Below are positions 1-56,102 of a stretch of DNA of 56,102 bases, in pieces (the first letter of the stretch is position 1; every line of letters starts with the position of its first letter). The position numbers and the translations under genes are program-made. Under the pieces are notes generated by a model. It was not told where the DNA came from. It ran no database searches and saw only the letters and a program-made list of their open reading frames with translations. The DNA lies in the IMG/VR virus record IMGVR_UViG_3300022198_005692, positions 1-56,102 of that record. One strand, given 5' to 3'. The stretch is from a virus.

Positions 1-2456
1 TCTCCTTCTTTTATTGGAAAATCTAGACCTCCATGATTTCTTCCGGCTCCGAATCCGTCTCCTTGGGTGTATGAAGTTAAAGACTTTCCAGAGACAGTTA
101 CATATTTTCCCGCAAGTTCCTTAAGTTGTGCTTCAGTTAGAGTACTACTGGTGGATTCTTGAATATGTACATGTGGTCCAGTACTACGTCCAGTAGAACC
201 TACTCTGCCGACAAATCCGTCAAACCCACCAGACCCACCAGACTCATTAGACCCTTGAGTAGGTTGTGGAGAAGGAGTGGCGGTTCCAGCATTCCGAGCT
301 TTTTCTTGTGCTATGGATCTCATTAAGGGATCCATGAGTTGTTTATATAATCCCTCCTTTTGAGCAGTTGATCCAGAAGTAACTATTCTTTGTACATCTG
401 GGCTCATCCTCCCCACTTCTAATATCGTTCCACCTCTTTTAGGAACACCAAGTCCATCTCTATGATTAACACTAAATGAACCATACGAAGATGAGAGGGC
501 GTCATCTAATTGCCAAATTCTTTTTCCTGCAGTGGGTGGTATTACACCGCTATGTCCATTTGTTTCATCATTATGAATCTCTATTATTTGCTTACCAGCG
601 CCCGCTGCCTGTGAGGTTTTACTAAATTGAGATCGTGGGTCATTTTCTGGAATATTTGATGATGATGGTAGATACACCTCAATATAGTCAGAGATGCCAT
701 ATGCCTGGGCATTACGTTGTGCCCATTTCACCAATTCTATATTCAACTCTCTTTCATTAGGCGCCCCAGATGGAAAATCAGCATGACCAGCCATTAATAA
801 AACCTTAGATGGTTTTGCAGTTGTGGTTGCTTTCCAGTCTTTTAATGACTGTTTTGGAGCGGGGTTTACTACATTATTACCCGGGCCAGTAGGGGCGTTC
901 TTATTTCTTACATCAGAAACCGTCTCCAATGGAGCGGCAAAATTCCAGATGAGTTGTGGATCGATGGTAACTTCTGAGTTATCATGGCCATTGATATAGA
1001 ACCTAGTCAATTCTTTCTTGTCACTAGTCGAGGAGCCAATTGGCTGGGAGGGTTTTACCTCATCGCCATTCTTGATCTTTACCTCAGAGAGATTGGTGGA
1101 TTCTTGGTAGATCCAGCGGCTAAAACACTTCTCCGACTTATCGTCTTTACAGACCTGGAACCACATCTCAGTCTTAATGACAACTCTCCCCTCCTCCTGT
1201 GAGGCACTCTCTACCTTGCCAGGAAGATAGGAGATAGCACTTGTGCCATTAGGAGCTATGCCATAAAGATTTACCTTGGTGTATCTTTTATTTTCCACAG
1301 GAGAGTTACTCCCTGCCCAGCCATATCCATCGGATCTTGGGCCCTGGCATCTCTTCTCACAGGGTTTGAATAGATCTGGGAAGGTAACTTTTTTAACTTT
1401 CTCAAGAGCCTTTATTCTTTTCTCTTTAATAACCTCCTTGAGGGAGTATTTTTCAGAGGCGAAACTTGCAGAGACATACGGATCAGCGTCGTTGATAGTT
1501 GCGCCGGTTTGGGTGTTATTCTGACCCCAGGTCACCGGTGGCTCGCCATCGATGGTATAGGCTTCGTAGAGACCCTTACCCAAATAGAATACAGTACAAC
1601 TTCCGGTGATCTCTCCTCGGCTGCAAACACTTACCCTATTTCCGTACTCCTTGATAGGGAGGGAAAGCATAGATCCACCGGTAGCACCAATAATTCTCTT
1701 CATCGCCTCATCGGGCGTAACGCCCTTGTAGATGAGTTGGCGAGGGATCGTGTAAGGGGAGTTTGCCGATCCTCCCGGTGGGACACAGAAACTTGCCTTA
1801 TATCCGCTCTCTTCAGCGATCTTTTTTAAAGCCTCCTCAACTGTCATTCCTTCATCAAACTTAACATTGATGAGGTTTTGGTTGAAGACAACTGCACGTG
1901 GATCCGTGCCACTCAGTGTCACTGATGGGAAGTTTGAACCATGATTGATACTGATTCTATTTACCTTGAAGTAATAATCAGTACCAAAAGCGGTCCCATT
2001 TACATCGTACCATAACGATATGATTATATGGGCATAAGTATCCTTCAGAGGTCTAGAGCTATCCGCCGATGAGGAGAGGGACTGGTCATCTATGGACGAG
2101 TAGGGATAGCACTTATCCTTGATTGGATCTTCGCCCTCTCCGCATGGTCGCATGATGATATTATTTGTCTGCATGGTGTTAGATGCAGACCACATAGAAG
2201 CGGCATCAAACAAAGCAGGCCAGGCTATCCCTGTCAGATATGGATCTGAGAGGGTAACCTGGCATTTTGATTGAGATAGACCAGAGGTATATGCCTGTCC
2301 TGAGGTATTGCCTTGGGAGTTTGCTGAGGAAAAAGTATTTATACCCTTGAGTTTAACACTTAGATCCTGAATCTGTCTTTCTTCAAAGACAACAACCCTA
2401 TCAGATTTGAAGGGTTTATAGGCTACTCTAGCTCGGCAACGATACAGACTAGACAC
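1..2456 (-). CDS. Baseplate-hub-like protein with amidase and M23-type cell-wall hydrolase domains (3' end outside window)
   Basis: Continuous minus-strand frame of 818 codons that leaves the left edge. I chose the GTG at 2456-2454 because AGG lies 6 nt upstream and an in-frame TAA lies just before it. Residues 1-530 look like a tail/baseplate hub; residues near 195-245 have an STN/secretin-like pattern (TVEEALKKIAEESGY). An Amidase_3-type domain follows: KVLLMAGHADF (H558), NERE (E568/E570), EIHND (H628) and ILEVG (E680) match the zinc and catalytic positions of N-acetylmuramoyl-L-alanine amidases. After a Gly/Ser linker come GSTGRSTGPHVHIQ (H762, H764) and later NHGGLDF (H808, D812), the two zinc motifs of M23/LytM endopeptidases but in reversed order. 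Likely role: local peptidoglycan cutting by the tail tip during DNA entry. Domain calls are firm; the hub assignment is inference from the N-terminal part and context. Confidence 0.8.
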   Translation of the reverse strand, partial: MSSLYRCRARVAYKPFKSDRVVVFEERQIQDLSVKLKGINTFSSANSQGNTSGQAYTSGLSQSKCQVTLSDPYLTGIAWPALFDAASMWSASNTMQTNNIIMRPCGEGEDPIKDKCYPYSSIDDQSLSSSADSSRPLKDTYAHIIISLWYDVNGTAFGTDYYFKVNRISINHGSNFPSVTLSGTDPRAVVFNQNLINVKFDEGMTVEEALKKIAEESGYKASFCVPPGGSANSPYTIPRQLIYKGVTPDEAMKRIIGATGGSMLSLPIKEYGNRVSVCSRGEITGSCTVFYLGKGLYEAYTIDGEPPVTWGQNNTQTGATINDADPYVSASFASEKYSLKEVIKEKRIKALEKVKKVTFPDLFKPCEKRCQGPRSDGYGWAGSNSPVENKRYTKVNLYGIAPNGTSAISYLPGKVESASQEEGRVVIKTEMWFQVCKDDKSEKCFSRWIYQESTNLSEVKIKNGDEVKPSQPIGSSTSDKKELTRFYINGHDNSEVTIDPQLIWNFAAPLETVSDVRNKNAPTGPGNNVVNPAPKQSLKDWKATTTAKPSKVLLMAGHADFPSGAPNERELNIELVKWAQRNAQAYGISDYIEVYLPSSSNIPENDPRSQFSKTSQAAGAGKQIIEIHNDETNGHSGVIPPTAGKRIWQLDDALSSSYGSFSVNHRDGLGVPKRGGTILEVGRMSPDVQRIVTSGSTAQKEGLYKQLMDPLMRSIAQEKARNAGTATPSPQPTQGSNESGGSGGFDGFVGRVGSTGRSTGPHVHIQESTSSTLTEAQLKELAGKYVTVSGKSLTSYTQGDGFGAGRNHGGLDFPIKEG

Positions 2457-2468
2457 ATCTTACCTGGA

Positions 2469-3191
2469 TTATGAAACAGCAGTTACTTCAGCGAAGGCAA
2501 GTGTATCGCCATTATCCGCTCCGGCAGCAACAATGGCTACAATTTGACCAACACTAAATCCAGCTCCGCCGGCAGCGATTGTATCAATACTAATCACTTC
2601 ACCAGCAGCGATAGATACCACGCCTTGACCATCAGTATATCCGGCGGGGTTGGTATCTTCGGTGGAAGTAAAGGTTACTTGGATTACGCCATCACCAACT
2701 CCATCGATAGTATCCGTATATCCACTACCTCCATCGAGGAGGGTTAGAGTTTGAATCACTCCGGTGGGCGCTTGAGGAGCAGGGACTACTTCAGCGATGA
2801 CAGCGGAAACAGTCTCAGCGAGGTTGAAGGTAGCTACCATGAAGTGGAAGTCACCATCGCCTTCTAGACCGACGTAGCGAGTGATGTTGACAAGTTGGTC
2901 GTTGAGAGCAGTTTTGTCAGCAACGGGAACGTTGGCATTAGCAACAAGTGCCCCTACAACCAACTCAAGAGTTGCATAGGCAAACTTTTTAGCCTCGAAG
3001 CCCATTGAAGGTCCGCAGGCGACAAAAGCATTCTTGGCCGCTATACGAGCTGCGGGGGTATTTGCCCCGGTGTTATAAGAAGAGACTAGAGGGGAGGCAA
3101 TAGCCTCTCCTAGGAACTCTTGGAAGGAGATCTTATATTCAAACTCCATACCGATCTTGCGATGAAGACCAGTGTTAAGTACGGTTGCCAT
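2469..3191 (-). CDS. Putative virion structural protein
   Basis: 240 residues, no recognised catalytic motif. Residues 1-130 form an alanine-rich domain (MEFEYKISFQEFLGEAIASP, then ITRYVGLEGDGDFHFMVATF). Residues 145-240 are Gly/Thr/Val-rich beta sequence with GGSGYT and GGAGFS motifs, a style common in small virion-surface proteins of aquatic phages. It is directly upstream of the hub/hydrolase gene on the same strand (12-nt gap), so it is probably co-transcribed and a tail component. A GTTTAAAG element that overlaps the stop codon of the kinase gene lies 32 nt from its ATG. Exact role unknown. Confidence 0.7.
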   Translation of the reverse strand: MATVLNTGLHRKIGMEFEYKISFQEFLGEAIASPLVSSYNTGANTPAARIAAKNAFVACGPSMGFEAKKFAYATLELVVGALVANANVPVADKTALNDQLVNITRYVGLEGDGDFHFMVATFNLAETVSAVIAEVVPAPQAPTGVIQTLTLLDGGSGYTDTIDGVGDGVIQVTFTSTEDTNPAGYTDGQGVVSIAAGEVISIDTIAAGGAGFSVGQIVAIVAAGADNGDTLAFAEVTAVS

Positions 3192-3215
3192 AGGGGTAAT
3201 ATTCCTATATCTATT

Positions 3216-3231
3216 CAGTTATCTTTAAACC
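3216..3231 (-). promoter_or_regulatory. GTTTAAAG-type promoter candidate for the 3191 gene
   Basis: Minus strand reads GGTTTAAAGATAACTG. The first 15 bases are identical to the plus-strand element at 5127-5141 before the 1165-residue gene. It overlaps the TAA stop of the kinase gene (ATG GTT TAA), which suggests selection for the DNA sequence there. Confidence 0.55.
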
Positions 3232-3788
3232 ATGTTAGCCAAAGAGAAATCTGCCGAGGTAGGGGAAATAATCTCATACTTAGAGAGGAGAGAACGGTTA
3301 TAGAGGTAATCCTTCATATATGCATAGTACTCCTCGTGTTCTTTCTCCCGAGCCTTAAGTTGCATATCGAGATAATAATCAGAGCATCCAGGATAGAGAG
3401 TGTTCAACTCGATGATATGGTGTGGTCGACTCCACTCCCAAGTACGCTCAATGAGGAATACTTTAATCATGTAGCTATATGCAGCGAAATATGACTCGGC
3501 GGAGTTAGCCCATTCTTCAGAGATCTCAAGATGACGGCGGAACTTTTCATAAAAACAGACTTCCGAAAACCCACGGTCACAAATTACTACTTGGGCTTTT
3601 TCCTCAAGGGCAGATTGGAACGGATCGAGGTATTGCTGGATGGGGGTATGGTGATGGGGTTGAGGTCCAGAGAAGTGAAGAGTACGGACGCATATATCCC
3701 GAGAGATTAACTCATTCTGAGTGTTCTTAACAATGGTGGATTTGCCAACTCGATCGGCTCCGAGTACGACGATGGTGCGAGGATACAT
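3225..3788 (-). CDS. P-loop nucleotide kinase, thymidylate-kinase-like
   Basis: 187 residues. The Walker A loop GADRVGKST is at residues 10-18, straight after a beta strand (TIVVLG). CDRGFSEVCFYEKF, with D71-R72, corresponds to the DR(Y/F) motif of the thymidylate/deoxynucleoside kinase fold. Family role: phosphorylation of deoxynucleosides or their monophosphates for phage DNA synthesis; the substrate cannot be read from sequence. The length fits this family (about 180-220). The C-terminus is compact, ending ADFSLANMV. Its promoter looks host-like (extended -10 at 3815-3823) while neighbouring structural genes carry GTTTAAA elements, so early expression is likely. Confidence 0.75.
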   Translation of the reverse strand: MYPRTIVVLGADRVGKSTIVKNTQNELISRDICVRTLHFSGPQPHHHTPIQQYLDPFQSALEEKAQVVICDRGFSEVCFYEKFRRHLEISEEWANSAESYFAAYSYMIKVFLIERTWEWSRPHHIIELNTLYPGCSDYYLDMQLKAREKEHEEYYAYMKDYLYNRSLLSKYEIISPTSADFSLANMV

Positions 3789-3814
3789 ACTTCTCTGAGA
3801 CTACTTACAAAGTA

Positions 3815-3823
3815 ATTATATCA
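3815..3823 (-). promoter_or_regulatory. Extended -10 (sigma-70-like) promoter of the kinase gene
   Basis: Minus strand reads TGATATAAT, a perfect TGnTATAAT extended -10, about 26 nt before the ATG at 3788. No convincing -35 hexamer is present 17 bp upstream, as is usual for extended -10 promoters. The same 11-mer ATGATATAATT occurs before the dCMP deaminase gene. Confidence 0.6.
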
Positions 3824-3831
3824 TGTTCTCA

Positions 3832-3865
3832 GGTTAAAGGCTATGGTTAAAAACCAACCTTTACC
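3832..3865. repeat. Inverted repeat in the divergent 3789-3928 gap
   Basis: Outer arms GGTTAAAGG (3832-3840) and CCTTTACC (3858-3865) pair with one bulged T. Inner arms TGGTT (3844-3848) and AACCA (3852-3856) enclose AAA. There is no proper T-tract on either side. It sits just upstream of the kinase promoter and 25 bp before the plus-strand GTTTAAAG box, so it may be an operator or an RNA hairpin. Confidence 0.5.
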
Positions 3866-3889
3866 TTTTACCAGAGCAATAGTTTTAAA

Positions 3890-3897
3890 GTTTAAAG
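3890..3897 (+). promoter_or_regulatory. GTTTAAAG promoter candidate for the 3929 gene
   Basis: Exact GTTTAAAG, preceded by a near copy (GTTTTAAAG, 3882-3890), 32 nt before the ATG at 3929. The AT-rich stretch CTAATATAACTAGATATT follows. Confidence 0.55.
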
Positions 3898-3928
3898 ACT
3901 AATATAACTAGATATTTAGAGCAGGAAT

Positions 3929-4276
3929 ATGCCCGCTACTCCAGAACCTCCTTTTCACCGTTGGGGAGTCAGATTTACTGCTGACTCTACCCACGACAAA
4001 GCCTATCTCCAAAACCTTCATGACAATGACTCCTCCACTATGTACAGAGGGGAGTTATTTGTCAACGAGCCACTTGACGAGGTGTATTATGCCGATGCCA
4101 CAGGAGTGGTAAGACGGCTTGGTGACAGATCAGTGGTCCCTGTGAATTTTAGCCGAATTGACTTTACTGGGTTGAGAGAGTTCGCAGATGATACCGCTGC
4201 GGCTGCAGATGCTACCCCCGTCCCTGTTGGTGGGATGTACAGAACCGGCTCTGTACTTAAGGTCAGAGTGGTTTAA
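3929..4276 (+). CDS. Small fibre-like virion protein
   Basis: 115 residues. The C-terminus (DDTAAAADATPVPVGGMYRT then GSVLKVRVV) matches a short module seen at the ends of many cyanophage fibre and virion proteins (VPVGGLYR plus a strand ending in VRV). The N-terminal half (FTADSTHDKAYLQNLHDNDS, MYRGELFV) resembles fibre head-attachment segments that describe a printed grid of observations. No enzymatic motif. Likely a minor fibre or tail decoration; it stands alone between the divergent kinase gene and the phoH leader. Confidence 0.65.
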   Translation: MPATPEPPFHRWGVRFTADSTHDKAYLQNLHDNDSSTMYRGELFVNEPLDEVYYADATGVVRRLGDRSVVPVNFSRIDFTGLREFADDTAAAADATPVPVGGMYRTGSVLKVRVV

Positions 4277-4278
4277 AG
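4271..4278 (+). promoter_or_regulatory. GTTTAAAG element overlapping the 3929 gene stop, upstream of the phoH leader
   Basis: GTTTAAAG overlaps the codons GTT TAA. It is 118 nt from the phoH start, much farther than other copies, with the structured segment 4287-4376 between. It could drive phoH through that leader, or be a coding coincidence (Val-stop). Confidence 0.35.
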
Positions 4279-4286
4279 TTTGTCAG

Positions 4287-4376
4287 GATACGAAAACATT
4301 TTATGTCCTTTAGAGACATATAAATCCACAAGGCTCAGAAGAGATGGTAGCATCTCTCTGGGTCTTTTTTCGTATC
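4287..4376 (+). promoter_or_regulatory. Potential structured RNA leader before phoH (three-way junction)
   Basis: GATACGAAAA (4287-4296) is perfectly complementary to TTTTCGTATC (4367-4376). This 10-bp helix would enclose two further hairpins: TATGTC/GACATA (4302-4307 with 4315-4320, 7-nt loop) and the terminator stem at 4334-4362. The outer helix uses four T of the terminator T-tract, so it and the terminator would compete. The segment ends 20 nt before the phoH ATG. It could be a termination-control leader or just the 3' end of the preceding gene plus chance pairing. Confidence 0.45.
4334..4370 (+). terminator. Rho-independent terminator after the 3929 gene / attenuator before phoH
   Basis: Stem CTCAG-A-AGAGATG (4334-4346) pairs with CATCTCT-CTGGG (4351-4362), loop GTAG, followed by TCTTTTTT. 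Twelve pairs including one G-T, with one bulged A. Confidence 0.8.
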
Positions 4377-4395
4377 ATGGAAATTACAATTCCCC

Positions 4396-5124
4396 ATGGC
4401 AAGAAAATCCTCTAGACGTCAAAGAATCGAGCAAGGTGACATGATCCAGGCATCAAACCCCAAGTTCGAGGAGCATAAGCCCCTCCTACCTATGAACCCA
4501 TCCCAGGTTGATGCCATGAAGTATCTGAAGACAAAAACCTTGACGATTCTTACCGGGCCGCCAGGCACAGCAAAAACCTTGCTCTCCATCCATGCCGCTT
4601 GTGAAAAACTCCACAAGAGAGAGATTGAAAAAATCTACTACGTAAAACCAATTGTCTCCACGCCAGGCGAGCAGGGGATTGGTTTCTTGCCTGGTAATCT
4701 TGAGGAGAAAATTGCTCCTCACATCATGCCAATTCGCGATTCATTAGCCGTATTCATGCAAAAGGGTAAGGCCGATTACCTCCTTGAGAAAAAGATCATT
4801 GAGTTCCTGCCAATCGAGCACCTACGTGGGCGGTCGTTGCATAGATGTATGATTATTGCTGACGAGATGCAAAACGCCACCACCCACTCGGTGATGACAA
4901 TCCTCACTCGCCTGGGTGATAGCTCTTCCATCGCCCTGCTTGGTGACGTAGTTCAGCGCGACTTATCAAATCGTTATGGCAATGATGGTCTTTCCGATGC
5001 CCTCCGCCGTCTCGGCTCCAATCAATCAGTAGGCCATGTCAATTTTGGCTACGATGAAATCGTCCGTTCCGGCTTCGTCAAGTCAGTCATCCATGCTTAC
5101 TCCGACCTTTACAGTTCAAGGTGA
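4396..5124 (+). CDS. phoH: PhoH-family P-loop ATPase
   Basis: 242 residues, the full length of the phage PhoH family. Walker A GPPGTAKT at residues 54-61, Walker B IIADEMQNA near 153-161, and ALLGDVVQRDL near 178-189 (sensor region). PhoH proteins are cytoplasmic RecA-fold ATPases, some with RNA-helicase or nuclease activity. They are widespread in phages infecting marine and freshwater bacteria; the phosphate-starvation role is known for the bacterial gene and unproven in phage. It follows a possible structured leader with a terminator, so its transcription may be controlled. No clear Shine-Dalgarno precedes CCCC ATG. Confidence 0.93.
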   Translation: MARKSSRRQRIEQGDMIQASNPKFEEHKPLLPMNPSQVDAMKYLKTKTLTILTGPPGTAKTLLSIHAACEKLHKREIEKIYYVKPIVSTPGEQGIGFLPGNLEEKIAPHIMPIRDSLAVFMQKGKADYLLEKKIIEFLPIEHLRGRSLHRCMIIADEMQNATTHSVMTILTRLGDSSSIALLGDVVQRDLSNRYGNDGLSDALRRLGSNQSVGHVNFGYDEIVRSGFVKSVIHAYSDLYSSR

Positions 5125-5126
5125 TA

Positions 5127-5141
5127 GGTTTAAAGATAACT
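5127..5141 (+). promoter_or_regulatory. GTTTAAAG promoter candidate for the 5171 gene
   Basis: GGTTTAAAGATAACT, identical over 15 bases to the minus-strand element at 3217-3231. It ends 29 nt before the ATG at 5171. Confidence 0.6.
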
Positions 5142-5170
5142 ATCACTACTGTTCGGCATAAGTAAATATT

Positions 5171-8100
5171 ATGGCTAGATACTCTGAAACGGGAAGAGTA
5201 AAAGTATCAACAAAACTGCCTCCTCTCAACCAATTAAAAATACCTTTGGAAACAGAGGTAAAGTATAGAGGTTTAGTAAGAGATCTAGCCCTTTCTGACA
5301 TCGAGGATCCTTCACAGGCCCTTAGTGAGGTACTTCTAGACATCCAAGATCCCGCTGAACAACAGACAGAAGGAAAATTTTTATTCCCAGACCTTGAGGT
5401 TTTAGACGGTATTATTAACTACGGTCTTAAGAATGAAGACCTTGCAATTTTAAATAATAGTTCTCTTAACTTAGAGACAGAATCGGGTAATTTAACTCCT
5501 CTTGTAAATCCCAGACAAAGAATTACTGATAGAATCAAACAACTAGAGTTTTTTGCTGGAAGAGGTACTGTGTTTCAAGGACAGGGTACTTCTATGTTTA
5601 AATATGTTGTTCCTCTAGATGAGACCGACAATGGTACAGAAACAGGTAAATTATATTCTCATACCAATCCCCCTCCGTTCTATACTCATGATCTAAATAA
5701 AGATGAAAACGATTCAACGGACCTCGTTGAAAATGGGCCGGACTTTATCCCGTCCACACCTACTGAAATTAAAAATTCGCATAGAGTAGGGTATATCAAA
5801 GACGGTGAATTTGTACCTGATATTGAAAAAGAATGGTGGTGGGCCGGAGCGTACAAAAGAGACTATAGAGGAAGAGAGGAGTATAGTGGAACTAACGCAT
5901 TTACAAACCCTTCCTTCCCCGTAGTCAGAGACGGAAATATTTCCTTCTCTTATTCGCTTCCACGCGCTGTGCCTAATCCCTACAATTGGGGTTTGAAGAT
6001 GGACTTTTGGATGAAGAGAGCATCTTCTAATGATGTTTTTGGAAAGTTCTTATTGCAGGTTTCCGGCCATATTAGAATTGATTATTTTGAAATTACCGGA
6101 TATGACTCAACTACTGGAGCAATAGAAGGTTCTTGGAAAACTGCCATTGATACGACAGATCCAAACACATATTACTCCCAACCTACAAAAGAAGTCTCTT
6201 CAGATGATCCTTTGGGCTATAGAACTTATTACATTCAAGGTGGACCTTCTAATGAGACATTAGCTCAAGAAACAACTACCAGTACTCCTATTACTCAGAG
6301 AACTGCGGCAAACGGCGCAAGTTGGGATTATGCGAACACCACCTTCAATGATTTAGAAGGAGTAACTAGAAGGTCTTTTAACCAATATGTTCCTGTAGTA
6401 ATTAGATACTGGTTCGGACAAGAAGATCCGGCAGATTACGATGCTTTAGTCGCTGATAAAGGAGAGGCGAATATTACTGCCCAAGACCGGGCAAAGTTAT
6501 CCCCAGGCCTTACTCCTGGATTTGAAATTGATTTTATTCTTGCGGCTGAAGAGAATGCTAAGTGGAATGATTATAAGGCTATTGTTAAAATTGAAACGAG
6601 TAATAATGGGGAGACTTGGCAAGCTTCCAATAGCGTAGACTTAACTGCCAATTTTAATAGTACAGTAGAAGTTCTTGCCTACTCAATTGTAACTTCACCC
6701 GATCTAACAAATATCTACGGAGATGATTGGATTTCCTCTCAAGGATATCTGAATGGCAGTATTAATCAAACTAATGGCAATTTAACAATCCCCGATCTTG
6801 GTATTACAACAAAGCCATCTATCTATGTAGCTCTAACAAACAGAGTTGTTAACGCGGCTCCTGTGAATTACTCCTCAGATGAGCTTTGGCAGGATTATAT
6901 GTTCCATCCTAACCTCCAAGGTACATATAGTAATAGGAATGATATGCTCGAAGGGGTAGGAACAAACTATTCCGAACCGGATCCTAAAAAAATACAATTT
7001 GAAAATAACTATGAGGCTTATAAGATCATCTATGGCGAGTTGCCCCCTGTAAATTTTTATGACAAATCTAGATACGATGGAGCTTTAGATAACTCGTTAA
7101 CCACACAGTCTTCAGATCGAGACTATGACTATAGTCACAATAAACTGCTCTTTATTGGAAGACAGAAGAAAGACGATCAAATAAAACTAACGCAGACCGA
7201 CGAGGTAAGAACTGATGGTGATAATTACACCTTCTTCACAATCACTGAAAATGCCGCTGGATTGGGAGGAAGCGTACTTATCTACGGAACTCCAGCAAAT
7301 AATTATGGCATAATCACTTCTTCTGCAACAACGGGTACCGTCGGTAAAGCCCTGCACATGGCAGATAATGTATCTACTTTTGATGATGATACTATCCAAC
7401 TATACTCCACATCGGCAGATTATGTAACTGCTAATTCCAACGCAGCTCAAGGGTTCTCTGTACAATTTAAATATGTAAATGGAACGGTTAGTGGGAATAA
7501 GCATTTGATTCCTGTGGACCCTGGAACCAATAAAGTAATTGCTGATAGCAACTTTGGTGCGGGGGGGACATCCGCTCCTAACATAGATAATAATCAGATG
7601 TTCCTGCCTGGGTTGATTAAGGGTGGAACAGAATATTACTTCTACGACCTAGTTGGAGTTACAAGACCCGCGGAAGAAGTAGAACTGACCATTTCTTCTG
7701 ATGGCGATCCGGCAGTTGTATCTATCACAGACTCTACATTTTTCGGCGGGGTTGTAGGGGACAGTGATGATTATCTTGGTACTCGTATAGAGATTGCAGG
7801 TACTGCGTACTATGTAACTGCTTATGACCCCGCAAATACAAAGGTAACAATTGATCACGGCACCGCCGACCCAACTACATTAGCTGGAAATAAGCAATGT
7901 AAAATTTTCTATAACTTCTTATCATTTTCCAATCTCCCCTCAGTTGTAATTGACTCTTCTCAAGCAGAAATAAGTAATCCAATCACAAATACTAATCTAG
8001 TGGATCTTATCTATGTCTATAGTTCAGGTTATCAGTTTAGAAAAATTGATTCTGGAGCAGGACTAGGAATTGCCGATTCTTTATACATAAAGGGCAACGC

Positions 8101-8668
8101 AGCAGCATCTCAATTAAATCCGTTTGCGGACGGGTCTGAAATCCCTGCTCCTCCAGCGCAGATCGTGACCCCATTTGGTCATGATAAATCAGTATCTGCA
8201 GCTGATCCCGGCCTTAATGGGATTTGTTATCCACCATATAATACCCAAGACATTCAACTACTGCCAGTAGCAAAAATTACCGAGGATATTAACTCGGCAG
8301 CAGAAGGACAATTTGATGTTTATTGGGGGTCTACTGACATCGATAAAATAGACAATCTTGGTGGTAAATATCTTAAGGTTAATAAAAAGCTGATCTTTGA
8401 CTTTGATACAAGGGAGATTACTAACATCCTTGTTTCTTTGACTCCAACGCAAAAACCTGACTTTACTGTTAGTTCTACGACCTACAACGCGAAGTTATTG
8501 GTTGAGATTCCGGCAGTTATTCCGCAGGATGCGGATAATAATTACCTGTATAAGGATGCTCTTACTTATACAGATAATCAACCTGCAAAATCTAATATTT
8601 TCTTGTTCTTGGATAAAGGAACTAGTAATATTAGCCTTCTAACCAAGAACAGCCCTACCTGGACTTAA
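5171..8668 (+). CDS. Very large tail-appendage or baseplate-associated virion protein
   Basis: 1165 residues. The N-terminal segment (to about residue 140) includes ITDRIKQLEFFAGRGTVFQG, a motif I associate with large structural proteins of T4-like cyanophages. The rest is beta-rich, Asn/Asp/Thr-rich and without catalytic motifs: residues 250-330 resemble a concanavalin-like adhesin strand pattern (FSYSLPRAVPNPYNWGLKMD) and the C-terminal third has many short strands and turns. No signal peptide or membrane segment. Its stop shares bases with the stop of the opposite-strand gene at 8665. Context (a 16-kb adsorption block immediately after) suggests a host-recognition or baseplate-periphery protein. 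Function otherwise unknown. Confidence 0.7.
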   Translation: MARYSETGRVKVSTKLPPLNQLKIPLETEVKYRGLVRDLALSDIEDPSQALSEVLLDIQDPAEQQTEGKFLFPDLEVLDGIINYGLKNEDLAILNNSSLNLETESGNLTPLVNPRQRITDRIKQLEFFAGRGTVFQGQGTSMFKYVVPLDETDNGTETGKLYSHTNPPPFYTHDLNKDENDSTDLVENGPDFIPSTPTEIKNSHRVGYIKDGEFVPDIEKEWWWAGAYKRDYRGREEYSGTNAFTNPSFPVVRDGNISFSYSLPRAVPNPYNWGLKMDFWMKRASSNDVFGKFLLQVSGHIRIDYFEITGYDSTTGAIEGSWKTAIDTTDPNTYYSQPTKEVSSDDPLGYRTYYIQGGPSNETLAQETTTSTPITQRTAANGASWDYANTTFNDLEGVTRRSFNQYVPVVIRYWFGQEDPADYDALVADKGEANITAQDRAKLSPGLTPGFEIDFILAAEENAKWNDYKAIVKIETSNNGETWQASNSVDLTANFNSTVEVLAYSIVTSPDLTNIYGDDWISSQGYLNGSINQTNGNLTIPDLGITTKPSIYVALTNRVVNAAPVNYSSDELWQDYMFHPNLQGTYSNRNDMLEGVGTNYSEPDPKKIQFENNYEAYKIIYGELPPVNFYDKSRYDGALDNSLTTQSSDRDYDYSHNKLLFIGRQKKDDQIKLTQTDEVRTDGDNYTFFTITENAAGLGGSVLIYGTPANNYGIITSSATTGTVGKALHMADNVSTFDDDTIQLYSTSADYVTANSNAAQGFSVQFKYVNGTVSGNKHLIPVDPGTNKVIADSNFGAGGTSAPNIDNNQMFLPGLIKGGTEYYFYDLVGVTRPAEEVELTISSDGDPAVVSITDSTFFGGVVGDSDDYLGTRIEIAGTAYYVTAYDPANTKVTIDHGTADPTTLAGNKQCKIFYNFLSFSNLPSVVIDSSQAEISNPITNTNLVDLIYVYSSGYQFRKIDSGAGLGIADSLYIKGNAAASQLNPFADGSEIPAPPAQIVTPFGHDKSVSAADPGLNGICYPPYNTQDIQLLPVAKITEDINSAAEGQFDVYWGSTDIDKIDNLGGKYLKVNKKLIFDFDTREITNILVSLTPTQKPDFTVSSTTYNAKLLVEIPAVIPQDADNNYLYKDALTYTDNQPAKSNIFLFLDKGTSNISLLTKNSPTWT

Positions 8669-10416
8669 GCAACTTGGAAGAGAGGAACTGAATATACTCT
8701 CTTCCCATCAACTGAGTTAGGCATCTCGGTGATTGTAAGAGCGGAATTCTTATGGAAATAGAATGCTCCGTTCTCTCCTGCTGGGAGTGGAGAATCTGGT
8801 ACAGAGATTCTTTGGGCATATTCAGCAATAGTTGTGTCGTAAGCGTACCAAGATTGACTAGATGAATCATATGCCTCTGCGCTGAGAGTGCCTAAAGGCA
8901 GTGAGTTTCTATTTGAACTTGCAGATCCATTGACTGTGGGGTTTTGAAGTTTTGAAGAAACTGCGCTATAAAATGGCTTATCTTTTGTTGAATAAGCACG
9001 TTTATAAACATCACCCACTTTAATGTATAGACCGGGTACAGTAAGTTTTTTAGTACCACTCTGGACAACAAATTCTGGGATAAGACTATTATCCCTTACT
9101 TGATCCCCACTGAGACCCTCTTGGGCAATTTTAGCAAGTAGGCCATCTTGATCTCTAATTACTACTCTTTGCCAAATTGCTACGTCTTTACCTTCGAAAC
9201 CATTATAGGCATATCCAAGTTTATTAGTCTCATCATCAACTAATTGTGGTTTTTTAGTATTTTGAATCGTTGTTCTGATTGATTCTAAATTTCTTGCTAC
9301 TGCATTTCCTAGGGAAGTAATATTAGAACTGATTGATCCACTTGCAAAGAACGATACTTCGCCATATCCTTCCAAATATACTCTAGAAGAAGCAAACTTA
9401 AACTGATTAAAATTATCTACCCTGATAAAATCTTCTCGTCTGATATCAATGTCTTGAACCTCCAATGTTTCTGTATCTTTGTCTAAGAAAATATACTTAT
9501 CATTTTTTCTATCAAATAAGAAAAATCCATCAGAGTCAGCACTAACCACATCGTAGTAGTATTCCCTTGTCCTGATTATAGGAGTCTGGAAGATGAAGGC
9601 AGTACCTCCTTGTCTTTGAATTCTTACCTCACTAATTGAGGCAGTGCTCGTATTGGTAAGAGTAGAATTGTTTTTATCAACTGGATAGGTAGAAGTAGTC
9701 TCTCTAATTTTTAATTTTTCAAAAATACCGTATCCAGTACCTGGATTTGTTATAACTATGTCAATAAGAATAAATCTTCTTGTATTAGAATCCTTATAAT
9801 TTTCACCTGTTGCGTGGGTTTTATCAGTGAAAGTCTCTTCTTTAAATGTCAGAGTTGCTCTAGCACTAGTCCGTCCACTTATCATCCCTTCTAAAACGAC
9901 ATCTTTTAAGACTACTACATTATCGGTTGTATCTTCAAAGTCATTATCATCATCCAAAATTGTAAATAAACTAGAGACTTTCTTTTGGAAATAAAATCCT
10001 CTTCCCCCATAAACCAACTCTATATCTGGAATTGATCCGTTGTTTGAGTAGATAGGAGAATAGAAAGAATCTTTCGTACTTGATGCAGTTACAGAAAAGT
10101 TTTTAAAGTATATCCTGTTACTATTTGTAAAAGTAAAAGTTTTAGTTAGGAATCTGGTTCTATCATATTGAACATCTTCAGTGCCTTTTCTCGCTGTAAT
10201 TTTTTCAGATTTCAAACCATAAATCTGAGTATTTACAGGGAACTCCGCGTCTGGATCAGGCTCTTTAGGACCAGAAATTACGGTAGATAAAATAGCTGAC
10301 GATAAAGAAAAAATTTCGATATCATTCTCTATTCCTGGAGCATATAATTTCTGCAGAGCCGTCTTTAGGTTTAAGTCGGTTTCTGAAAGGTTTTTAAATC
10401 GAGTTAATCCACTCAT
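8665..10416 (-). CDS. Tail-fibre-like structural protein
   Basis: 583 residues, start ATG 10416. It begins MSGLTRFKNLSETDLNLKTA, then a long beta-rich body with repeated short motifs such as IELVYGGRGFYF and VITNPGTGYGIFEKLKI. Its C-terminus PNSVDGKRVYSVPLFQVA is compact, as in trimeric fibre ends. No enzyme motif. It is the last gene of the minus-strand adsorption block. A weak relative of the GTTTAAA box (GATTAAAG, minus strand near 10444) precedes it. Convergent with the 5171 gene: both stops lie inside the palindrome CTTAAG. Confidence 0.65.
   Translation of the reverse strand: MSGLTRFKNLSETDLNLKTALQKLYAPGIENDIEIFSLSSAILSTVISGPKEPDPDAEFPVNTQIYGLKSEKITARKGTEDVQYDRTRFLTKTFTFTNSNRIYFKNFSVTASSTKDSFYSPIYSNNGSIPDIELVYGGRGFYFQKKVSSLFTILDDDNDFEDTTDNVVVLKDVVLEGMISGRTSARATLTFKEETFTDKTHATGENYKDSNTRRFILIDIVITNPGTGYGIFEKLKIRETTSTYPVDKNNSTLTNTSTASISEVRIQRQGGTAFIFQTPIIRTREYYYDVVSADSDGFFLFDRKNDKYIFLDKDTETLEVQDIDIRREDFIRVDNFNQFKFASSRVYLEGYGEVSFFASGSISSNITSLGNAVARNLESIRTTIQNTKKPQLVDDETNKLGYAYNGFEGKDVAIWQRVVIRDQDGLLAKIAQEGLSGDQVRDNSLIPEFVVQSGTKKLTVPGLYIKVGDVYKRAYSTKDKPFYSAVSSKLQNPTVNGSASSNRNSLPLGTLSAEAYDSSSQSWYAYDTTIAEYAQRISVPDSPLPAGENGAFYFHKNSALTITEMPNSVDGKRVYSVPLFQVA
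8676..8705. repeat. 9-bp stem-loop at a convergent gene junction
   Basis: GGAAGAGAG (8676-8684) and CTCTCTTCC (8697-8705) are perfectly complementary with a 12-nt loop. It begins 8 nt after the plus-strand stop and encodes the C-terminus of the minus gene. No T-tract, so it may stabilise or terminate transcripts with a factor. Confidence 0.5.
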
Positions 10417-10466
10417 ATCAGTTACTTAAGTTTTTCTAATTTACTTTAATCACTACGACTCAACGG

Positions 10467-13400
10467 TCAGAGTACAATACCAGACAGTTTTAGATTATAG
10501 TCCCCGACCAGTAGTTTATATTGATCAAGAAGAGGATCTTCATAAACCACCGTAATTTTCGGTGGGCTCTTTGAAGTATCAATAACTTCAATGAAGATAG
10601 GATTACCATCTTCATCAACTTCACCAGAATCGACTTGCTTGGTAGGAGGTACCCAAGATGGGTCGTCTATTTCCTTGGTTATTTTACTGTAGAATACATC
10701 ATCCTTCTTCCAATTCGTGTCATACCCGTTTCCATTCCACTTTGTCTGTTGGAGATTTATTTTTAGACCTGAATAACTTAATTTGTCGTTTGCCTTTTTG
10801 CTATTATAGAGTTCCTTGATAATTGATCTAATAGCCTCTACATCTAGTGGATTTTGTCTTATATCAAAAGATGTTAATTTTACAGTGCCCCCAGAAAAGA
10901 ATCCCGTAGTTGTGAATACATCGCCTGGCCACTCGGTGAATAAATTATCTGTAAGATTGACAGTTGTCAGATTTTTTGCTCCTTTAAATGTTGGAACTTT
11001 ACCGACTAGTCTATTATTTTGCAAGTCTAGAGTTTGTAAATTTGAGAATCCTTCAAAGAAATCATCCACTCTCTGTCCTCTTCTTACAAAGGCCAGAGTT
11101 TTACCAGAGAAACCGGTATCAACTCCGGCTACATGAATGAATCCTTTAGTCCCACTCTTATGTATTTGAGTTACTGTACCGATTGGGGGTCCGCTAGCAT
11201 TTCCATCTCTTATTTCGTCATTTACATAAACATCTTTGGATATGTCTATGTCTCCGTCAGCAACTACTATTCTATAAATTTTTCCGTCAGAAGATGATTC
11301 TGTATTCCAAGTTGCTGAAGGAGTAGAAACCTCCTCTGTCAATGTCCCCAAGTGGGACGGTTTGTCCTCTATACTTAAATTTGCGAGACAAGATATCATT
11401 ACCTTACTATCTACATTTTTAGTACTTAGGTTGTTGGTCAAATCCAACTTTTTCATGTTGGTAGAGGATTTAGAAAAATTAGGAATTCTGCATCCTCCAA
11501 AGTTACGAGACATATTGCTCGCAGCTAACTCAACGATTTTTTGATTTCTATCAGATCCTAAATTGGATAGGTCTTTAAAGTTATTATATCCTATATATAT
11601 GTCTATCTTAGGCGCGTCAACTTTTGCACTTAACTGAGGAAAATCACCAAAGAACCTGGACCCATTGCATCTAAATAACTTTAATTCTTGTAAAATGCTT
11701 AGGTCTCCAGATCTGAGAATAAGCCTTTTATCCTCAGAATAAAACGTGTTTAAATCATGTAGATAAATTTCTTCTAATTTTGTATTTTCTTTACTTACGA
11801 AGTTTTTAGGAAGGATATATTTATAATAACCGTTAGAAGATTCCCATTTAGTTAGGGCATCCGTAGTATCAGCATCGTATCCATCCCATCTATTCTGCCC
11901 TAATTGTAAAATTTTTAGAGTGCTCGCAACACCTTCAATACTAAATATCTTCCCTCCCCAAGCGGCATCATATGCAAGAACAGTACCAAGTTCATCTCCT
12001 TGTAAATTATCTGAAGAGTTTTCTCCTGTAGTAACTCCTTCGTTGTACTTAACATATCTATCATCAGTTCCATGAACGTGATTTATGTTAATACGGCTTA
12101 ATTTTTTCCAGTTATAAGATGAACCTTTTGCCAGTCTAAAGTAAAGATCTCTTGCCCCATATTCATGACTATAAAAAGTAATAGATGACAATTGTTTTAG
12201 CCAAGAATCCCATGCCCTAGTTACTACATCAACGTCACTACTGTCAACGAGATGGGTTACTCCTAGGACTTTAGATCCAGATACATCGTCGCTTCCAGTT
12301 AAAATACCACCCACTACATTTGTTCCTCTGAAGTTTGCTGTTTTTATATTATATCTTCCAATAAAATTATTAGGGGCGGCTAGGATTTCTGCTTCTGATA
12401 GAGAGGTCGTTACTCCTGCAGCGGTTTCAAAAGCTGTTTTTGTTGTAATCGTGCCTTTATCAATTTCATCAATCGTATTGGTCCAGAAAGGCGTATCTCC
12501 CATATAGCCTATGGAGCCTTTCATATTTGTTTGACCATGAAAATCTAAGGTGATTTGATCAGCGGTTGTGTTATTTATCTTTGGGATTAGGCCTTTTACA
12601 AGATCTGGATTAGATCCGCTGCTCGAGTCTATTGAAAGATCAAATAGATTTGGGAAGATTTGTGAAAAATCGCCATTTACTACTTTAATTTCAGACCCTA
12701 ATACCAACCTATTTAAAAGGGTAAATTTTCTAAATCCATTTTGCTTAGAAAGATTAATAGGAATAGGTTCTTCAGTAAGACCATCTGGGTTTCCTTGGTA
12801 GAGGTACTTAAATCTTTCTATGGATGTTTTTCTAGAGTCTTTCCAAAGTTTTCCGTCTGGGTTTTGGATCGTGGAATATCCTTTATAATTCTGATCTTTA
12901 CTGCCTTCTCCGTTGTGTAAATATCCACTATAGCACATAAATTCAGAAAGTGTTTTAGAAGGAGCATTATCATCTACCGATCCAGAAATGCCGGAACCTT
13001 GCATACTCTGATAATCAAATACAGAATATATAGCTCCATTTTCGTCCCAATCATTACCAGAAATATCTAACTCAATAAGTTTTTCATTGAGTGTTTTAAT
13101 CCAAGTAGGAAGAGAGGATAATCTATTTCCACTAATATTAATAGATTCTAAGTTATTAAATCCTATAAGTCCAATGTCCCTGCCCGCTTCTTCTTTAATA
13201 CCTAACCCAGAAAGATCTATTTCTGTAATTTGCTCAGGGTCAAGATAGATATATAGTAAGCAATCCTTATTAGAGGCCTCAGTTCCAGTTACATTAATTT
13301 TGATTTCTTCTACATCTCTTGTGCTAGAATCGGTGATTATCTCTTGCTTAATAATAGGTAATTCTGAACTACCAGCAGGAGGTTTGCGCAATTTCAACTC

Positions 13401-14204
13401 CCAACCATAAACAAAAGAAACGGGCGAATCTTGTTCGCTCAATCCTTGCTCTCTAGAAAGAGAAAGATTTGCCGTAGTTCCTATCCTTACAGGAAGGATG
13501 AGAGGCGAGTTTACTGTACAATAACACTCCAACAATTCGCACTTGGGCGAGGTATTCGAAGGAGTTCTTACATATGTGGGAATCTTAAAAATATGAGTAG
13601 GAGATTCGGAAACAGTTCCTCTATTTGTTAATAGAGTAGCTGCATTTGCTCTCAGTTTTAAACTGTTAATGTGAGACCTTCTTCTTATTCTTACTCTGTC
13701 GGTGTAGATGGCTTCTAAAAACTTAGCAGTTTCAGTATCCACAACTGAGTTAAAAAGACTCTCTCTTGAGGTGGGAACTATAGTCTCTTGATATTCACCT
13801 TCCTCGTCTACGTAGCTGTACTTAATGTTATTTGCAGCTAATCCGCCGTGAAGGACAATGATGTTATCAGAGTAGTCTGGAACGAAAAAGTTTTGTAGGC
13901 CAGGATCACCAATCTCTCCATCAGTTCTAAGAAGACTTTTAATTTTATTTGAAATTCCTCTCGATGTTTCTTGTGAAAGAGCCATTGAGTGGTAAACGGG
14001 TAGGTCCAACCCACCCGCGGTTCTAACATCCTCCTTGGTAAGGCCGCTTCTAGAAAGATTGTAAATCTGATCCAGTCCTTCTGGATCTAGAAGAATGTTA
14101 AAGAGAGCATCTCTCTCATCACTGCTATAAATCTCGCCCAGGTCATAAAAACTAACTAATCCGATATCTGGACGATTTTGTCTTATAAAGCTATATCCTG
14201 CCAT
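10467..14204 (-). CDS. Giant leucine-rich-repeat virion protein
   Basis: 1245 residues. Clear LRR units: ITEIDLSGLGI, NNLESINISGNRLSSLP and KLIELDISGNDW (about residues 325-385), STLKILQLGQNRW (about 770), LSILQELKLFRCNGSRF (about 840), MKKLDLTNNL (about 910), then SNLQTLDLQNNRLVGKVP and KNLTTVNLTDNLFTEWP (about 1045-1090). Residues 1-320 are a non-LRR domain with the sequence GLTKEDVRTAGGLDLPVYHS. LRR solenoids are protein- or glycan-binding scaffolds, so this is most likely an adhesin on the tail. It lies 5 nt after the 14210 gene in the same transcription unit. A second, smaller LRR protein is encoded at 41790-42605. Confidence 0.75.
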   Translation of the reverse strand: MAGYSFIRQNRPDIGLVSFYDLGEIYSSDERDALFNILLDPEGLDQIYNLSRSGLTKEDVRTAGGLDLPVYHSMALSQETSRGISNKIKSLLRTDGEIGDPGLQNFFVPDYSDNIIVLHGGLAANNIKYSYVDEEGEYQETIVPTSRESLFNSVVDTETAKFLEAIYTDRVRIRRRSHINSLKLRANAATLLTNRGTVSESPTHIFKIPTYVRTPSNTSPKCELLECYCTVNSPLILPVRIGTTANLSLSREQGLSEQDSPVSFVYGWELKLRKPPAGSSELPIIKQEIITDSSTRDVEEIKINVTGTEASNKDCLLYIYLDPEQITEIDLSGLGIKEEAGRDIGLIGFNNLESINISGNRLSSLPTWIKTLNEKLIELDISGNDWDENGAIYSVFDYQSMQGSGISGSVDDNAPSKTLSEFMCYSGYLHNGEGSKDQNYKGYSTIQNPDGKLWKDSRKTSIERFKYLYQGNPDGLTEEPIPINLSKQNGFRKFTLLNRLVLGSEIKVVNGDFSQIFPNLFDLSIDSSSGSNPDLVKGLIPKINNTTADQITLDFHGQTNMKGSIGYMGDTPFWTNTIDEIDKGTITTKTAFETAAGVTTSLSEAEILAAPNNFIGRYNIKTANFRGTNVVGGILTGSDDVSGSKVLGVTHLVDSSDVDVVTRAWDSWLKQLSSITFYSHEYGARDLYFRLAKGSSYNWKKLSRININHVHGTDDRYVKYNEGVTTGENSSDNLQGDELGTVLAYDAAWGGKIFSIEGVASTLKILQLGQNRWDGYDADTTDALTKWESSNGYYKYILPKNFVSKENTKLEEIYLHDLNTFYSEDKRLILRSGDLSILQELKLFRCNGSRFFGDFPQLSAKVDAPKIDIYIGYNNFKDLSNLGSDRNQKIVELAASNMSRNFGGCRIPNFSKSSTNMKKLDLTNNLSTKNVDSKVMISCLANLSIEDKPSHLGTLTEEVSTPSATWNTESSSDGKIYRIVVADGDIDISKDVYVNDEIRDGNASGPPIGTVTQIHKSGTKGFIHVAGVDTGFSGKTLAFVRRGQRVDDFFEGFSNLQTLDLQNNRLVGKVPTFKGAKNLTTVNLTDNLFTEWPGDVFTTTGFFSGGTVKLTSFDIRQNPLDVEAIRSIIKELYNSKKANDKLSYSGLKINLQQTKWNGNGYDTNWKKDDVFYSKITKEIDDPSWVPPTKQVDSGEVDEDGNPIFIEVIDTSKSPPKITVVYEDPLLDQYKLLVGDYNLKLSGIVL

Positions 14205-14209
14205 AATAA

Positions 14210-17200
14210 TTACTGTTCTTTATAGTTCAGTGTGATTGAAATTTTCCCTTCTGTCTCATCCTCTAGAGACTTAGCAATAACAAACAATGATTTATTATTC
14301 CAGAAACTAGGACCAATTGACTCAGCTGAGATATTAAACATTGAAGTAAGATCTACATCAGTTGGTGTATTCTTAGATAGATAGAAGGACCCTAAGTCAT
14401 CTCCTGTGTCTTTAAACTTAAGTGAACGGATCGGATAATCACCAACACTTGAGTAAGATGCCCCTGCCAACAGATTTCTGCTTAAGAACGAAGGGCACTT
14501 CTTCCGCTTCACTCCAGGATCACTGGGGTTAGAACTATCGATATAAGAAGTATCAGAGAAATTAACCGAAGTGTCTAAAGTATCTACTTCTGAAAAAGTT
14601 CTAATGTTCTTAATAGCAGATTTTTGAGTATCAGCACTTCCCCCGTCATGACGGTCATGTTGTCCATCATTTGTGTAATGATCGACGCTTAGAGTTTGTC
14701 CAAAAGGAGAAAATGGTGACTGGATGATTCCATTTCCGACTTCTTGACCGATGCTAAGTGAACCGATCTCTGCTCCTTCTCTCATGGCAATAAACCATCT
14801 GATTGGGAAGATATCAGATCCAGAAACAGTACTGGTAATTAAACGATCATCTTTTTTAATTAACGAGGGGGCATATAGTGCTATACCAGCATATTCTGCG
14901 ATTATTAAACCGCCTCCAAGTGCACCAAAACTTCCACTTTCAATTACTACTGGAAGTAAATATTCTTCAATGGAGCTTCCCTCTCTTTTAAAGATATCCT
15001 GTTCTTTGCCTATAGTTTTTACTTTAATGATTACATTAGTACTAAACGACCTTAAAGTTAAACTTTCAATTTTAGGATTTCCTTGAGAATCTACCCATAA
15101 TTCACTAGGCCAAGAAATATCGCTTTTCAAATAGTGAACCGTTTTTACTGTTCCGTTATCATCGTATGGGGGGTCTGTAGTTCCGCTACCATTCTCATCT
15201 TGAACGCTTACTTCTCTTTCAATAGGGCCTACTCTACAAAATAGAGCATGGCATTCCCCGCCCTCAGCGCCGGGGACACTAGGGAATTGTTCATCAATCT
15301 CGCCGGGAGAATCTCGTCCACCTTCTGATTTTTCAATACCACCGGCTCCAGTATGTAACCATCCAGCCTGACTTACCATAAGAGTATTGTCTCTGAGAGC
15401 TGGGCTAAATACATCTACAGGAAGACCTTCGTAATATCTAAACTCATCAGAGTTGGGGATTCTCTTGTCTTTAATATAGGCAGTACCGGTATCACTATCA
15501 GTACTACTTACAAACTCAATATCAATATCATCTCCCTCAATATGACTGTTATCATCAATGGTTGGGTTTACAATACCAAAACTATTTGGGTGGTTTTGAG
15601 CGCGGTCTTTGGAGACCATTCTAATAGGATATTTTTGATTTGCATAAGTATCTTTACTCCCTCTAGACCACATGACTCCGATAGTAATATCTCCAAAATG
15701 AGTATCACCATCGCACCTAGTACCAAAATACTCATCGGAACAAGGCACCCCATTATCATCTCTTCCCCCAGCTTTAGTTGTGAATAATAGATAAAACTCG
15801 CCAGAAGTGATTCCAATAGAAGAGATAAGCGTAGTATCCTTTCTGTAGGGAGAGAATTTTAATGAGTATGTATCTGGGTATCTGAAGAGGAGTTGGCCTT
15901 TACTCCAAGGCCTATCACTAGCGCTACCGCCATAAATACTGCCTCTAACTACTCTTGAGATAGCGGCTGTGGATATAGAGTTCGACCACCCTGTAAGGGA
16001 GTTAATGTACTCATTTTCAGGGTTTACATATGCACAGAATACATTGTTTCCAATGATATGTGATCCTTGGAGGGCATATTGATAAGAATTCCAGCCTTTA
16101 AACGTATAGTAGGTCGCCCAATCAGTATTTCCTAGATAATCGGTTGTATAACCAGTGCCATTAATATTTAAAAGATTGAGACTTGCTTCTGGGAAGTCTG
16201 GGTCGGGACCTTGGTATGAGATTGTGGGCGTAGGACTATCTTCAGTATAACCCAATTCTATTAGTGTATCCTCGTCAGTTTCTAGCCTATTAATTAAGAA
16301 TTTACCTCTAAGTCTTTGCGATTCTGGAAGTTCGCACTTGTAACCTTCTTGGAAAGTAAATCCATGATCAACACAACCGAACTGATTAACAAACTTAACT
16401 TCAGTGTCCACCGTAGAGATCATTGAGGCACTGATGGGAAATATTTCTTTTTTATTAAAGAATTCATTACCCTGGGTATTTGTGATAAATTTCTTTGGTT
16501 TTAACCCGAGAACCGATGCCCATCTATAAATAGGAATTTCTTGCTCAATAGTCTCTCCGGTATCGGTCTCAAGATCAGTAGATTCAATATCTCTGTTTGA
16601 AGCAATGGCACTAGAGACAGTTACTGTACCTTCGTCGCCGCCATCGATATAATACGAAGCACCGTACTTCTCGATAAATTGAGGTAGTCTGATACGAGAA
16701 GGCGAGCCCACATAAGTTCTATATTTAAAGAAGAAGAACGGGTCCTCAAGACAGGGCTTATCAATATTATTCTCAATAACCAATGTATGAAGAGTTACCC
16801 ATCTTGCATCACCATTTTTAGTTGGAATGTAGATATAGAACCTTGCGCCAATAGCACCGTACCAACCAAACTCGATCTTATACATGGTAACGGTATCTGG
16901 GTTATAAATATAACCGGTCTCGCCTTGGGAGTTAAGTCCGTCGCCGTTCATGAGATCCTGTTGGATCTCGGTTTCATATACCTTTACTTCTTTTTTATCT
17001 TCTACAAGGCGTTCGAGCCTTAATACCTCACTATCAGTTAACTCATCGCGATATTTAATTACTCCGGTTAATTGACTAATATACGCTTCTCTTTCTTCAT
17101 ATCCTGCATCAATAAATAGATCGGTGTCTCCTAGGGGGATAGTAGATCTTCTAACAATAGAGAAGTCAGTACCATCCTTTAGGCGGAAAAAGTACCCATC

Positions 17201-18730
17201 AGTATAGTTCTCTACGCCAAACTCCAAAATAGATCCTGGGCCTGCGCCTTCTTCGGAGACTCTTACGCCATAAGTAAATCCACTGATCCTGCCCGGTTGA
17301 TAACGAAAAGCGCGGGCTGATGTCATAGTAACAACAGCATAGTCGCTTTCTCTGTTACCAATTAAATTTCCTTCGGCAAGAGCGTTTGAAACCTGAGGGA
17401 TAGTTGGATCGGAGTATGTCTTTGGCCAAGATTGGCCAAAAATTAACGACTCGGAGGGAGTTTCCTTATCGAGAATTCTATAGTAAGGAAGTTTATATTT
17501 TTTCTCTGGAGAGTCTTCTGGGGGATCAGTTTCCCACACTTTAAACTCCCAGTTCTTTAGATCGTCGTACAGCGAGTCGTAGTCAAGTAACCAGTACTCT
17601 CTCCAGACTTCTTCATTTGGTTGAGTAGCAATTTCAAAGTGGCCCTTGTTGTTACTCGGCCATCTATATCTTGTTGTACCAAAAAATCCAGAAGTATAAA
17701 GTATTGATTGCTTTGAATCTGTTGTCAGTATCTGTTTTGATCTTAAAAGATTGAATCCTTCATTATCAGCAACATTAGTAGCAGTTACGTACGGAGTATC
17801 TTTAGTCTCATCAATCAGACTAAATAGATCAAGAAGAATTGCTTCCCCCTCACCAGTCATATTTTCAATACGACCTCTAGGGATAATGGGTAGATTGCCA
17901 ATAGTCTTGAATCTTCCTTGATCGATATCAAGCCAGATTTGATCCCAATAAAGTCTGTTAAATTTTCCAGAAGTTGTTTTAGGGTAGGTACTTTCTAAGT
18001 ACTCAAGTCTAAATCTTACTTTTTCTTCCTCTGTAAAATTATTTACCATGTATTCGATAACGTACATGGCGATTAGGGATTGGAGATATCTGCCCCAGCC
18101 TGGTCCAATATCGGAAGTATCTTGGCCTCTAATTAGTCTGCTAACAATAGGATTTCCAGGGGTAGTGTAGGGAACGGGATACGAAGAAATTACAACAGAT
18201 GAGCCCTCAGCATCATCAAAGTTAATTGTTGCTTGGTGACGGCCAGCAGGGGAATTTTTTCTTTCCCAATAGCCCCCTTGGCGGAAGTCTGGGTACCCAG
18301 AGTAGATAATCCAGTCTTTCCTATCTAGTCCATAAGAGCTGACATTATCAAAAATACCTTGTTGAGTCTCCCCTCTAGGAATACCCAGTAATGTCGAACT
18401 TACCTCAGTTACTTCATTAAATACTTCTTCAATAGGCAGTGCAGCTGGATTTCTTTGACCAAATTTATTCTCAAGACTTACTCCTGTTTTAGCATAAGAC
18501 TCACTATCAACTACTACCGGAGTAGAGGAAGAAGCTAAAAAGTCCCTAGGATCAGGAACTCTTTTAACTGAAGTAAGTGAGTTCCCCTCATCGGAGAAGA
18601 GAGGGGTGCCTCGATAAGCAACAAGTCGTAGTTCTTTTTCAAACGTACCCGGAGCAGTTGATTGACCTTTTAATGAAATATTTCTTGAAGAAGACTGGCT
18701 TTTTACTTTTATTTCATAATTACTAGCCAT
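14210..18730 (-). CDS. Giant tail-adsorption protein, paralogue of the adjacent 18734 gene
   Basis: 1506 residues, no known enzyme motif. It shares several motifs with the 1026-residue neighbour: LLGIPRGE...GIF near residue 115, FRYQPGRISGFTYGVRV, EFGWYGAIGARFYIYIP, DARWVTLH and KYGASYYIDGGDEGTV. The FRYQPGR...WYGA...YYIDGGD set is a module I know from large structural proteins of marine cyanomyoviruses, where its exact function is unknown. The C-terminal 600 residues are not shared with the paralogue and include Gly/Ser-rich acidic stretches. The gene pair is separated by only 3 nt. Probably long or side fibres. Confidence 0.7.
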   Translation of the reverse strand: MASNYEIKVKSQSSSRNISLKGQSTAPGTFEKELRLVAYRGTPLFSDEGNSLTSVKRVPDPRDFLASSSTPVVVDSESYAKTGVSLENKFGQRNPAALPIEEVFNEVTEVSSTLLGIPRGETQQGIFDNVSSYGLDRKDWIIYSGYPDFRQGGYWERKNSPAGRHQATINFDDAEGSSVVISSYPVPYTTPGNPIVSRLIRGQDTSDIGPGWGRYLQSLIAMYVIEYMVNNFTEEEKVRFRLEYLESTYPKTTSGKFNRLYWDQIWLDIDQGRFKTIGNLPIIPRGRIENMTGEGEAILLDLFSLIDETKDTPYVTATNVADNEGFNLLRSKQILTTDSKQSILYTSGFFGTTRYRWPSNNKGHFEIATQPNEEVWREYWLLDYDSLYDDLKNWEFKVWETDPPEDSPEKKYKLPYYRILDKETPSESLIFGQSWPKTYSDPTIPQVSNALAEGNLIGNRESDYAVVTMTSARAFRYQPGRISGFTYGVRVSEEGAGPGSILEFGVENYTDGYFFRLKDGTDFSIVRRSTIPLGDTDLFIDAGYEEREAYISQLTGVIKYRDELTDSEVLRLERLVEDKKEVKVYETEIQQDLMNGDGLNSQGETGYIYNPDTVTMYKIEFGWYGAIGARFYIYIPTKNGDARWVTLHTLVIENNIDKPCLEDPFFFFKYRTYVGSPSRIRLPQFIEKYGASYYIDGGDEGTVTVSSAIASNRDIESTDLETDTGETIEQEIPIYRWASVLGLKPKKFITNTQGNEFFNKKEIFPISASMISTVDTEVKFVNQFGCVDHGFTFQEGYKCELPESQRLRGKFLINRLETDEDTLIELGYTEDSPTPTISYQGPDPDFPEASLNLLNINGTGYTTDYLGNTDWATYYTFKGWNSYQYALQGSHIIGNNVFCAYVNPENEYINSLTGWSNSISTAAISRVVRGSIYGGSASDRPWSKGQLLFRYPDTYSLKFSPYRKDTTLISSIGITSGEFYLLFTTKAGGRDDNGVPCSDEYFGTRCDGDTHFGDITIGVMWSRGSKDTYANQKYPIRMVSKDRAQNHPNSFGIVNPTIDDNSHIEGDDIDIEFVSSTDSDTGTAYIKDKRIPNSDEFRYYEGLPVDVFSPALRDNTLMVSQAGWLHTGAGGIEKSEGGRDSPGEIDEQFPSVPGAEGGECHALFCRVGPIEREVSVQDENGSGTTDPPYDDNGTVKTVHYLKSDISWPSELWVDSQGNPKIESLTLRSFSTNVIIKVKTIGKEQDIFKREGSSIEEYLLPVVIESGSFGALGGGLIIAEYAGIALYAPSLIKKDDRLITSTVSGSDIFPIRWFIAMREGAEIGSLSIGQEVGNGIIQSPFSPFGQTLSVDHYTNDGQHDRHDGGSADTQKSAIKNIRTFSEVDTLDTSVNFSDTSYIDSSNPSDPGVKRKKCPSFLSRNLLAGASYSSVGDYPIRSLKFKDTGDDLGSFYLSKNTPTDVDLTSMFNISAESIGPSFWNNKSLFVIAKSLEDETEGKISITLNYKEQ

Positions 18731-18733
18731 TTA

Positions 18734-21700
18734 TCACTGTTCCTCCCAGGTTAGTGAAGTATTAACTTTGAATGCTTTTGGAGAAGCTGATTGTTGGATG
18801 TCAAAGTGACCAAATACGCTAATCACATCAACCTCATCTGTTAGAGGGAATGAAAGATATTCCTTATTATACGCAAAGTAATCTTGAAGGTCGAATTGGT
18901 ATCCGCCTCTGGTGACATAGTACGAGAAGATCTCGTTTCCTGTTTCTGGCACGGGGGTAAGAGCAAAGTCTTGAGCAATTTGAGTACCGGAGAGACGAGT
19001 GATTTCTTCAAACGTGGCTAGTCCGTCATTTGCAAGTTTTGTCCACTTGGTTTGATCAGCGTATCCGTCTGTAGTGGTTGAAATGGTCTTTTCTGTGAAA
19101 GATAGCCCTGTTGCTGCAGTACCTACAGAAAGATTTCTTTCATATAAAAACTTACCTTTGATATATATCGGATCAGAATAGGAAAATAATTTGGCAAAGT
19201 AATATTTACCACCTTCTCTATAGATTCTGCCTAAGATAGGCTGTCCAGAAGTTTTATTTCCAGCATTTCCAGAAATATTACTTCCGAGGAAATATCCAAA
19301 TACATATTTTCCATTGGCATTGAGAACTGTATCCAGTCCTAATTGATTCACCGCCTGATCTGAAGTAAATTCAGTGGGAAGTACTGATCTCTTTGTATTT
19401 AGAGTATCTGCCAAGTCCCCACTAAGTAAATCATCAGAGGTAGAGCCCGAGTTTGTTGTAATTAGTAGGGGATTTTTATACCCACGAATAGTAATAAGAT
19501 CAGAAGTCTCACCTTGGGAAACACCGACACCTAATTTGATTGGATAGATTTGCAGTCTGTTTCTTACCTTTTCTCCTTCTCTATTACTAATAAAATCCTT
19601 GGCTCTTAAGGTTAATAGGGACTGTTGTGATCTAGGAACAATAAGAGTAATATCGCCACTAGTATAAGAAAAAATATCACCTGTGAAATATAACTTCACA
19701 TTAGTGGCGTCAGTCTCATCCTTCTCCATCCACTTGACTTTGATAGTTACATCACCTTCGATATAAGCGCCCATTAAACCAACCAGAGTTCTGTCGTTAT
19801 TACTGCCTAAACTAACTCTGGTAGCTACAATATAATTATCAGTAGTATTTACACTAACTGGAGTGAATGTAACTGTTCCAGAAGGAACTGTTCTGCTATA
19901 ATCCGATGATTTGGATAGGAGTTTTACAGTGCCCTTATCTCCACCATCAATGTAGTAAGAAGCACCATACTTAACAAGAGTGTTTCCTATATCAATTCCA
20001 TCGTTATTTGGATCTAGACCGCTATTTAGACCACCATGGCAGAGGTATGTTATCGGTAAGAAGGCATTACCAAGTGAAGCAACTGAGTGTTGGTTTGAGG
20101 CTCTAATGTGGTGAACACGGACCCAACGTGCCTCGTTATTACCGATAGGTACGTAGCAAAGGAAAGTCGCGCCAACAGCACCATACCATGAGAACTCGGT
20201 CTTCCACATGGTGACTTTTGAGAAGTCGATATTGTATGCTGATTGTGACTCTAACTCCCCTTCTGGAGTTAGGATAATTTTACCTGGTTGATTTACAAGG
20301 CCATCTTCGGTGTCACCAAGAGAAAACTCGGCGGAGGTGTTGATATCTGACCATCTTACTTTAGTTAGGTCACCATCAAGTTTATCACCAGAGAACATCG
20401 CTCTCACCGGTCTCCATTCATAGACGAATCTATAGGGTTCGGGGACGCAGATATTAAACCATTCTTTTAGGGTTACATTGTTATTTGTATCGGAAATAGT
20501 TCTACTAATTGGTACTCCAGGGGCATTATTGTAATGCGTCTGGGTAATGTTATTGCCTCCAAGAGTATTTACAAGAAGATGCCAGATTTTAGCCTGGCTA
20601 TTGGCAGTACTAGGGTTCATGTCCCAAGCTCCAGTTCTGCTAAGAATCTGGTCATGGGTTTCATTCTCTGCATTAGTCCCTGTACCAAAGAAAGTTTCTT
20701 GCCAGTTATTAGCCGGATCAATTAACTCGGCAAAAGAATTGAGTACCTTGTTAACATTTCCTTTTCTCGCAAGGTTGGAAATTAAACCATAGAAATTACA
20801 ATGGGCATCCGCTCTGATATATTTTTCGAACATGTCCTGCAATTCACGTTCGATAGGATTATCAGGTAGGGGGTAGGTGGAGCTTTGGTCAAATGGGAAC
20901 TGGAACTTTCTATCTTTTAAAATCTCCGTATATGTCGATGTCGTACTATCATACTGAGCAAGTCTTAATGAGAAACTAGAGTTTGGTTGGAAGTCCTTTA
21001 GTTTATTTTCTGGAGAAGTGCTACTATCAATAGCGTTTACATGATCAGGATGATAAACTAGAGAAGGGTCGTAAATCGCTGCCGCTACATAGACCAGACC
21101 GTCTCTGACAATTACAGGATCGACTCCTGCAAGTCCGAAATTAGTAGATCCATTAAATTTAGCATCATTACCGTTCCTGAACCATTTTAACTCTTCGTTA
21201 TAGCCGGCGGGTTCTCCAGGAATAATGGCCTGAGTACGTCTTACGCAACGGAAGTTGTTTCCGATGCCATTATTTACAATCTCAAAGTAATATCCATCAA
21301 ACTTATCAAAAATACCCCATTTTTTAATAGATGGGGCACCTTTTTGAGTATCAGTTTCTTCGTCTCTTGTGACGTTCATCTTCACGCCCATGGTGGAAGC
21401 AGAAACACGACCAGGTTGGTAACGGAAGAAACGCTTAGAGGTCAAGACTGTAGTATTGCCATCTGAAGCAATAAGTTGAGCGCCGGCTTCTTTGGGTACA
21501 TGAACTACGCCATCAAGTACAATACTCTCTTCGGTAGAAGTTTGGTTAGTTTCTTTAGGAACATTTTGTAAAGGAAACTGAGCCCATTCTGTAGGGTTAA
21601 CGTCGTAGGTGTTAACGTCAGCAAAAATACCCAGAGCGACCTCAGAGCGAGGAATACCAAGCAGAGATAGAGAAACTTCCGACTGTACTTTATTCTGTTC

Positions 21701-21814
21701 TTCAACAGGAATAGGTTTTTGGTCTTCTGCAAAAACTACGGGCAGAGAGTTAGACGCAGGTTGTTGCCCCAAGGGTACTGGGGCTGTCTTTCCTACAGAA
21801 ACATTAGAAGCCAT
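18734..21814 (-). CDS. Large tail-adsorption protein with FRYQPGR-type module
   Basis: 1026 residues, first gene of the 8665-21814 run. It begins MASNVSVGKTAPVPLGQQPA; the LSLLGIPRSEVALGIFADV motif follows at about residue 50. The FRYQPGRVSASTMGVKM (about 130), FSWYGAVGATFLCYVP, EARWVRVHHIRA and KYGASYYIDGGDKGTV (about 560-640) motifs match the 14210 paralogue in the same order. The C-terminal 350 residues are beta-rich, with strands ending SLTWEEQ; the paralogue ends LNYKEQ. A promoter candidate combining GTTTAAAG and the T4-type late motif TATAAATA lies 13-32 nt before its ATG. Confidence 0.72.
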   Translation of the reverse strand: MASNVSVGKTAPVPLGQQPASNSLPVVFAEDQKPIPVEEQNKVQSEVSLSLLGIPRSEVALGIFADVNTYDVNPTEWAQFPLQNVPKETNQTSTEESIVLDGVVHVPKEAGAQLIASDGNTTVLTSKRFFRYQPGRVSASTMGVKMNVTRDEETDTQKGAPSIKKWGIFDKFDGYYFEIVNNGIGNNFRCVRRTQAIIPGEPAGYNEELKWFRNGNDAKFNGSTNFGLAGVDPVIVRDGLVYVAAAIYDPSLVYHPDHVNAIDSSTSPENKLKDFQPNSSFSLRLAQYDSTTSTYTEILKDRKFQFPFDQSSTYPLPDNPIERELQDMFEKYIRADAHCNFYGLISNLARKGNVNKVLNSFAELIDPANNWQETFFGTGTNAENETHDQILSRTGAWDMNPSTANSQAKIWHLLVNTLGGNNITQTHYNNAPGVPISRTISDTNNNVTLKEWFNICVPEPYRFVYEWRPVRAMFSGDKLDGDLTKVRWSDINTSAEFSLGDTEDGLVNQPGKIILTPEGELESQSAYNIDFSKVTMWKTEFSWYGAVGATFLCYVPIGNNEARWVRVHHIRASNQHSVASLGNAFLPITYLCHGGLNSGLDPNNDGIDIGNTLVKYGASYYIDGGDKGTVKLLSKSSDYSRTVPSGTVTFTPVSVNTTDNYIVATRVSLGSNNDRTLVGLMGAYIEGDVTIKVKWMEKDETDATNVKLYFTGDIFSYTSGDITLIVPRSQQSLLTLRAKDFISNREGEKVRNRLQIYPIKLGVGVSQGETSDLITIRGYKNPLLITTNSGSTSDDLLSGDLADTLNTKRSVLPTEFTSDQAVNQLGLDTVLNANGKYVFGYFLGSNISGNAGNKTSGQPILGRIYREGGKYYFAKLFSYSDPIYIKGKFLYERNLSVGTAATGLSFTEKTISTTTDGYADQTKWTKLANDGLATFEEITRLSGTQIAQDFALTPVPETGNEIFSYYVTRGGYQFDLQDYFAYNKEYLSFPLTDEVDVISVFGHFDIQQSASPKAFKVNTSLTWEEQ

Positions 21815-21826
21815 ATTTAACCAATG

Positions 21827-21846
21827 TATTTATAGTAGCTTTAAAC
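21827..21846 (-). promoter_or_regulatory. Composite promoter candidate: GTTTAAAG plus TATAAATA
   Basis: Minus strand has GTTTAAAG (21846-21839) and, 4 bases on, TATAAATA (21834-21827), the consensus of T4-type late promoters. The start codon is at 21814. This is the only copy where both motifs are perfect. Confidence 0.6.
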
Positions 21847-21849
21847 TTA

Positions 21850-24183
21850 TTACTCAGATACATATACATTGCCATCGGCAATGAAATAATTGAACTTAAC
21901 TACCCCGAGTGTGCCACCAACAATCCTATAACTGTTATCAGCGGAGGTAAATTTATCGCTTACTCCTTGAGGGGTGTTAATGATAATAGACCCGTCCTCT
22001 AGATTTACTGCCTGGACAGTGATAGGAACACCATCAGGCCAGTTTTGGAGAGTTTTTGATTCTCCAATACCCGCGGTCTGAATACCATCATTAAGATTCC
22101 CACCTGTTGACAAATAGTTAATGTTTAAGATGTCAGCAGAGTTTCTAAAAGTCACTCTTAATGTGTTGGAAGTTTCGAACTTAATTCGATCAATCTGGAA
22201 TTTTCCAATGGCTACAGATGCTGTGATTACATAACTATATCCATAAGAAGGGCTAGCAGCATTGGGATTTAAAAGATTAAGCGTAGAAGTTCCGATAATC
22301 TTTCTGCCCCTATTAGAGGTTTCAACATCTTGGCTCTCAGTTACTGTTGTGGTTGGAAGAGTGATAGCAAAAATTCCAGCCTCAAGTTGCTCATTAGTTT
22401 CTAAAACTTGGAGGTAACCAACAGCAGCTCCGCCTCTTTGATAGTTTGAATTAAGACTATAAATCGGGGCATTAATAGAGCCTTTAGAAATGGTCATAGG
22501 AAGTCCACCATCCGTCACAGTGAAGTAAGTCGTGGTTAAAGGAATTCCTTTTTTAACATCGATGGACACTCTGCTATACTCGTTGTTGTATAGATCTACT
22601 GACTTAATTACACTGCCATTTTCATTATACGCCAGGTTGTTTTGAGCGCTCCAACTCTCAGAAGAGTTTAACAGAATTCCGGTTTGACCACAGCTATTTA
22701 CGATGTTATTGTTAATAACTGACCCTTCAATTCCAATACCACTAATAGGCCCTGTGGTATTTTCGAATAGATTCCCCTGTACTACTGCTCTAGATACTTC
22801 TCTAAGTCTGAGTGGGGAGATATTTAACTCGTAAGGCTTTGAAAGTTCATATACTCTGTTGTTTGTTATATTTAGTCTACTCGATTCTATTGCAGTTAGA
22901 GCAGAACCGGCTCCGTTATAGAATGAGCAGTTTTCAATTCTTACCGAATCAGCTCTTTCTATATAGATCGTATCATTATTCTTATCAGAGATACCATAGA
23001 AGTCTCCTGTAGGAGATACGGTGGTAAACACACTAAACTTATTCCCATCAAAGGCAAGATTTTTAACAGTAATCATGCCAATAGCATCATCAACAGTTCT
23101 TCCTCTAATATCTAATAATCCATAATTACCAACTGCGTTTACGTGGCTAGGCGTTCTTCTAATGACTGTAGAATCTCCTGCTCCGCGTAGTGTAATACCA
23201 GAGTAATAAGAGGCATCATCAGTATCATATAGTGACACGTTACCCATGTGGTATGTGCCGGAAGGGATAAAGATTTCTTTAATAGGACCTTTCGCTGCGG
23301 CATCTAAAGCTTTTTTAAGAGCAGTCGTACTATTAAAGACAAATCTTACAGAAGAACCGACAAGATCGGTAGAGAATACCTGCGGCGTAGCGCTAATATC
23401 CTTTAGTTCAATAGTCCCAGAATTCACATAAACATTTGTAATTTTAAGGGTTCTTTTTTCTAGGATGGTGGTAGCATTGATTGATGATGTGCTATAGGAT
23501 AGAATACCTTGGAGGAAAGAAGGAATGGTGTTAGTTGACTGGAGAGTTTCTCTATCCCACGAAGGAACCTGAGACAGTCCTCTATCGTTGAATACAACGC
23601 TCGTATCCGAGCCAAAAATACTATTACCTGGAGCCCCTAGGAACTTAATCGGCTCACTTCCCCACTTTCTAAAGATTAATGGGATAATTTGTGAACTCTT
23701 TCTAGAGAAGAGTAATTGTACGTAACTTTTATCATCAAAGAGCAAGTCTGGATCTTTTAAGAATTTAAAAGTTGAGGTTGTACTAACTTGATAAGGGCTG
23801 AATTTGCCAGTAAAAGGATCATACCCGTAAATATAGTAGGTAACTTTTTCTGCAGACGCGTAATTAGACGCATCAATTCCAGAACCCACTAATTTAGTCT
23901 GTGCATTAGAAATAAAGTTATTAAATGCAGAACCAGGAGAATTTGAACTTGAAGTAAAGAATACTTCAATCTCATTACCTTCCTTGAAAAACTCTAGATT
24001 AGAGTAAAAATTAGGAATCTCTGAAATATCTAATATACTACCATTAGATCTTAGATCGCTAACTACTCCGGTGAAATACCCATCAAACCCAATGGCCCCA
24101 AAGGACCTAACATTAATAAATGAGTTGGTGTCAGCATCAATCTGAACATCCCCAGCTCCAAAACCAGAACCAATGTATCTCAT
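21850..24183 (-). CDS. Tailspike with pectate-lyase-like beta-helix
   Basis: 777 residues. FINVRSFGAIGFDG (about residues 22-35) is the entry motif of Pectate_lyase_3-type spikes. A parallel beta-helix follows from about residue 290: ALKKALDAAAKGPIKEIFIP, SGTYHMGNVSL, GITLRGAGDSTVIRR, then MITVKNLAFDGNK, VRIENCSFYNGAG, LNITNNRVYELS, AVVQGNLFENTTG and INNNIVNSCGQTGILL, the one-strand-per-turn pattern. Such spikes bind or cleave host surface polysaccharide; I cannot assign catalytic acids with confidence. An N-terminal 280-residue segment probably attaches it to the tail. Located between two small structural genes and the paralogous giants. Confidence 0.85.
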   Translation of the reverse strand: MRYIGSGFGAGDVQIDADTNSFINVRSFGAIGFDGYFTGVVSDLRSNGSILDISEIPNFYSNLEFFKEGNEIEVFFTSSSNSPGSAFNNFISNAQTKLVGSGIDASNYASAEKVTYYIYGYDPFTGKFSPYQVSTTSTFKFLKDPDLLFDDKSYVQLLFSRKSSQIIPLIFRKWGSEPIKFLGAPGNSIFGSDTSVVFNDRGLSQVPSWDRETLQSTNTIPSFLQGILSYSTSSINATTILEKRTLKITNVYVNSGTIELKDISATPQVFSTDLVGSSVRFVFNSTTALKKALDAAAKGPIKEIFIPSGTYHMGNVSLYDTDDASYYSGITLRGAGDSTVIRRTPSHVNAVGNYGLLDIRGRTVDDAIGMITVKNLAFDGNKFSVFTTVSPTGDFYGISDKNNDTIYIERADSVRIENCSFYNGAGSALTAIESSRLNITNNRVYELSKPYELNISPLRLREVSRAVVQGNLFENTTGPISGIGIEGSVINNNIVNSCGQTGILLNSSESWSAQNNLAYNENGSVIKSVDLYNNEYSRVSIDVKKGIPLTTTYFTVTDGGLPMTISKGSINAPIYSLNSNYQRGGAAVGYLQVLETNEQLEAGIFAITLPTTTVTESQDVETSNRGRKIIGTSTLNLLNPNAASPSYGYSYVITASVAIGKFQIDRIKFETSNTLRVTFRNSADILNINYLSTGGNLNDGIQTAGIGESKTLQNWPDGVPITVQAVNLEDGSIIINTPQGVSDKFTSADNSYRIVGGTLGVVKFNYFIADGNVYVSE

Positions 24184-24201
24184 GTGTTTACTCTCCCCTT
24201 A

Positions 24202-24576
24202 TCAAGCAGTGGCTGGGGTGTAGATTACGTAGGAAACTACAATATCTACATTATTTGCTCCTTCCGAATCCACCCAAGCAGAGATAGAATCTTGGTAGTT
24301 TAATACAAACTTGTTACCATTCATTACTTCAAATGAGTTTTTAGCGGGCACTGCTACATTAGAAAGAATCATAGCATTAGATCCCGCCTGTTTGTTTAAG
24401 CGAAGATTGATATCTCTAGTTCCTGCAGACTTATTTGCGACGATAATACTTAGGACTAGGGCATAGCCTCCTAAAGGAATGTCGGACGATGTAATTAGAG
24501 TTGTAGGGCTGCCTGAAGTTGCAGACACATTGGCAATAGCCTTAGACTCAAAAGAATTTGTTGGGAAAGTGGACAT
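24202..24576 (-). CDS. Small beta-sandwich virion protein
   Basis: 124 residues. The alternating hydrophobic pattern (TLITSSDIPLGGYALVLSII, VANKSAGTRDINLRL, FVLNYQDSISAWVDSEGA, VDIVVSYVIYTP) predicts a jelly-roll or Ig-like beta sandwich. Proteins of this size and style are common beside fibre genes in cyanophages. No catalytic motif. Six nt separate it from the upstream gene at 24583, so they are one transcript. Could be a fibre hinge or virion decoration. Confidence 0.65.
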   Translation of the reverse strand: MSTFPTNSFESKAIANVSATSGSPTTLITSSDIPLGGYALVLSIIVANKSAGTRDINLRLNKQAGSNAMILSNVAVPAKNSFEVMNGNKFVLNYQDSISAWVDSEGANNVDIVVSYVIYTPATA

Positions 24577-24582
24577 GATTAA

Positions 24583-24873
24583 TTAACCAAGAATCAGTGA
24601 TTGAGTTTGTGTGTAGGTAATTGCTTCCATGATTTCTTGTCTTCTAACCAAGGAATTAATCGTAGTAGGAGCAACATTCACCTCAACGATGGTCTTTGAG
24701 AGGAATAGCGGTGACGTATTCCCCAGACCATCTTGTAGTCTACCTTGAGCTAATTTAGCTGGACTGCTCAAGTCAAACGGAATACCATCCGTATCTGGTT
24801 GAGCATCAATATTAGAAAGTATAACGTTTGAAAACGTTTTTGAAATTTCGTAATCTTTGATGTTGGAGGCCAT
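24583..24873 (-). CDS. Small structural protein of the tailspike unit
   Basis: 96 residues, first gene of the unit 21850-24873. It reads MASNIKDYEISKTFSNVILS, then KLAQGRLQDGLGNTSPLFLS and ends TYTQTQSLILG. The central QGRLQDGLGNTSPL segment resembles short fibre-associated proteins of aquatic phages. No motif points to a function. Its promoter candidate (GTTTAAAG, minus strand 24923-24916) is 43 nt from the ATG. Confidence 0.6.
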   Translation of the reverse strand: MASNIKDYEISKTFSNVILSNIDAQPDTDGIPFDLSSPAKLAQGRLQDGLGNTSPLFLSKTIVEVNVAPTTINSLVRRQEIMEAITYTQTQSLILG

Positions 24874-24893
24874 AAGGCAATAAACCTTAATTT

Positions 24894-24912
24894 TATAGTT
24901 TATAGAACTATA
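24894..24912. promoter_or_regulatory. Perfect inverted repeat in a divergent promoter region
   Basis: TATAGTT (24894-24900) and AACTATA (24906-24912) flank TATAG. It lies between the minus gene starting at 24873 and the plus gene at 24928 and could be an operator controlling both. Confidence 0.4.
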
Positions 24913-24915
24913 TTA

Positions 24916-24923
24916 CTTTAAAC
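24916..24923 (-). promoter_or_regulatory. GTTTAAAG promoter candidate for the 24873 gene
   Basis: Minus strand GTTTAAAG followed by TAATATAG. The site lies 5 bp from the plus-strand gene start at 24928. Confidence 0.5.
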
Positions 24924-24927
24924 ATCT

Positions 24928-25113
24928 ATGGGAAAGAAGGAACTTGCCACTCTAATTGATGCTTATGCCGATGCTAAAGCCTCGGGGAATAAATATCTCG
25001 CTCAGGTGATGATTGCTCAACTCGAACAGGCACTTAATCAGGTCTTTGGCCCAGACGCCGGAGGCGAGGGTGTGGTAGAATCAGATGGTCCTAATGCAGA
25101 TGGCGAGTACTGA
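24928..25113 (+). CDS. Small acidic protein of unknown function
   Basis: 61 residues: a helical N-terminal half (KKELATLIDAYADAKASG, MIAQLEQALNQVF) and a Gly/Asp/Glu tail. It is the first of three overlapping plus-strand genes. Its TGA overlaps the next ATG by one base, a translational-coupling arrangement. I do not recognise a family, although similar short helix-plus-acid-tail proteins occur beside fibre genes in cyanophages. Confidence 0.65.
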   Translation: MGKKELATLIDAYADAKASGNKYLAQVMIAQLEQALNQVFGPDAGGEGVVESDGPNADGEY

Positions 25114-25460
25114 TGATTATTACGCGGCTACGGGGCGGTAATGCCCAGTTCCCTGAGTCAAAAGAACCAGGGGATACTGTGGTCTTGGCGAATGGAGATG
25201 TTTTTTGTTGGGATGGAGGGATCTGGCAGTTGATCGGTGGGAGGTTTGTGCCTAAAGCACTGAGAGAAGAGTTCCTCTCCTATGTCTCTACTGGTTGGCC
25301 CGATGCCTCCAGTGCCAAATTTGATCTTCCAACTCTGTTTGATTTGTCGATATTTAGCGATTATGGTGAGGATGATATCACCCCGGCTGATCCTAAAATG
25401 GTCCAAAGGTTTATTGACCGAGTAATTGAGGTGGCCGAAAGATGTCAAAAAGTAAAATAA
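25113..25460 (+). CDS. Unknown small protein, translationally coupled
   Basis: 115 residues. N-terminal half is beta-rich (FPESKEPGDTVVLANGDVFC then WDGGIWQLIGGRFVP), a pattern of short virion proteins that carry a one-line Trp-containing strand motif. The C-terminal half is helical (DPKMVQRFIDRVIEVAERC). Start overlaps the preceding stop (TGATG) and its last 19 bases overlap the next gene. Function unknown. Confidence 0.65.
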   Translation: MIITRLRGGNAQFPESKEPGDTVVLANGDVFCWDGGIWQLIGGRFVPKALREEFLSYVSTGWPDASSAKFDLPTLFDLSIFSDYGEDDITPADPKMVQRFIDRVIEVAERCQKVK

Positions 25461-25702
25461 AGGTCATCGCCGAAGACGTTGAGTTTGGCCAGGTAGATGT
25501 TAAATATTTGACCAATGATTGCTATGTAATCTTCTACTCAGAAGAGGAAGAAGGGAGGGTTATGAGCGATATTGTCAAAGGGAAAAGAGTAGATATTTTT
25601 GATGAGTACTATGATCTAGGGATGAGGATCCGGCGGATTGATTTGGCGGGTGGGTATAGGAACCCTAAGAACTCCGAATCAGAGGTTGTATTTAAGCAAT
25701 AA
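25442..25702 (+). CDS. Unknown small protein, last gene of a three-gene operon
   Basis: 86 residues with start ATG 25442 inside the preceding gene. Predicted mixed alpha/beta fold: KIKVIAEDVEFGQVDVKYL, CYVIFYSEEEEGRV, VDIFDEYYDLGMRIRRIDLA. No recognised family. Ends immediately before a strong bidirectional terminator. Confidence 0.65.
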   Translation: MSKSKIKVIAEDVEFGQVDVKYLTNDCYVIFYSEEEEGRVMSDIVKGKRVDIFDEYYDLGMRIRRIDLAGGYRNPKNSESEVVFKQ

Positions 25703-25745
25703 AAAGGCGGGCTGGGGAATGTGATTCCCCTCCCGCTATTTTTCT
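25701..25745. terminator. Bidirectional rho-independent terminator
   Basis: GCGGG (25707-25711) and GGGGAAT (25714-25720) pair with ATTCCCC (25724-25730) and CCCGC (25732-25736). AAAAA lies on the left and TATTTTT on the right, so it can serve the plus operon and the minus gene ending at 25794. Confidence 0.85.
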
Positions 25746-25760
25746 TATTGAGTTGGACTT

Positions 25761-25786
25761 GGGTTTACTCCGAAGGAGTATAACCC
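25761..25786 (-). terminator. Hairpin at the 3' end of the 25794 gene
   Basis: GGGTT-ACTCC pairs with GGAGT-AACCC around GAA, with a small internal mismatch. It lies 8 nt past the minus-strand stop. There is no T-tract, so it may be an RNA-stabilising hairpin working with the terminator beyond it. Confidence 0.45.
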
Positions 25787-25793
25787 GCCTATA

Positions 25794-26027
25794 TCAAGCA
25801 GCCGGAACTTCTTCAACTACTTCCGTAGTAGCTTCAGTTACTGCTTCGGGCTCAGCGCCATTGCCGCCTGGCTCCTCCCCAAGCTGAAGTTGCATTGCCT
25901 CAATGGCTCCTTGGAGTTTGATTGCCAGTTCCTGCCGTTGGGCAAGGGCGGTACGGAGTTGGGTAATTTCTTTCTCGAGTTTCTCGAGTTGGGCGGTGAA
26001 ATTTTCCTTGAGTGTTGTAGGTTCCAT
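25794..26027 (-). CDS. Small coiled-coil protein
   Basis: 77 residues. Residues 8-50 form a heptad-like helix (NFTAQLEKLEKEITQLRTAL, AQRQELAIKLQGAIEAMQLQ), followed by a Gly/Glu/Ala-rich acidic tail. Very similar short coiled-coil proteins are common in T4-like cyanophages with no known function. It could oligomerise or serve as a small structural or chaperone subunit. Promoter candidate GTTTAAA at 26056-26062 on the minus strand. Confidence 0.65.
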   Translation of the reverse strand: MEPTTLKENFTAQLEKLEKEITQLRTALAQRQELAIKLQGAIEAMQLQLGEEPGGNGAEPEAVTEATTEVVEEVPAA

Positions 26028-26053
26028 ATGTGGACGTTTATGTATACGGATCT

Positions 26054-26063
26054 ATTTTAAACC
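26054..26063 (-). promoter_or_regulatory. GTTTAAA promoter candidate for the 26027 gene
   Basis: Minus strand reads GGTTTAAAAT then AGATCCGTATACATAAA; 28 nt from the ATG. Confidence 0.45.
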
Positions 26064-26080
26064 AAAAACCTTAGAAATGG

Positions 26081-26097
26081 AACCATCCTTAATGGTT
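26081..26097 (-). repeat. Small hairpin between two minus-strand genes
   Basis: AACCAT (26081-26086) and ATGGTT (26092-26097), 5-nt loop, just past the stop of the 26102 gene. On the minus strand a loose AAGGTTTTTGG follows, so it may be a weak terminator. Confidence 0.35.
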
Positions 26098-26101
26098 AGG
26101 T

Positions 26102-26407
26102 TTACCAAGGCAAACCAGAAGCACTCTTGGGAGCGAGTTGTTCGGCAATCTGATTGGCCAAAGTGGTCTCGGTGGAGGTGACTTGCTCCTCGCCGAGTTT
26201 GTCTTTGACCCACCCGATCACGATCTCTTCGGTGAGTTCGGAGTAAGGGATCACGGTATCGCCCTCGGCGGGGGCTTCGAGGCCTACGGAGCCGTATGCG
26301 CCGGCGGAGTAATCTCCGTCAGTAGCCGATACTGTCCAGTGAGCCGTGTATACAATGCCGTCGGCGGTATGACGCTCGAGATTGGCAATGGACCAAATAG
26401 TTTCCAT
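26102..26407 (-). CDS. DUF7936-type cyanophage protein
   Basis: 101 residues. The pattern METIWSIANLERHTADGIVY, TAHWTVSATDGDYSAGAYGS and C-terminal SGLPW matches a family I know from many cyanophage genomes (short proteins with LERHT, AHW, YG and a GxPW end). The middle part TEEIVIGWVKDKLGEEQV is helical and similar to phage proteins annotated as tail-associated. Function unknown; a virion role is likely from conservation. It has its own GTTTAAAG element 30 nt upstream of the ATG. Confidence 0.75.
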   Translation of the reverse strand: METIWSIANLERHTADGIVYTAHWTVSATDGDYSAGAYGSVGLEAPAEGDTVIPYSELTEEIVIGWVKDKLGEEQVTSTETTLANQIAEQLAPKSASGLPW

Positions 26408-26436
26408 GAATTTATGTACTATATATGTTCTTTAAT

Positions 26437-26444
26437 CTTTAAAC
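26437..26444 (-). promoter_or_regulatory. GTTTAAAG promoter candidate for the 26407 gene
   Basis: Minus strand AGTTTAAAGATTAAAG followed by CATATATAGTAC; 30 nt from the ATG. Confidence 0.55.
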
Positions 26445-26480
26445 TACTTTGCCGGGTTTTGTGGTTTTCTCATGAGTCGG

Positions 26481-26569
26481 ACCGGGCGCGGGTTTCCCGC
26501 GGGCGGAGGGGTTTATCCCCGACGCCTTTACCCGACATTAATACTGCCGCGCCTTCGGGCAATTTAATG
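26481..26569. repeat. GC-rich cluster of inverted repeats in the 26408-26605 gap
   Basis: Contains CGCGGG/CCCGCG around TTT (26487-26501), GGGG/CCCC around TTTAT (26508-26520), and an imperfect hairpin CATTAA..TGCC / GGCA..TTAATG with arms at 26536-26548 and 26558-26569. Base composition is markedly more GC-rich than neighbouring phage sequence. No supported gene lies here. It may be a 3'-end structure of the 26606 fibre gene or an inserted, possibly host-derived, palindromic element. Confidence 0.5.
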
Positions 26570-26605
26570 CTTTCCCAGACCCAGTAATGAAGGAGACTTC
26601 TCTGG

Positions 26606-28615
26606 TTACCAAGTAGACAGCGCAGAGCGCTTCCAAGTGTTGGTAGCAGTGCAAACGTAGACGTAGTTGGCGTCCCAGCAGATCTCACCGGCGGTTCCAG
26701 TGTCTGTCGCGGATGCAGGAGTTTTTGCACTTGCAATCCTAATACGATTGTCATTCACTTGAAGCAATGCGCCGCCACTATTGCTACCTGTGCCTATCAA
26801 TACTCGCCCAGACGTGTCAATTCTTAATTTCTCCGTACTATTTGTCCCAATAAACAGCGGGGCATTGGTAAGTGTGGATAAAAAGCCATAATTATTACCA
26901 GCGGCTAAGGCGATTTGCGTATTTGTCCCACCTCCTCCTCCTCCAAGATATTCTCCAAGAAATCCGCCGGTACTCGTTCCCGAGCCTGTGTCATTCGTTC
27001 GACTCCTAATCAGTTGTGAGCCAGTTTTTTGACAGTCAAGAAGATAACCAGGGCTTGTTGTTCCGATCCCGACGTTGCCTGCGTTGCTGATACGCATCCG
27101 CTCCGTCGGCGAAGCTGCCCCATCGGCGGTCGTGGAAAAGACAAGCCGCCCTGGCATGTCATTAGCGCCAGGGATGCCATCTACTTCGCCAAGGATTTCA
27201 GCGGCAGTTAAGAATTGAGTGCCATCATCGCCAGCAAAACGAATTTCGCCAAGTCTGTCGCTGCTTCCGACAAGTCCTCCAATAGATCCTGTAGTGCCAG
27301 ACCTTGAGTGAGCAAGGAACAACTTCCCGCTTACTCTCGCTCTACCTGAGCCGGTTGCATTTTGGAAAGAGCCAACAAAAAGATCCGCACAACCACCCGA
27401 TCCGGCGCTACTGGCACTGATTACTTTTGGAGTAATAAGGCTTTCTATTTGAAAACTACTAGACGTCCCCACTAGGAGGCGGCCGCCGGAGTCAATGCGA
27501 GCTGATTCATTAGATGACCCTTGCTTGAATATAATAGGGGCGGTTGATGTACCAGTCTCAAAAGTTAAGGGGTAGTTAGCGTAGAGGCGTAGTCCGATTG
27601 TTGCTCTAGTGTCGTAGTCAAGATCGAGCGAGCCATATACAGTAGAATCAGTATTGAATGTGAAGTCAATGGCGCCTCTTGTCCCCGTTACTCCTGACTT
27701 TAGTTTTAGAGTTGCATTATTGGCGTCTAAGATTGTATTACCACTAACTTCCAATTTTTCTGTTGGATTTGTGGTGCCGATGCCTACATTACCATCCGAA
27801 TTTATTGTGACAACATTGTTTACATTAGCTGATGTTGCTACTTCTTCAAATGTACCAGACGTTGCAGTTGAATACGTATCGAGTCTTATTTCACCACCAA
27901 CAATTCTTACTCTATCACCATTAGTTGTTTGTGTTGAATCATTTCCTTTGAATAATAAGAGTTCAGATCTTTCTGTAGTTCCCCAGATTCTTTCTCCGAT
28001 ATAAGTGTGATTATACCCACCTGGGTTATCTCCTGTAGTACCTCTAAATGCAATATAGTTTGGTCCTGCATTTTCACCACCGATATTTATATTTCCACGA
28101 ACATCTAGTTTCGCCAGAGGGTTTGTGGTTCCAATACCAACATTGCTACCAGTTACATTCAATCCATTGGTTAAAGTTATTAATCCAGTGCCGGTATCAG
28201 CGGCATCAGATCTTAAAAAACTACTACTATCAATACCATCCAGTAGATTAGAATCCGCTGCTTTAGCACTAATCCCTAGGAACCTGGCGTCGGATTCTGT
28301 CTCGGTGTAGTACCGCCCATCATGAGTATGGGAATCATTGGCAACTACAATGGCGTTATAGGTCCCACTAACATCCCCACCAAATGTTGTTGAAGTAGTT
28401 AAAGCGGTAGAAGCTGGTTGGTAATAAGAACCTTGTTGACCATCTAAAGTACTCGCGTTTGTTCCTATCTCTACAACCGATTCAGTACCATCATTTATAA
28501 GAGTATATAATTTTCCGTGGTAGGTATTGAGCGCTAATTCACCCAATGAGAGGTCACTTATCGCTGGTACTTTACCCTGAATAGCGGATCTTTTAATTCG
28601 TATTGTATTTGCCAT
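26606..28615 (-). CDS. Tail fibre with GIGT repeats
   Basis: 669 residues. Starts MANTIRIKRSAIQ, the fibre N-terminus used for tail attachment and shared with the 28708 gene. The body has the repeated module NVGIGTTNPxxKLDV (three clear copies, with related copies GRLLVGTSS and GRVLIGTGS), a pattern common in phage fibres that carry or once carried an intramolecular chaperone. The C-terminus (TGTAGEICWDANYVYVCTA then TNTWKRSALSTW) is a common ending of cyanophage fibres. The end of the chaperone type with a catalytic Ser-Asp is not seen. Host-receptor binding is inferred. Confidence 0.85.
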   Translation of the reverse strand: MANTIRIKRSAIQGKVPAISDLSLGELALNTYHGKLYTLINDGTESVVEIGTNASTLDGQQGSYYQPASTALTTSTTFGGDVSGTYNAIVVANDSHTHDGRYYTETESDARFLGISAKAADSNLLDGIDSSSFLRSDAADTGTGLITLTNGLNVTGSNVGIGTTNPLAKLDVRGNINIGGENAGPNYIAFRGTTGDNPGGYNHTYIGERIWGTTERSELLLFKGNDSTQTTNGDRVRIVGGEIRLDTYSTATSGTFEEVATSANVNNVVTINSDGNVGIGTTNPTEKLEVSGNTILDANNATLKLKSGVTGTRGAIDFTFNTDSTVYGSLDLDYDTRATIGLRLYANYPLTFETGTSTAPIIFKQGSSNESARIDSGGRLLVGTSSSFQIESLITPKVISASSAGSGGCADLFVGSFQNATGSGRARVSGKLFLAHSRSGTTGSIGGLVGSSDRLGEIRFAGDDGTQFLTAAEILGEVDGIPGANDMPGRLVFSTTADGAASPTERMRISNAGNVGIGTTSPGYLLDCQKTGSQLIRSRTNDTGSGTSTGGFLGEYLGGGGGGTNTQIALAAGNNYGFLSTLTNAPLFIGTNSTEKLRIDTSGRVLIGTGSNSGGALLQVNDNRIRIASAKTPASATDTGTAGEICWDANYVYVCTATNTWKRSALSTW

Positions 28616-28631
28616 GTGGCGATTCCTAAAT

Positions 28632-28673
28632 TGCTATATAGCAGAATGTATATATCATGGTCTATATAGACCA
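28632..28673. promoter_or_regulatory. Two palindromes sharing core CTATATAG in the 28616-28707 gap
   Basis: Perfect 12-bp palindrome TGCTATATAGCA (28632-28643) and perfect 16-bp palindrome TGGTCTATATAGACCA (28658-28673). Their centres are 28 bp apart, upstream of the 28615 fibre gene. The arrangement fits two binding sites for a dimeric regulator; this gap has no GTTTAAA box. Confidence 0.5.
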
Positions 28674-28707
28674 GGTATCTATTAATTATTCAACTAATAA
28701 TAGCTAA

Positions 28708-30360
28708 TCAGAAAGTTCCGCCATCAAAAACAATATTATCAATCGTCCCGCCAGTAATGCTTACATTATTCGCATTTTGGGTGGAGATTGTACCAAGACC
28801 GAGAGTAGTACGACCGGCAGTAGCATCTGCGTCATCGATAAGACTCCGGCCGAATGATGTCAAAGTGGCTAATGCAGCGGTAGAGGCTCCGGTATAATAC
28901 GCGATTCTATCCGCTACTGGGGTAAGTCCACCGACGCTAGAGAGCGCATCAGAAAGTGCGAGAGTAGGATTACCAGCGACGCCATTTCCATTTGAAACAT
29001 TAATTCCACTTCCGCTAACTGCGATAGAACGAGCGGTGATGGTATCGGTTCCGGTCCTGGTAAAAAGGCCATTGGTTGCTAGGTTGTGGAGGGCTAGAGC
29101 CTGTCCTGTAAGACCCACACTATTAGCATCAACAGTAATACCTGTACCGGCTCCGACATCCAGAGTGTTTCCAGTTTTGGTAAGACCGGCTCCGGCAGTA
29201 ATTTGACCGGCACCACTAAATTGTGCGAATGATAGAGCAGTACCACTGGCCCCGCCAATAGTAATAGCATCGTTAGTTGTTAATACCCACCCCGAATCAG
29301 CATTAGTAGCACCCTCCGTAACAAATGTAAAGGCACCAGCAGTTACTTCAGTATCCGAATCAAAATCGGTGGCTCTATCCCATACACCATTTGCACCGGT
29401 CCCAAGAGTAGTAACCACCCAAATACCATTCTGGGCTCCAGCCGACTGATCTTTGAGAAGGATTCTATCTCCAGCTGCTAAGTTTACTCCATCTAAGGTA
29501 TTAGGCGCTGCTGTAATCTGTCCTCTACTACTTGTACCACCGGTAGCATTGTAAGTAATAGAAATATTGCCAGTCGAGGCGAGACGAACACTCTCTTTTA
29601 CATCAAGGCCACTGCGGGCTGCGTCGACATAAGCCTTGGTTGCCGCGTCTTGGGCATCTATCGGATCGGCAAGGTTGGTTATCTTCTGGTTATTAAGAGA
29701 AACAGCAGTTGTTGGGTTGGTTACCTGATCGAGCCTAGGCATCACATGAACGTGATCGGCTCTGGCATAACGTAGAGAAGTGCCGGTTGCTGCGGTACCT
29801 AGAGCATTAGGAGCAGTCGAAGAAGCCTGACCAATAACAAAGGCTGTTGTGGCGAGCTGAGTTGTATTGGTATCAGTGGAAGCCGTAGGTGCGGCGGGGG
29901 TCCCAGTGAAAGTTGGAGAATCTAAATTGGCTTTAGAGGTATCAGATGGGTGGACGTGATCAGCTCTAGCATAACGTAGAGAAGTGCCGGCAGCTTGAGT
30001 GCCATTCATCGTAATAGTAGAATTTATACTATTAGCTTGTCCTAGAACAAATGCTGTCGTGGCTACCTTAGTGGTATTATCATCTACGCTCGGAGTTGTA
30101 GCGCTAGCGCTACTTCCTAATACTATTGTACCGCTAAAGGTTTTATCTCCGGTAATTGTCTGAGTACCGGTTAGATTTATAAATGCACCAGGACCGGCTA
30201 TGGCAAGGATATTTGAGGCGGTTCCTCCGGCCCCTCCTGTACCCTCACCATAATACAGAATATCATCGACTTCATTAAAAGCTAATTCAGCATTAGCCAA
30301 AGACGACGGAGCTCCGGCATCACCGGATGATCTACGTTTGATTCTAATAGTATTAGCCAT
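28708..30360 (-). CDS. Tail fibre with repeated HVHPSDTSK-type modules
   Basis: 550 residues. N-terminus MANTIRIKRRSSGDAGAPSS followed by LANAELAFNEVDDILYYGEG, the standard cyanophage fibre attachment start. Two copies of a repeat (DDNTTKVATTAFVLGQA... SLRYARADHVHPSDTSK and DTNTTQLATTAFVIGQA... SLRYARADHVHVMP) lie at about residues 85-205. A further beta region (LAAGDRILLKDQSAGAQNGI) resembles the conserved middle of phage side fibres. The C-terminus is Gly/Asn-rich, ending TIDNIVFDGGTF. Receptor-binding or fibre shaft role. Confidence 0.82.
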   Translation of the reverse strand: MANTIRIKRRSSGDAGAPSSLANAELAFNEVDDILYYGEGTGGAGGTASNILAIAGPGAFINLTGTQTITGDKTFSGTIVLGSSASATTPSVDDNTTKVATTAFVLGQANSINSTITMNGTQAAGTSLRYARADHVHPSDTSKANLDSPTFTGTPAAPTASTDTNTTQLATTAFVIGQASSTAPNALGTAATGTSLRYARADHVHVMPRLDQVTNPTTAVSLNNQKITNLADPIDAQDAATKAYVDAARSGLDVKESVRLASTGNISITYNATGGTSSRGQITAAPNTLDGVNLAAGDRILLKDQSAGAQNGIWVVTTLGTGANGVWDRATDFDSDTEVTAGAFTFVTEGATNADSGWVLTTNDAITIGGASGTALSFAQFSGAGQITAGAGLTKTGNTLDVGAGTGITVDANSVGLTGQALALHNLATNGLFTRTGTDTITARSIAVSGSGINVSNGNGVAGNPTLALSDALSSVGGLTPVADRIAYYTGASTAALATLTSFGRSLIDDADATAGRTTLGLGTISTQNANNVSITGGTIDNIVFDGGTF

Positions 30361-30417
30361 TTAAGAAGGAGGTAGTAAAAACTAAGAACCTATTTTATCT
30401 TTCTATCTTTCAACTAG

Positions 30418-31044
30418 TCAAAAATTGCCACCATCAGTTATGGTTATTAGGGTATTTATATCATTTACAACATATTTTTGTTCGGTTTCATTAAATACAA
30501 CAACACTTTGATTCACTCTATTTTCATCATTTACGTCTAATAAGTCCCCCAAAGATGGCTTATTTCCAATATGCCATACCTCATTTGAGTTTATACTCAA
30601 TGACTCCGCGTTTACCCCACCTTGTACTTCAACATCACCAATTACTTCTAAGACTAATAGATTATTAGTCTCTCCCTCGGTCCCTACTTGAACTTTTTTA
30701 AATTTTGATGGTATCTCAATCCACTCTGAGATGGAGCTGTCCCATGCCTTAAGCGAATAAAAACCGTCACCAGAACTACTATCTATCCAACACTCCCCAT
30801 TTGAAAGTTCTAGATAATATCCATTTTGTTCAGCATCGGCATTTGGAGCAGTAGGACCAAAATGAATTGGACCTATTTTCCTTATTTTTCTAGTCCCGTC
30901 TGGTTCTAAAGCCTTAAAATATAGTCCTGGATCTTCAGAATTATAATTAAGAGCTAGTTCTCCGTTATCTATATCATACAACTCAGGTCTTTTTGAAAGA
31001 ACAGAAGACCGCCTGAGTAAAATTTTATCTCTTAATTCGGCCAT
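30418..31044 (-). CDS. Short tail-fibre / fibre attachment protein
   Basis: 208 residues. The N-terminus MAELRDKILLRRSSVLSKRP then NGELALNYNSEDPGLYFKAL is the same attachment module as the longer fibres (R-R-S then P-E-L). It contains FGPTAPNADAEQNGYYLELS and a Trp-containing strand typical of collar domains. The C-terminus ends NTLITITDGGNF, parallel to the adjacent fibre ending in DGGTF. It probably forms a proximal or short fibre; it shares a transcript with the 31052 gene. Confidence 0.72.
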   Translation of the reverse strand: MAELRDKILLRRSSVLSKRPELYDIDNGELALNYNSEDPGLYFKALEPDGTRKIRKIGPIHFGPTAPNADAEQNGYYLELSNGECWIDSSSGDGFYSLKAWDSSISEWIEIPSKFKKVQVGTEGETNNLLVLEVIGDVEVQGGVNAESLSINSNEVWHIGNKPSLGDLLDVNDENRVNQSVVVFNETEQKYVVNDINTLITITDGGNF

Positions 31045-31051
31045 GATTTAA

Positions 31052-31969
31052 TTAATACTCCAATGCATCAATAACATAATTCCTATCATCTCCTTGGACT
31101 ATATTATCAATAATTTCGGTTATATAGCCTTCCACATAATTTTTATTTACGGCGTCAAGTGAGTGTATTGGATCAGCGACACCAGATATCCTTCTTTCAT
31201 TTACTTCAAGTGCGGGTCTCCAAGACTCTATATTTTCTCCTAGTATCAGGTTGCCATAAAATTCCACCTGCCCGGAATTTCTTATTCTGCCAATAGAATT
31301 TGATTCCGAATCTATCCACTGTTGTACTACATTAATTTTATCAGATATAGAAGCCTTTACTGTGAGGGGAATAGCCTCATTTATACCGGGAGAGATGGTA
31401 TTTTCAATAGAAGATACCGGTTGTTTTTTTAAAAAATCTCCTCCTACGTCTATTTGAGATATTAAATTATCTACCTGAGCTTTTGTATAAGTTTGAGAGT
31501 TTGAATAATAATTCTGAGCTAAATAAGAAATAAATTCGCTATATGAATTAGATATTTTTTCATCTACTTCGAATTCTGATATAAATAGTGATATAGATTG
31601 ATTTACTTCTGTTCTTATGGAAGCGAGTAATTTATCTACCTCTTCCTCAGAATATACAAAAGATATATCAGCTTTTGTTTTTAAAAGTTTTTGAATCTCC
31701 GATTTATTATAATAATCTTCTTCACCGGAGATATTTAAAGAGGATCCTTCCGTAAATACATTCGGAGACGAAGAGAAGCTTTGATTTGTATTTAATAGCG
31801 CTTCACGAGAAGTAGGAAGAACTCTACTTGCCCCAGAATCAAAACAACTGGCCCTGGAACCCGAACTAAATACATTACTATTTGATTGATTAGATTGGGT
31901 CCCTTGAGTAGAGGTACTTAAACTTTTTATTGGAGTAGAAGATCCACCACCCCCAAACACTTTAGCCAT
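31052..31969 (-). CDS. Tail fibre-associated structural protein
   Basis: 305 residues. N-terminal 90 residues are Ser/Asn-rich and disordered. Helical residues 85-190 carry the repeat YYNKSEIQKLLKTKADIS / YTKAQVDNLISQIDVGGD typical of trimeric fibre shafts. The C-terminal part has the fibre motif ISGVADPIHSLDAVNKNYVE, also present in simpler form in the 28708 gene (ITNLADPIDAQDAATKAYVD). A strong Shine-Dalgarno (GGAGGG) precedes its ATG, which sits 6 nt after the upstream stop. Confidence 0.72.
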   Translation of the reverse strand: MAKVFGGGGSSTPIKSLSTSTQGTQSNQSNSNVFSSGSRASCFDSGASRVLPTSREALLNTNQSFSSSPNVFTEGSSLNISGEEDYYNKSEIQKLLKTKADISFVYSEEEVDKLLASIRTEVNQSISLFISEFEVDEKISNSYSEFISYLAQNYYSNSQTYTKAQVDNLISQIDVGGDFLKKQPVSSIENTISPGINEAIPLTVKASISDKINVVQQWIDSESNSIGRIRNSGQVEFYGNLILGENIESWRPALEVNERRISGVADPIHSLDAVNKNYVEGYITEIIDNIVQGDDRNYVIDALEY

Positions 31970-31975
31970 GATTTA

Positions 31976-33049
31976 TTATCCCTCCTGTGGTTGAGTGAGA
32001 GCGTCTATTTGCTCTTGGGTCAAAACTATCGGGGCTGAGAGAGGCTGAGCCCGGTCATTTAGATCTGGGGTTGTTGGTTTTAGTCTATAGGGCACCGGGA
32101 CTTCAACATAATGCCCAAGCGACCCAATCTGAACAACATCATAGCCTAGGGCAGGCTCCTTCTTTCTCTCGTACTCGAGGCATTTATTTCTATCTGTTCC
32201 TACGCAATATATCTTTTGCCAATATGACCCAGGAGCAAATTTAACGTACTGATTATAAACTTCCTCGGTTGCGGGCATATCTTGGATAGCAATCCATACG
32301 CAGATTACATCTGCGCATTCCCCCTCAACTAAAACAATATCCCCACGTTGATAAAAGAACTCCCTTCTCACCCTAGCGTCTTTCCATACATCAGAGCTGG
32401 AGTCTCTCATGCACTTTTCAAAATCAGCCAAACTGCCACCTTGGGCCTGACAGGACTGAAGTGCCAACTCATACGTCCCTTCGGACCAAGTACTATCCAC
32501 CTCATCCCATTGGTCGTAAAAGTACTTAAGGGAGTAGGGAGCATATCTTTCACGAAGTTCTTCGATTGTGGGCAGACCGACTTGGATCGTGGTCTTCACC
32601 CCACAGACTTTATCCCACTTCGAGTAATCAAACGGACCAGAAATGGAGACAATGTCTTGATTAGCCTCATAAAGTCCTACCTCGTACCCATCGTCTTCTA
32701 TGAGCAGGACTCTCGCCCCTTCTGGATATGCTGTGATACGACGATAGGTACCCACTGACCACTTATCGTCAGTGAGTTCAAAAAATAAGTCCGGGGTGAG
32801 TGAGGATATCTCCCAAGGAAACTCGATCTCCCCCCAAGTTTTATATAATCCCTTCTGAGTTGAGTAGATAGAGTAGTTGTCAAAAAGTTCTTGAATACTA
32901 ATCCCACAAGTATTCAGATCTTCTCTGGCACATGACCTATCTACTACGTTCCCTTCAACGTTCCCATCAGGTATCGCCTCAACTGCATTAATCTGATCCT
33001 CAGAGGGCTGCTCAAAGCACCCCCTAAAGTAGAGGTTGGAGAGAGACAT
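31976..33049 (-). CDS. Cysteine-rich virion protein with Trp-rich modules
   Basis: 357 residues with 10 or more cysteines. Two or three similar segments: VGLYEANQDIVSISGP...YSKWDKVCG, and FFYQRGDIVLVEGECADVICVWIAIQDMP...YWQKIYCV, resembling the CBM5/12-like pattern in which a short strand set around Trp binds glycans. No protease or lyase motif. Ends QALTQPQEG-like acidic tail. Likely a tail or fibre-base protein binding surface glycans; assignment is inference. Upstream of fibre genes and downstream of the possible tube gene on the same strand. Confidence 0.6.
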   Translation of the reverse strand: MSLSNLYFRGCFEQPSEDQINAVEAIPDGNVEGNVVDRSCAREDLNTCGISIQELFDNYSIYSTQKGLYKTWGEIEFPWEISSLTPDLFFELTDDKWSVGTYRRITAYPEGARVLLIEDDGYEVGLYEANQDIVSISGPFDYSKWDKVCGVKTTIQVGLPTIEELRERYAPYSLKYFYDQWDEVDSTWSEGTYELALQSCQAQGGSLADFEKCMRDSSSDVWKDARVRREFFYQRGDIVLVEGECADVICVWIAIQDMPATEEVYNQYVKFAPGSYWQKIYCVGTDRNKCLEYERKKEPALGYDVVQIGSLGHYVEVPVPYRLKPTTPDLNDRAQPLSAPIVLTQEQIDALTQPQEG

Positions 33050-33071
33050 ACTTCAACCTCGCAAATAGGAA

Positions 33072-33500
33072 TCAATTGTAGGTAAATGTATCCATCACGA
33101 ACGTTAGTTCGATGGTGGCAGGGTTTGAGGATGTACGGTCAGCGGTGCCAAAGTTAAGCGATGTCATTTGAGCATCGGGAATAGTGATGGTGCGCTGGCC
33201 GAGGGGTTGAGGGTCCTCGCCGCAAGTGACAGGGGTGATGGTGAGAGTTACAAACTCACAACCATATGCCTTCCAGAAGTCGACGATATCAAAATGCCTC
33301 TCAGGATCGAAAGGAACCGAGAGGGTTACTTCGGAGAGGGTGCGGGGACCGCGGAGGTTAAAAATACGGCCTCTTACGCCGTCTGCGTATTGGGATGTTC
33401 CGGCAGTATCTCTAATTCCACTAAAGTTTGTAAAGTAGTGGGCGAAGGGAGAAGCCTGCAGCCAAAATTGTGATTGTGCGATTGGTTTATAATTAAGCAT
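33072..33500 (-). CDS. Candidate tail tube or baseplate protein
   Basis: 142 residues, start ATG 33500. The layout (SQFWLQASPFAHYFTNFSGI, then VTLSVPFDPERHFDIVDFWK, and a C-terminal strand TIELTFVMDTFTYN) and its length fit small tail tube or distal-tail subunits of contractile phages, but there is no diagnostic motif. The tube normally lies next to the sheath; here the sheath is 14 kb away on the other strand, so a baseplate protein remains as likely. Its GTTTAAA element overlaps the stop of the HNH gene. Confidence 0.5.
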   Translation of the reverse strand: MLNYKPIAQSQFWLQASPFAHYFTNFSGIRDTAGTSQYADGVRGRIFNLRGPRTLSEVTLSVPFDPERHFDIVDFWKAYGCEFVTLTITPVTCGEDPQPLGQRTITIPDAQMTSLNFGTADRTSSNPATIELTFVMDTFTYN

Positions 33501-33537
33501 GACAGGAATGCTATAAGATATTTATCTCTATCTAGTA

Positions 33538-33544
33538 TTTAAAC
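33538..33544 (-). promoter_or_regulatory. GTTTAAA promoter candidate for the 33500 gene
   Basis: Minus strand GTTTAAATACTAG then AGATAAATATC; it overlaps the TAA of the upstream endonuclease gene, 37 nt from the ATG. Confidence 0.5.
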
Positions 33545-34300
33545 AATGTTGTTCTTAACATTTTCAACTCTCCATCCACGATAATATTTTAAAGAACCAT
33601 TAGCAAGGCTATACATATGTCCAGAACTTAATCCCCGCTCTTTTGCAAATTTCTTAAGGCTTTTACATATATACTTATTACCATCGGGATCAATTACTTC
33701 CCATATATTACCAAAAATTTTGCATCTAGTATTACTAATACCTTCACAATGAGAGGGTTTATTTTTCATACCCTTCCTATGGCCGATCTTTCCCCACATA
33801 TGATGTTTTTCACCACTTGTTGATTTACTAATTTTTTTCTTCATACTCTCTGGCATTGCTTTCCCCTTAAGGGGATGCTGATTATTTTTATAATAATTTT
33901 TCACCTTCATAGCAATATCAGCTTTATATTCTGGATTAGACATCAAAGATTTTGTTCTATTAGAAGTAATTTTAGAGATTTCTTGCTTAAGCTCTTCGTA
34001 TAATTTTGATGAGATATTATGAATTGCATTAGAATCTTGACTAAAGCACATTCTCCACGCAGCATAAGCCATTTTAGTAGTCCTTTGATCTTTTTCCCCG
34101 TATCTTTTTAAAAATCCCTTCCATAAAAGCATGTGAGCAATATAATGCTCCCTCGCCGTAAGACATACTACCTTGGAATTCTTTCCAAAGATAGACTTTG
34201 GGAATATATGATGTTTTTCAAAATAAGGATCTTTCCCTTTCTTCCAATTTCTATCTGATGCCTTACGCATTAAAGTGCAATAATGTTTTAAATAATTCAT
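33539..34300 (-). CDS. HNH homing endonuclease with NUMOD3-like and C-terminal HTH
   Basis: 253 residues from the ATG at 34300, which overlaps the portal TAA by one base (TAATG). I prefer it to the longer 34363 start because the protein then begins MNYLKHYCTLMRKA, the usual start of this family. HNH motif FEKHHIFPKSIFG (H30-H31) with LTAREHYIAHMLLWKGFL typical of the fold. Residues 130-180 are a Lys-rich NUMOD3-like region (MPESMKKKISKSTSGEKH), then a C-terminal helix-turn-helix (CKSLKKFAKERGLSSGHMYS). Such enzymes cut intron- or gene-less alleles to spread. The gene sits freely after the portal gene, not in an obvious intron. Confidence 0.85.
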   Translation of the reverse strand: MNYLKHYCTLMRKASDRNWKKGKDPYFEKHHIFPKSIFGKNSKVVCLTAREHYIAHMLLWKGFLKRYGEKDQRTTKMAYAAWRMCFSQDSNAIHNISSKLYEELKQEISKITSNRTKSLMSNPEYKADIAMKVKNYYKNNQHPLKGKAMPESMKKKISKSTSGEKHHMWGKIGHRKGMKNKPSHCEGISNTRCKIFGNIWEVIDPDGNKYICKSLKKFAKERGLSSGHMYSLANGSLKYYRGWRVENVKNNIV

Positions 34301-36243
34301 TACATAAAGTACGGGGCAAAATACTTCATATACCCTGCCTTTTGGCAATCTACCACCACACATTCTTTATACACCACTTTGCGATTTAACCTATAAATTT
34401 TCTTATAGAGGTTAATAAGTCGCTGAACGTCACACTCACTCATTCGATCCACTCTCACCTGACTCTCAATACCTCCTAACTCCATCTCAGATGAGGAACT
34501 AACCATAGAATCTTCTGGGGAGATATACGGAGCCTTTTTAATCTCTTCGATAAGCCTCCGTACTCCGTGAGCAATTTCACCTGGTGAGGTATACTCATCG
34601 ATATGAAGTCGGGAATTAGAAGCATCTGCCTCAGAATCACCAGAAGAGATAATCCGCTGGAACCCAACATCATCAAGCGAGCCATCAAACTTAGAGGCAA
34701 TGATTTTGGCAACCTTGTCTTTCTGGGTCTTATCATCCAGGTCGTTATCCTCGTCAAACTCAGAAAAATCAAACAACTCAAGATGGGCACCTGGGTCGCC
34801 TCCAAAAGCGCCCATAGAGCCGTTTTCCACGTCCTGTGGGTTTTTATCCTCGGACATTGGCGCCTGGCCCTCAAGCCCGCCCGGGGGTGCTCCGCCGGGA
34901 GGCATGCCGCCCATCATCTGGCTCATATCCACCTTGCCAAGAGACGGAATCTCAAGTTTATCTCTTACCCAATCAAGGTCCTTGACTTCGTAGCCAATGG
35001 CCTGGAGCTGGGTAAGCATTTGAACAATCTTAACGGGGTCTTCGCGTTGCTCTAGATCGTCGAAGTTCCTACGGAGACGAGGAATCGGTGCCCCTGGATA
35101 GTTAAGTTCAACAATCCAGCGAATAAGAGTTGCATTAAGCGTCTCATCCAACTCTTCCGAAAACGCCTTAGCTTTACGCATACGCACCGAGTCGGAAATT
35201 TGATCACGGGCATAAGATCCAACATTGCCTGTCTCTTGGCCAACAGTATTCTCTCCATTGATCACAAAACTGATTTGTTGATCCACATACTCAATCAGTT
35301 TTTCATATACCTCTGAGCGACCTTGACTCTCAAGCCAGCTAATATCCATCTCATCAGGGACAACAATAGCTGTCTCTTGACCAAGGCGTTGGAGAGCGGT
35401 GAAAAGGGCGTTTACCTCATCTTCGGGCGTGCCAAGTGAGAACTTACCGACCGCAGTGGGAGTGGTATGCTTATCCGCATACTGCAGCCAGAAAGACATC
35501 AGAGTCCGTCTGAATTCCACGAGGCTATAGAGCTGGCGGCCGAGGCCAGTGCCATACGGATCCATGAAGTTGCTATAGCACCAGTGTCTATGGATGATCA
35601 TAGAACGGAGGGGAAGGGCAATACCTTCTACCGAGCTCTCCACAGTGAGTAGGCGTGGGGAGATTGTACCGTCCTCATTAAGGACAAAAAGAAACCTTCT
35701 CGGATCGCGGATTTTAATTTCGGATGGGACAATGTAATTTCCCTGTCTCATCCAGCATATCTCACCGATGCTAATTCCAAGGATAAGAGATTCACATAAC
35801 CCTCTGATAAATGTATCAAATGCGGAGTTAGAACTCACCAACATCTCTTTACCATATGCCTGGCGGGTATTCGTGCCCATACGGTAGAGTACTTGACGGA
35901 CAAACTCTGCCACCTCCTCGTCACGATCGGACGGACTTGCTGGATCTACCTCCCATTTACGTTGGATAATCTCTCCTGTTAATTTCTCCCATGCAGATAT
36001 AATTTGGCTGTCATTAAACAGCCGCATGTACTTCTCGATTGCTCGAGGTCCGCCACCACCTTCCTCAATAAGGATATCATCACGACGAGGAAGGATCGTG
36101 CCACCTGTGATGTACCCATTTCCCGCAAAAGCATAAGGATCGGCCTTATACCCCGCAAGACCGCCCTGACCTACTCCTAACGAGAAGTATCTGTCATAAT
36201 ATCCCGTTTTGGGTTTTGTTATTGAAGGGCGGTCGTCGGCCAT
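34300..36243 (-). CDS. Portal protein, Mu gp29/DUF935 type
   Basis: 647 residues. Residues about 60-430 match the DUF935 family: ISAWEKLTGEIIQRKWEVDP, ESLILGISIGEICWM, DPYGTGLGRQLYSLVEFRRT then ADKHTTPTAVGKFSLGT, AIVVPDEMDISWLESQG, FVINGENTVGQETGNVG and ELDETLNATLIRWIVELNYP. The portal forms the dodecameric DNA channel at the head vertex. The C-terminal 200 residues are an extra region: a GGMPPGGAPPGG linker, an acidic patch and a short Cys-containing end (GYMKYFAPYFM). AGG precedes the ATG by 7 nt, and a GTTTAAAG lies 38 nt upstream. Confidence 0.9.
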   Translation of the reverse strand: MADDRPSITKPKTGYYDRYFSLGVGQGGLAGYKADPYAFAGNGYITGGTILPRRDDILIEEGGGGPRAIEKYMRLFNDSQIISAWEKLTGEIIQRKWEVDPASPSDRDEEVAEFVRQVLYRMGTNTRQAYGKEMLVSSNSAFDTFIRGLCESLILGISIGEICWMRQGNYIVPSEIKIRDPRRFLFVLNEDGTISPRLLTVESSVEGIALPLRSMIIHRHWCYSNFMDPYGTGLGRQLYSLVEFRRTLMSFWLQYADKHTTPTAVGKFSLGTPEDEVNALFTALQRLGQETAIVVPDEMDISWLESQGRSEVYEKLIEYVDQQISFVINGENTVGQETGNVGSYARDQISDSVRMRKAKAFSEELDETLNATLIRWIVELNYPGAPIPRLRRNFDDLEQREDPVKIVQMLTQLQAIGYEVKDLDWVRDKLEIPSLGKVDMSQMMGGMPPGGAPPGGLEGQAPMSEDKNPQDVENGSMGAFGGDPGAHLELFDFSEFDEDNDLDDKTQKDKVAKIIASKFDGSLDDVGFQRIISSGDSEADASNSRLHIDEYTSPGEIAHGVRRLIEEIKKAPYISPEDSMVSSSSEMELGGIESQVRVDRMSECDVQRLINLYKKIYRLNRKVVYKECVVVDCQKAGYMKYFAPYFM

Positions 36244-36251
36244 TCTTTTAC

Positions 36252-36443
36252 CTACTCTGAAGGTTTATCATCTTTTTTATCTTTAAACTTAGACTGATCG
36301 ATATAGACTACATCAAGGTCGAGGATGATGTCACGGAGTTCTTCAGCTGTGATTTCTCCGTTCTCGTATCGTTCAATGGCCTCTTCTGCTCCGTCGACAA
36401 TTACATTTTGCCCGGCGGTAAGTACATTTATGCCTTTTTCCAT
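36252..36443 (-). CDS. Small acidic/helical protein upstream of the portal
   Basis: 63 residues: GAEEAIERYENGEITAEELR then DIILDLDVVYIDQSKFKDKK. The EEAIERYENGEITAEELRDI pattern resembles short helical protein-interaction domains. Overlaps the preceding gene by 16 nt and ends 8 nt before the portal, so it may be a portal or assembly cofactor, but no family is recognised. The codons for its C-terminal KFKDK region carry the GTTTAAAG element in front of the portal. Confidence 0.6.
   Translation of the reverse strand: MEKGINVLTAGQNVIVDGAEEAIERYENGEITAEELRDIILDLDVVYIDQSKFKDKKDDKPSE
36281..36288 (-). promoter_or_regulatory. GTTTAAAG promoter candidate for the portal gene
   Basis: Minus strand AAGTTTAAAGATAAAAAAG, inside the C-terminal codons of the preceding gene, 38 nt from the portal ATG. 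It could be coding chance (Lys-Phe-Lys) but matches the GATAA extension of two intergenic copies. Confidence 0.4.
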
Positions 36444-37405
36444 TTTTCTTGGTCCTCACGAGTAGAGTTTAAAATGTCATAGAGTTGTTGCTGCCACTTC
36501 TCCTCAAAAGAGGCGATATGAAGATGCCATTTCTTCGGCCACTCAGCGGCTGAGTAGCGATGCTCTAGCTCTTCAGGGAGGGTTGTGGTAAATACTTTTC
36601 GCAAGGCCCCCACCCCTGCAGCTACAAAGTTCTTGCGATTCTTCGTATAGTATTTTTCCAAGATCTCCAAAGAGACATAGGGGAAAGTTTTCTCAAATTC
36701 TGAGAATAATGGCGAGTTCTTAATATCATATTTGCTCTCTTCGACAATTTTTTCAGAGACATACATGTACGCTTCATCCAAGATCTCTCCGATAAGTGTT
36801 ATGTTGAATGGGCATTGCTCATAGTCATTGATCTCTTTCCAGAAGACTTTTAGAGATTCATACGCGGCAACTATACTATGCTTACTAAACTTAGAAAGTT
36901 TTTCTCCTACTTCTTTTTTCAAAGAAGGAATATAACTCATATCAGAAGCCTCTGGCCATTTTGCTGCTCGGTGTGAACAGCCTGAAACCCAAAGGAATAT
37001 GATCAGAAGAGTTTTAATCCGCCCCTCTTTTAGATCTTTTAGCGGAAGAACATTATTCTCATTTACATGAAAATACCAGTTTTCAAAAAGTTTTGTCGCC
37101 CGCTCATTAGCTCCCTCCCAAACCCGAGTCTTTGAAATCATCCCGAGGTGCTTATCAGTACAAGCCCCATAAGAACTTAGTTCATTGAATTTTTTATCTT
37201 CTTTTGAAAATTCTGAGTCGGATTTTACCGGAGAGGATCGACGGGAGGATGATGCGCTGAGCCTCAATTCCTCAATCTTCAGCTCATGAGCAAATGTCGC
37301 TTCTGTCTTCCAACGGTCATACTCAATTAGCCTATCCAGAATAACCTCATAGGCTGATTCATTTTTCAATTCTGAGGCAATACTAACTAGTTGTTGAAGT
37401 TCCAA
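36428..37405 (-). CDS. Unknown protein in the portal operon
   Basis: 325 residues, largely helical, with no recognised motif. A Ser-rich linker lies near residues 50-70 (LSASSSRRSSPVKSDSEFSK), followed by helical and Trp-containing segments (KTRVWEGANERATKLFENWY, HLHIASFEEKWQQQLYDILN). Not a terminase: no Walker motif and no RNaseH-like Asp/Glu pattern. Its position just upstream of the portal genes suggests a head-assembly or maturation role, but nothing in the sequence proves it. Confidence 0.6.
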   Translation of the reverse strand: MELQQLVSIASELKNESAYEVILDRLIEYDRWKTEATFAHELKIEELRLSASSSRRSSPVKSDSEFSKEDKKFNELSSYGACTDKHLGMISKTRVWEGANERATKLFENWYFHVNENNVLPLKDLKEGRIKTLLIIFLWVSGCSHRAAKWPEASDMSYIPSLKKEVGEKLSKFSKHSIVAAYESLKVFWKEINDYEQCPFNITLIGEILDEAYMYVSEKIVEESKYDIKNSPLFSEFEKTFPYVSLEILEKYYTKNRKNFVAAGVGALRKVFTTTLPEELEHRYSAAEWPKKWHLHIASFEEKWQQQLYDILNSTREDQEKWKKA

Positions 37406-37832
37406 GTTTCCGTAAAGCGACGTCGATATACCCTATTATATCACGGTAGGTATTGGTATCAATCACTTTGTTAAACAACTTAGGATCTACTCGTCCTAGA
37501 TCCATGCCAGCAGTCAAGATACGATCTATGTACTCATAGACAGAATTACCAGGCTCCTCATACATAAAAATAATCGGGCCATCATTACCTTCTAGGCCTT
37601 CTACGACCCCCAAAGTCTTAAAAATCTCCCCGAGAGTCCCACAATCATATCCACAGAACACGATAAAATCAGCGGATTTAATGGCAGGATCGGTTAACCC
37701 CTGCCTTGTCTTCAACTCAACTCCATCCTTTTCTGTCAGCACCTGCTCAAGGTGTACCGCCATCTTATTCATGTCCGACATCTCATCGACATTTTTCCCC
37801 TTGAGGAGGAGTACGGAGATTTTTGATTGCAT
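37383..37832 (-). CDS. Small Rossmann-like protein, LOG-like signature
   Basis: 149 residues. Alternating strand/helix pattern KISVLLLKG, SADFIVFCGYDCGTLGEIFK, GPIIFMYEEPGNSVYEYIDR suggests a Rossmann-type fold. FCGYDCGTLGEI resembles the GGxGTxxE loop of LOG/nucleotide hydrolase-like proteins, with the Pro missing. A nucleotide- or cofactor-binding role is inference. First gene of the minus-strand head operon; its GTTTAAAG element is back to back with the one for the plus-strand gene at 37897. Confidence 0.55.
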   Translation of the reverse strand: MQSKISVLLLKGKNVDEMSDMNKMAVHLEQVLTEKDGVELKTRQGLTDPAIKSADFIVFCGYDCGTLGEIFKTLGVVEGLEGNDGPIIFMYEEPGNSVYEYIDRILTAGMDLGRVDPKLFNKVIDTNTYRDIIGYIDVALRKLGTSTTS

Positions 37833-37854
37833 TGATCGATCTTAAGTCCCATAG

Positions 37855-37875
37855 CTTTAAACTTAAAGTTTAAAG
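37855..37875. promoter_or_regulatory. Back-to-back GTTTAAAG elements (divergent promoters)
   Basis: CTTTAAACTT (37855-37864) and AAGTTTAAAG (37866-37875) form a perfect inverted repeat around one A. The left arm gives a minus-strand GTTTAAAG 23 nt from the ATG at 37832; the right arm gives a plus-strand one 22 nt from the ATG at 37897. A further GTTTAAA follows at 37875-37881. Confidence 0.65.
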
Positions 37876-37896
37876 TTTAAAAAAGCGAAGTGGCAG

Positions 37897-40800
37897 ATGA
37901 GTTCAGCTCTGATAGAAATACTGAGTCCTAGAATTTCTGTAATCATCTCTCAAGGTTTTTCTGCCTATGAGAGACAATTTGGATCGTTTAATACGGACAA
38001 GCAGAGAAAAGAACTCGAGAATGTAGTCAATAAGTTATTCCCAATTATTATTGAACGGATACAGAATGGCGATCCAGTATCAATCGATCCTCTAAAAACC
38101 ATTATTCTTGAGGGACTGTTTGCGGTAGGTATTGGTCAGCCATATCCCTCAGAATTATTTGACTCAATTATCAATGTTATCGAGTCATATGCCAATGAGT
38201 TGCCCGGTGGTTATACAGAATTCCTAAGAACTATTAAGGAATACGGGAACCTTATCAAAACCGGGGTTGCTGATATTAATTTTTTCTCGGCATCTTCAGT
38301 TTTTGACATTCTTCAAACCCCAGAAGAGTATCAATATTCCGAAGATCAGTTTCACTTCTCGCCATTGCAGATTGACGAAAATTCTCGTAGGTTATATACC
38401 CTTCTCCCTAAAGAGAGATACTGGGAAACTTTCCGCGAGTTATCTGATGATACCTCATACTCTCCACTGAGCTATAATAGGGTGGCCGGGCAGATTGGCA
38501 AACCATCCTACCGTCTTGCAATAAATTACGATGATTTAATCATCTACGAGGGAGAGTTATATAAACTCAATTCAAATATCTCTTCCCCATCACGGGAATT
38601 TTTTGAACCGACTCAGTGGACTAAGTATACCTCAAAAAGACTTAATTCGCTGGCAAGATTTAAAGCGGTCTTCGATAAAAACATCGAGCAGTACTACGTT
38701 GGGTTTTTGGAGAATGGCTTTGATATCAACTCGATCTCCTCCGACTCTAAGATAGAGGATTATGCTCCAGCGACTGTGGTAAATGAAGGTCTCCTTTCCA
38801 CAACCTTCGGTGGAGAAGGTAAAGCATTGTTCAGTGCGATCAAAAGGTTGAAGTCTTTGGCGGATTATTTTGGGGCTTATGAGGGGTCTATTGTAGGTGG
38901 GGTGGAGTATATTACCAAATACTCTGAGTACCTTTTCGCATGCGCCTATGGTCGTAATGAAGGTGGGGCATTTGAAATTATCAATAATCAAACCTCTTTT
39001 GGAAGATTTGATATACTTTTTGTATCAAAAACTACTACTAATAGAATTCCCGGTCTGAATTTCTTAAAGGGATTTATTAAACTAAGGTCCTTTGCTCATA
39101 GACAGCAGATGACTGACGCTATAGATATCTCAAAACAAACAATAACCTATAACCCGATTTACATCCAGTATAAGGATGGAGTGGCGGATAGATATGTACC
39201 TAAAGTTAAAAAGGATACCTATACCCTAGCTCCACAAATCGATTTACTTCTCTCCAGCCTAGAAACTCTTTATAATAGGTGTCTGTATCTAGGTGATTTA
39301 ACAAAAGCAACTCTGGATTCTTTGGATGATAGAGGGAGGTTGGCTGGTTATGAAGGGTTGGGATCTCTTGAACCACAATTAAAAGAACTTCAAAGAATAT
39401 TCCCTCCGAGTTCTTATATCAATGACCTACCCGCTGGAGTCGGACCTGGCCTATCTGGTAGTATCAAGTTCTTACTCGAGGCATACTCTCGCCTATCAAG
39501 AACATTTATCTTCACACAATTACCAGGCAAGTCATTAGAATTCATACTAGAAGTCTCCTCAGCGATCAATGAGCAGATAAAAAATATCATTGACACAATA
39601 AACAAACTCAGTATCTCCTCATTCTCTTACCTACCAAACATCTCGACAAAATCCTTCCAGTCTCAAAATACCGCGATTATTAGTTTCTTGAGATCTCTTG
39701 GGTTCAAAGACGCTGAGATCAATAACCTCCTGCAGGCGAGTAATTTTACCGAGTTGGTGGCATCCTTTGCTCCAATTTCTGACTCAAATGACCTCAAATC
39801 GTTTCTAAAGGGTTTTGAGTTATCGCAATTAATTTATGAGATCGGGGGAGATGAGGGTATTAATGCCTACCTTTCATTCCTCTACTCAACATCAGACCTT
39901 GATGGGCTATTAAATATCCTATCAATAGCTCAAAAGGATAAATCAAAGGCTACCTATATCCAGATCAGTCAGTATCCTAAGTTAGTAGGTTTGTTAATCG
40001 GACTTACTTATGCAATCGATCCGAATCAGTTAGTTAAGTTTACCAAACTACTTGGACAAAATAACCTAACCCTACTTGAGTCGATTACTTATCTCTTCCA
40101 ATCTGGCCAAGAGAATATCATCAAGTCCAGAGACAATGTTGAGATTCTCCAACCAATTATCGACCAAGTCATTCAAGGGAACTATTCTGATCCCTTTGCT
40201 TCCCCCGATCTTACATACCCTCAGGCCAATAAGACGGTTCCCATCGCCCTTAAGCAGTGGACAGAACTTCTTGGTGATAATTTGGGCAATATTCCTTCTA
40301 TTAGTTTTATTAGAAACCTTTATGATAAGTCGGTAGGTCTAACCGCAAAAGAACTCATCGGGATTTTAGGCACCACCTCCCCTATAACTCCATTGGGGCA
40401 GATGTTGGATGGGTTTAATGGGGGGAATTTTACGAGGTTTATTCAGTATGCCAACATTACCGGCCTTGGGATAAAACTTGGGTATTACAAAAACTCATCT
40501 CAGCTAAATAACTTCAAACTAGAGCAACGCGCGTCATCTCTGGGTATCCTTCCATTATTAGAAGCATTAGAGAATACTGTCGAGGCAATCAATATCATTA
40601 ATATTATCTTTGAATCAAATCTAGATTATACCCATACCTCTGAAAATAGCGAAAGACTACAAACTCTCCTAAACGCTCAGAATAAAACTTATGAGTCATT
40701 GAGCGAGACTGTATCCAGATTACTTTCTTCTACCGAGGAGGAAAACACCCCATCAATCAGAACTTTTGCTGGCAACGCTCCGATCCTTGAGTCTCCTGGA

Positions 40801-41793
40801 GTAGGTAATTCTAGATTACCAAATAGGATCCCGGTTATTAACTCAATAACCCCAGAACAGTACAGAATTCTCTTTACTCAAGGGGGAGGGGTTACATCTA
40901 TTGTTCAGTCCCTCCCCAAAGAAACTGCCTCAGGGCTCATCAATAACTTTATTAAGTTTGCCGAGGGTAATAAACTCATTAATCTAATCGACCAAACTGA
41001 CGAGCCGTTATCTCTATCCGAGACAACACGCAGAGATATATCTTGGCAACCAGCAACTCAATATGAAGCCCCACCTGCTGAAATTGTAATCCAACCTCTA
41101 GAGTACCAAGTACCTGGAATTTATTTAGATGAGGAGGGCGTAACTGGCCAATTAAAGTCTAATGTTCTTGGAGTTACATACAAAGAACAATCAGCTCTCA
41201 ATTTTCCTATCCCGTCTCAGTTATTAACTCAGTTTGATCCAGTGGCCTCTTGTCAGAGATTCGGTGGGGATAACTGCCAAGAACTTTATGCCGACGTGGC
41301 GGAGAGATGCGTTAATGAGTTAAATAAATCTATCTATCCAGAAGAGTATAAGACGATTCCTGGGGTACCCTCATCCGCAATCTCAATAGATAGACCACTT
41401 GGCTCATTTGCTGAGTTCAAACCTTCTAATGCTTTTGTTTCAACATCTCAGTACAATACCCCACCGGCTTACGTATCCCTTTTAGGTCAGAGTCTTAATG
41501 GATTTGGCAACAAAGGCGAGCCAATTACATCCCAAGTATACTCCAGTCCATTGGTATTCTCTTCAGGTGGTGGCGAGATCGCAGAATACAACAATACAGA
41601 ATTTGGAATTATTGAGGGTATAAAGGCTAAGTTAGAAAAAAATACAGAGTTCAACTGCGCAATGTTCGACTCTCCATTTGAATATCAAATCTGTATGAAT
41701 ATTATTAAATGTAAGAAATTTGCAGTACCATTTGAAGGAAAGTATTCTTTAGACTTCTGTCCTAAGACCCTCGCTGGAGGGAGATTAAAATGA
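37897..41793 (+). CDS. Very large (1298-residue) virion protein of unknown function
   Basis: Starts ATG 37897, 22 nt after the promoter candidate. Mostly helical, with a Trp-aromatic stretch near residues 165-245 (YDDLIIYEGELYKLNSNISS then FFEPTQWTKYTS) that resembles a carbohydrate-binding-like insertion. The C-terminus is Cys-rich (SCQRFGGDNCQ, ERCVNELNKSIYPEEY, FEYQICMNIIKCKKF). No catalytic motif, signal peptide or membrane segment is clear. Its size, position at the head of a tail-gene cluster and mixed helical body would fit a tape-measure-like or baseplate protein, but it lacks the coiled coils of a tape measure, so the role is unknown. Confidence 0.65.
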   Translation: MSSALIEILSPRISVIISQGFSAYERQFGSFNTDKQRKELENVVNKLFPIIIERIQNGDPVSIDPLKTIILEGLFAVGIGQPYPSELFDSIINVIESYANELPGGYTEFLRTIKEYGNLIKTGVADINFFSASSVFDILQTPEEYQYSEDQFHFSPLQIDENSRRLYTLLPKERYWETFRELSDDTSYSPLSYNRVAGQIGKPSYRLAINYDDLIIYEGELYKLNSNISSPSREFFEPTQWTKYTSKRLNSLARFKAVFDKNIEQYYVGFLENGFDINSISSDSKIEDYAPATVVNEGLLSTTFGGEGKALFSAIKRLKSLADYFGAYEGSIVGGVEYITKYSEYLFACAYGRNEGGAFEIINNQTSFGRFDILFVSKTTTNRIPGLNFLKGFIKLRSFAHRQQMTDAIDISKQTITYNPIYIQYKDGVADRYVPKVKKDTYTLAPQIDLLLSSLETLYNRCLYLGDLTKATLDSLDDRGRLAGYEGLGSLEPQLKELQRIFPPSSYINDLPAGVGPGLSGSIKFLLEAYSRLSRTFIFTQLPGKSLEFILEVSSAINEQIKNIIDTINKLSISSFSYLPNISTKSFQSQNTAIISFLRSLGFKDAEINNLLQASNFTELVASFAPISDSNDLKSFLKGFELSQLIYEIGGDEGINAYLSFLYSTSDLDGLLNILSIAQKDKSKATYIQISQYPKLVGLLIGLTYAIDPNQLVKFTKLLGQNNLTLLESITYLFQSGQENIIKSRDNVEILQPIIDQVIQGNYSDPFASPDLTYPQANKTVPIALKQWTELLGDNLGNIPSISFIRNLYDKSVGLTAKELIGILGTTSPITPLGQMLDGFNGGNFTRFIQYANITGLGIKLGYYKNSSQLNNFKLEQRASSLGILPLLEALENTVEAINIINIIFESNLDYTHTSENSERLQTLLNAQNKTYESLSETVSRLLSSTEEENTPSIRTFAGNAPILESPGVGNSRLPNRIPVINSITPEQYRILFTQGGGVTSIVQSLPKETASGLINNFIKFAEGNKLINLIDQTDEPLSLSETTRRDISWQPATQYEAPPAEIVIQPLEYQVPGIYLDEEGVTGQLKSNVLGVTYKEQSALNFPIPSQLLTQFDPVASCQRFGGDNCQELYADVAERCVNELNKSIYPEEYKTIPGVPSSAISIDRPLGSFAEFKPSNAFVSTSQYNTPPAYVSLLGQSLNGFGNKGEPITSQVYSSPLVFSSGGGEIAEYNNTEFGIIEGIKAKLEKNTEFNCAMFDSPFEYQICMNIIKCKKFAVPFEGKYSLDFCPKTLAGGRLK

Positions 41794-42605
41794 AAAAACT
41801 CCATTCGTTTTTTAAAGTAGCATCCAAGGATGTAAAAACATTATCCTTTGGGTTAAAACTTCCAGAAAATTTTAACTACTTAGACCTCCCAGGTTCATCC
41901 GGTACGTATGTAAATAACTCTGCCAAATTGTACAAACAAATGGTAGATTCATTCCTACTCGAGGTAAATATTGATGATAGGTACGTGGGTAATCCGGCAG
42001 AATTAAAACTTACCAACCAGGATCTTCTCACATGGGAAGATCACTGGATCGATGCCAATTCCGGCAGAATTATTGACCCTAAGATTGAGCGGATAAACCT
42101 ACAGAAGAATAAGTTAGTCCATGCAAATTTTAATCTTACTAGGAATGCATTGAAGTACATCAATCTTGAAGGTAATAAAAGCATGAGAGGAGTCTTCATC
42201 TGCGATGCTCCGCGACTAGAAGTTTTAAATATCTCCAACTGTCAAGCCCTTGATATAATCAATTTAGGAAACAATAGATCTATCAAAGCACTTATTGCAA
42301 AAAATTGCAATCTATCCTCCGCCTTGCAAGAAAGATTACTCCGTGACTTTAGGCCCACTTACGCCGCATCTTCCAATGCCTCGTTTTCGATGTTCAGAAA
42401 AACTTACGAAACAGTCTTAGACCTGAGAGGTAGTGAGATTGATTGGGGGAATAGAAGGGTGGCATCTAAGATTAGGATGTTACTCTGCAATAATTGGCTG
42501 GTGCTTTGGGACAATCCCCCACCCGTTTCGATTATCCCGCCACAAATGTATGCGTTTTTTACAACTAATCTTGAAGAATCTCTGATTAAAGAATACTATG
42601 GCTGA
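41790..42605 (+). CDS. Small leucine-rich-repeat protein
   Basis: 271 residues. LRR-like units: IERINLQKNKLVHANF, ALKYINLEGNKSMRGVFI, RLEVLNISNCQALDIINLGN, RSIKALIAKNCNLSSALQ (about residues 95-185). Overlaps the previous gene in an ATGA, so translation is coupled. Likely a virion protein or a partner of the giant LRR protein at 10467; both use the same LxxLxLxxN-type repeat. C-terminal 60 residues (TYETVLDLRGSEIDWGNRRV) contain a final repeat and a Trp-rich tail. Confidence 0.65.
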   Translation: MKKLHSFFKVASKDVKTLSFGLKLPENFNYLDLPGSSGTYVNNSAKLYKQMVDSFLLEVNIDDRYVGNPAELKLTNQDLLTWEDHWIDANSGRIIDPKIERINLQKNKLVHANFNLTRNALKYINLEGNKSMRGVFICDAPRLEVLNISNCQALDIINLGNNRSIKALIAKNCNLSSALQERLLRDFRPTYAASSNASFSMFRKTYETVLDLRGSEIDWGNRRVASKIRMLLCNNWLVLWDNPPPVSIIPPQMYAFFTTNLEESLIKEYYG

Positions 42606-42616
42606 GAGAAATATTT

Positions 42617-42640
42617 GGTTTAAATACTTATATAAAGATA
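42617..42640 (+). promoter_or_regulatory. GTTTAAA promoter candidate for the ATC-start fibre gene
   Basis: GGTTTAAATACTTATATAAA then GATA at 42617-42640. Box-to-ATC distance is 37 nt, in the normal range; to the TTG at 42707 it would be 82 nt. Confidence 0.55.
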
Positions 42641-42661
42641 TAAACAGCGAGGGGTAGTAAA

Positions 42662-43576
42662 ATCGCGGACTTACGTTTTAGATTTATTGAAGATTATGCC
42701 GGGGGATTGCTTAATATCTCCAGACAAGAAATCTCAACAACCGGAGAGGTTCTCTCCCAAGACGGACTTACTACCGAAGGGACGATCTTTGTCGAGGATG
42801 GTAGTGGGGTTAAAAGCGGATTGAAGTTGGGCGTGAGTCTGGCAGAGGTGATGGACCCTACCACGGATATGGGGATTGTCAATGTCCGTTACGGAGATCG
42901 TACCTATGCAAAAGTACGTGATCTTAGAATTTTTACCACCGCCATCGCTTCAGCTCAATCCGCTCTTTCTGAGGCAACCTCAACATCCATCTCAAATCTT
43001 GAAACAGCATTCCAACTCCTTGAAGATGACATCAACTCTCTGGAGGAAAATCTTCAGAGTAATATCTCAAATGAAAGAGAAAAGATCCAAGAACTCACTA
43101 TAAACCAGAACGAGTTGACAGATACAATCAATTCATTGTCGACTTCCGTTAATACTCTAGTATCTAGAGTGGAATCTTTATCAAAACAGGGTGGTGACGA
43201 TTTATCTATATCAGGTAATCTAACAGTTGCCGGGGAAACTATACTCACAGAACTAACTGTAGATAATCAAATTATTTTAAAAGAAGTAAAGGAAAAAGTA
43301 TATACATTGTCTGGATCTGATATAAATCCCGCTAATGGCTCTATCCAGACTAAAACTCTAAGTTCTAGCCAAATTACATTCTCTGAGAGTTTAGAAGAAG
43401 GTCAAACAGTTGTCTTAATGCTGGAAGGAGGGGGTTCTGCGGCTGTTTCATGGCCGAGTATGACTTGGGTTAGCGCACAGGGTAATACTCCACCGACATT
43501 GACCGCAAAAGATACGTTGGTTTTTTGGAAAGTGGGAACTCAGGCATATGGAGCATATATTGGAAGTTACGCGTGA
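42662..43576 (+). CDS. Tail fibre with coiled-coil shaft, probable ATC start
   Basis: 304 residues from ATC 42662, or 289 from TTG 42707. Evidence for 42662: GAGGGG seven nt upstream, a normal distance to the GTTTAAA box, and an open frame reading (M)ADLRFRFIEDYAGGLLNIS, a typical fibre N-terminus. Residues near 105-165 form a coiled coil (SISNLETAFQLLEDDINSLE, NTLVSRVESL). The C-terminus (VSWPSMTWVSAQGNTPPTLT then FWKVGTQAYGAYIGSYA) is a common fibre tip domain. Rare AUC starts are known in bacteria but unusual, so a point change from ATG is also possible. Confidence 0.7.
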   Translation: MADLRFRFIEDYAGGLLNISRQEISTTGEVLSQDGLTTEGTIFVEDGSGVKSGLKLGVSLAEVMDPTTDMGIVNVRYGDRTYAKVRDLRIFTTAIASAQSALSEATSTSISNLETAFQLLEDDINSLEENLQSNISNEREKIQELTINQNELTDTINSLSTSVNTLVSRVESLSKQGGDDLSISGNLTVAGETILTELTVDNQIILKEVKEKVYTLSGSDINPANGSIQTKTLSSSQITFSESLEEGQTVVLMLEGGGSAAVSWPSMTWVSAQGNTPPTLTAKDTLVFWKVGTQAYGAYIGSYA

Positions 43577-44919
43577 TGTTAGGTAAATTTTTAATCCAAG
43601 CGGCTATAAATAACATGGCGGGAGGAACACCAACCCCCACGCCAGCTCCTACGCCAACAATACTACCCTGGATATTACAGATCTCCGCTTCAGTAGGAAC
43701 GCTCTCTGTAAACGACGAGAACTTATATTTCTATGGTCAAGGCGGTGATTTGATGAGATTCACCACCAATGGTGGACTTTTGTGGCAGAGGAAGACATCA
43801 GCTGGGTCTAGGATATTAGATCAATTATCCGTTAAAGCCCTCTCTGATGGCGTTTACGTCCTCTCAATGGATCGCGAGTTGGACACATACATCTCCGCCA
43901 ATGTAAATCTTGTTAAATATAGTAATTCTGGGTCCCTTTTGTGGTCTAAGTCCTTAACAATACTTCCTGAAGATATAAATAGTGTACTTCCTCATTCTTT
44001 CAGTGTTAATAGTAGCGGAGATGTATATCTTATAGGTGATGGCCGCGGTGATCTTTTTGTTGCAAAATACTCAAGAACAGGAGATCTCGAATGGCAAAAA
44101 TCTTATGATTTTTCAAATCAAGTTATTTGCAATTCCACAGTGGGGGCAGATAATAATCTATATGTAATCGCCTATTGTTATGGAGCTGGCATATCCATAT
44201 TCCATACGATTTTTTATAAAATAAATCCTTCTGGCCAAATATTAGATTCTTTTAAGATAGATGGTTTCGAAGGGCAAGGGATTTTTGTTGATGATGAAAA
44301 TAAAGTGTATTTATCAGGACTTCTTTATTCTAATGTTGAAGAACTTATTTATGCACCCATATTTTTAAAGATAAATCCGACATCTCCAACGTCAATAGAA
44401 TGGCAAAAAGTAATAACCAGTGAAGATACATTAAGTCTAGACCGGATCACTAAATTATCTCATATCGGAATGTCAGATGATAGAATTCTGTTCTATGGTA
44501 CAAGAACTCATAATATTTATCAGGCAGTCGGTCTGCCTATTTTCGCATTTGACAAAGATGGTTCATATGTCAGAACCGGACAAATAGGTCATTCAGCCGG
44601 ATATGAACAATCTACTGGATTAGACACAAACTCCGAGGACTATGTCTATTTTGGAATGAAGTCTCAAGAGGACACGCCTGGGGTCGGACAAATCAACTCC
44701 TTTATTGTTAAACTTCCTAATGACGGAACGAAGACAGGAATCTATCCTGTTGAATACGGGAATATATTCTACGACTCCGAAAAATCTAGTACAACCGATG
44801 ATGGATCTCTATCTCTTGAGCAAGTAACACCGACTACGTCTGATGGAGCTCTAGTAGAAGTCACTTCTAATATTGTCGATACGACATCGACCTTGCAATA
44901 CACTAAAACAACTATCTAA
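43576..44919 (+). CDS. Beta-propeller virion adhesin
   Basis: 447 residues from the ATG that overlaps the previous TGA (TGATG). After a Pro/Thr linker (GGTPTPTPAPTPTILPW) the body has regular blades: YFYGQGGDLMRFTTNGGLLW, VNLVKYSNSGSLLWSKSLTI, VYLIGDGRGDLFVAKYSRTG, YKINPSGQILDSF, FLKINPTSPTSIEWQKVI. The SG..LW and V/LYLxG motifs are of the PQQ/SBBP-type propeller. Such a domain binds proteins or sugars and would suit a tail-tip or fibre-tip adhesin. The ORF starting further upstream at 43525 is just a longer version; the SD and coupling favour 43576. Confidence 0.75.
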   Translation: MLGKFLIQAAINNMAGGTPTPTPAPTPTILPWILQISASVGTLSVNDENLYFYGQGGDLMRFTTNGGLLWQRKTSAGSRILDQLSVKALSDGVYVLSMDRELDTYISANVNLVKYSNSGSLLWSKSLTILPEDINSVLPHSFSVNSSGDVYLIGDGRGDLFVAKYSRTGDLEWQKSYDFSNQVICNSTVGADNNLYVIAYCYGAGISIFHTIFYKINPSGQILDSFKIDGFEGQGIFVDDENKVYLSGLLYSNVEELIYAPIFLKINPTSPTSIEWQKVITSEDTLSLDRITKLSHIGMSDDRILFYGTRTHNIYQAVGLPIFAFDKDGSYVRTGQIGHSAGYEQSTGLDTNSEDYVYFGMKSQEDTPGVGQINSFIVKLPNDGTKTGIYPVEYGNIFYDSEKSSTTDDGSLSLEQVTPTTSDGALVEVTSNIVDTTSTLQYTKTTI

Positions 44920-45282
44920 TCAGATATTCTCGTATAATTCTTCTATAACTTCTTCAATAACTTCAATACTAAGTCGGATCGAGTACAAAGGCCCGACTTT
45001 TTTTAATATAAAAAATATAACCCCAATAGATTTATCCTCCTCTGTAGGAAACATTTCTTCATAAATTTCCTTATATTTCTTTTCTCCGCCGACCATTTCA
45101 TATACAGTACCTGGGTCAAAGATCCACATACAATCGGTCCGGTCTGCAGTTGCTACATACAATGCAAAGGGAGTCCTATGAACCAATACATGCTCAAGGC
45201 ACTCCAAGGTCTCATTTAGATCCTCTGTGTTAAGAAGAGATTTTTTAAGCGCCTCTCTTTCTTCCTGTGTATTAAAATTCAT
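44920..45282 (-). CDS. Unknown acidic protein downstream of dCMP deaminase
   Basis: 120 residues: helical start (TQEEREALKKSLLNTEDLNE), strand segment FALYVATADRTDCMWIFDPG, helical end. No recognised family. Its TGA directly abuts the TAA of the plus-strand propeller gene with no bases between. Its ATG overlaps the deaminase gene by 4 nt, so they are co-translated. A plus-strand terminator lies inside its coding sequence. Confidence 0.6.
   Translation of the reverse strand: MNFNTQEEREALKKSLLNTEDLNETLECLEHVLVHRTPFALYVATADRTDCMWIFDPGTVYEMVGGEKKYKEIYEEMFPTEEDKSIGVIFFILKKVGPLYSIRLSIEVIEEVIEELYENI
44971..45004 (+). terminator. Plus-strand terminator inside an opposite-strand gene
   Basis: AAGTCGG (44971-44977) pairs with CCGACTT (44993-44999), followed by TTTTTT. 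It terminates the 37897-44919 unit 50 nt past its stop, within the last codons of the minus gene at 44920-45282. Confidence 0.75.
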
Positions 45283-45689
45283 GGGACCTCCTGAGTCTCT
45301 ACACCAAGGGCATTGAGGACATCAATACCATCAGTGATGCGATATTTATACTTATAATAGACTTTCTTAATCCCGCTCTGCGCGAGTAGTTTTGAACATT
45401 CAGAACAGGGAGAGTGAGTGCAGAATAACTCAGCACCCTCAATAGACTCTGTTGACTTAGCCATCTTAACAAGGACATTCTGCTCAGCATGAAGAACAAA
45501 TGGAGAAGTAACTCCATTCTCATCCTCGCAACAATTAGTCCTATACCCGCTGGGTGTACCATTCCACCCATGAGCTAAAATCGATCCATTTTTTACAATT
45601 ATAGCCCCAACTTTTAACCTTTCACATTTAGAAACCTTAGCGAATCTCTCCGCAATATCCATGTAGGCGTCGATAAGCTCAGGTTTCAT
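45279..45689 (-). CDS. Deoxycytidylate (dCMP) deaminase
   Basis: 136 residues. Zinc site HAEQN (H67, catalytic E69) and PCSEC (P94-C98; ligands C95 and C98). GAIIVKNGSILAHGWNGTPS matches the family's start region and GYRTNCCED an additional loop. Family: dCMP to dUMP, feeding dTTP synthesis; common in phages. A sigma-70-like extended -10 (TGATATAAT) lies 22 nt upstream rather than a GTTTAAA box, which suggests early transcription. Confidence 0.9.
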   Translation of the reverse strand: MKPELIDAYMDIAERFAKVSKCERLKVGAIIVKNGSILAHGWNGTPSGYRTNCCEDENGVTSPFVLHAEQNVLVKMAKSTESIEGAELFCTHSPCSECSKLLAQSGIKKVYYKYKYRITDGIDVLNALGVETQEVP

Positions 45690-45710
45690 AAAACTGTTAC
45701 ATCTTATACA

Positions 45711-45720
45711 ATTATATCAT
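45711..45720 (-). promoter_or_regulatory. Extended -10 promoter of the dCMP deaminase gene
   Basis: Minus strand ATGATATAAT, containing TGATATAAT identical to the kinase promoter at 3815-3823. It overlaps the stop of the 45717 gene. Confidence 0.6.
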
Positions 45721-46025
45721 ATCTTAAAGGACCTGTTGCCAGAAATCCCGAGCTTCTTAATGATATGTTGATTAAACTTTTTAAAAAGGCGTTTATCCTC
45801 CTCGCCAATGAAGACTTTGCCGGTAGGTGTTGATGGCTTGGAAACTGATGGTAGAGCCTCTAACTTTTCTAGAGTCTCATCGAGCATCTTATCAATCTCG
45901 ATAACTTTTTTAATATTTTCCTCAACTTCTTCAATGGTCGGAAGTTTATTCTCTTCTGCTTGAGGATCTTGAAGTTGGTTTTGGTCTTCCATTTTTTGGT
46001 TACGTGGTTTGCGTCTATATGCCAT
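45717..46025 (-). CDS. Small helical protein
   Basis: 102 residues: a basic start (MAYRRKPRNQKMEDQNQLQD), a helix (VEENIKKVIEIDKMLDETLE) and a basic C-terminal helix (KRLFKKFNQHIIKKLGI). Start overlaps the stop of the upstream gene (TAATG) and has a strong AAGGAG 6 nt upstream. Function unknown; it may be a small virion or scaffold-associated protein. Confidence 0.65.
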   Translation of the reverse strand: MAYRRKPRNQKMEDQNQLQDPQAEENKLPTIEEVEENIKKVIEIDKMLDETLEKLEALPSVSKPSTPTGKVFIGEEDKRLFKKFNQHIIKKLGISGNRSFKI

Positions 46026-46420
46026 TAATATCTCCTTCGTCTACATGAGCTACAACCGCCTGTCATCCCACCAACATTATAACCTGGAGGATAGGATGCA
46101 CCTGGAATATCTGTTGAGGTGTTTTCTTCTCTAAGGCCCGTTGCCAAGTTTGATTCTTTTGAAGATGGAACATGAGCCCAATTTTGCCATCCCCACATGT
46201 CTTCTGGGGCTAGGACATGGGGAGATTGTGCTGAGTTCTTTGCCATGTTAGCCCTGGTTATTTGCTGAGGTCCCGAGTTCACTCTATTGGAAGATCGCAA
46301 GTAATCCGACTGGGATAATTGCTGACGAACCAAAGAATTTATCTGGGTGTCTGTAGATCTATAATCGGAATTTTGGCGGAGTTTCTGCCAAGCCTCATAT
46401 GGGTTGTTATTGACTGCCAC
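46025..46420 (-). CDS. Unknown protein with Gly-Cys-Arg tail (GTG start)
   Basis: 131 residues starting at GTG 46420 with AGGA 7 nt upstream. Gln/Asn-rich N-terminal half (WQKLRQNSDYRSTDTQINSL), a Trp pair (EDMWGWQNWAHVP) and an unusual C-terminus GGMTGGCSSCRRRRY with a CxxC and Arg run. No family recognised; looks like a small virion protein. Divergent to the tail-assembly operon; its GTTTAAA element is back to back with that of the 46491 gene. Confidence 0.65.
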   Translation of the reverse strand: MAVNNNPYEAWQKLRQNSDYRSTDTQINSLVRQQLSQSDYLRSSNRVNSGPQQITRANMAKNSAQSPHVLAPEDMWGWQNWAHVPSSKESNLATGLREENTSTDIPGASYPPGYNVGGMTGGCSSCRRRRY

Positions 46421-46447
46421 GTAAATATCCTACCTATCTATATTAAA

Positions 46448-46468
46448 TTTAAACAAAGAGGTTTAAAG
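46448..46468. promoter_or_regulatory. Back-to-back GTTTAAA elements (divergent promoters)
   Basis: TTTAAAC (46448-46454, minus-strand GTTTAAA), a 6-bp spacer AAAGAG, then GTTTAAAG (46461-46468, plus). Distances to the starts are 27 nt (46420) and 23 nt (46491). Confidence 0.65.
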
Positions 46469-46490
46469 AAAGGGACATTATATAAACACC

Positions 46491-46841
46491 ATGGCAGTAA
46501 ACAAAATGTCACGAGTTACTCAAGATGAGGTAACTGCCCTTGAAGATATTGGATTTGATTTTGGTGAGCCCGAAGTTATCCCCGTGGAGATCGCTCCTGG
46601 AAAGTTTCTTTGTCTTCAAGAACCTTCGGCTGATGATCTTATCCAGATCTCGAATATCTCAGAGGATAAAAAAATTTCTGAGGTAGAAGCAACTCTTCAA
46701 ACTATTTGTATCCTCCATTCCCCAGCGGCGGGGGAAAGAAAACTTTCCCTTAAGGATGCTAAAAGACTCCGTGCGAAACAGTTGAAGATGCTAGGTCAAG
46801 CAATCAATCAACTCCTAGGACTAAGTGGAGATGAAGAATGA
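46491..46841 (+). CDS. Probable tail-assembly chaperone, first subunit
   Basis: 116 residues: LEDIGFDFGEPEVIPVEIAP, LCLQEPSADDLIQISN, helical C-terminus (KDAKRLRAKQLKMLGQAINQ). The size, the start pattern and position immediately upstream of the sheath suit the small tail-assembly chaperones found in front of tail genes. The match is on layout, not on a diagnostic motif. It overlaps the next gene by about 11 bp; no obvious slippery site. Confidence 0.55.
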   Translation: MAVNKMSRVTQDEVTALEDIGFDFGEPEVIPVEIAPGKFLCLQEPSADDLIQISNISEDKKISEVEATLQTICILHSPAAGERKLSLKDAKRLRAKQLKMLGQAINQLLGLSGDEE

Positions 46842-47277
46842 TGATCTTGAGGTAATTCGTAATCACGACTATACAATCACTATAAAAGATAAAAAGGGAC
46901 GGGAAATAAGATTTAGAGACATAACCGGGGAAGATTTGGAATATCTGGATAGTGTCCTAGATGGAGAAGGAGAGGATTTACAAGAAGGGCAGAAAAGAAT
47001 CTCCTTTGAAGATATTCAGAAGATAATAGATTACTTGAATCTAGACGGAATTAAATCTGGATCTTTAACTCAAAGAATAATAGTAAAGGTATTTAATTGC
47101 GTTAAGGAGCATATTTTATGCAATTATCTTCCAAAATACTCTTGGTTAAAAACTTGCTACGGGATTCAAAATGGATCTTTTGTTAATGTTTTAGATATGG
47201 AAAAGGTTCCAATGACAAAATTTATTGCAATGGCTCAAATCCATAAAGAAGCAATCGACTCAATGAAGAATGAATGA
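46831..47277 (+). CDS. Probable tail-assembly chaperone or hub-assembly factor, second subunit
   Basis: 148 residues from ATG 46831; an in-frame GTG at 46825 would give 150. The 46825 start would have AGGA 4 nt before it and the 46831 start has it 10 nt away, so the choice is open. It begins KNDDLEVIRNHDYTITIKDK and contains a helical, Cys-containing centre (IIVKVFNCVKEHILCNYLPK). Likely a partner of the 46491 product, as in two-part tail chaperones or T4 gp26/gp51-like factors. The frame relation (+1 relative to the first ORF) would need a +1 or -2 shift for fusion. Confidence 0.5.
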   Translation: MKNDDLEVIRNHDYTITIKDKKGREIRFRDITGEDLEYLDSVLDGEGEDLQEGQKRISFEDIQKIIDYLNLDGIKSGSLTQRIIVKVFNCVKEHILCNYLPKYSWLKTCYGIQNGSFVNVLDMEKVPMTKFIAMAQIHKEAIDSMKNE

Positions 47278-47520
47278 ATGACAGACTCAGATAAGTTAAA
47301 ACTTATTCTCATTCTATGCTCCATATGCATTGAACAAGATCAAGTCGAGTTGAAATCGTTTGTAAAAGTTTGTGCTAGATACGTTGATACTAATGACTTC
47401 AATAAAATTTTACGCAAGTCAATGAAACTACTTGAGTATAAGAGATGTGGTGCTAGCTCTTGTCCAGATTGGCTGATGAACGAATTGTTCCTTCTCTACA
47501 AAAAAGATGTAGTCGTATAA
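47278..47520 (+). CDS. Small helical protein upstream of the sheath
   Basis: 80 residues, starting immediately after the previous TGA. KLILILCSICIEQDQVELKS then VKVCARYVDTNDFNKILRKS shows a helical, Cys-containing small protein with no recognised family. Possibly another tail-assembly factor. Its stop TAA forms part of an 8-bp inverted repeat (TAAACAAA / TTTGTTTA, 47518-47525 and 47539-47546) in front of the sheath gene. Confidence 0.6.
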   Translation: MTDSDKLKLILILCSICIEQDQVELKSFVKVCARYVDTNDFNKILRKSMKLLEYKRCGASSCPDWLMNELFLLYKKDVVV

Positions 47521-47541
47521 ACAAAGTGGAATCCCTTATTT

Positions 47542-47549
47542 GTTTAAGG
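47542..47549 (+). promoter_or_regulatory. GTTTAAGG promoter candidate for the tail sheath
   Basis: GTTTAAGGATAA, one mismatch to GTTTAAAGATAA, 35 nt before the sheath ATG. Confidence 0.45.
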
Positions 47550-47583
47550 ATAATAGTGAAAGATATAGTGTCTTCAAATCTCT

Positions 47584-50388
47584 ATGGCCAATCCAATTAG
47601 AATCAATGCCGCGACATTGAATAGGCCGGGGGTCTTTGTTGCTCAGGCAACAAGTGGCTCTCTTCCGCAACCCATCGCTACACATGCCGTGGGATATATC
47701 TTTGGCACTACTCCCGCCGAAGATTATTATGGAAAAGATGCTATTGATGCATATTCGTATTTAGAGCCTTATAAGCCAACTCAGATAGCATCCGCTGATG
47801 ATTATCTAGAGAAAATTGGGGCAACTGGCGTCCCTATCGGCAATAAGGGGGCCCTCGCCAGTTACGATAGTGTCAAAGCATTCTTTGATAATGTTGGAGT
47901 AAATGGTATTCTCTACTTTACCAGAGTAACTCCTACTCCAGAAACTGTAGTTGATATCGGAAAATCTACTGCTGGCACTGGATATAATGCATTTGCTATT
48001 AAAGTAAATGGTAGATATTTCGGTACTCCTATTGGTATCTACGACGCTGATAATACTGAGATCAAAGTTATTACAACAACTGGACTAGATCAGATTGACA
48101 ATGCTAGAGATGTATATACATATCTCTCTGGCAATGGAGACGGATTTGCTGATTTTTATAAAATCGAGCAAAATGCTATTGAAGCATTAGCCGGTAAATT
48201 CAGAATTTTTTCAAAGGACTCCCGTAGAGTACCAGAGATTGAAGAATTTCACGCTTATAAGTTCAGTAATTCTGAATACGCGCAAAAGATTGATCTACTT
48301 CAAGAAACTGGAGTCATATCATTTTATACTTCTGTCAAGGAAATTAACTTCCGTTGTGTATCTCGTGACCAGGCAACTAAAGAAGGTATCCTCCATCTTT
48401 CTGGAGCTCAATTAAGTTCTTTCTTTGCTGCACAGGATACTTATAATGATATTGCAACCCAGCAATCTGATATTCTTAAGGCTTTCCTTAATGATCAAAA
48501 GATTTATACAACTGGAAATATCCCCGACGACAAGTACGTAGCCATCTCAAAAGACCTTAGTACAAATACGACTAAGTGGGCTGATGCTGATGCGGTCTAT
48601 TGGCAATATGATGCTGGTACCAACGCCTTTACAAAAGTCGTAAGTGGTACTGATGCTATCGTACCAAGTGGAAATCCGGTTACCCGCCAAGGATATCTTC
48701 CTGATTCAGTTCAAGTATTCTACCTTAATGTAGCAGGAGAGAATAGAGCCATCATCGTTAATGGTTCAACTCCAGAAGAATTAACAACTGGGCTAGTCAA
48801 TGAAATCAAAGCAGTTCTTACTGAAAAGGATTTAATTGACTATTATACTGTAGAGGCGGTTTCGACAGAAACAGGAAAACTCTCAGATACTAAGTACATC
48901 CCCAACAATGGCCTTGACACAGATAGTGATCTGGTTTCAGCAGTTGGCAATCCTTACATCCGCCCTGAACTTTCTGAAATTTTCCTATCTGGAACTGTAG
49001 GAATAAGTGGCGGAGTAGTTACTGGTACTAATACATTATTTAGTACAGAATTAGCAAATGGTGGGACATTTGTTGCTAATGGAGTAACATTTACAATTGC
49101 TTCTATCTCGAGTAATACTCAGATGACAGTAACTCCTAACAATGTTACAATTGATCCAGGAGCACAAATTACTACAACTAATAAGTCGTCAGCCAATGGA
49201 TTCTATTCACATGACTACGTTCTAAGGGTAAAAATCACTTCCAAAAACGGAGTAAGTTCGCCTGTATACCCCGGCATCAATCGCTCTGGAATTTCTGATC
49301 CTAACGTAGTAAAACTAATTTCTACTGCTCAGAACGCTGGTTACGATTCTTATAAAGTATCCGCTACTGCAAAAGCCAATGATTTTGTCTATGCAATCGA
49401 GCAAGGAGTAGGCTCAGCAACATTAGCCCCGGGATTCTTATTTGCACCAGAAGCATATTCAGTGCTAACCTATGAGGCAGGAACAGGAGACTTTGCAAGT
49501 GCTTCCGAAGCTCGCCAAGAGAGGTTAAAGATTACGCAGACTCTGGTTCGCGCTGCTGAGGGCAAAATTGGAACGACTGAAGGAATTACTTCTACACAAC
49601 ATGTCGCTCTGATTGATTGTGGAGCTGACGAAGTTTCACTAGGTGATGTTCAAGATGAACTAGATCTTATCAAAGGCACAGTAGGGGTGCCATTCGGTCA
49701 CGCCGCATATTACGCTCCTTATGTGAAGAATCTAGACGATCGCTATGTTGCTCCTTCAGGATATGTAGCTGGTATTGCCTGCTCCAGATACATTAATGAA
49801 GGTTTCCAACAACCTCCTGCTGGAGCACGTTATCCACTACGTGGCGCCGTTGGACTTAAGTTCGATATCTCTGCCCAACAACAAGAAGTTACTTATGCCC
49901 TTGGTTTGAACCCAATTCGTTCACTTCCTAATCGCGGCATTGTAACATGGGGAGCAAGAACCCTCTCTACAAATCCTCTGTTTAAGTTTATTAACACCCG
50001 CGTAATTCTTAACGTCTTAGTTGATGTTCTTGGACGTAGTTTTGATGATATCTTGTTCGAGCAGATTGATTCAGCTGGTACCGTATATGCAAGAGTTAAG
50101 TCTATTGCCTCTCAGGTGTGTGGACAATTCTTCCGTCAAGGAGCATTATTTGGTTCAAGACCAGAACAGGCCTATTTAGTAGTCTGTTCATCTGCCAATA
50201 ATGATAATACATCTCTTGAACAGGGCACAGTAAGACTAGACGTTTACGTGGCCACAAGCCCAACTTTAGAACGTTTACTTGTTACTGTCGTTAGAACACC
50301 TGCTGGACAAGTGGTTCAGTTGAGTGATTCATTCTCCAGAAATGAAGAGAGATTTAGTAATCTTCTCAATACAACAAACGTATTCTGA
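47584..50388 (+). CDS. Contractile tail sheath protein
   Basis: 934 residues. The N-terminal sheath start is typical: NRPGVFVAQATSGSLPQPIA then VGYIFGTTPAEDYYG. The conserved C-terminal half is clear: LIDCGADEVSLGDVQDEL, YAPYVKNLDDRYVAPSGYV, GAVGLKFDISAQQQEVTYAL, LNPIRSLPNRGIVTWGARTL, FKFINTRVILNVLVDVLGRS, FRQGALFGSRPEQAYLVVCS and VRLDVYVATSPTLERLLVTV. It is longer than T4 gp18 (about 660) because of a beta-rich insertion near residues 470-530 (SGGVVTGTNTLFSTELANGG then TVTPNNVTIDPGAQI). Forms the contracting outer tail. Confidence 0.97.
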   Translation: MANPIRINAATLNRPGVFVAQATSGSLPQPIATHAVGYIFGTTPAEDYYGKDAIDAYSYLEPYKPTQIASADDYLEKIGATGVPIGNKGALASYDSVKAFFDNVGVNGILYFTRVTPTPETVVDIGKSTAGTGYNAFAIKVNGRYFGTPIGIYDADNTEIKVITTTGLDQIDNARDVYTYLSGNGDGFADFYKIEQNAIEALAGKFRIFSKDSRRVPEIEEFHAYKFSNSEYAQKIDLLQETGVISFYTSVKEINFRCVSRDQATKEGILHLSGAQLSSFFAAQDTYNDIATQQSDILKAFLNDQKIYTTGNIPDDKYVAISKDLSTNTTKWADADAVYWQYDAGTNAFTKVVSGTDAIVPSGNPVTRQGYLPDSVQVFYLNVAGENRAIIVNGSTPEELTTGLVNEIKAVLTEKDLIDYYTVEAVSTETGKLSDTKYIPNNGLDTDSDLVSAVGNPYIRPELSEIFLSGTVGISGGVVTGTNTLFSTELANGGTFVANGVTFTIASISSNTQMTVTPNNVTIDPGAQITTTNKSSANGFYSHDYVLRVKITSKNGVSSPVYPGINRSGISDPNVVKLISTAQNAGYDSYKVSATAKANDFVYAIEQGVGSATLAPGFLFAPEAYSVLTYEAGTGDFASASEARQERLKITQTLVRAAEGKIGTTEGITSTQHVALIDCGADEVSLGDVQDELDLIKGTVGVPFGHAAYYAPYVKNLDDRYVAPSGYVAGIACSRYINEGFQQPPAGARYPLRGAVGLKFDISAQQQEVTYALGLNPIRSLPNRGIVTWGARTLSTNPLFKFINTRVILNVLVDVLGRSFDDILFEQIDSAGTVYARVKSIASQVCGQFFRQGALFGSRPEQAYLVVCSSANNDNTSLEQGTVRLDVYVATSPTLERLLVTVVRTPAGQVVQLSDSFSRNEERFSNLLNTTNVF

Positions 50389-50391
50389 TAA

Positions 50392-52326
50392 ATGAAAGAA
50401 CACGTACTCAATTCCAACGAGCCTCTCTCATCTCAGAGACCCAAAAAGGTTGTTTTTATCGAGATGTTTAGAGCCGGTCCTCAGATCTCCTCTACTGGTC
50501 AGAAAATGATCTTTACAGAGGATGATCTAGAGCAGGTTGTTAATACATACAATCCTGATAAGCACGAGGCTCCGCTAATCATTGGTCATGACCAAGACGA
50601 CGGAACTCCCGCTCTTGGTTGGGTACGTAAAGTCTGGAGAAAAGGCAAAGAACTTTGGGGTAAGGTCGAACTTACCCCTAAGGCCGAAAACTTAATACGA
50701 GATGGAGTTTTTAAAAAGGTGAGTAGTTCATTCTACTTGCCAGATGCAGAAACAAATCCCACACCAGGGAACTTAGCCCTTCGGCACCTCGGATTGGTTT
50801 CAATCCCTGCGGTTAAAGGGCTAACCGCTTTTTCTGAACTCTCTGATTCAGAGACTATCACATTCACCCCCTCCGAAGGGGAGTCTTCTATTTCGTTTAA
50901 AGAACACTTAGGAAAAAATCAAACTATGGCTAGGAAAAAAACCAAAACAGAAACTCCTGCTTCGGTGATCGAACACTCCGAAGGGGGAATGACTGTTAAT
51001 ATCAACATTGGTGGTGGCAAGTCCGGCGCCAATGTATATGACGATAGCGGAAATAAAGTTTCAGAAACCGGTGCTCCTGCCGATTATGAAATGGATTATG
51101 GCATGGATGCAGATATGCCTCCTTCCGATCCCACAATGAGCATGGCAGATGACGCCGATCCCACCGCAGATGGTGGTGATGGCGGAGATATGCCTCCTGC
51201 TGATCCTACCGAAGACGGTGGTGATGACATGGGTGGTGATGATATGCTTACTGATGACACCGATTCAGACGATATGGGCGGTGAAGATGGTGGTGAAGGC
51301 GAAGATATGCCTCCTGCCGAGCCTTCTGAAGAAGGTGGAGATGAGGGTCCTGAAATGGAAACAGATGATGTGTCTGGAGACATGGAGGACGATGATCAAA
51401 AGATCGCTCAACTCGCCTCGGAATATGAAATTGATGAGTTAATCAAGGCTCTAGCTCTAAAAACCGATGCAGCTTCCATGATGGAAGGTGAGGATGGTAT
51501 GTCCTATGGCGAAATGCCCGAAGGACTTAAAAAAGCCATCGAAGCTAAGAAAGGTGAGAAAGAAGAGGGAGATGAGGAAGAGGAAGAGAAAACCGAAGAT
51601 ATGGGCGAAACAGTGAAAGAAGGAGAAAAGCCCTCTGAAGCTGAACATCCCACCTCCGAGGAAGTAAAGGGCGCTGAAGAACCCAAGGGAGAGCAAACCT
51701 ACGCCGAAGAGGAAGCCGAGGAAGAAACCGAAGTTTCTGATAATGGTGAGGGATGCAAAGACTACGAAGAGGATGAGGATGAGGATGAAGAGAAAAAGAA
51801 AATGAGCGATATGGCCGAAGAGACCACTGAAGAGGCTACAGGAACTCTGGATCATAGCGAACGCGCTATGGGAGTTCAGAGCGATTTACAAGCTCGGGTA
51901 GCCGAATTGGAGGAAGAACTAGCCAGACAGAAGAAGTTGATGAGAGAGAAAGAAATCTCTGAATTCTGTGAAACTCTCTATGAGGGCGGTAAGCTTACTC
52001 AGCAAATCGTTCCTAAGACCGATCTCGTACGGTTTATGGAGACTCTTAATAATAAGAACTCCGTGAACTTCTCCGAGTCAGGTAAAACTTCCCAATTTGA
52101 TTTCTTCAAGAATGTCCTTGAGAATCTACCCTCAATGGTTAGTTTTGAAGAATACGCAACCCAGGCTTCAGCTCCAGCAGCTAAGAAGTCAATCACGCCA
52201 TCAGCCGATGGGTACATCTACGACCCTTCTACAGCAGACCTCCATGCTCAGGCATTGGAATATGCTGAGAGCAAGGGAGTGGATTACACTATCGCCCTGA
52301 AGGCAATTATCTCAGATAACTCATAA
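50392..52326 (+). CDS. Mu-I-type head protease with fused scaffold
   Basis: 644 residues. Residues about 20-165 match the Mu I-protein protease: FIEMFRAGPQISSTGQKM, APLIIGHDQDDGTPALGWVR, LWGKVELTPKAENLIRDG and KKVSSSFYLPDAET. Known role: cleavage of scaffold and capsid during head maturation. The rest is scaffold: an acidic, Asp/Gly/Pro-rich stretch near residues 220-330 (DMPPADPTEDGGDDMGGDD type), Glu/Lys-rich segments, a coiled coil near 495-530 (LQARVAELEEELARQKKLMR) and a conserved C-terminal end. The catalytic residues cannot be fixed without alignment. An internal start at 50926 may give a free scaffold. Confidence 0.9.
   Translation: MKEHVLNSNEPLSSQRPKKVVFIEMFRAGPQISSTGQKMIFTEDDLEQVVNTYNPDKHEAPLIIGHDQDDGTPALGWVRKVWRKGKELWGKVELTPKAENLIRDGVFKKVSSSFYLPDAETNPTPGNLALRHLGLVSIPAVKGLTAFSELSDSETITFTPSEGESSISFKEHLGKNQTMARKKTKTETPASVIEHSEGGMTVNINIGGGKSGANVYDDSGNKVSETGAPADYEMDYGMDADMPPSDPTMSMADDADPTADGGDGGDMPPADPTEDGGDDMGGDDMLTDDTDSDDMGGEDGGEGEDMPPAEPSEEGGDEGPEMETDDVSGDMEDDDQKIAQLASEYEIDELIKALALKTDAASMMEGEDGMSYGEMPEGLKKAIEAKKGEKEEGDEEEEEKTEDMGETVKEGEKPSEAEHPTSEEVKGAEEPKGEQTYAEEEAEEETEVSDNGEGCKDYEEDEDEDEEKKKMSDMAEETTEEATGTLDHSERAMGVQSDLQARVAELEEELARQKKLMREKEISEFCETLYEGGKLTQQIVPKTDLVRFMETLNNKNSVNFSESGKTSQFDFFKNVLENLPSMVSFEEYATQASAPAAKKSITPSADGYIYDPSTADLHAQALEYAESKGVDYTIALKAIISDNS
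50895..50902 (+). promoter_or_regulatory. GTTTAAAG element inside the protease gene
   Basis: Exact GTTTAAAG encoding part of Ser-Phe-Lys-Glu, 24 nt before the internal in-frame ATG at 50926, the same distance as intergenic copies. Confidence 0.5.
50926..52326 (+). CDS. Probable free scaffold protein (internal start of the protease gene)
   Basis: In-frame ATG at codon 179 would give 466 residues, MARKKTKTETPASVIEHSEG through the acidic and coiled-coil regions to the shared stop. Support: it begins after the protease domain, a TAGGA lies about 12 nt upstream, and a GTTTAAAG lies 24 nt upstream. Phage Mu makes a scaffold (Z) from an internal start within the protease gene (I), so the design has a precedent. 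Not proved by sequence alone. Confidence 0.6.
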   Translation: MARKKTKTETPASVIEHSEGGMTVNINIGGGKSGANVYDDSGNKVSETGAPADYEMDYGMDADMPPSDPTMSMADDADPTADGGDGGDMPPADPTEDGGDDMGGDDMLTDDTDSDDMGGEDGGEGEDMPPAEPSEEGGDEGPEMETDDVSGDMEDDDQKIAQLASEYEIDELIKALALKTDAASMMEGEDGMSYGEMPEGLKKAIEAKKGEKEEGDEEEEEKTEDMGETVKEGEKPSEAEHPTSEEVKGAEEPKGEQTYAEEEAEEETEVSDNGEGCKDYEEDEDEDEEKKKMSDMAEETTEEATGTLDHSERAMGVQSDLQARVAELEEELARQKKLMREKEISEFCETLYEGGKLTQQIVPKTDLVRFMETLNNKNSVNFSESGKTSQFDFFKNVLENLPSMVSFEEYATQASAPAAKKSITPSADGYIYDPSTADLHAQALEYAESKGVDYTIALKAIISDNS

Positions 52327-52340
52327 GGAGTAAACTAAAA

Positions 52341-52826
52341 ATGGCAACTGACCCACGTTACATGTCTTTTGACCACCAGTACGTTGAAACTGTGCAGACT
52401 ACAGCCGCTGTAGAAGCCCACAGATTCGTAACTCGCGCTGGTGCTTATCCCGCTGGTGGCGCTTACGCCGCTGGTGTTAGTGTTTATGCAGCCCCTGGCC
52501 AAGGTGAACTCACCGCTAAGGGCTACCAGGTTGATGATGGTTCGACTCTCGTTTACGAAGGTCAACTCAATCCTTCCACAACCCCATTCAAGACCAGTGT
52601 ATTCCCATACCAAGGTCTTCTTTCGATTGTTACCTCCGGTATTGCTATCGTTGAGGTAGATCCAACCGCTACCTTCGCTGTTGATGATGCTGTTGTTGCC
52701 AACGCCTCTGGCCAGGCTAACGATGGCGGAACAGGCGTGGTTCTTGGTCGTGCCCTAGATGCTATCACATCTGCCGGCGCTGGTCAATACATCCGCGTTA
52801 AGCTCGGTAACGAAGCTGGTGCTTGA
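52341..52826 (+). CDS. Capsid cement/decoration protein, DUF2190-like
   Basis: 161 residues. Pattern TTAAVEAHRFVTRAGAYPAG, GELTAKGYQVDDGSTLVYEG, GLLSIVTSGIAIVEVDPTAT and TGVVLGRALDAITSAGAGQYIRVKL fits the DUF2190 head decoration family (a repeated GVA/SGIA strand core). Lies between protease/scaffold and major capsid protein, the usual place. AAGGAG at 52325-52330 gives one of the strongest translation starts in the window. Stabilises the expanded head on the outside. Confidence 0.8.
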   Translation: MATDPRYMSFDHQYVETVQTTAAVEAHRFVTRAGAYPAGGAYAAGVSVYAAPGQGELTAKGYQVDDGSTLVYEGQLNPSTTPFKTSVFPYQGLLSIVTSGIAIVEVDPTATFAVDDAVVANASGQANDGGTGVVLGRALDAITSAGAGQYIRVKLGNEAGA

Positions 52827-52857
52827 TAGATATCATTATTAAGGAGAACAAACTATC

Positions 52858-54739
52858 ATGATGAATTTAGATCAGGTCCGTGAATAATACGCGGCCTCTT
52901 TAGAATCAAATCCATGATAAAATAAGAAACATGATTAAATCCGGTATATACCTTATCAAACATAAATCTATTAAAAATTTAGTTTATGTGGGTAAGTCTG
53001 TTAATATCCATAAAAGATGGGAACAGCATAAAACCGGATTTAGATCTGCTAAAAAACTCCAAGAAGCATTTAAAAAATACGGAATCGATTTATTTGAATT
53101 TTCTATCCTAGAGGAAATAAATAATCCTAAAGAAATGGGAAAGAAAGAAACTCAATATATTGATTTTTATGATTCTTGGAAGAATGGATTAAATGGTTCT
53201 AGAGCCGGTGGTGAGTGGGGATCATACGCGAGAAGTTTTGTAAAAAACTCAAGTTTTAAACATTATAACAAAACAGACGCGCACAAAATCTCCTCAAAGA
53301 AAGCCGGTTCGATAGGCGGATTAAGAGCAAAATCAAATCTCTATAAAATGTTCCATGAAAATAAAATTTATATCTTCATTGGAACAACAACACCGGCTCA
53401 GTTTTTTAATATAAATCCAAATACATTTAAAAACTGGGCGACAGCAGGTAAAAACTATAAAGTTTTAAATAAATCATCAATAGAGATTTTGGGCAAAGCA
53501 AAAAACTTTGATAACATCGCTCCTAATACGATCTATCAAGAGGAAAAATCGGGTGAATTGCTGGAAGTCTTCAGAAGGGCATAATCCCCAAAAGATAATC
53601 AGCAGCCAAGCCAAGGAAGGGCTTAGTTTCCTTGGAAGGTTCAGAGACTAGGAGAATGAGTCCCAACAATAATTTCTCCCACGAGTGCCCGACATAAGAA
53701 AATAATTTCTTATGATGATATAGTCCGACACTCCGAGAAATCGGAGATCAGAGATAAAGAGCTCTGAATTAACAGATCGGTAATTGACCCTATTCTTACG
53801 CAACTCGCCCAGGGCTATAAGAACTCTGAAGGCGTAGCCACATTCTTCGCTCCTTCGGTATCTATGAATACCAGAGCTGGACGTACACTCGTTTTTGGTA
53901 AGGAGGCTTTTGCGGCTCAGTCGTTCCTCCGCGCTCCTGGAACTAACATCCAGAAGATCCAGAACGAATTCGGAACCCGTTCGTTCGCTCTCCGCCAGGA
54001 AGCGATCAGCTGGGAAATCGCCGAGGAAGTCGCTGCTGAAGCCAAGAACGGCGCTGCTCAAATTGACCTCCGTCAGTTTGCTGCTAAGGACGCTGCTAAT
54101 CGCCTCATGCAGTCTTGGGAAGTTCAGGTTGCTGATATCGTAACCGACTCCGCTCAGTACGAGACCGGTAACGTTCTCGATCTCTCCACCTATAATGGTG
54201 GTGCTGATCAGTTCAACAGCCCAACTGCTGACGTTGAGGTCCTCATGGACGACGCCAAAGAGCAAGTTCGCTCGCAGATCGGTGTCTATCCTAACAAGAT
54301 GGTGATCTCACCTGACGCCTTCAATGCCCTCAAGCGTAACAAGCGCATCCGTGACTTCATGCAGCGCGGTGTGCTCGTGGATGAGAAGACCCTAGCTCAA
54401 ATCTTCGGTCTTGATGAGATCCGTGTTGCCCGTAGACTCAAGCTCAACCAGTCCACTGGTGCTCTTGAGAACATCTACAACAACGTTGCTGTTCTCTTCT
54501 ACCATCCTTCGGGAGCAACTGATGGTTTCATGCCCGCTCTTGACGCCAACTATGGCAACCCTGCTTTCGCCTATACCTATACTCTCAGTGGTTATCCTAT
54601 CGCCACTCCTGAGCGTTTTAATATTGAGCGCAGAGTATTCACCGGCGACATCCTCGTTGAGCGTAGCTTCGAGCTCGTCGGCATGGGTGAAAATGGCAAG
54701 TGTGGTTCTGGTTTCATCTTCAACAATCCTGTTGCCTAA
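52858..54739 (+). CDS. Major capsid protein, two exons split by a group I intron
   Basis: Model: exon 1 52858-52881 and exon 2 53780-54739, 327 residues after splicing (MMNLDQVR joined to VIDPILTQLAQGYKNSEG). AAGGAG at 52841-52846 is 11 nt from the ATG. Without splicing the frame ends at GAA TAA, two codons past the junction, so capsid protein needs splicing. Exon 2 has RAGRTLVFGKEAFAAQSFLR, EVAAEAKNGAAQIDLRQFAA, QIGVYPNKMVISPDAFNAL and DEKTLAQIFGLDEIRVARRL, an HK97-fold type pattern like the smaller myo/sipho capsids rather than gp23. Placement after protease and cement supports the call. Exact junctions come from the P1 and P10 pairings and remain to be confirmed. Confidence 0.9.
52882..53779 (+). 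ncRNA. Group I intron in the major capsid gene
   Basis: 898 nt. Features: exon end CCGT (52878-52881) pairs with GCGG (52891-52894), giving a P1 with the required U-G pair at the splice site and loop GAATAATAC; TAC in that loop can pair with exon-2 start GTA (P10). Typical core: AATCAGCAGCCAAGCC near 53596, P7 strands GACTA (53646-53650) and TAGTC (53721-53725), a 9-bp hairpin CATAAGAAA/TTTCTTATG (53693-53714), a GAAA-tetraloop stem CTCCGA/TCGGAG (53731-53746), and TCAGAG/CTCTGA (53748-53767). The last base is G (53779). The endonuclease gene sits between P1 and the core, in the P2 region. Confidence 0.9.
52931..53584 (+). CDS. GIY-YIG homing endonuclease in the capsid-gene intron
   Basis: 217 residues. 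SGIYLIKHKSIKNLVYVGKS (residues 4-23) gives GIY and the YVG form of YIG; R29 in KRWEQH is the expected catalytic Arg. KLQEAFKKYGIDLFEFSILE and KKETQYIDFYDSWKNGLNGS complete the fold, with the metal-binding Glu in KKETQ. The C-terminal part is Lys-rich DNA-binding sequence (SIGGLRAKSNLYKMF, NINPNTFKNWATAGKNYKVL). Likely cuts intronless capsid genes to spread the intron. Lies wholly inside the intron RNA. Confidence 0.92.
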   Translation: MIKSGIYLIKHKSIKNLVYVGKSVNIHKRWEQHKTGFRSAKKLQEAFKKYGIDLFEFSILEEINNPKEMGKKETQYIDFYDSWKNGLNGSRAGGEWGSYARSFVKNSSFKHYNKTDAHKISSKKAGSIGGLRAKSNLYKMFHENKIYIFIGTTTPAQFFNINPNTFKNWATAGKNYKVLNKSSIEILGKAKNFDNIAPNTIYQEEKSGELLEVFRRA

Positions 54740-54761
54740 GCCTAACTCACATATTACTTCT

Positions 54762-54787
54762 GAGGCCCCTAACCGGGCCTCTTTTTT
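54762..54787 (+). terminator. Rho-independent terminator after the capsid gene
   Basis: GAGGCCC (54762-54768), loop CTAACC, GGGCCTC (54775-54781), then TTTTTT. Ends the 46491-54739 operon. Confidence 0.9.
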
Positions 54788-55100
54788 ATGTGATAAGTTC
54801 TTCTATTCTCTTTTTTAGAGAAGATATTTTCTGGATATTTATATCAAAAATATTTTTCTTTAGGTACTCGGTCTCACCAAACATCATATCCATACGAATC
54901 TCAACCAGTTCCTCAGAGTCCAAGTAATCAATGATCTTCTGATGTAGATCCTTCAACGTTTGTTGATCAACCTCTGCCATAGAATCTAGTGCATTTTGGA
55001 TATAATTAACTGTCTTCTTGATTACAAAAGTATCTACCCTGAGGTCTCTATTAATGGCCAAATCTAGTGCTTTTAAGTAGGCTTGGTAAAGAGAACTCAT
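54786..55100 (-). CDS. Small helical protein of unknown function
   Basis: 104 residues, almost all helical: YQAYLKALDLAINRDLRVDT, VNYIQNALDSMAEVDQQTLK, MMFGETEYLKKNIFDINIQK. No recognised family. Ends on the T-tract of the capsid terminator from the other side. A -10-like GATATCATAAT lies close upstream, overlapping the end of the next gene, with only 4 nt between the two genes. Confidence 0.55.
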   Translation of the reverse strand: MSSLYQAYLKALDLAINRDLRVDTFVIKKTVNYIQNALDSMAEVDQQTLKDLHQKIIDYLDSEELVEIRMDMMFGETEYLKKNIFDINIQKISSLKKRIEELIT

Positions 55101-55104
55101 ACTA

Positions 55105-55875
55105 TTATGATATCATAGACCAACCCTTATATTCTTTTTTCTTACCACTAGCAACTTCCGATAACTTACTTTTATTGAGTGATAAAAAATTAAATTTTTC
55201 AACTAATTCGAATATTGCTAAATTTTTTTGAATTCCGTATAAGTCATGTTTCCAAGTTCTTAACTTGCAATTTGGATTTTTTCTTCCAGTATACATTCCT
55301 TTAGTTGATTCTGACATTTTCCTTTTTGCCTCTTTAGAATGTCCAACTCTATATAGCGGATGATTTTCACCTTTAAAAGCGCAGGAAATTTTTTTCTTTG
55401 TCTCCTCTGAATGCTTCCTTCCAAAGGCTTTATCAGCTATTTTCTTTCTAGTCTTTTCTGTATGTTTTTTTCCAAACATTCCATTTTTTGAACCTTTCCT
55501 AATTTCACTAAGTTTTGCTTTTGTTTCCTCAGACAGTGATTTACCTCTTAGAGCAAGAGATATTTTTTCTTTTCTTTCTTTCGTAAAAGGTATCGGTTTA
55601 TAATATCCAAAATATCCGGCATTTAAGCATAGAGGATCATTTATAAAATGTTTAATAAGTCTATATTCCACATCTCTACATTGTTTATAACCTTCTTCCG
55701 TATAATCAAATATCTCTAAAATTTGTTTTTTTGGCGTGTACACATCCCAATACCATTTATTTGTTTTAGGAGATCCAAAATACTCTTCATTAAATATTTT
55801 TTCTTTTTTACTCCCAAAATAATAAAAAGGAACTTCCTCAAAGGTTATTTTATAAATGTATATCCTAGGTTTCAT
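55105..55875 (-). CDS. GIY-YIG homing endonuclease with NUMOD3 repeats (Seg-like)
   Basis: 256 residues. Residues 4-22 (RIYIYKITFEEVPFYYFGS) give the GIY-YIG core (IYK...YYFG), and EYFGSP plus CRDVEYRLIKHF continue it. At least four NUMOD3 repeats follow (SLSEETKAKLSEIRKGSKNG, HTEKTRKKIADKAFG, HSEETKKKISCAFKG, HSKEAKRKMSESTKG), then a C-terminal HTH-like end (NKSKLSEVASGKKKEYKGWS). A free-standing mobile endonuclease 0.4 kb from the capsid gene. Confidence 0.88.
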   Translation of the reverse strand: MKPRIYIYKITFEEVPFYYFGSKKEKIFNEEYFGSPKTNKWYWDVYTPKKQILEIFDYTEEGYKQCRDVEYRLIKHFINDPLCLNAGYFGYYKPIPFTKERKEKISLALRGKSLSEETKAKLSEIRKGSKNGMFGKKHTEKTRKKIADKAFGRKHSEETKKKISCAFKGENHPLYRVGHSKEAKRKMSESTKGMYTGRKNPNCKLRTWKHDLYGIQKNLAIFELVEKFNFLSLNKSKLSEVASGKKKEYKGWSMIS

Positions 55876-55907
55876 GGGTGTAATCTATATTAGTTAGTTT
55901 AACTATA

Positions 55908-55928
55908 TTTAAACCATAATGTTTAAAG
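55908..55928. promoter_or_regulatory. Back-to-back GTTTAAA elements (divergent promoters)
   Basis: TTTAAAC (55908-55914, minus-strand GTTTAAA), spacer CATAAT (6 bp), GTTTAAAG (55921-55928, plus). Distances: 32 nt to the minus start 55875, and 22 nt to the plus ATG at 55950 (10 nt to 55938). Confidence 0.65.
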
Positions 55929-55949
55929 TTAAAATAGATGATTAAAGGT

Positions 55950-56102
55950 ATGTCACAACCATATCCAGATAAATTTGGGTTATCTGACAATTGTAATCCC
56001 GCGTCTGTAGATTACTTTATTGAAATATTTGGTTATCAAGAAGCTTTGGAATTAGGATCAATAGACGATCCGACTAGGAATGATATCAATTACGATAAGA
56101 TT
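55950..56102 (+). CDS. Partial gene, unknown function (runs off right edge)
   Basis: 51 visible residues from ATG 55950: MSQPYPDKFGLSDNCNPASV then DYFIEIFGYQEALELGS. An in-frame ATG at 55938 would add four residues, but 55950 gives the usual 22-nt distance from the GTTTAAAG box. No recognised motif in the part seen. Confidence 0.55.
   Translation, partial: MSQPYPDKFGLSDNCNPASVDYFIEIFGYQEALELGSIDDPTRNDINYDKI

What the first reader, a model, noticed from the sequence alone, without database searches (positions are those of the whole stretch)
52858..53785. Group I intron after only eight codons of the major capsid gene
P1 (CCGT with GCGG including the splice-site U-G), P10 and core elements (P7, GAAA-loop stem, terminal helices) support an 898-nt intron ending at G53779. 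Reading through would add only GAA before TAA, and this stop lies in the P1 loop, so ribosomes on exon 1 would leave the intron core free to fold. Capsid output would depend entirely on splicing. The intron codes for a GIY-YIG endonuclease in its P2 region.
Basis: partly seen in the sequence, partly recalled or inferred. Interest (0 to 1): 0.68.

Follow-up and report, generated by a model that had tools for sequence, protein, structure and literature searches.

The report
Self-splicing intron in phage capsid gene
A virus of cyanobacteria has its major coat-protein gene cut, after only eight codons, by a mobile self-splicing RNA intron; related viruses carry up to five such introns in this one gene, so they must splice RNA correctly to make their shell.

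Summary
An 898-nt group I intron (52882-53779; RF00028, 90.5 bits) separates an 8-codon first exon (52858-52881) from the rest of the major capsid gene (53780-54739). The joined protein aligns without a gap to the intact capsid protein of cyanophage S-TIM5 (86.8% identity), and 71 distinct empty alleles read straight through the junction. Nine introns at this site support the fold with 29 compensated pairs. A GIY-YIG endonuclease gene under purifying selection sits in P2; its 3' end runs into P3-P5.

Two comparisons go further. An empty allele (L119) and an intron allele (L116) are 99% identical except for a 49-bp block at the insertion site, a homing co-conversion tract. A third contig (L077) matches L116 but lacks exactly the 873-nt intron, at the predicted splice sites.

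The larger finding: this capsid gene is an intron hotspot, with seven insertion sites across relatives, up to five introns in one gene, all after GGU or CGU. Three intron-bearing contigs over 100 kb show no introns elsewhere. The window intron is a new member of a known kind; an early in-frame stop is a known general feature of group I introns.

The parts
52842..52847 (+). Shine-Dalgarno sequence of the capsid gene (AAGGAG region)
   Evidence: Sequence; anti-SD duplex -8.2 kcal/mol
52858..52881 (+). Exon 1 of the major capsid gene, MMNLDQVR
   Evidence: Same peptide directly joined to VIDPILTQ in empty alleles, 71 distinct
52882..53779 (+). Group I intron, 898 nt
   Evidence: RF00028 90.5 bits; boundaries fixed by empty alleles, same-site introns and, for the relative L116, the spliced-form contig L077
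52878..52894 (+). P1: CCGU (52878-52881) with guide GCGG (52891-52894); loop 52882-52890 holds the in-frame stop TAA 52885-52887
   Evidence: Covaries with the exon: CCGU-GCGG versus GCGU-GCGC
52895..53543 (+). P2: CCUCUU (52895-52900) with AAGAGG (53538-53543), holding the endonuclease gene in its loop
   Evidence: Read from sequences: pair changes in L050 (CCUCUUGA/UCAAGAGG), L051/L076 (CCUCUUU/AAAGAGG), L090 (CCUUC/GGAGG); absent from ORF-less introns
52931..53584 (+). GIY-YIG homing endonuclease gene, 217 aa; 3' end overlaps P2', P3, P4, P5; stop in the P5a loop
   Evidence: PF01541 E=6.4e-12; phrog_314 homing endonuclease; dN/dS 0.08-0.18 where dS is finite
53549..53692 (+). P3: UCGGGU (53549-53554) with GCCCGA (53687-53692)
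   Evidence: Invariant in 9 introns
53558..53605 (+). P4 (53558-53563/53600-53605), P5 (53567-53571/53592-53596), P5a (53577-53579/53586-53588)
   Evidence: P4 100% paired with 2 compensated pairs
53606..53639 (+). P6 (53606-53607/53638-53639) and P6a (53611-53618/53628-53635)
   Evidence: All 8 P6a pairs have compensatory changes; P6 C-G to G-C
53646..53725 (+). P7: GACUA (53646-53650) with UAGUC (53721-53725), the guanosine-site helix
   Evidence: Invariant
53651..53679 (+). P7.1: GGAGAA (53651-53656) with UUCUCC (53674-53679)
   Evidence: Compensatory changes in 2 pairs
53694..53713 (+). P8: AUAAGAAA/UUUCUUAU
   Evidence: 6 of 8 pairs with compensatory changes
53731..53766 (+). P9 with GAAA loop (53731-53736/53741-53746) and P9.1 (53749-53753/53762-53766)
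   Evidence: Compensatory changes in 8 pairs
53779..53779 (+). Terminal guanosine of the intron
   Evidence: All 24 intron examples end in G
53780..54739 (+). Exon 2 of the major capsid gene, 319 codons plus stop
   Evidence: phrog_1005 major head protein; exon 2 alone from profile position 11, joined protein from position 3

Best explanation
This is a mobile, self-splicing group I intron that homed into the major capsid gene of an S-TIM5-like cyanophage. After transcription the RNA core folds, P1 presents the bond after CGU (52881) and P7 binds guanosine. Two transesterifications join codon 8 to codon 9 and give a normal 327-residue capsid protein. Shown here: the fold with covariation, the boundaries, the intact joined frame, a homing-type co-conversion tract in a close relative, and a contig with the exact spliced junction in that relative. 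Inferred: that splicing is autocatalytic, that the window's own RNA splices, and that a ribosome terminating at the P1-loop stop stays out of the core while it folds. Also inferred: the endonuclease, whose gene lacks a Shine-Dalgarno sequence in the window and in four relatives, is made at a low level from unspliced RNA, perhaps by re-initiation after that stop, and cuts empty alleles to spread the intron.
For: RF00028 at 90.5 bits, E=6.7e-22. 29 compensated pairs in nine introns, 0/500 shuffles as high, and all six slid controls far lower. P1 covariation through a synonymous Val codon, GUC with GCGG and GUG with GCGC. Joined protein gapless at 86.8% to S-TIM5 capsid, which is one uninterrupted CDS in the same gene order. 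71 distinct empty alleles. Exon-1 final base is T in 9/9 distinct intron alleles versus 6/71 empty ones, Fisher p=2e-8, not corrected for relatedness. Empty L119 versus intron L116: 14 of 72 differences over 7.2 kb fall at -6 to +42 of the site, p=1e-16. L077 matches the intron allele 600/600 across the exact junction and 4714/4717 overall while lacking precisely 873 nt. Endonuclease dN/dS 0.08-0.18 where dS is finite. Single capsid gene per contig.
Against: No RNA data for the window itself. I could not confirm that the L077 sample is a metatranscriptome; if it is DNA, L077 is a precise intron-loss allele. P10 is only 3 bp in the window and 2 bp in several relatives. P9/P9.1 differ between the endonuclease-bearing and ORF-less subfamilies and are partly misaligned (71-80% of cells paired); one of the five covariation measures, further pair types, did not exceed the shuffles.
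Confidence: 0.95

Rival explanations
1. The capsid protein is translated from an internal start in exon 2 (ATG 53864) and the intron need not splice.
For: An ORF of 291 aa starts there.
Against: No Shine-Dalgarno sequence at 53864 against -8.2 kcal/mol at 52858. It would remove 36 residues that align in S-TIM5 and in PHROG 1005. The empty alleles keep the 52858-type start.
Confidence: 0.02
2. The intron is a decayed or splicing-defective copy, so this genome is a dead or artefactual allele.
For: None beyond lack of RNA data.
Against: All core helices pair. The endonuclease frame is intact and under purifying selection. The same allele recurs in two other IMG/VR contigs, L002/L095 and L085. A relative shows the spliced junction.
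Confidence: 0.03
3. The intron is a domesticated regulator: capsid production is deliberately gated by splicing (growth state, GTP, translation), not merely tolerated.
For: Up to five introns in one late gene and none detected elsewhere in three intron-bearing contigs over 100 kb. Splicing of a T4 intron is inhibited in stationary-phase hosts (discussed in PMC11878797).
Against: Most relatives have no intron (71 empty alleles). The patchy distribution and the co-conversion tract fit a selfish element.
Confidence: 0.1
4. The P1-loop stop codon is incidental and not selected.
For: Intron starts of related introns share sequence, so sites are not independent; three ORF-less site-1 introns stop only at codon 8.
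Against: 21 of 24 introns at seven sites have the stop within four codons, and all 24 within eight. Chance product for seven site representatives is 5.5e-5, not corrected for relatedness. At site 1 the stop is TAA in some and TGA in others.
Confidence: 0.25

Closest known systems
Phage T4 td intron with I-TevI (GIY-YIG)
   Same: Group I ribozyme in a phage protein gene with a GIY-YIG endonuclease; the ORF 3' end contributes to the core; a stop soon after the 5' splice site is described as usual for group I introns (PMC2988022, PMC3073962).
   Different: I-TevI lies in the P6 loop and overlaps P6a and P7; here the gene lies in P2 and overlaps P3-P5. The host gene is capsid, not thymidylate synthase, and exon 1 is only 8 codons.
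Mycobacteriophage LittleE capsid intron (PMC3706429)
   Same: Intron in a major capsid gene with an endonuclease gene; splicing and capsid N-terminus shown by experiment there.
   Different: 819 bp, endonuclease on the opposite strand and LAGLIDADG-like, unrelated phage, one intron.
Lactococcal phage Tuc2009 capsid-gene intron (cited in PMC3706429)
   Same: Group I intron in a phage capsid subunit gene.
   Different: Different host and gene; not compared by sequence here.
Twort phage gene with three introns (Landthaler and Shub 1999, title seen in the reference list of PMC6669764)
   Same: Several group I introns in one phage gene.
   Different: Three introns; the relative L083 here has five, in a capsid gene.
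Cyanophage introns: psbA of S-PM2 and S-CBWM1, DNA polymerase of Pf-WMP3 (PMC3706429, PMC8557907, PMC3428280)
   Same: Group I introns in cyanophages, some with endonuclease genes.
   Different: Photosynthesis or replication genes, not capsid.

Membership tests
Group I intron | Conserved catalytic core P3-P9 with P7 | tested here: met
   RF00028 90.5 bits over 1-253 of 253; covariation
Group I intron | P1 between exon 1 and internal guide with U-G at the splice site | tested here: met
   CCGU/GCGG, compensated to GCGU/GCGC in relatives
Group I intron | Intron ends in guanosine | tested here: met
   G53779; all 24 examples
Group I intron | P10 between guide and exon 2 | tested here: inconclusive
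   3 bp in window, 2 bp in several relatives (read)
Group I intron | Precise exon joining | tested here: met
   Joined frame equals intact homologues; exact junction in contig L077 of a close relative; not seen for the window itself
Group I intron | Guanosine-dependent autocatalysis | not testable with these tools
   Needs in vitro splicing
Subgroup IA | Extra helices P7.1/P7.2 between P7 and P3 | tested here: inconclusive
   P7.1 present with compensated pairs; P7.2 not modelled
GIY-YIG homing endonuclease | GIY-YIG catalytic domain | tested here: met
   PF01541 E=6.4e-12; motif conserved in five alleles
GIY-YIG homing endonuclease | Mobility of its intron to empty alleles | tested here: inconclusive
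   Co-conversion block -6 to +42 between L119 and L116, a relative; for the window allele the nearest empty alleles are too divergent to see a tract
GIY-YIG homing endonuclease | Cleaves the empty site | not testable with these tools
   Needs a biochemical assay

The most novel reading that the evidence does not exclude
The capsid gene of S-TIM5-like cyanophages is a dedicated group I intron hotspot in which introns have spread from site to site within the gene, each intron clade keeping its guide (GCGC for CGU sites, GCC for GGU sites), through reverse splicing or endonuclease retargeting. In some phages shell production depends on up to five separate splicing events.
Probability: 0.4. Interest if true: 0.68.

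Novelty: new member of a known kind. Interest (0 to 1): 0.52.

Why it matters
It shows that one of the most strongly expressed kinds of phage gene can tolerate, and repeatedly acquire, self-splicing introns, some leaving exons of only 24 or 36 nt. The L119/L116/L077 set is a natural before, after and spliced series for intron homing in environmental phages. The seven-site pattern, with intron clades tracking the guide sequence, makes the long-standing question of how group I introns move to new sites testable in one gene. It also warns that gene callers miss the true start of such capsid proteins.

Tried and rejected
Internal start at 53864: rejected (no Shine-Dalgarno sequence, loses conserved N-terminus). 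Second intact capsid gene elsewhere: none in the window or in five large related contigs, though all are fragments. Literature search for the sample numbers of L077, L119 and L116, to learn whether L077 is RNA-derived: nothing found. A second empty contig with the intron-type GTCCGT flank (L172) proved to belong to an ordinary empty lineage (L053-L055), so it is not evidence of splicing. MAFFT misplaced P1 of the ORF-less introns, so P1 and P2 were checked by hand. Rfam's P2 assignment inside the endonuclease gene is not right; the covarying P2 brackets the gene. A co-conversion tract in the window's own allele could not be tested, since its nearest empty relatives are too divergent. Tree support for the L083 site-2 and site-4 introns as sisters is weak (83/39).

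Full report
Observation. The sequence at 52840-53790 reads AAGGAG, ATGATGAATTTAGATCAGGTCCGT, then GAATAATACGCGG.... A group I intron core is found at 53457-53747 with 90.5 bits and E=6.7e-22, the only one in the 56-kb record. Upstream lie genes for a tail sheath, a Mu-like protease and a 161-aa protein; exon 2 matches PHROG 1005 major head protein. Exon 2 alone enters that profile at position 11; with the eight exon-1 residues the match starts at position 3 and rises from 229.1 to 236.5 bits.

Joined frame. The joined 327-residue protein aligns end to end with the capsid protein of cyanophage S-TIM5 (genus Aurunvirus) at 86.8% identity, where it is one uninterrupted CDS in the same gene order. 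In IMG/VR, MMNLDQVR runs directly into VIDPILTQ in most relatives; 71 distinct alleles have an empty site. The window and five large related contigs each hold a single capsid gene.

Same-site introns. A pattern scan for exon 1 not followed by exon 2 found further introns at the identical position. Four further alleles carry a GIY-YIG gene (L050, L051, L076 and copies, L090/L097; 873-886 nt), and four are ORF-less (L049, L082/L088, L083, L091; 298-322 nt). On nine distinct sequences the drawn structure has 29 pairs with compensatory changes (shuffled mean 17.8, 0/500 as high) and 88% of cells paired, against 27-47% when the partners are slid. P1 itself covaries: exon GUC-CGU pairs with guide GCGG, exon GUG-CGU with GCGC, through a synonymous Val codon. 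P2 brackets the endonuclease gene and also covaries (sequences). Exon 1 ends in T in 9/9 intron alleles but only 6/71 empty ones (p=2e-8).

Endonuclease. The window ORF 52931-53584 has a GIY-YIG domain and is 67% identical to its L076 relative. It is under purifying selection (dN/dS 0.08-0.18 where dS is finite). None of the five alleles has a Shine-Dalgarno sequence. Its codons EEKSGELLEVFRR overlap P2', P3, P4 and P5 and are conserved, the same kind of core overlap known for I-TevI, though in different helices (PMC2988022, PMC3073962).

Homing and splicing in a close relative. L119 (empty) and L116 (intron allele, same intron as L076) are 99.0% identical over 7.2 kb once the intron is left out of the comparison. 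Of 72 differences, 14 lie between -6 and +42 of the insertion site (p=1e-16). This is the classic footprint of homing with co-conversion of flanking exon. L077, a third contig, carries the intron-type flank and matches L116 at 4714 of 4717 positions, 600 of 600 around the junction, but lacks exactly the 873-nt intron. It is either assembled from spliced RNA (IMG/VR is, from memory, partly built from metatranscriptomes) or a precise intron-loss allele, which would most simply arise through a spliced intermediate. I could not determine the sample type.

A capsid-gene hotspot. Some relatives have introns elsewhere in the same gene. The sites are: after codon 8 (site 1), after codon 20 (2), in codon 52 (3), after codon 176 (4), after codon 194 (5), after codon 287 (6) and in codon 294 (7). 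L083 has five introns (sites 1, 2, 4, 5, 7); L088 and L091 have three each. Rfam confirms most of them; the endonuclease-bearing site-2 introns of L083 and L048 score 41 and 44 bits, below the 50-bit cut-off but with E of 1.8e-7 and 2.3e-8. All 24 introns examined follow GGU or CGU and end in G. In the three intron-bearing contigs over 100 kb every RF00028 match lies in the capsid gene. The endonucleases differ by site: GIY-YIG at sites 1 and 3, HNH-like at site 2 (E=0.006, below the Pfam cut-off), unassigned at site 5.

Spread between sites. In a tree of intron cores, site-1 introns form one clade (98/99). Introns of sites 3, 5, 6 and 7, all after CGU, form another (98/99). The site-4 intron falls among the site-2 introns, both after GGU. 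The two introns at sites 5 and 7 of L083 are sisters (96/92). This fits spread between sites within the gene, each clade keeping its guide sequence. Reverse splicing has been proposed for such spread in fungal rDNA (PMC1299323); the data here do not separate it from endonuclease-driven moves.

Translation and the stop codon. 21 of 24 introns have an in-frame stop within four codons of the 5' splice site and all within eight. This is described as usual for group I introns, where exon translation aids splicing and the stop keeps ribosomes out (PMC3073962, PMC3984707). A possible extra role, re-initiation on the SD-less endonuclease gene about 20-43 nt downstream of the stop, is my inference.

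Verdict. The finding is real and correctly read. As a single intron it is a new member of a known kind, with capsid introns known from LittleE and Tuc2009 (PMC3706429). The seven-site, up-to-five-intron capsid gene and the empty/intron/spliced series raise its interest.

Noticed in passing
L083, reverse-complement coordinates 827-3778: Capsid gene split into six exons by five group I introns (311, 913, 239, 254, 254 nt), including exons of 24, 36 and 54 nt.
   Followed up: yes
L077, L116, L119: Natural series: spliced-form contig, intron allele and empty allele, with a 49-bp co-conversion tract.
   Followed up: yes
window 55105-55875 (-): Free-standing homing-endonuclease-like gene with NUMOD3 repeats just downstream of the capsid gene, on the opposite strand; 73-77% identical copies sit downstream of some empty capsid genes (L005, L007, L031, L037).
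   Followed up: partly
L170 1458-1723 (Pseudomonas phage ZC08, KU356691.1, about 49703-49968): Apparently unannotated group I intron (RF00028 88.9 bits) between ZC08_054 and ZC08_055; 73% identical to part of the window intron over 109 nt.
   Followed up: partly
L105 and L118, codon 287 site: ORF-less introns with an unusually long P1 (exon AGAGCGU with GCGCUCU).
   Followed up: no
L088 1150-1240: tRNA gene (Rfam 61 bits) on a multi-intron relative contig.
   Followed up: no
window 54786-55100 (-): 104-aa ORF of unknown family downstream of the capsid gene; only 36% identical copies in several empty relatives, so it changes fast.
   Followed up: no
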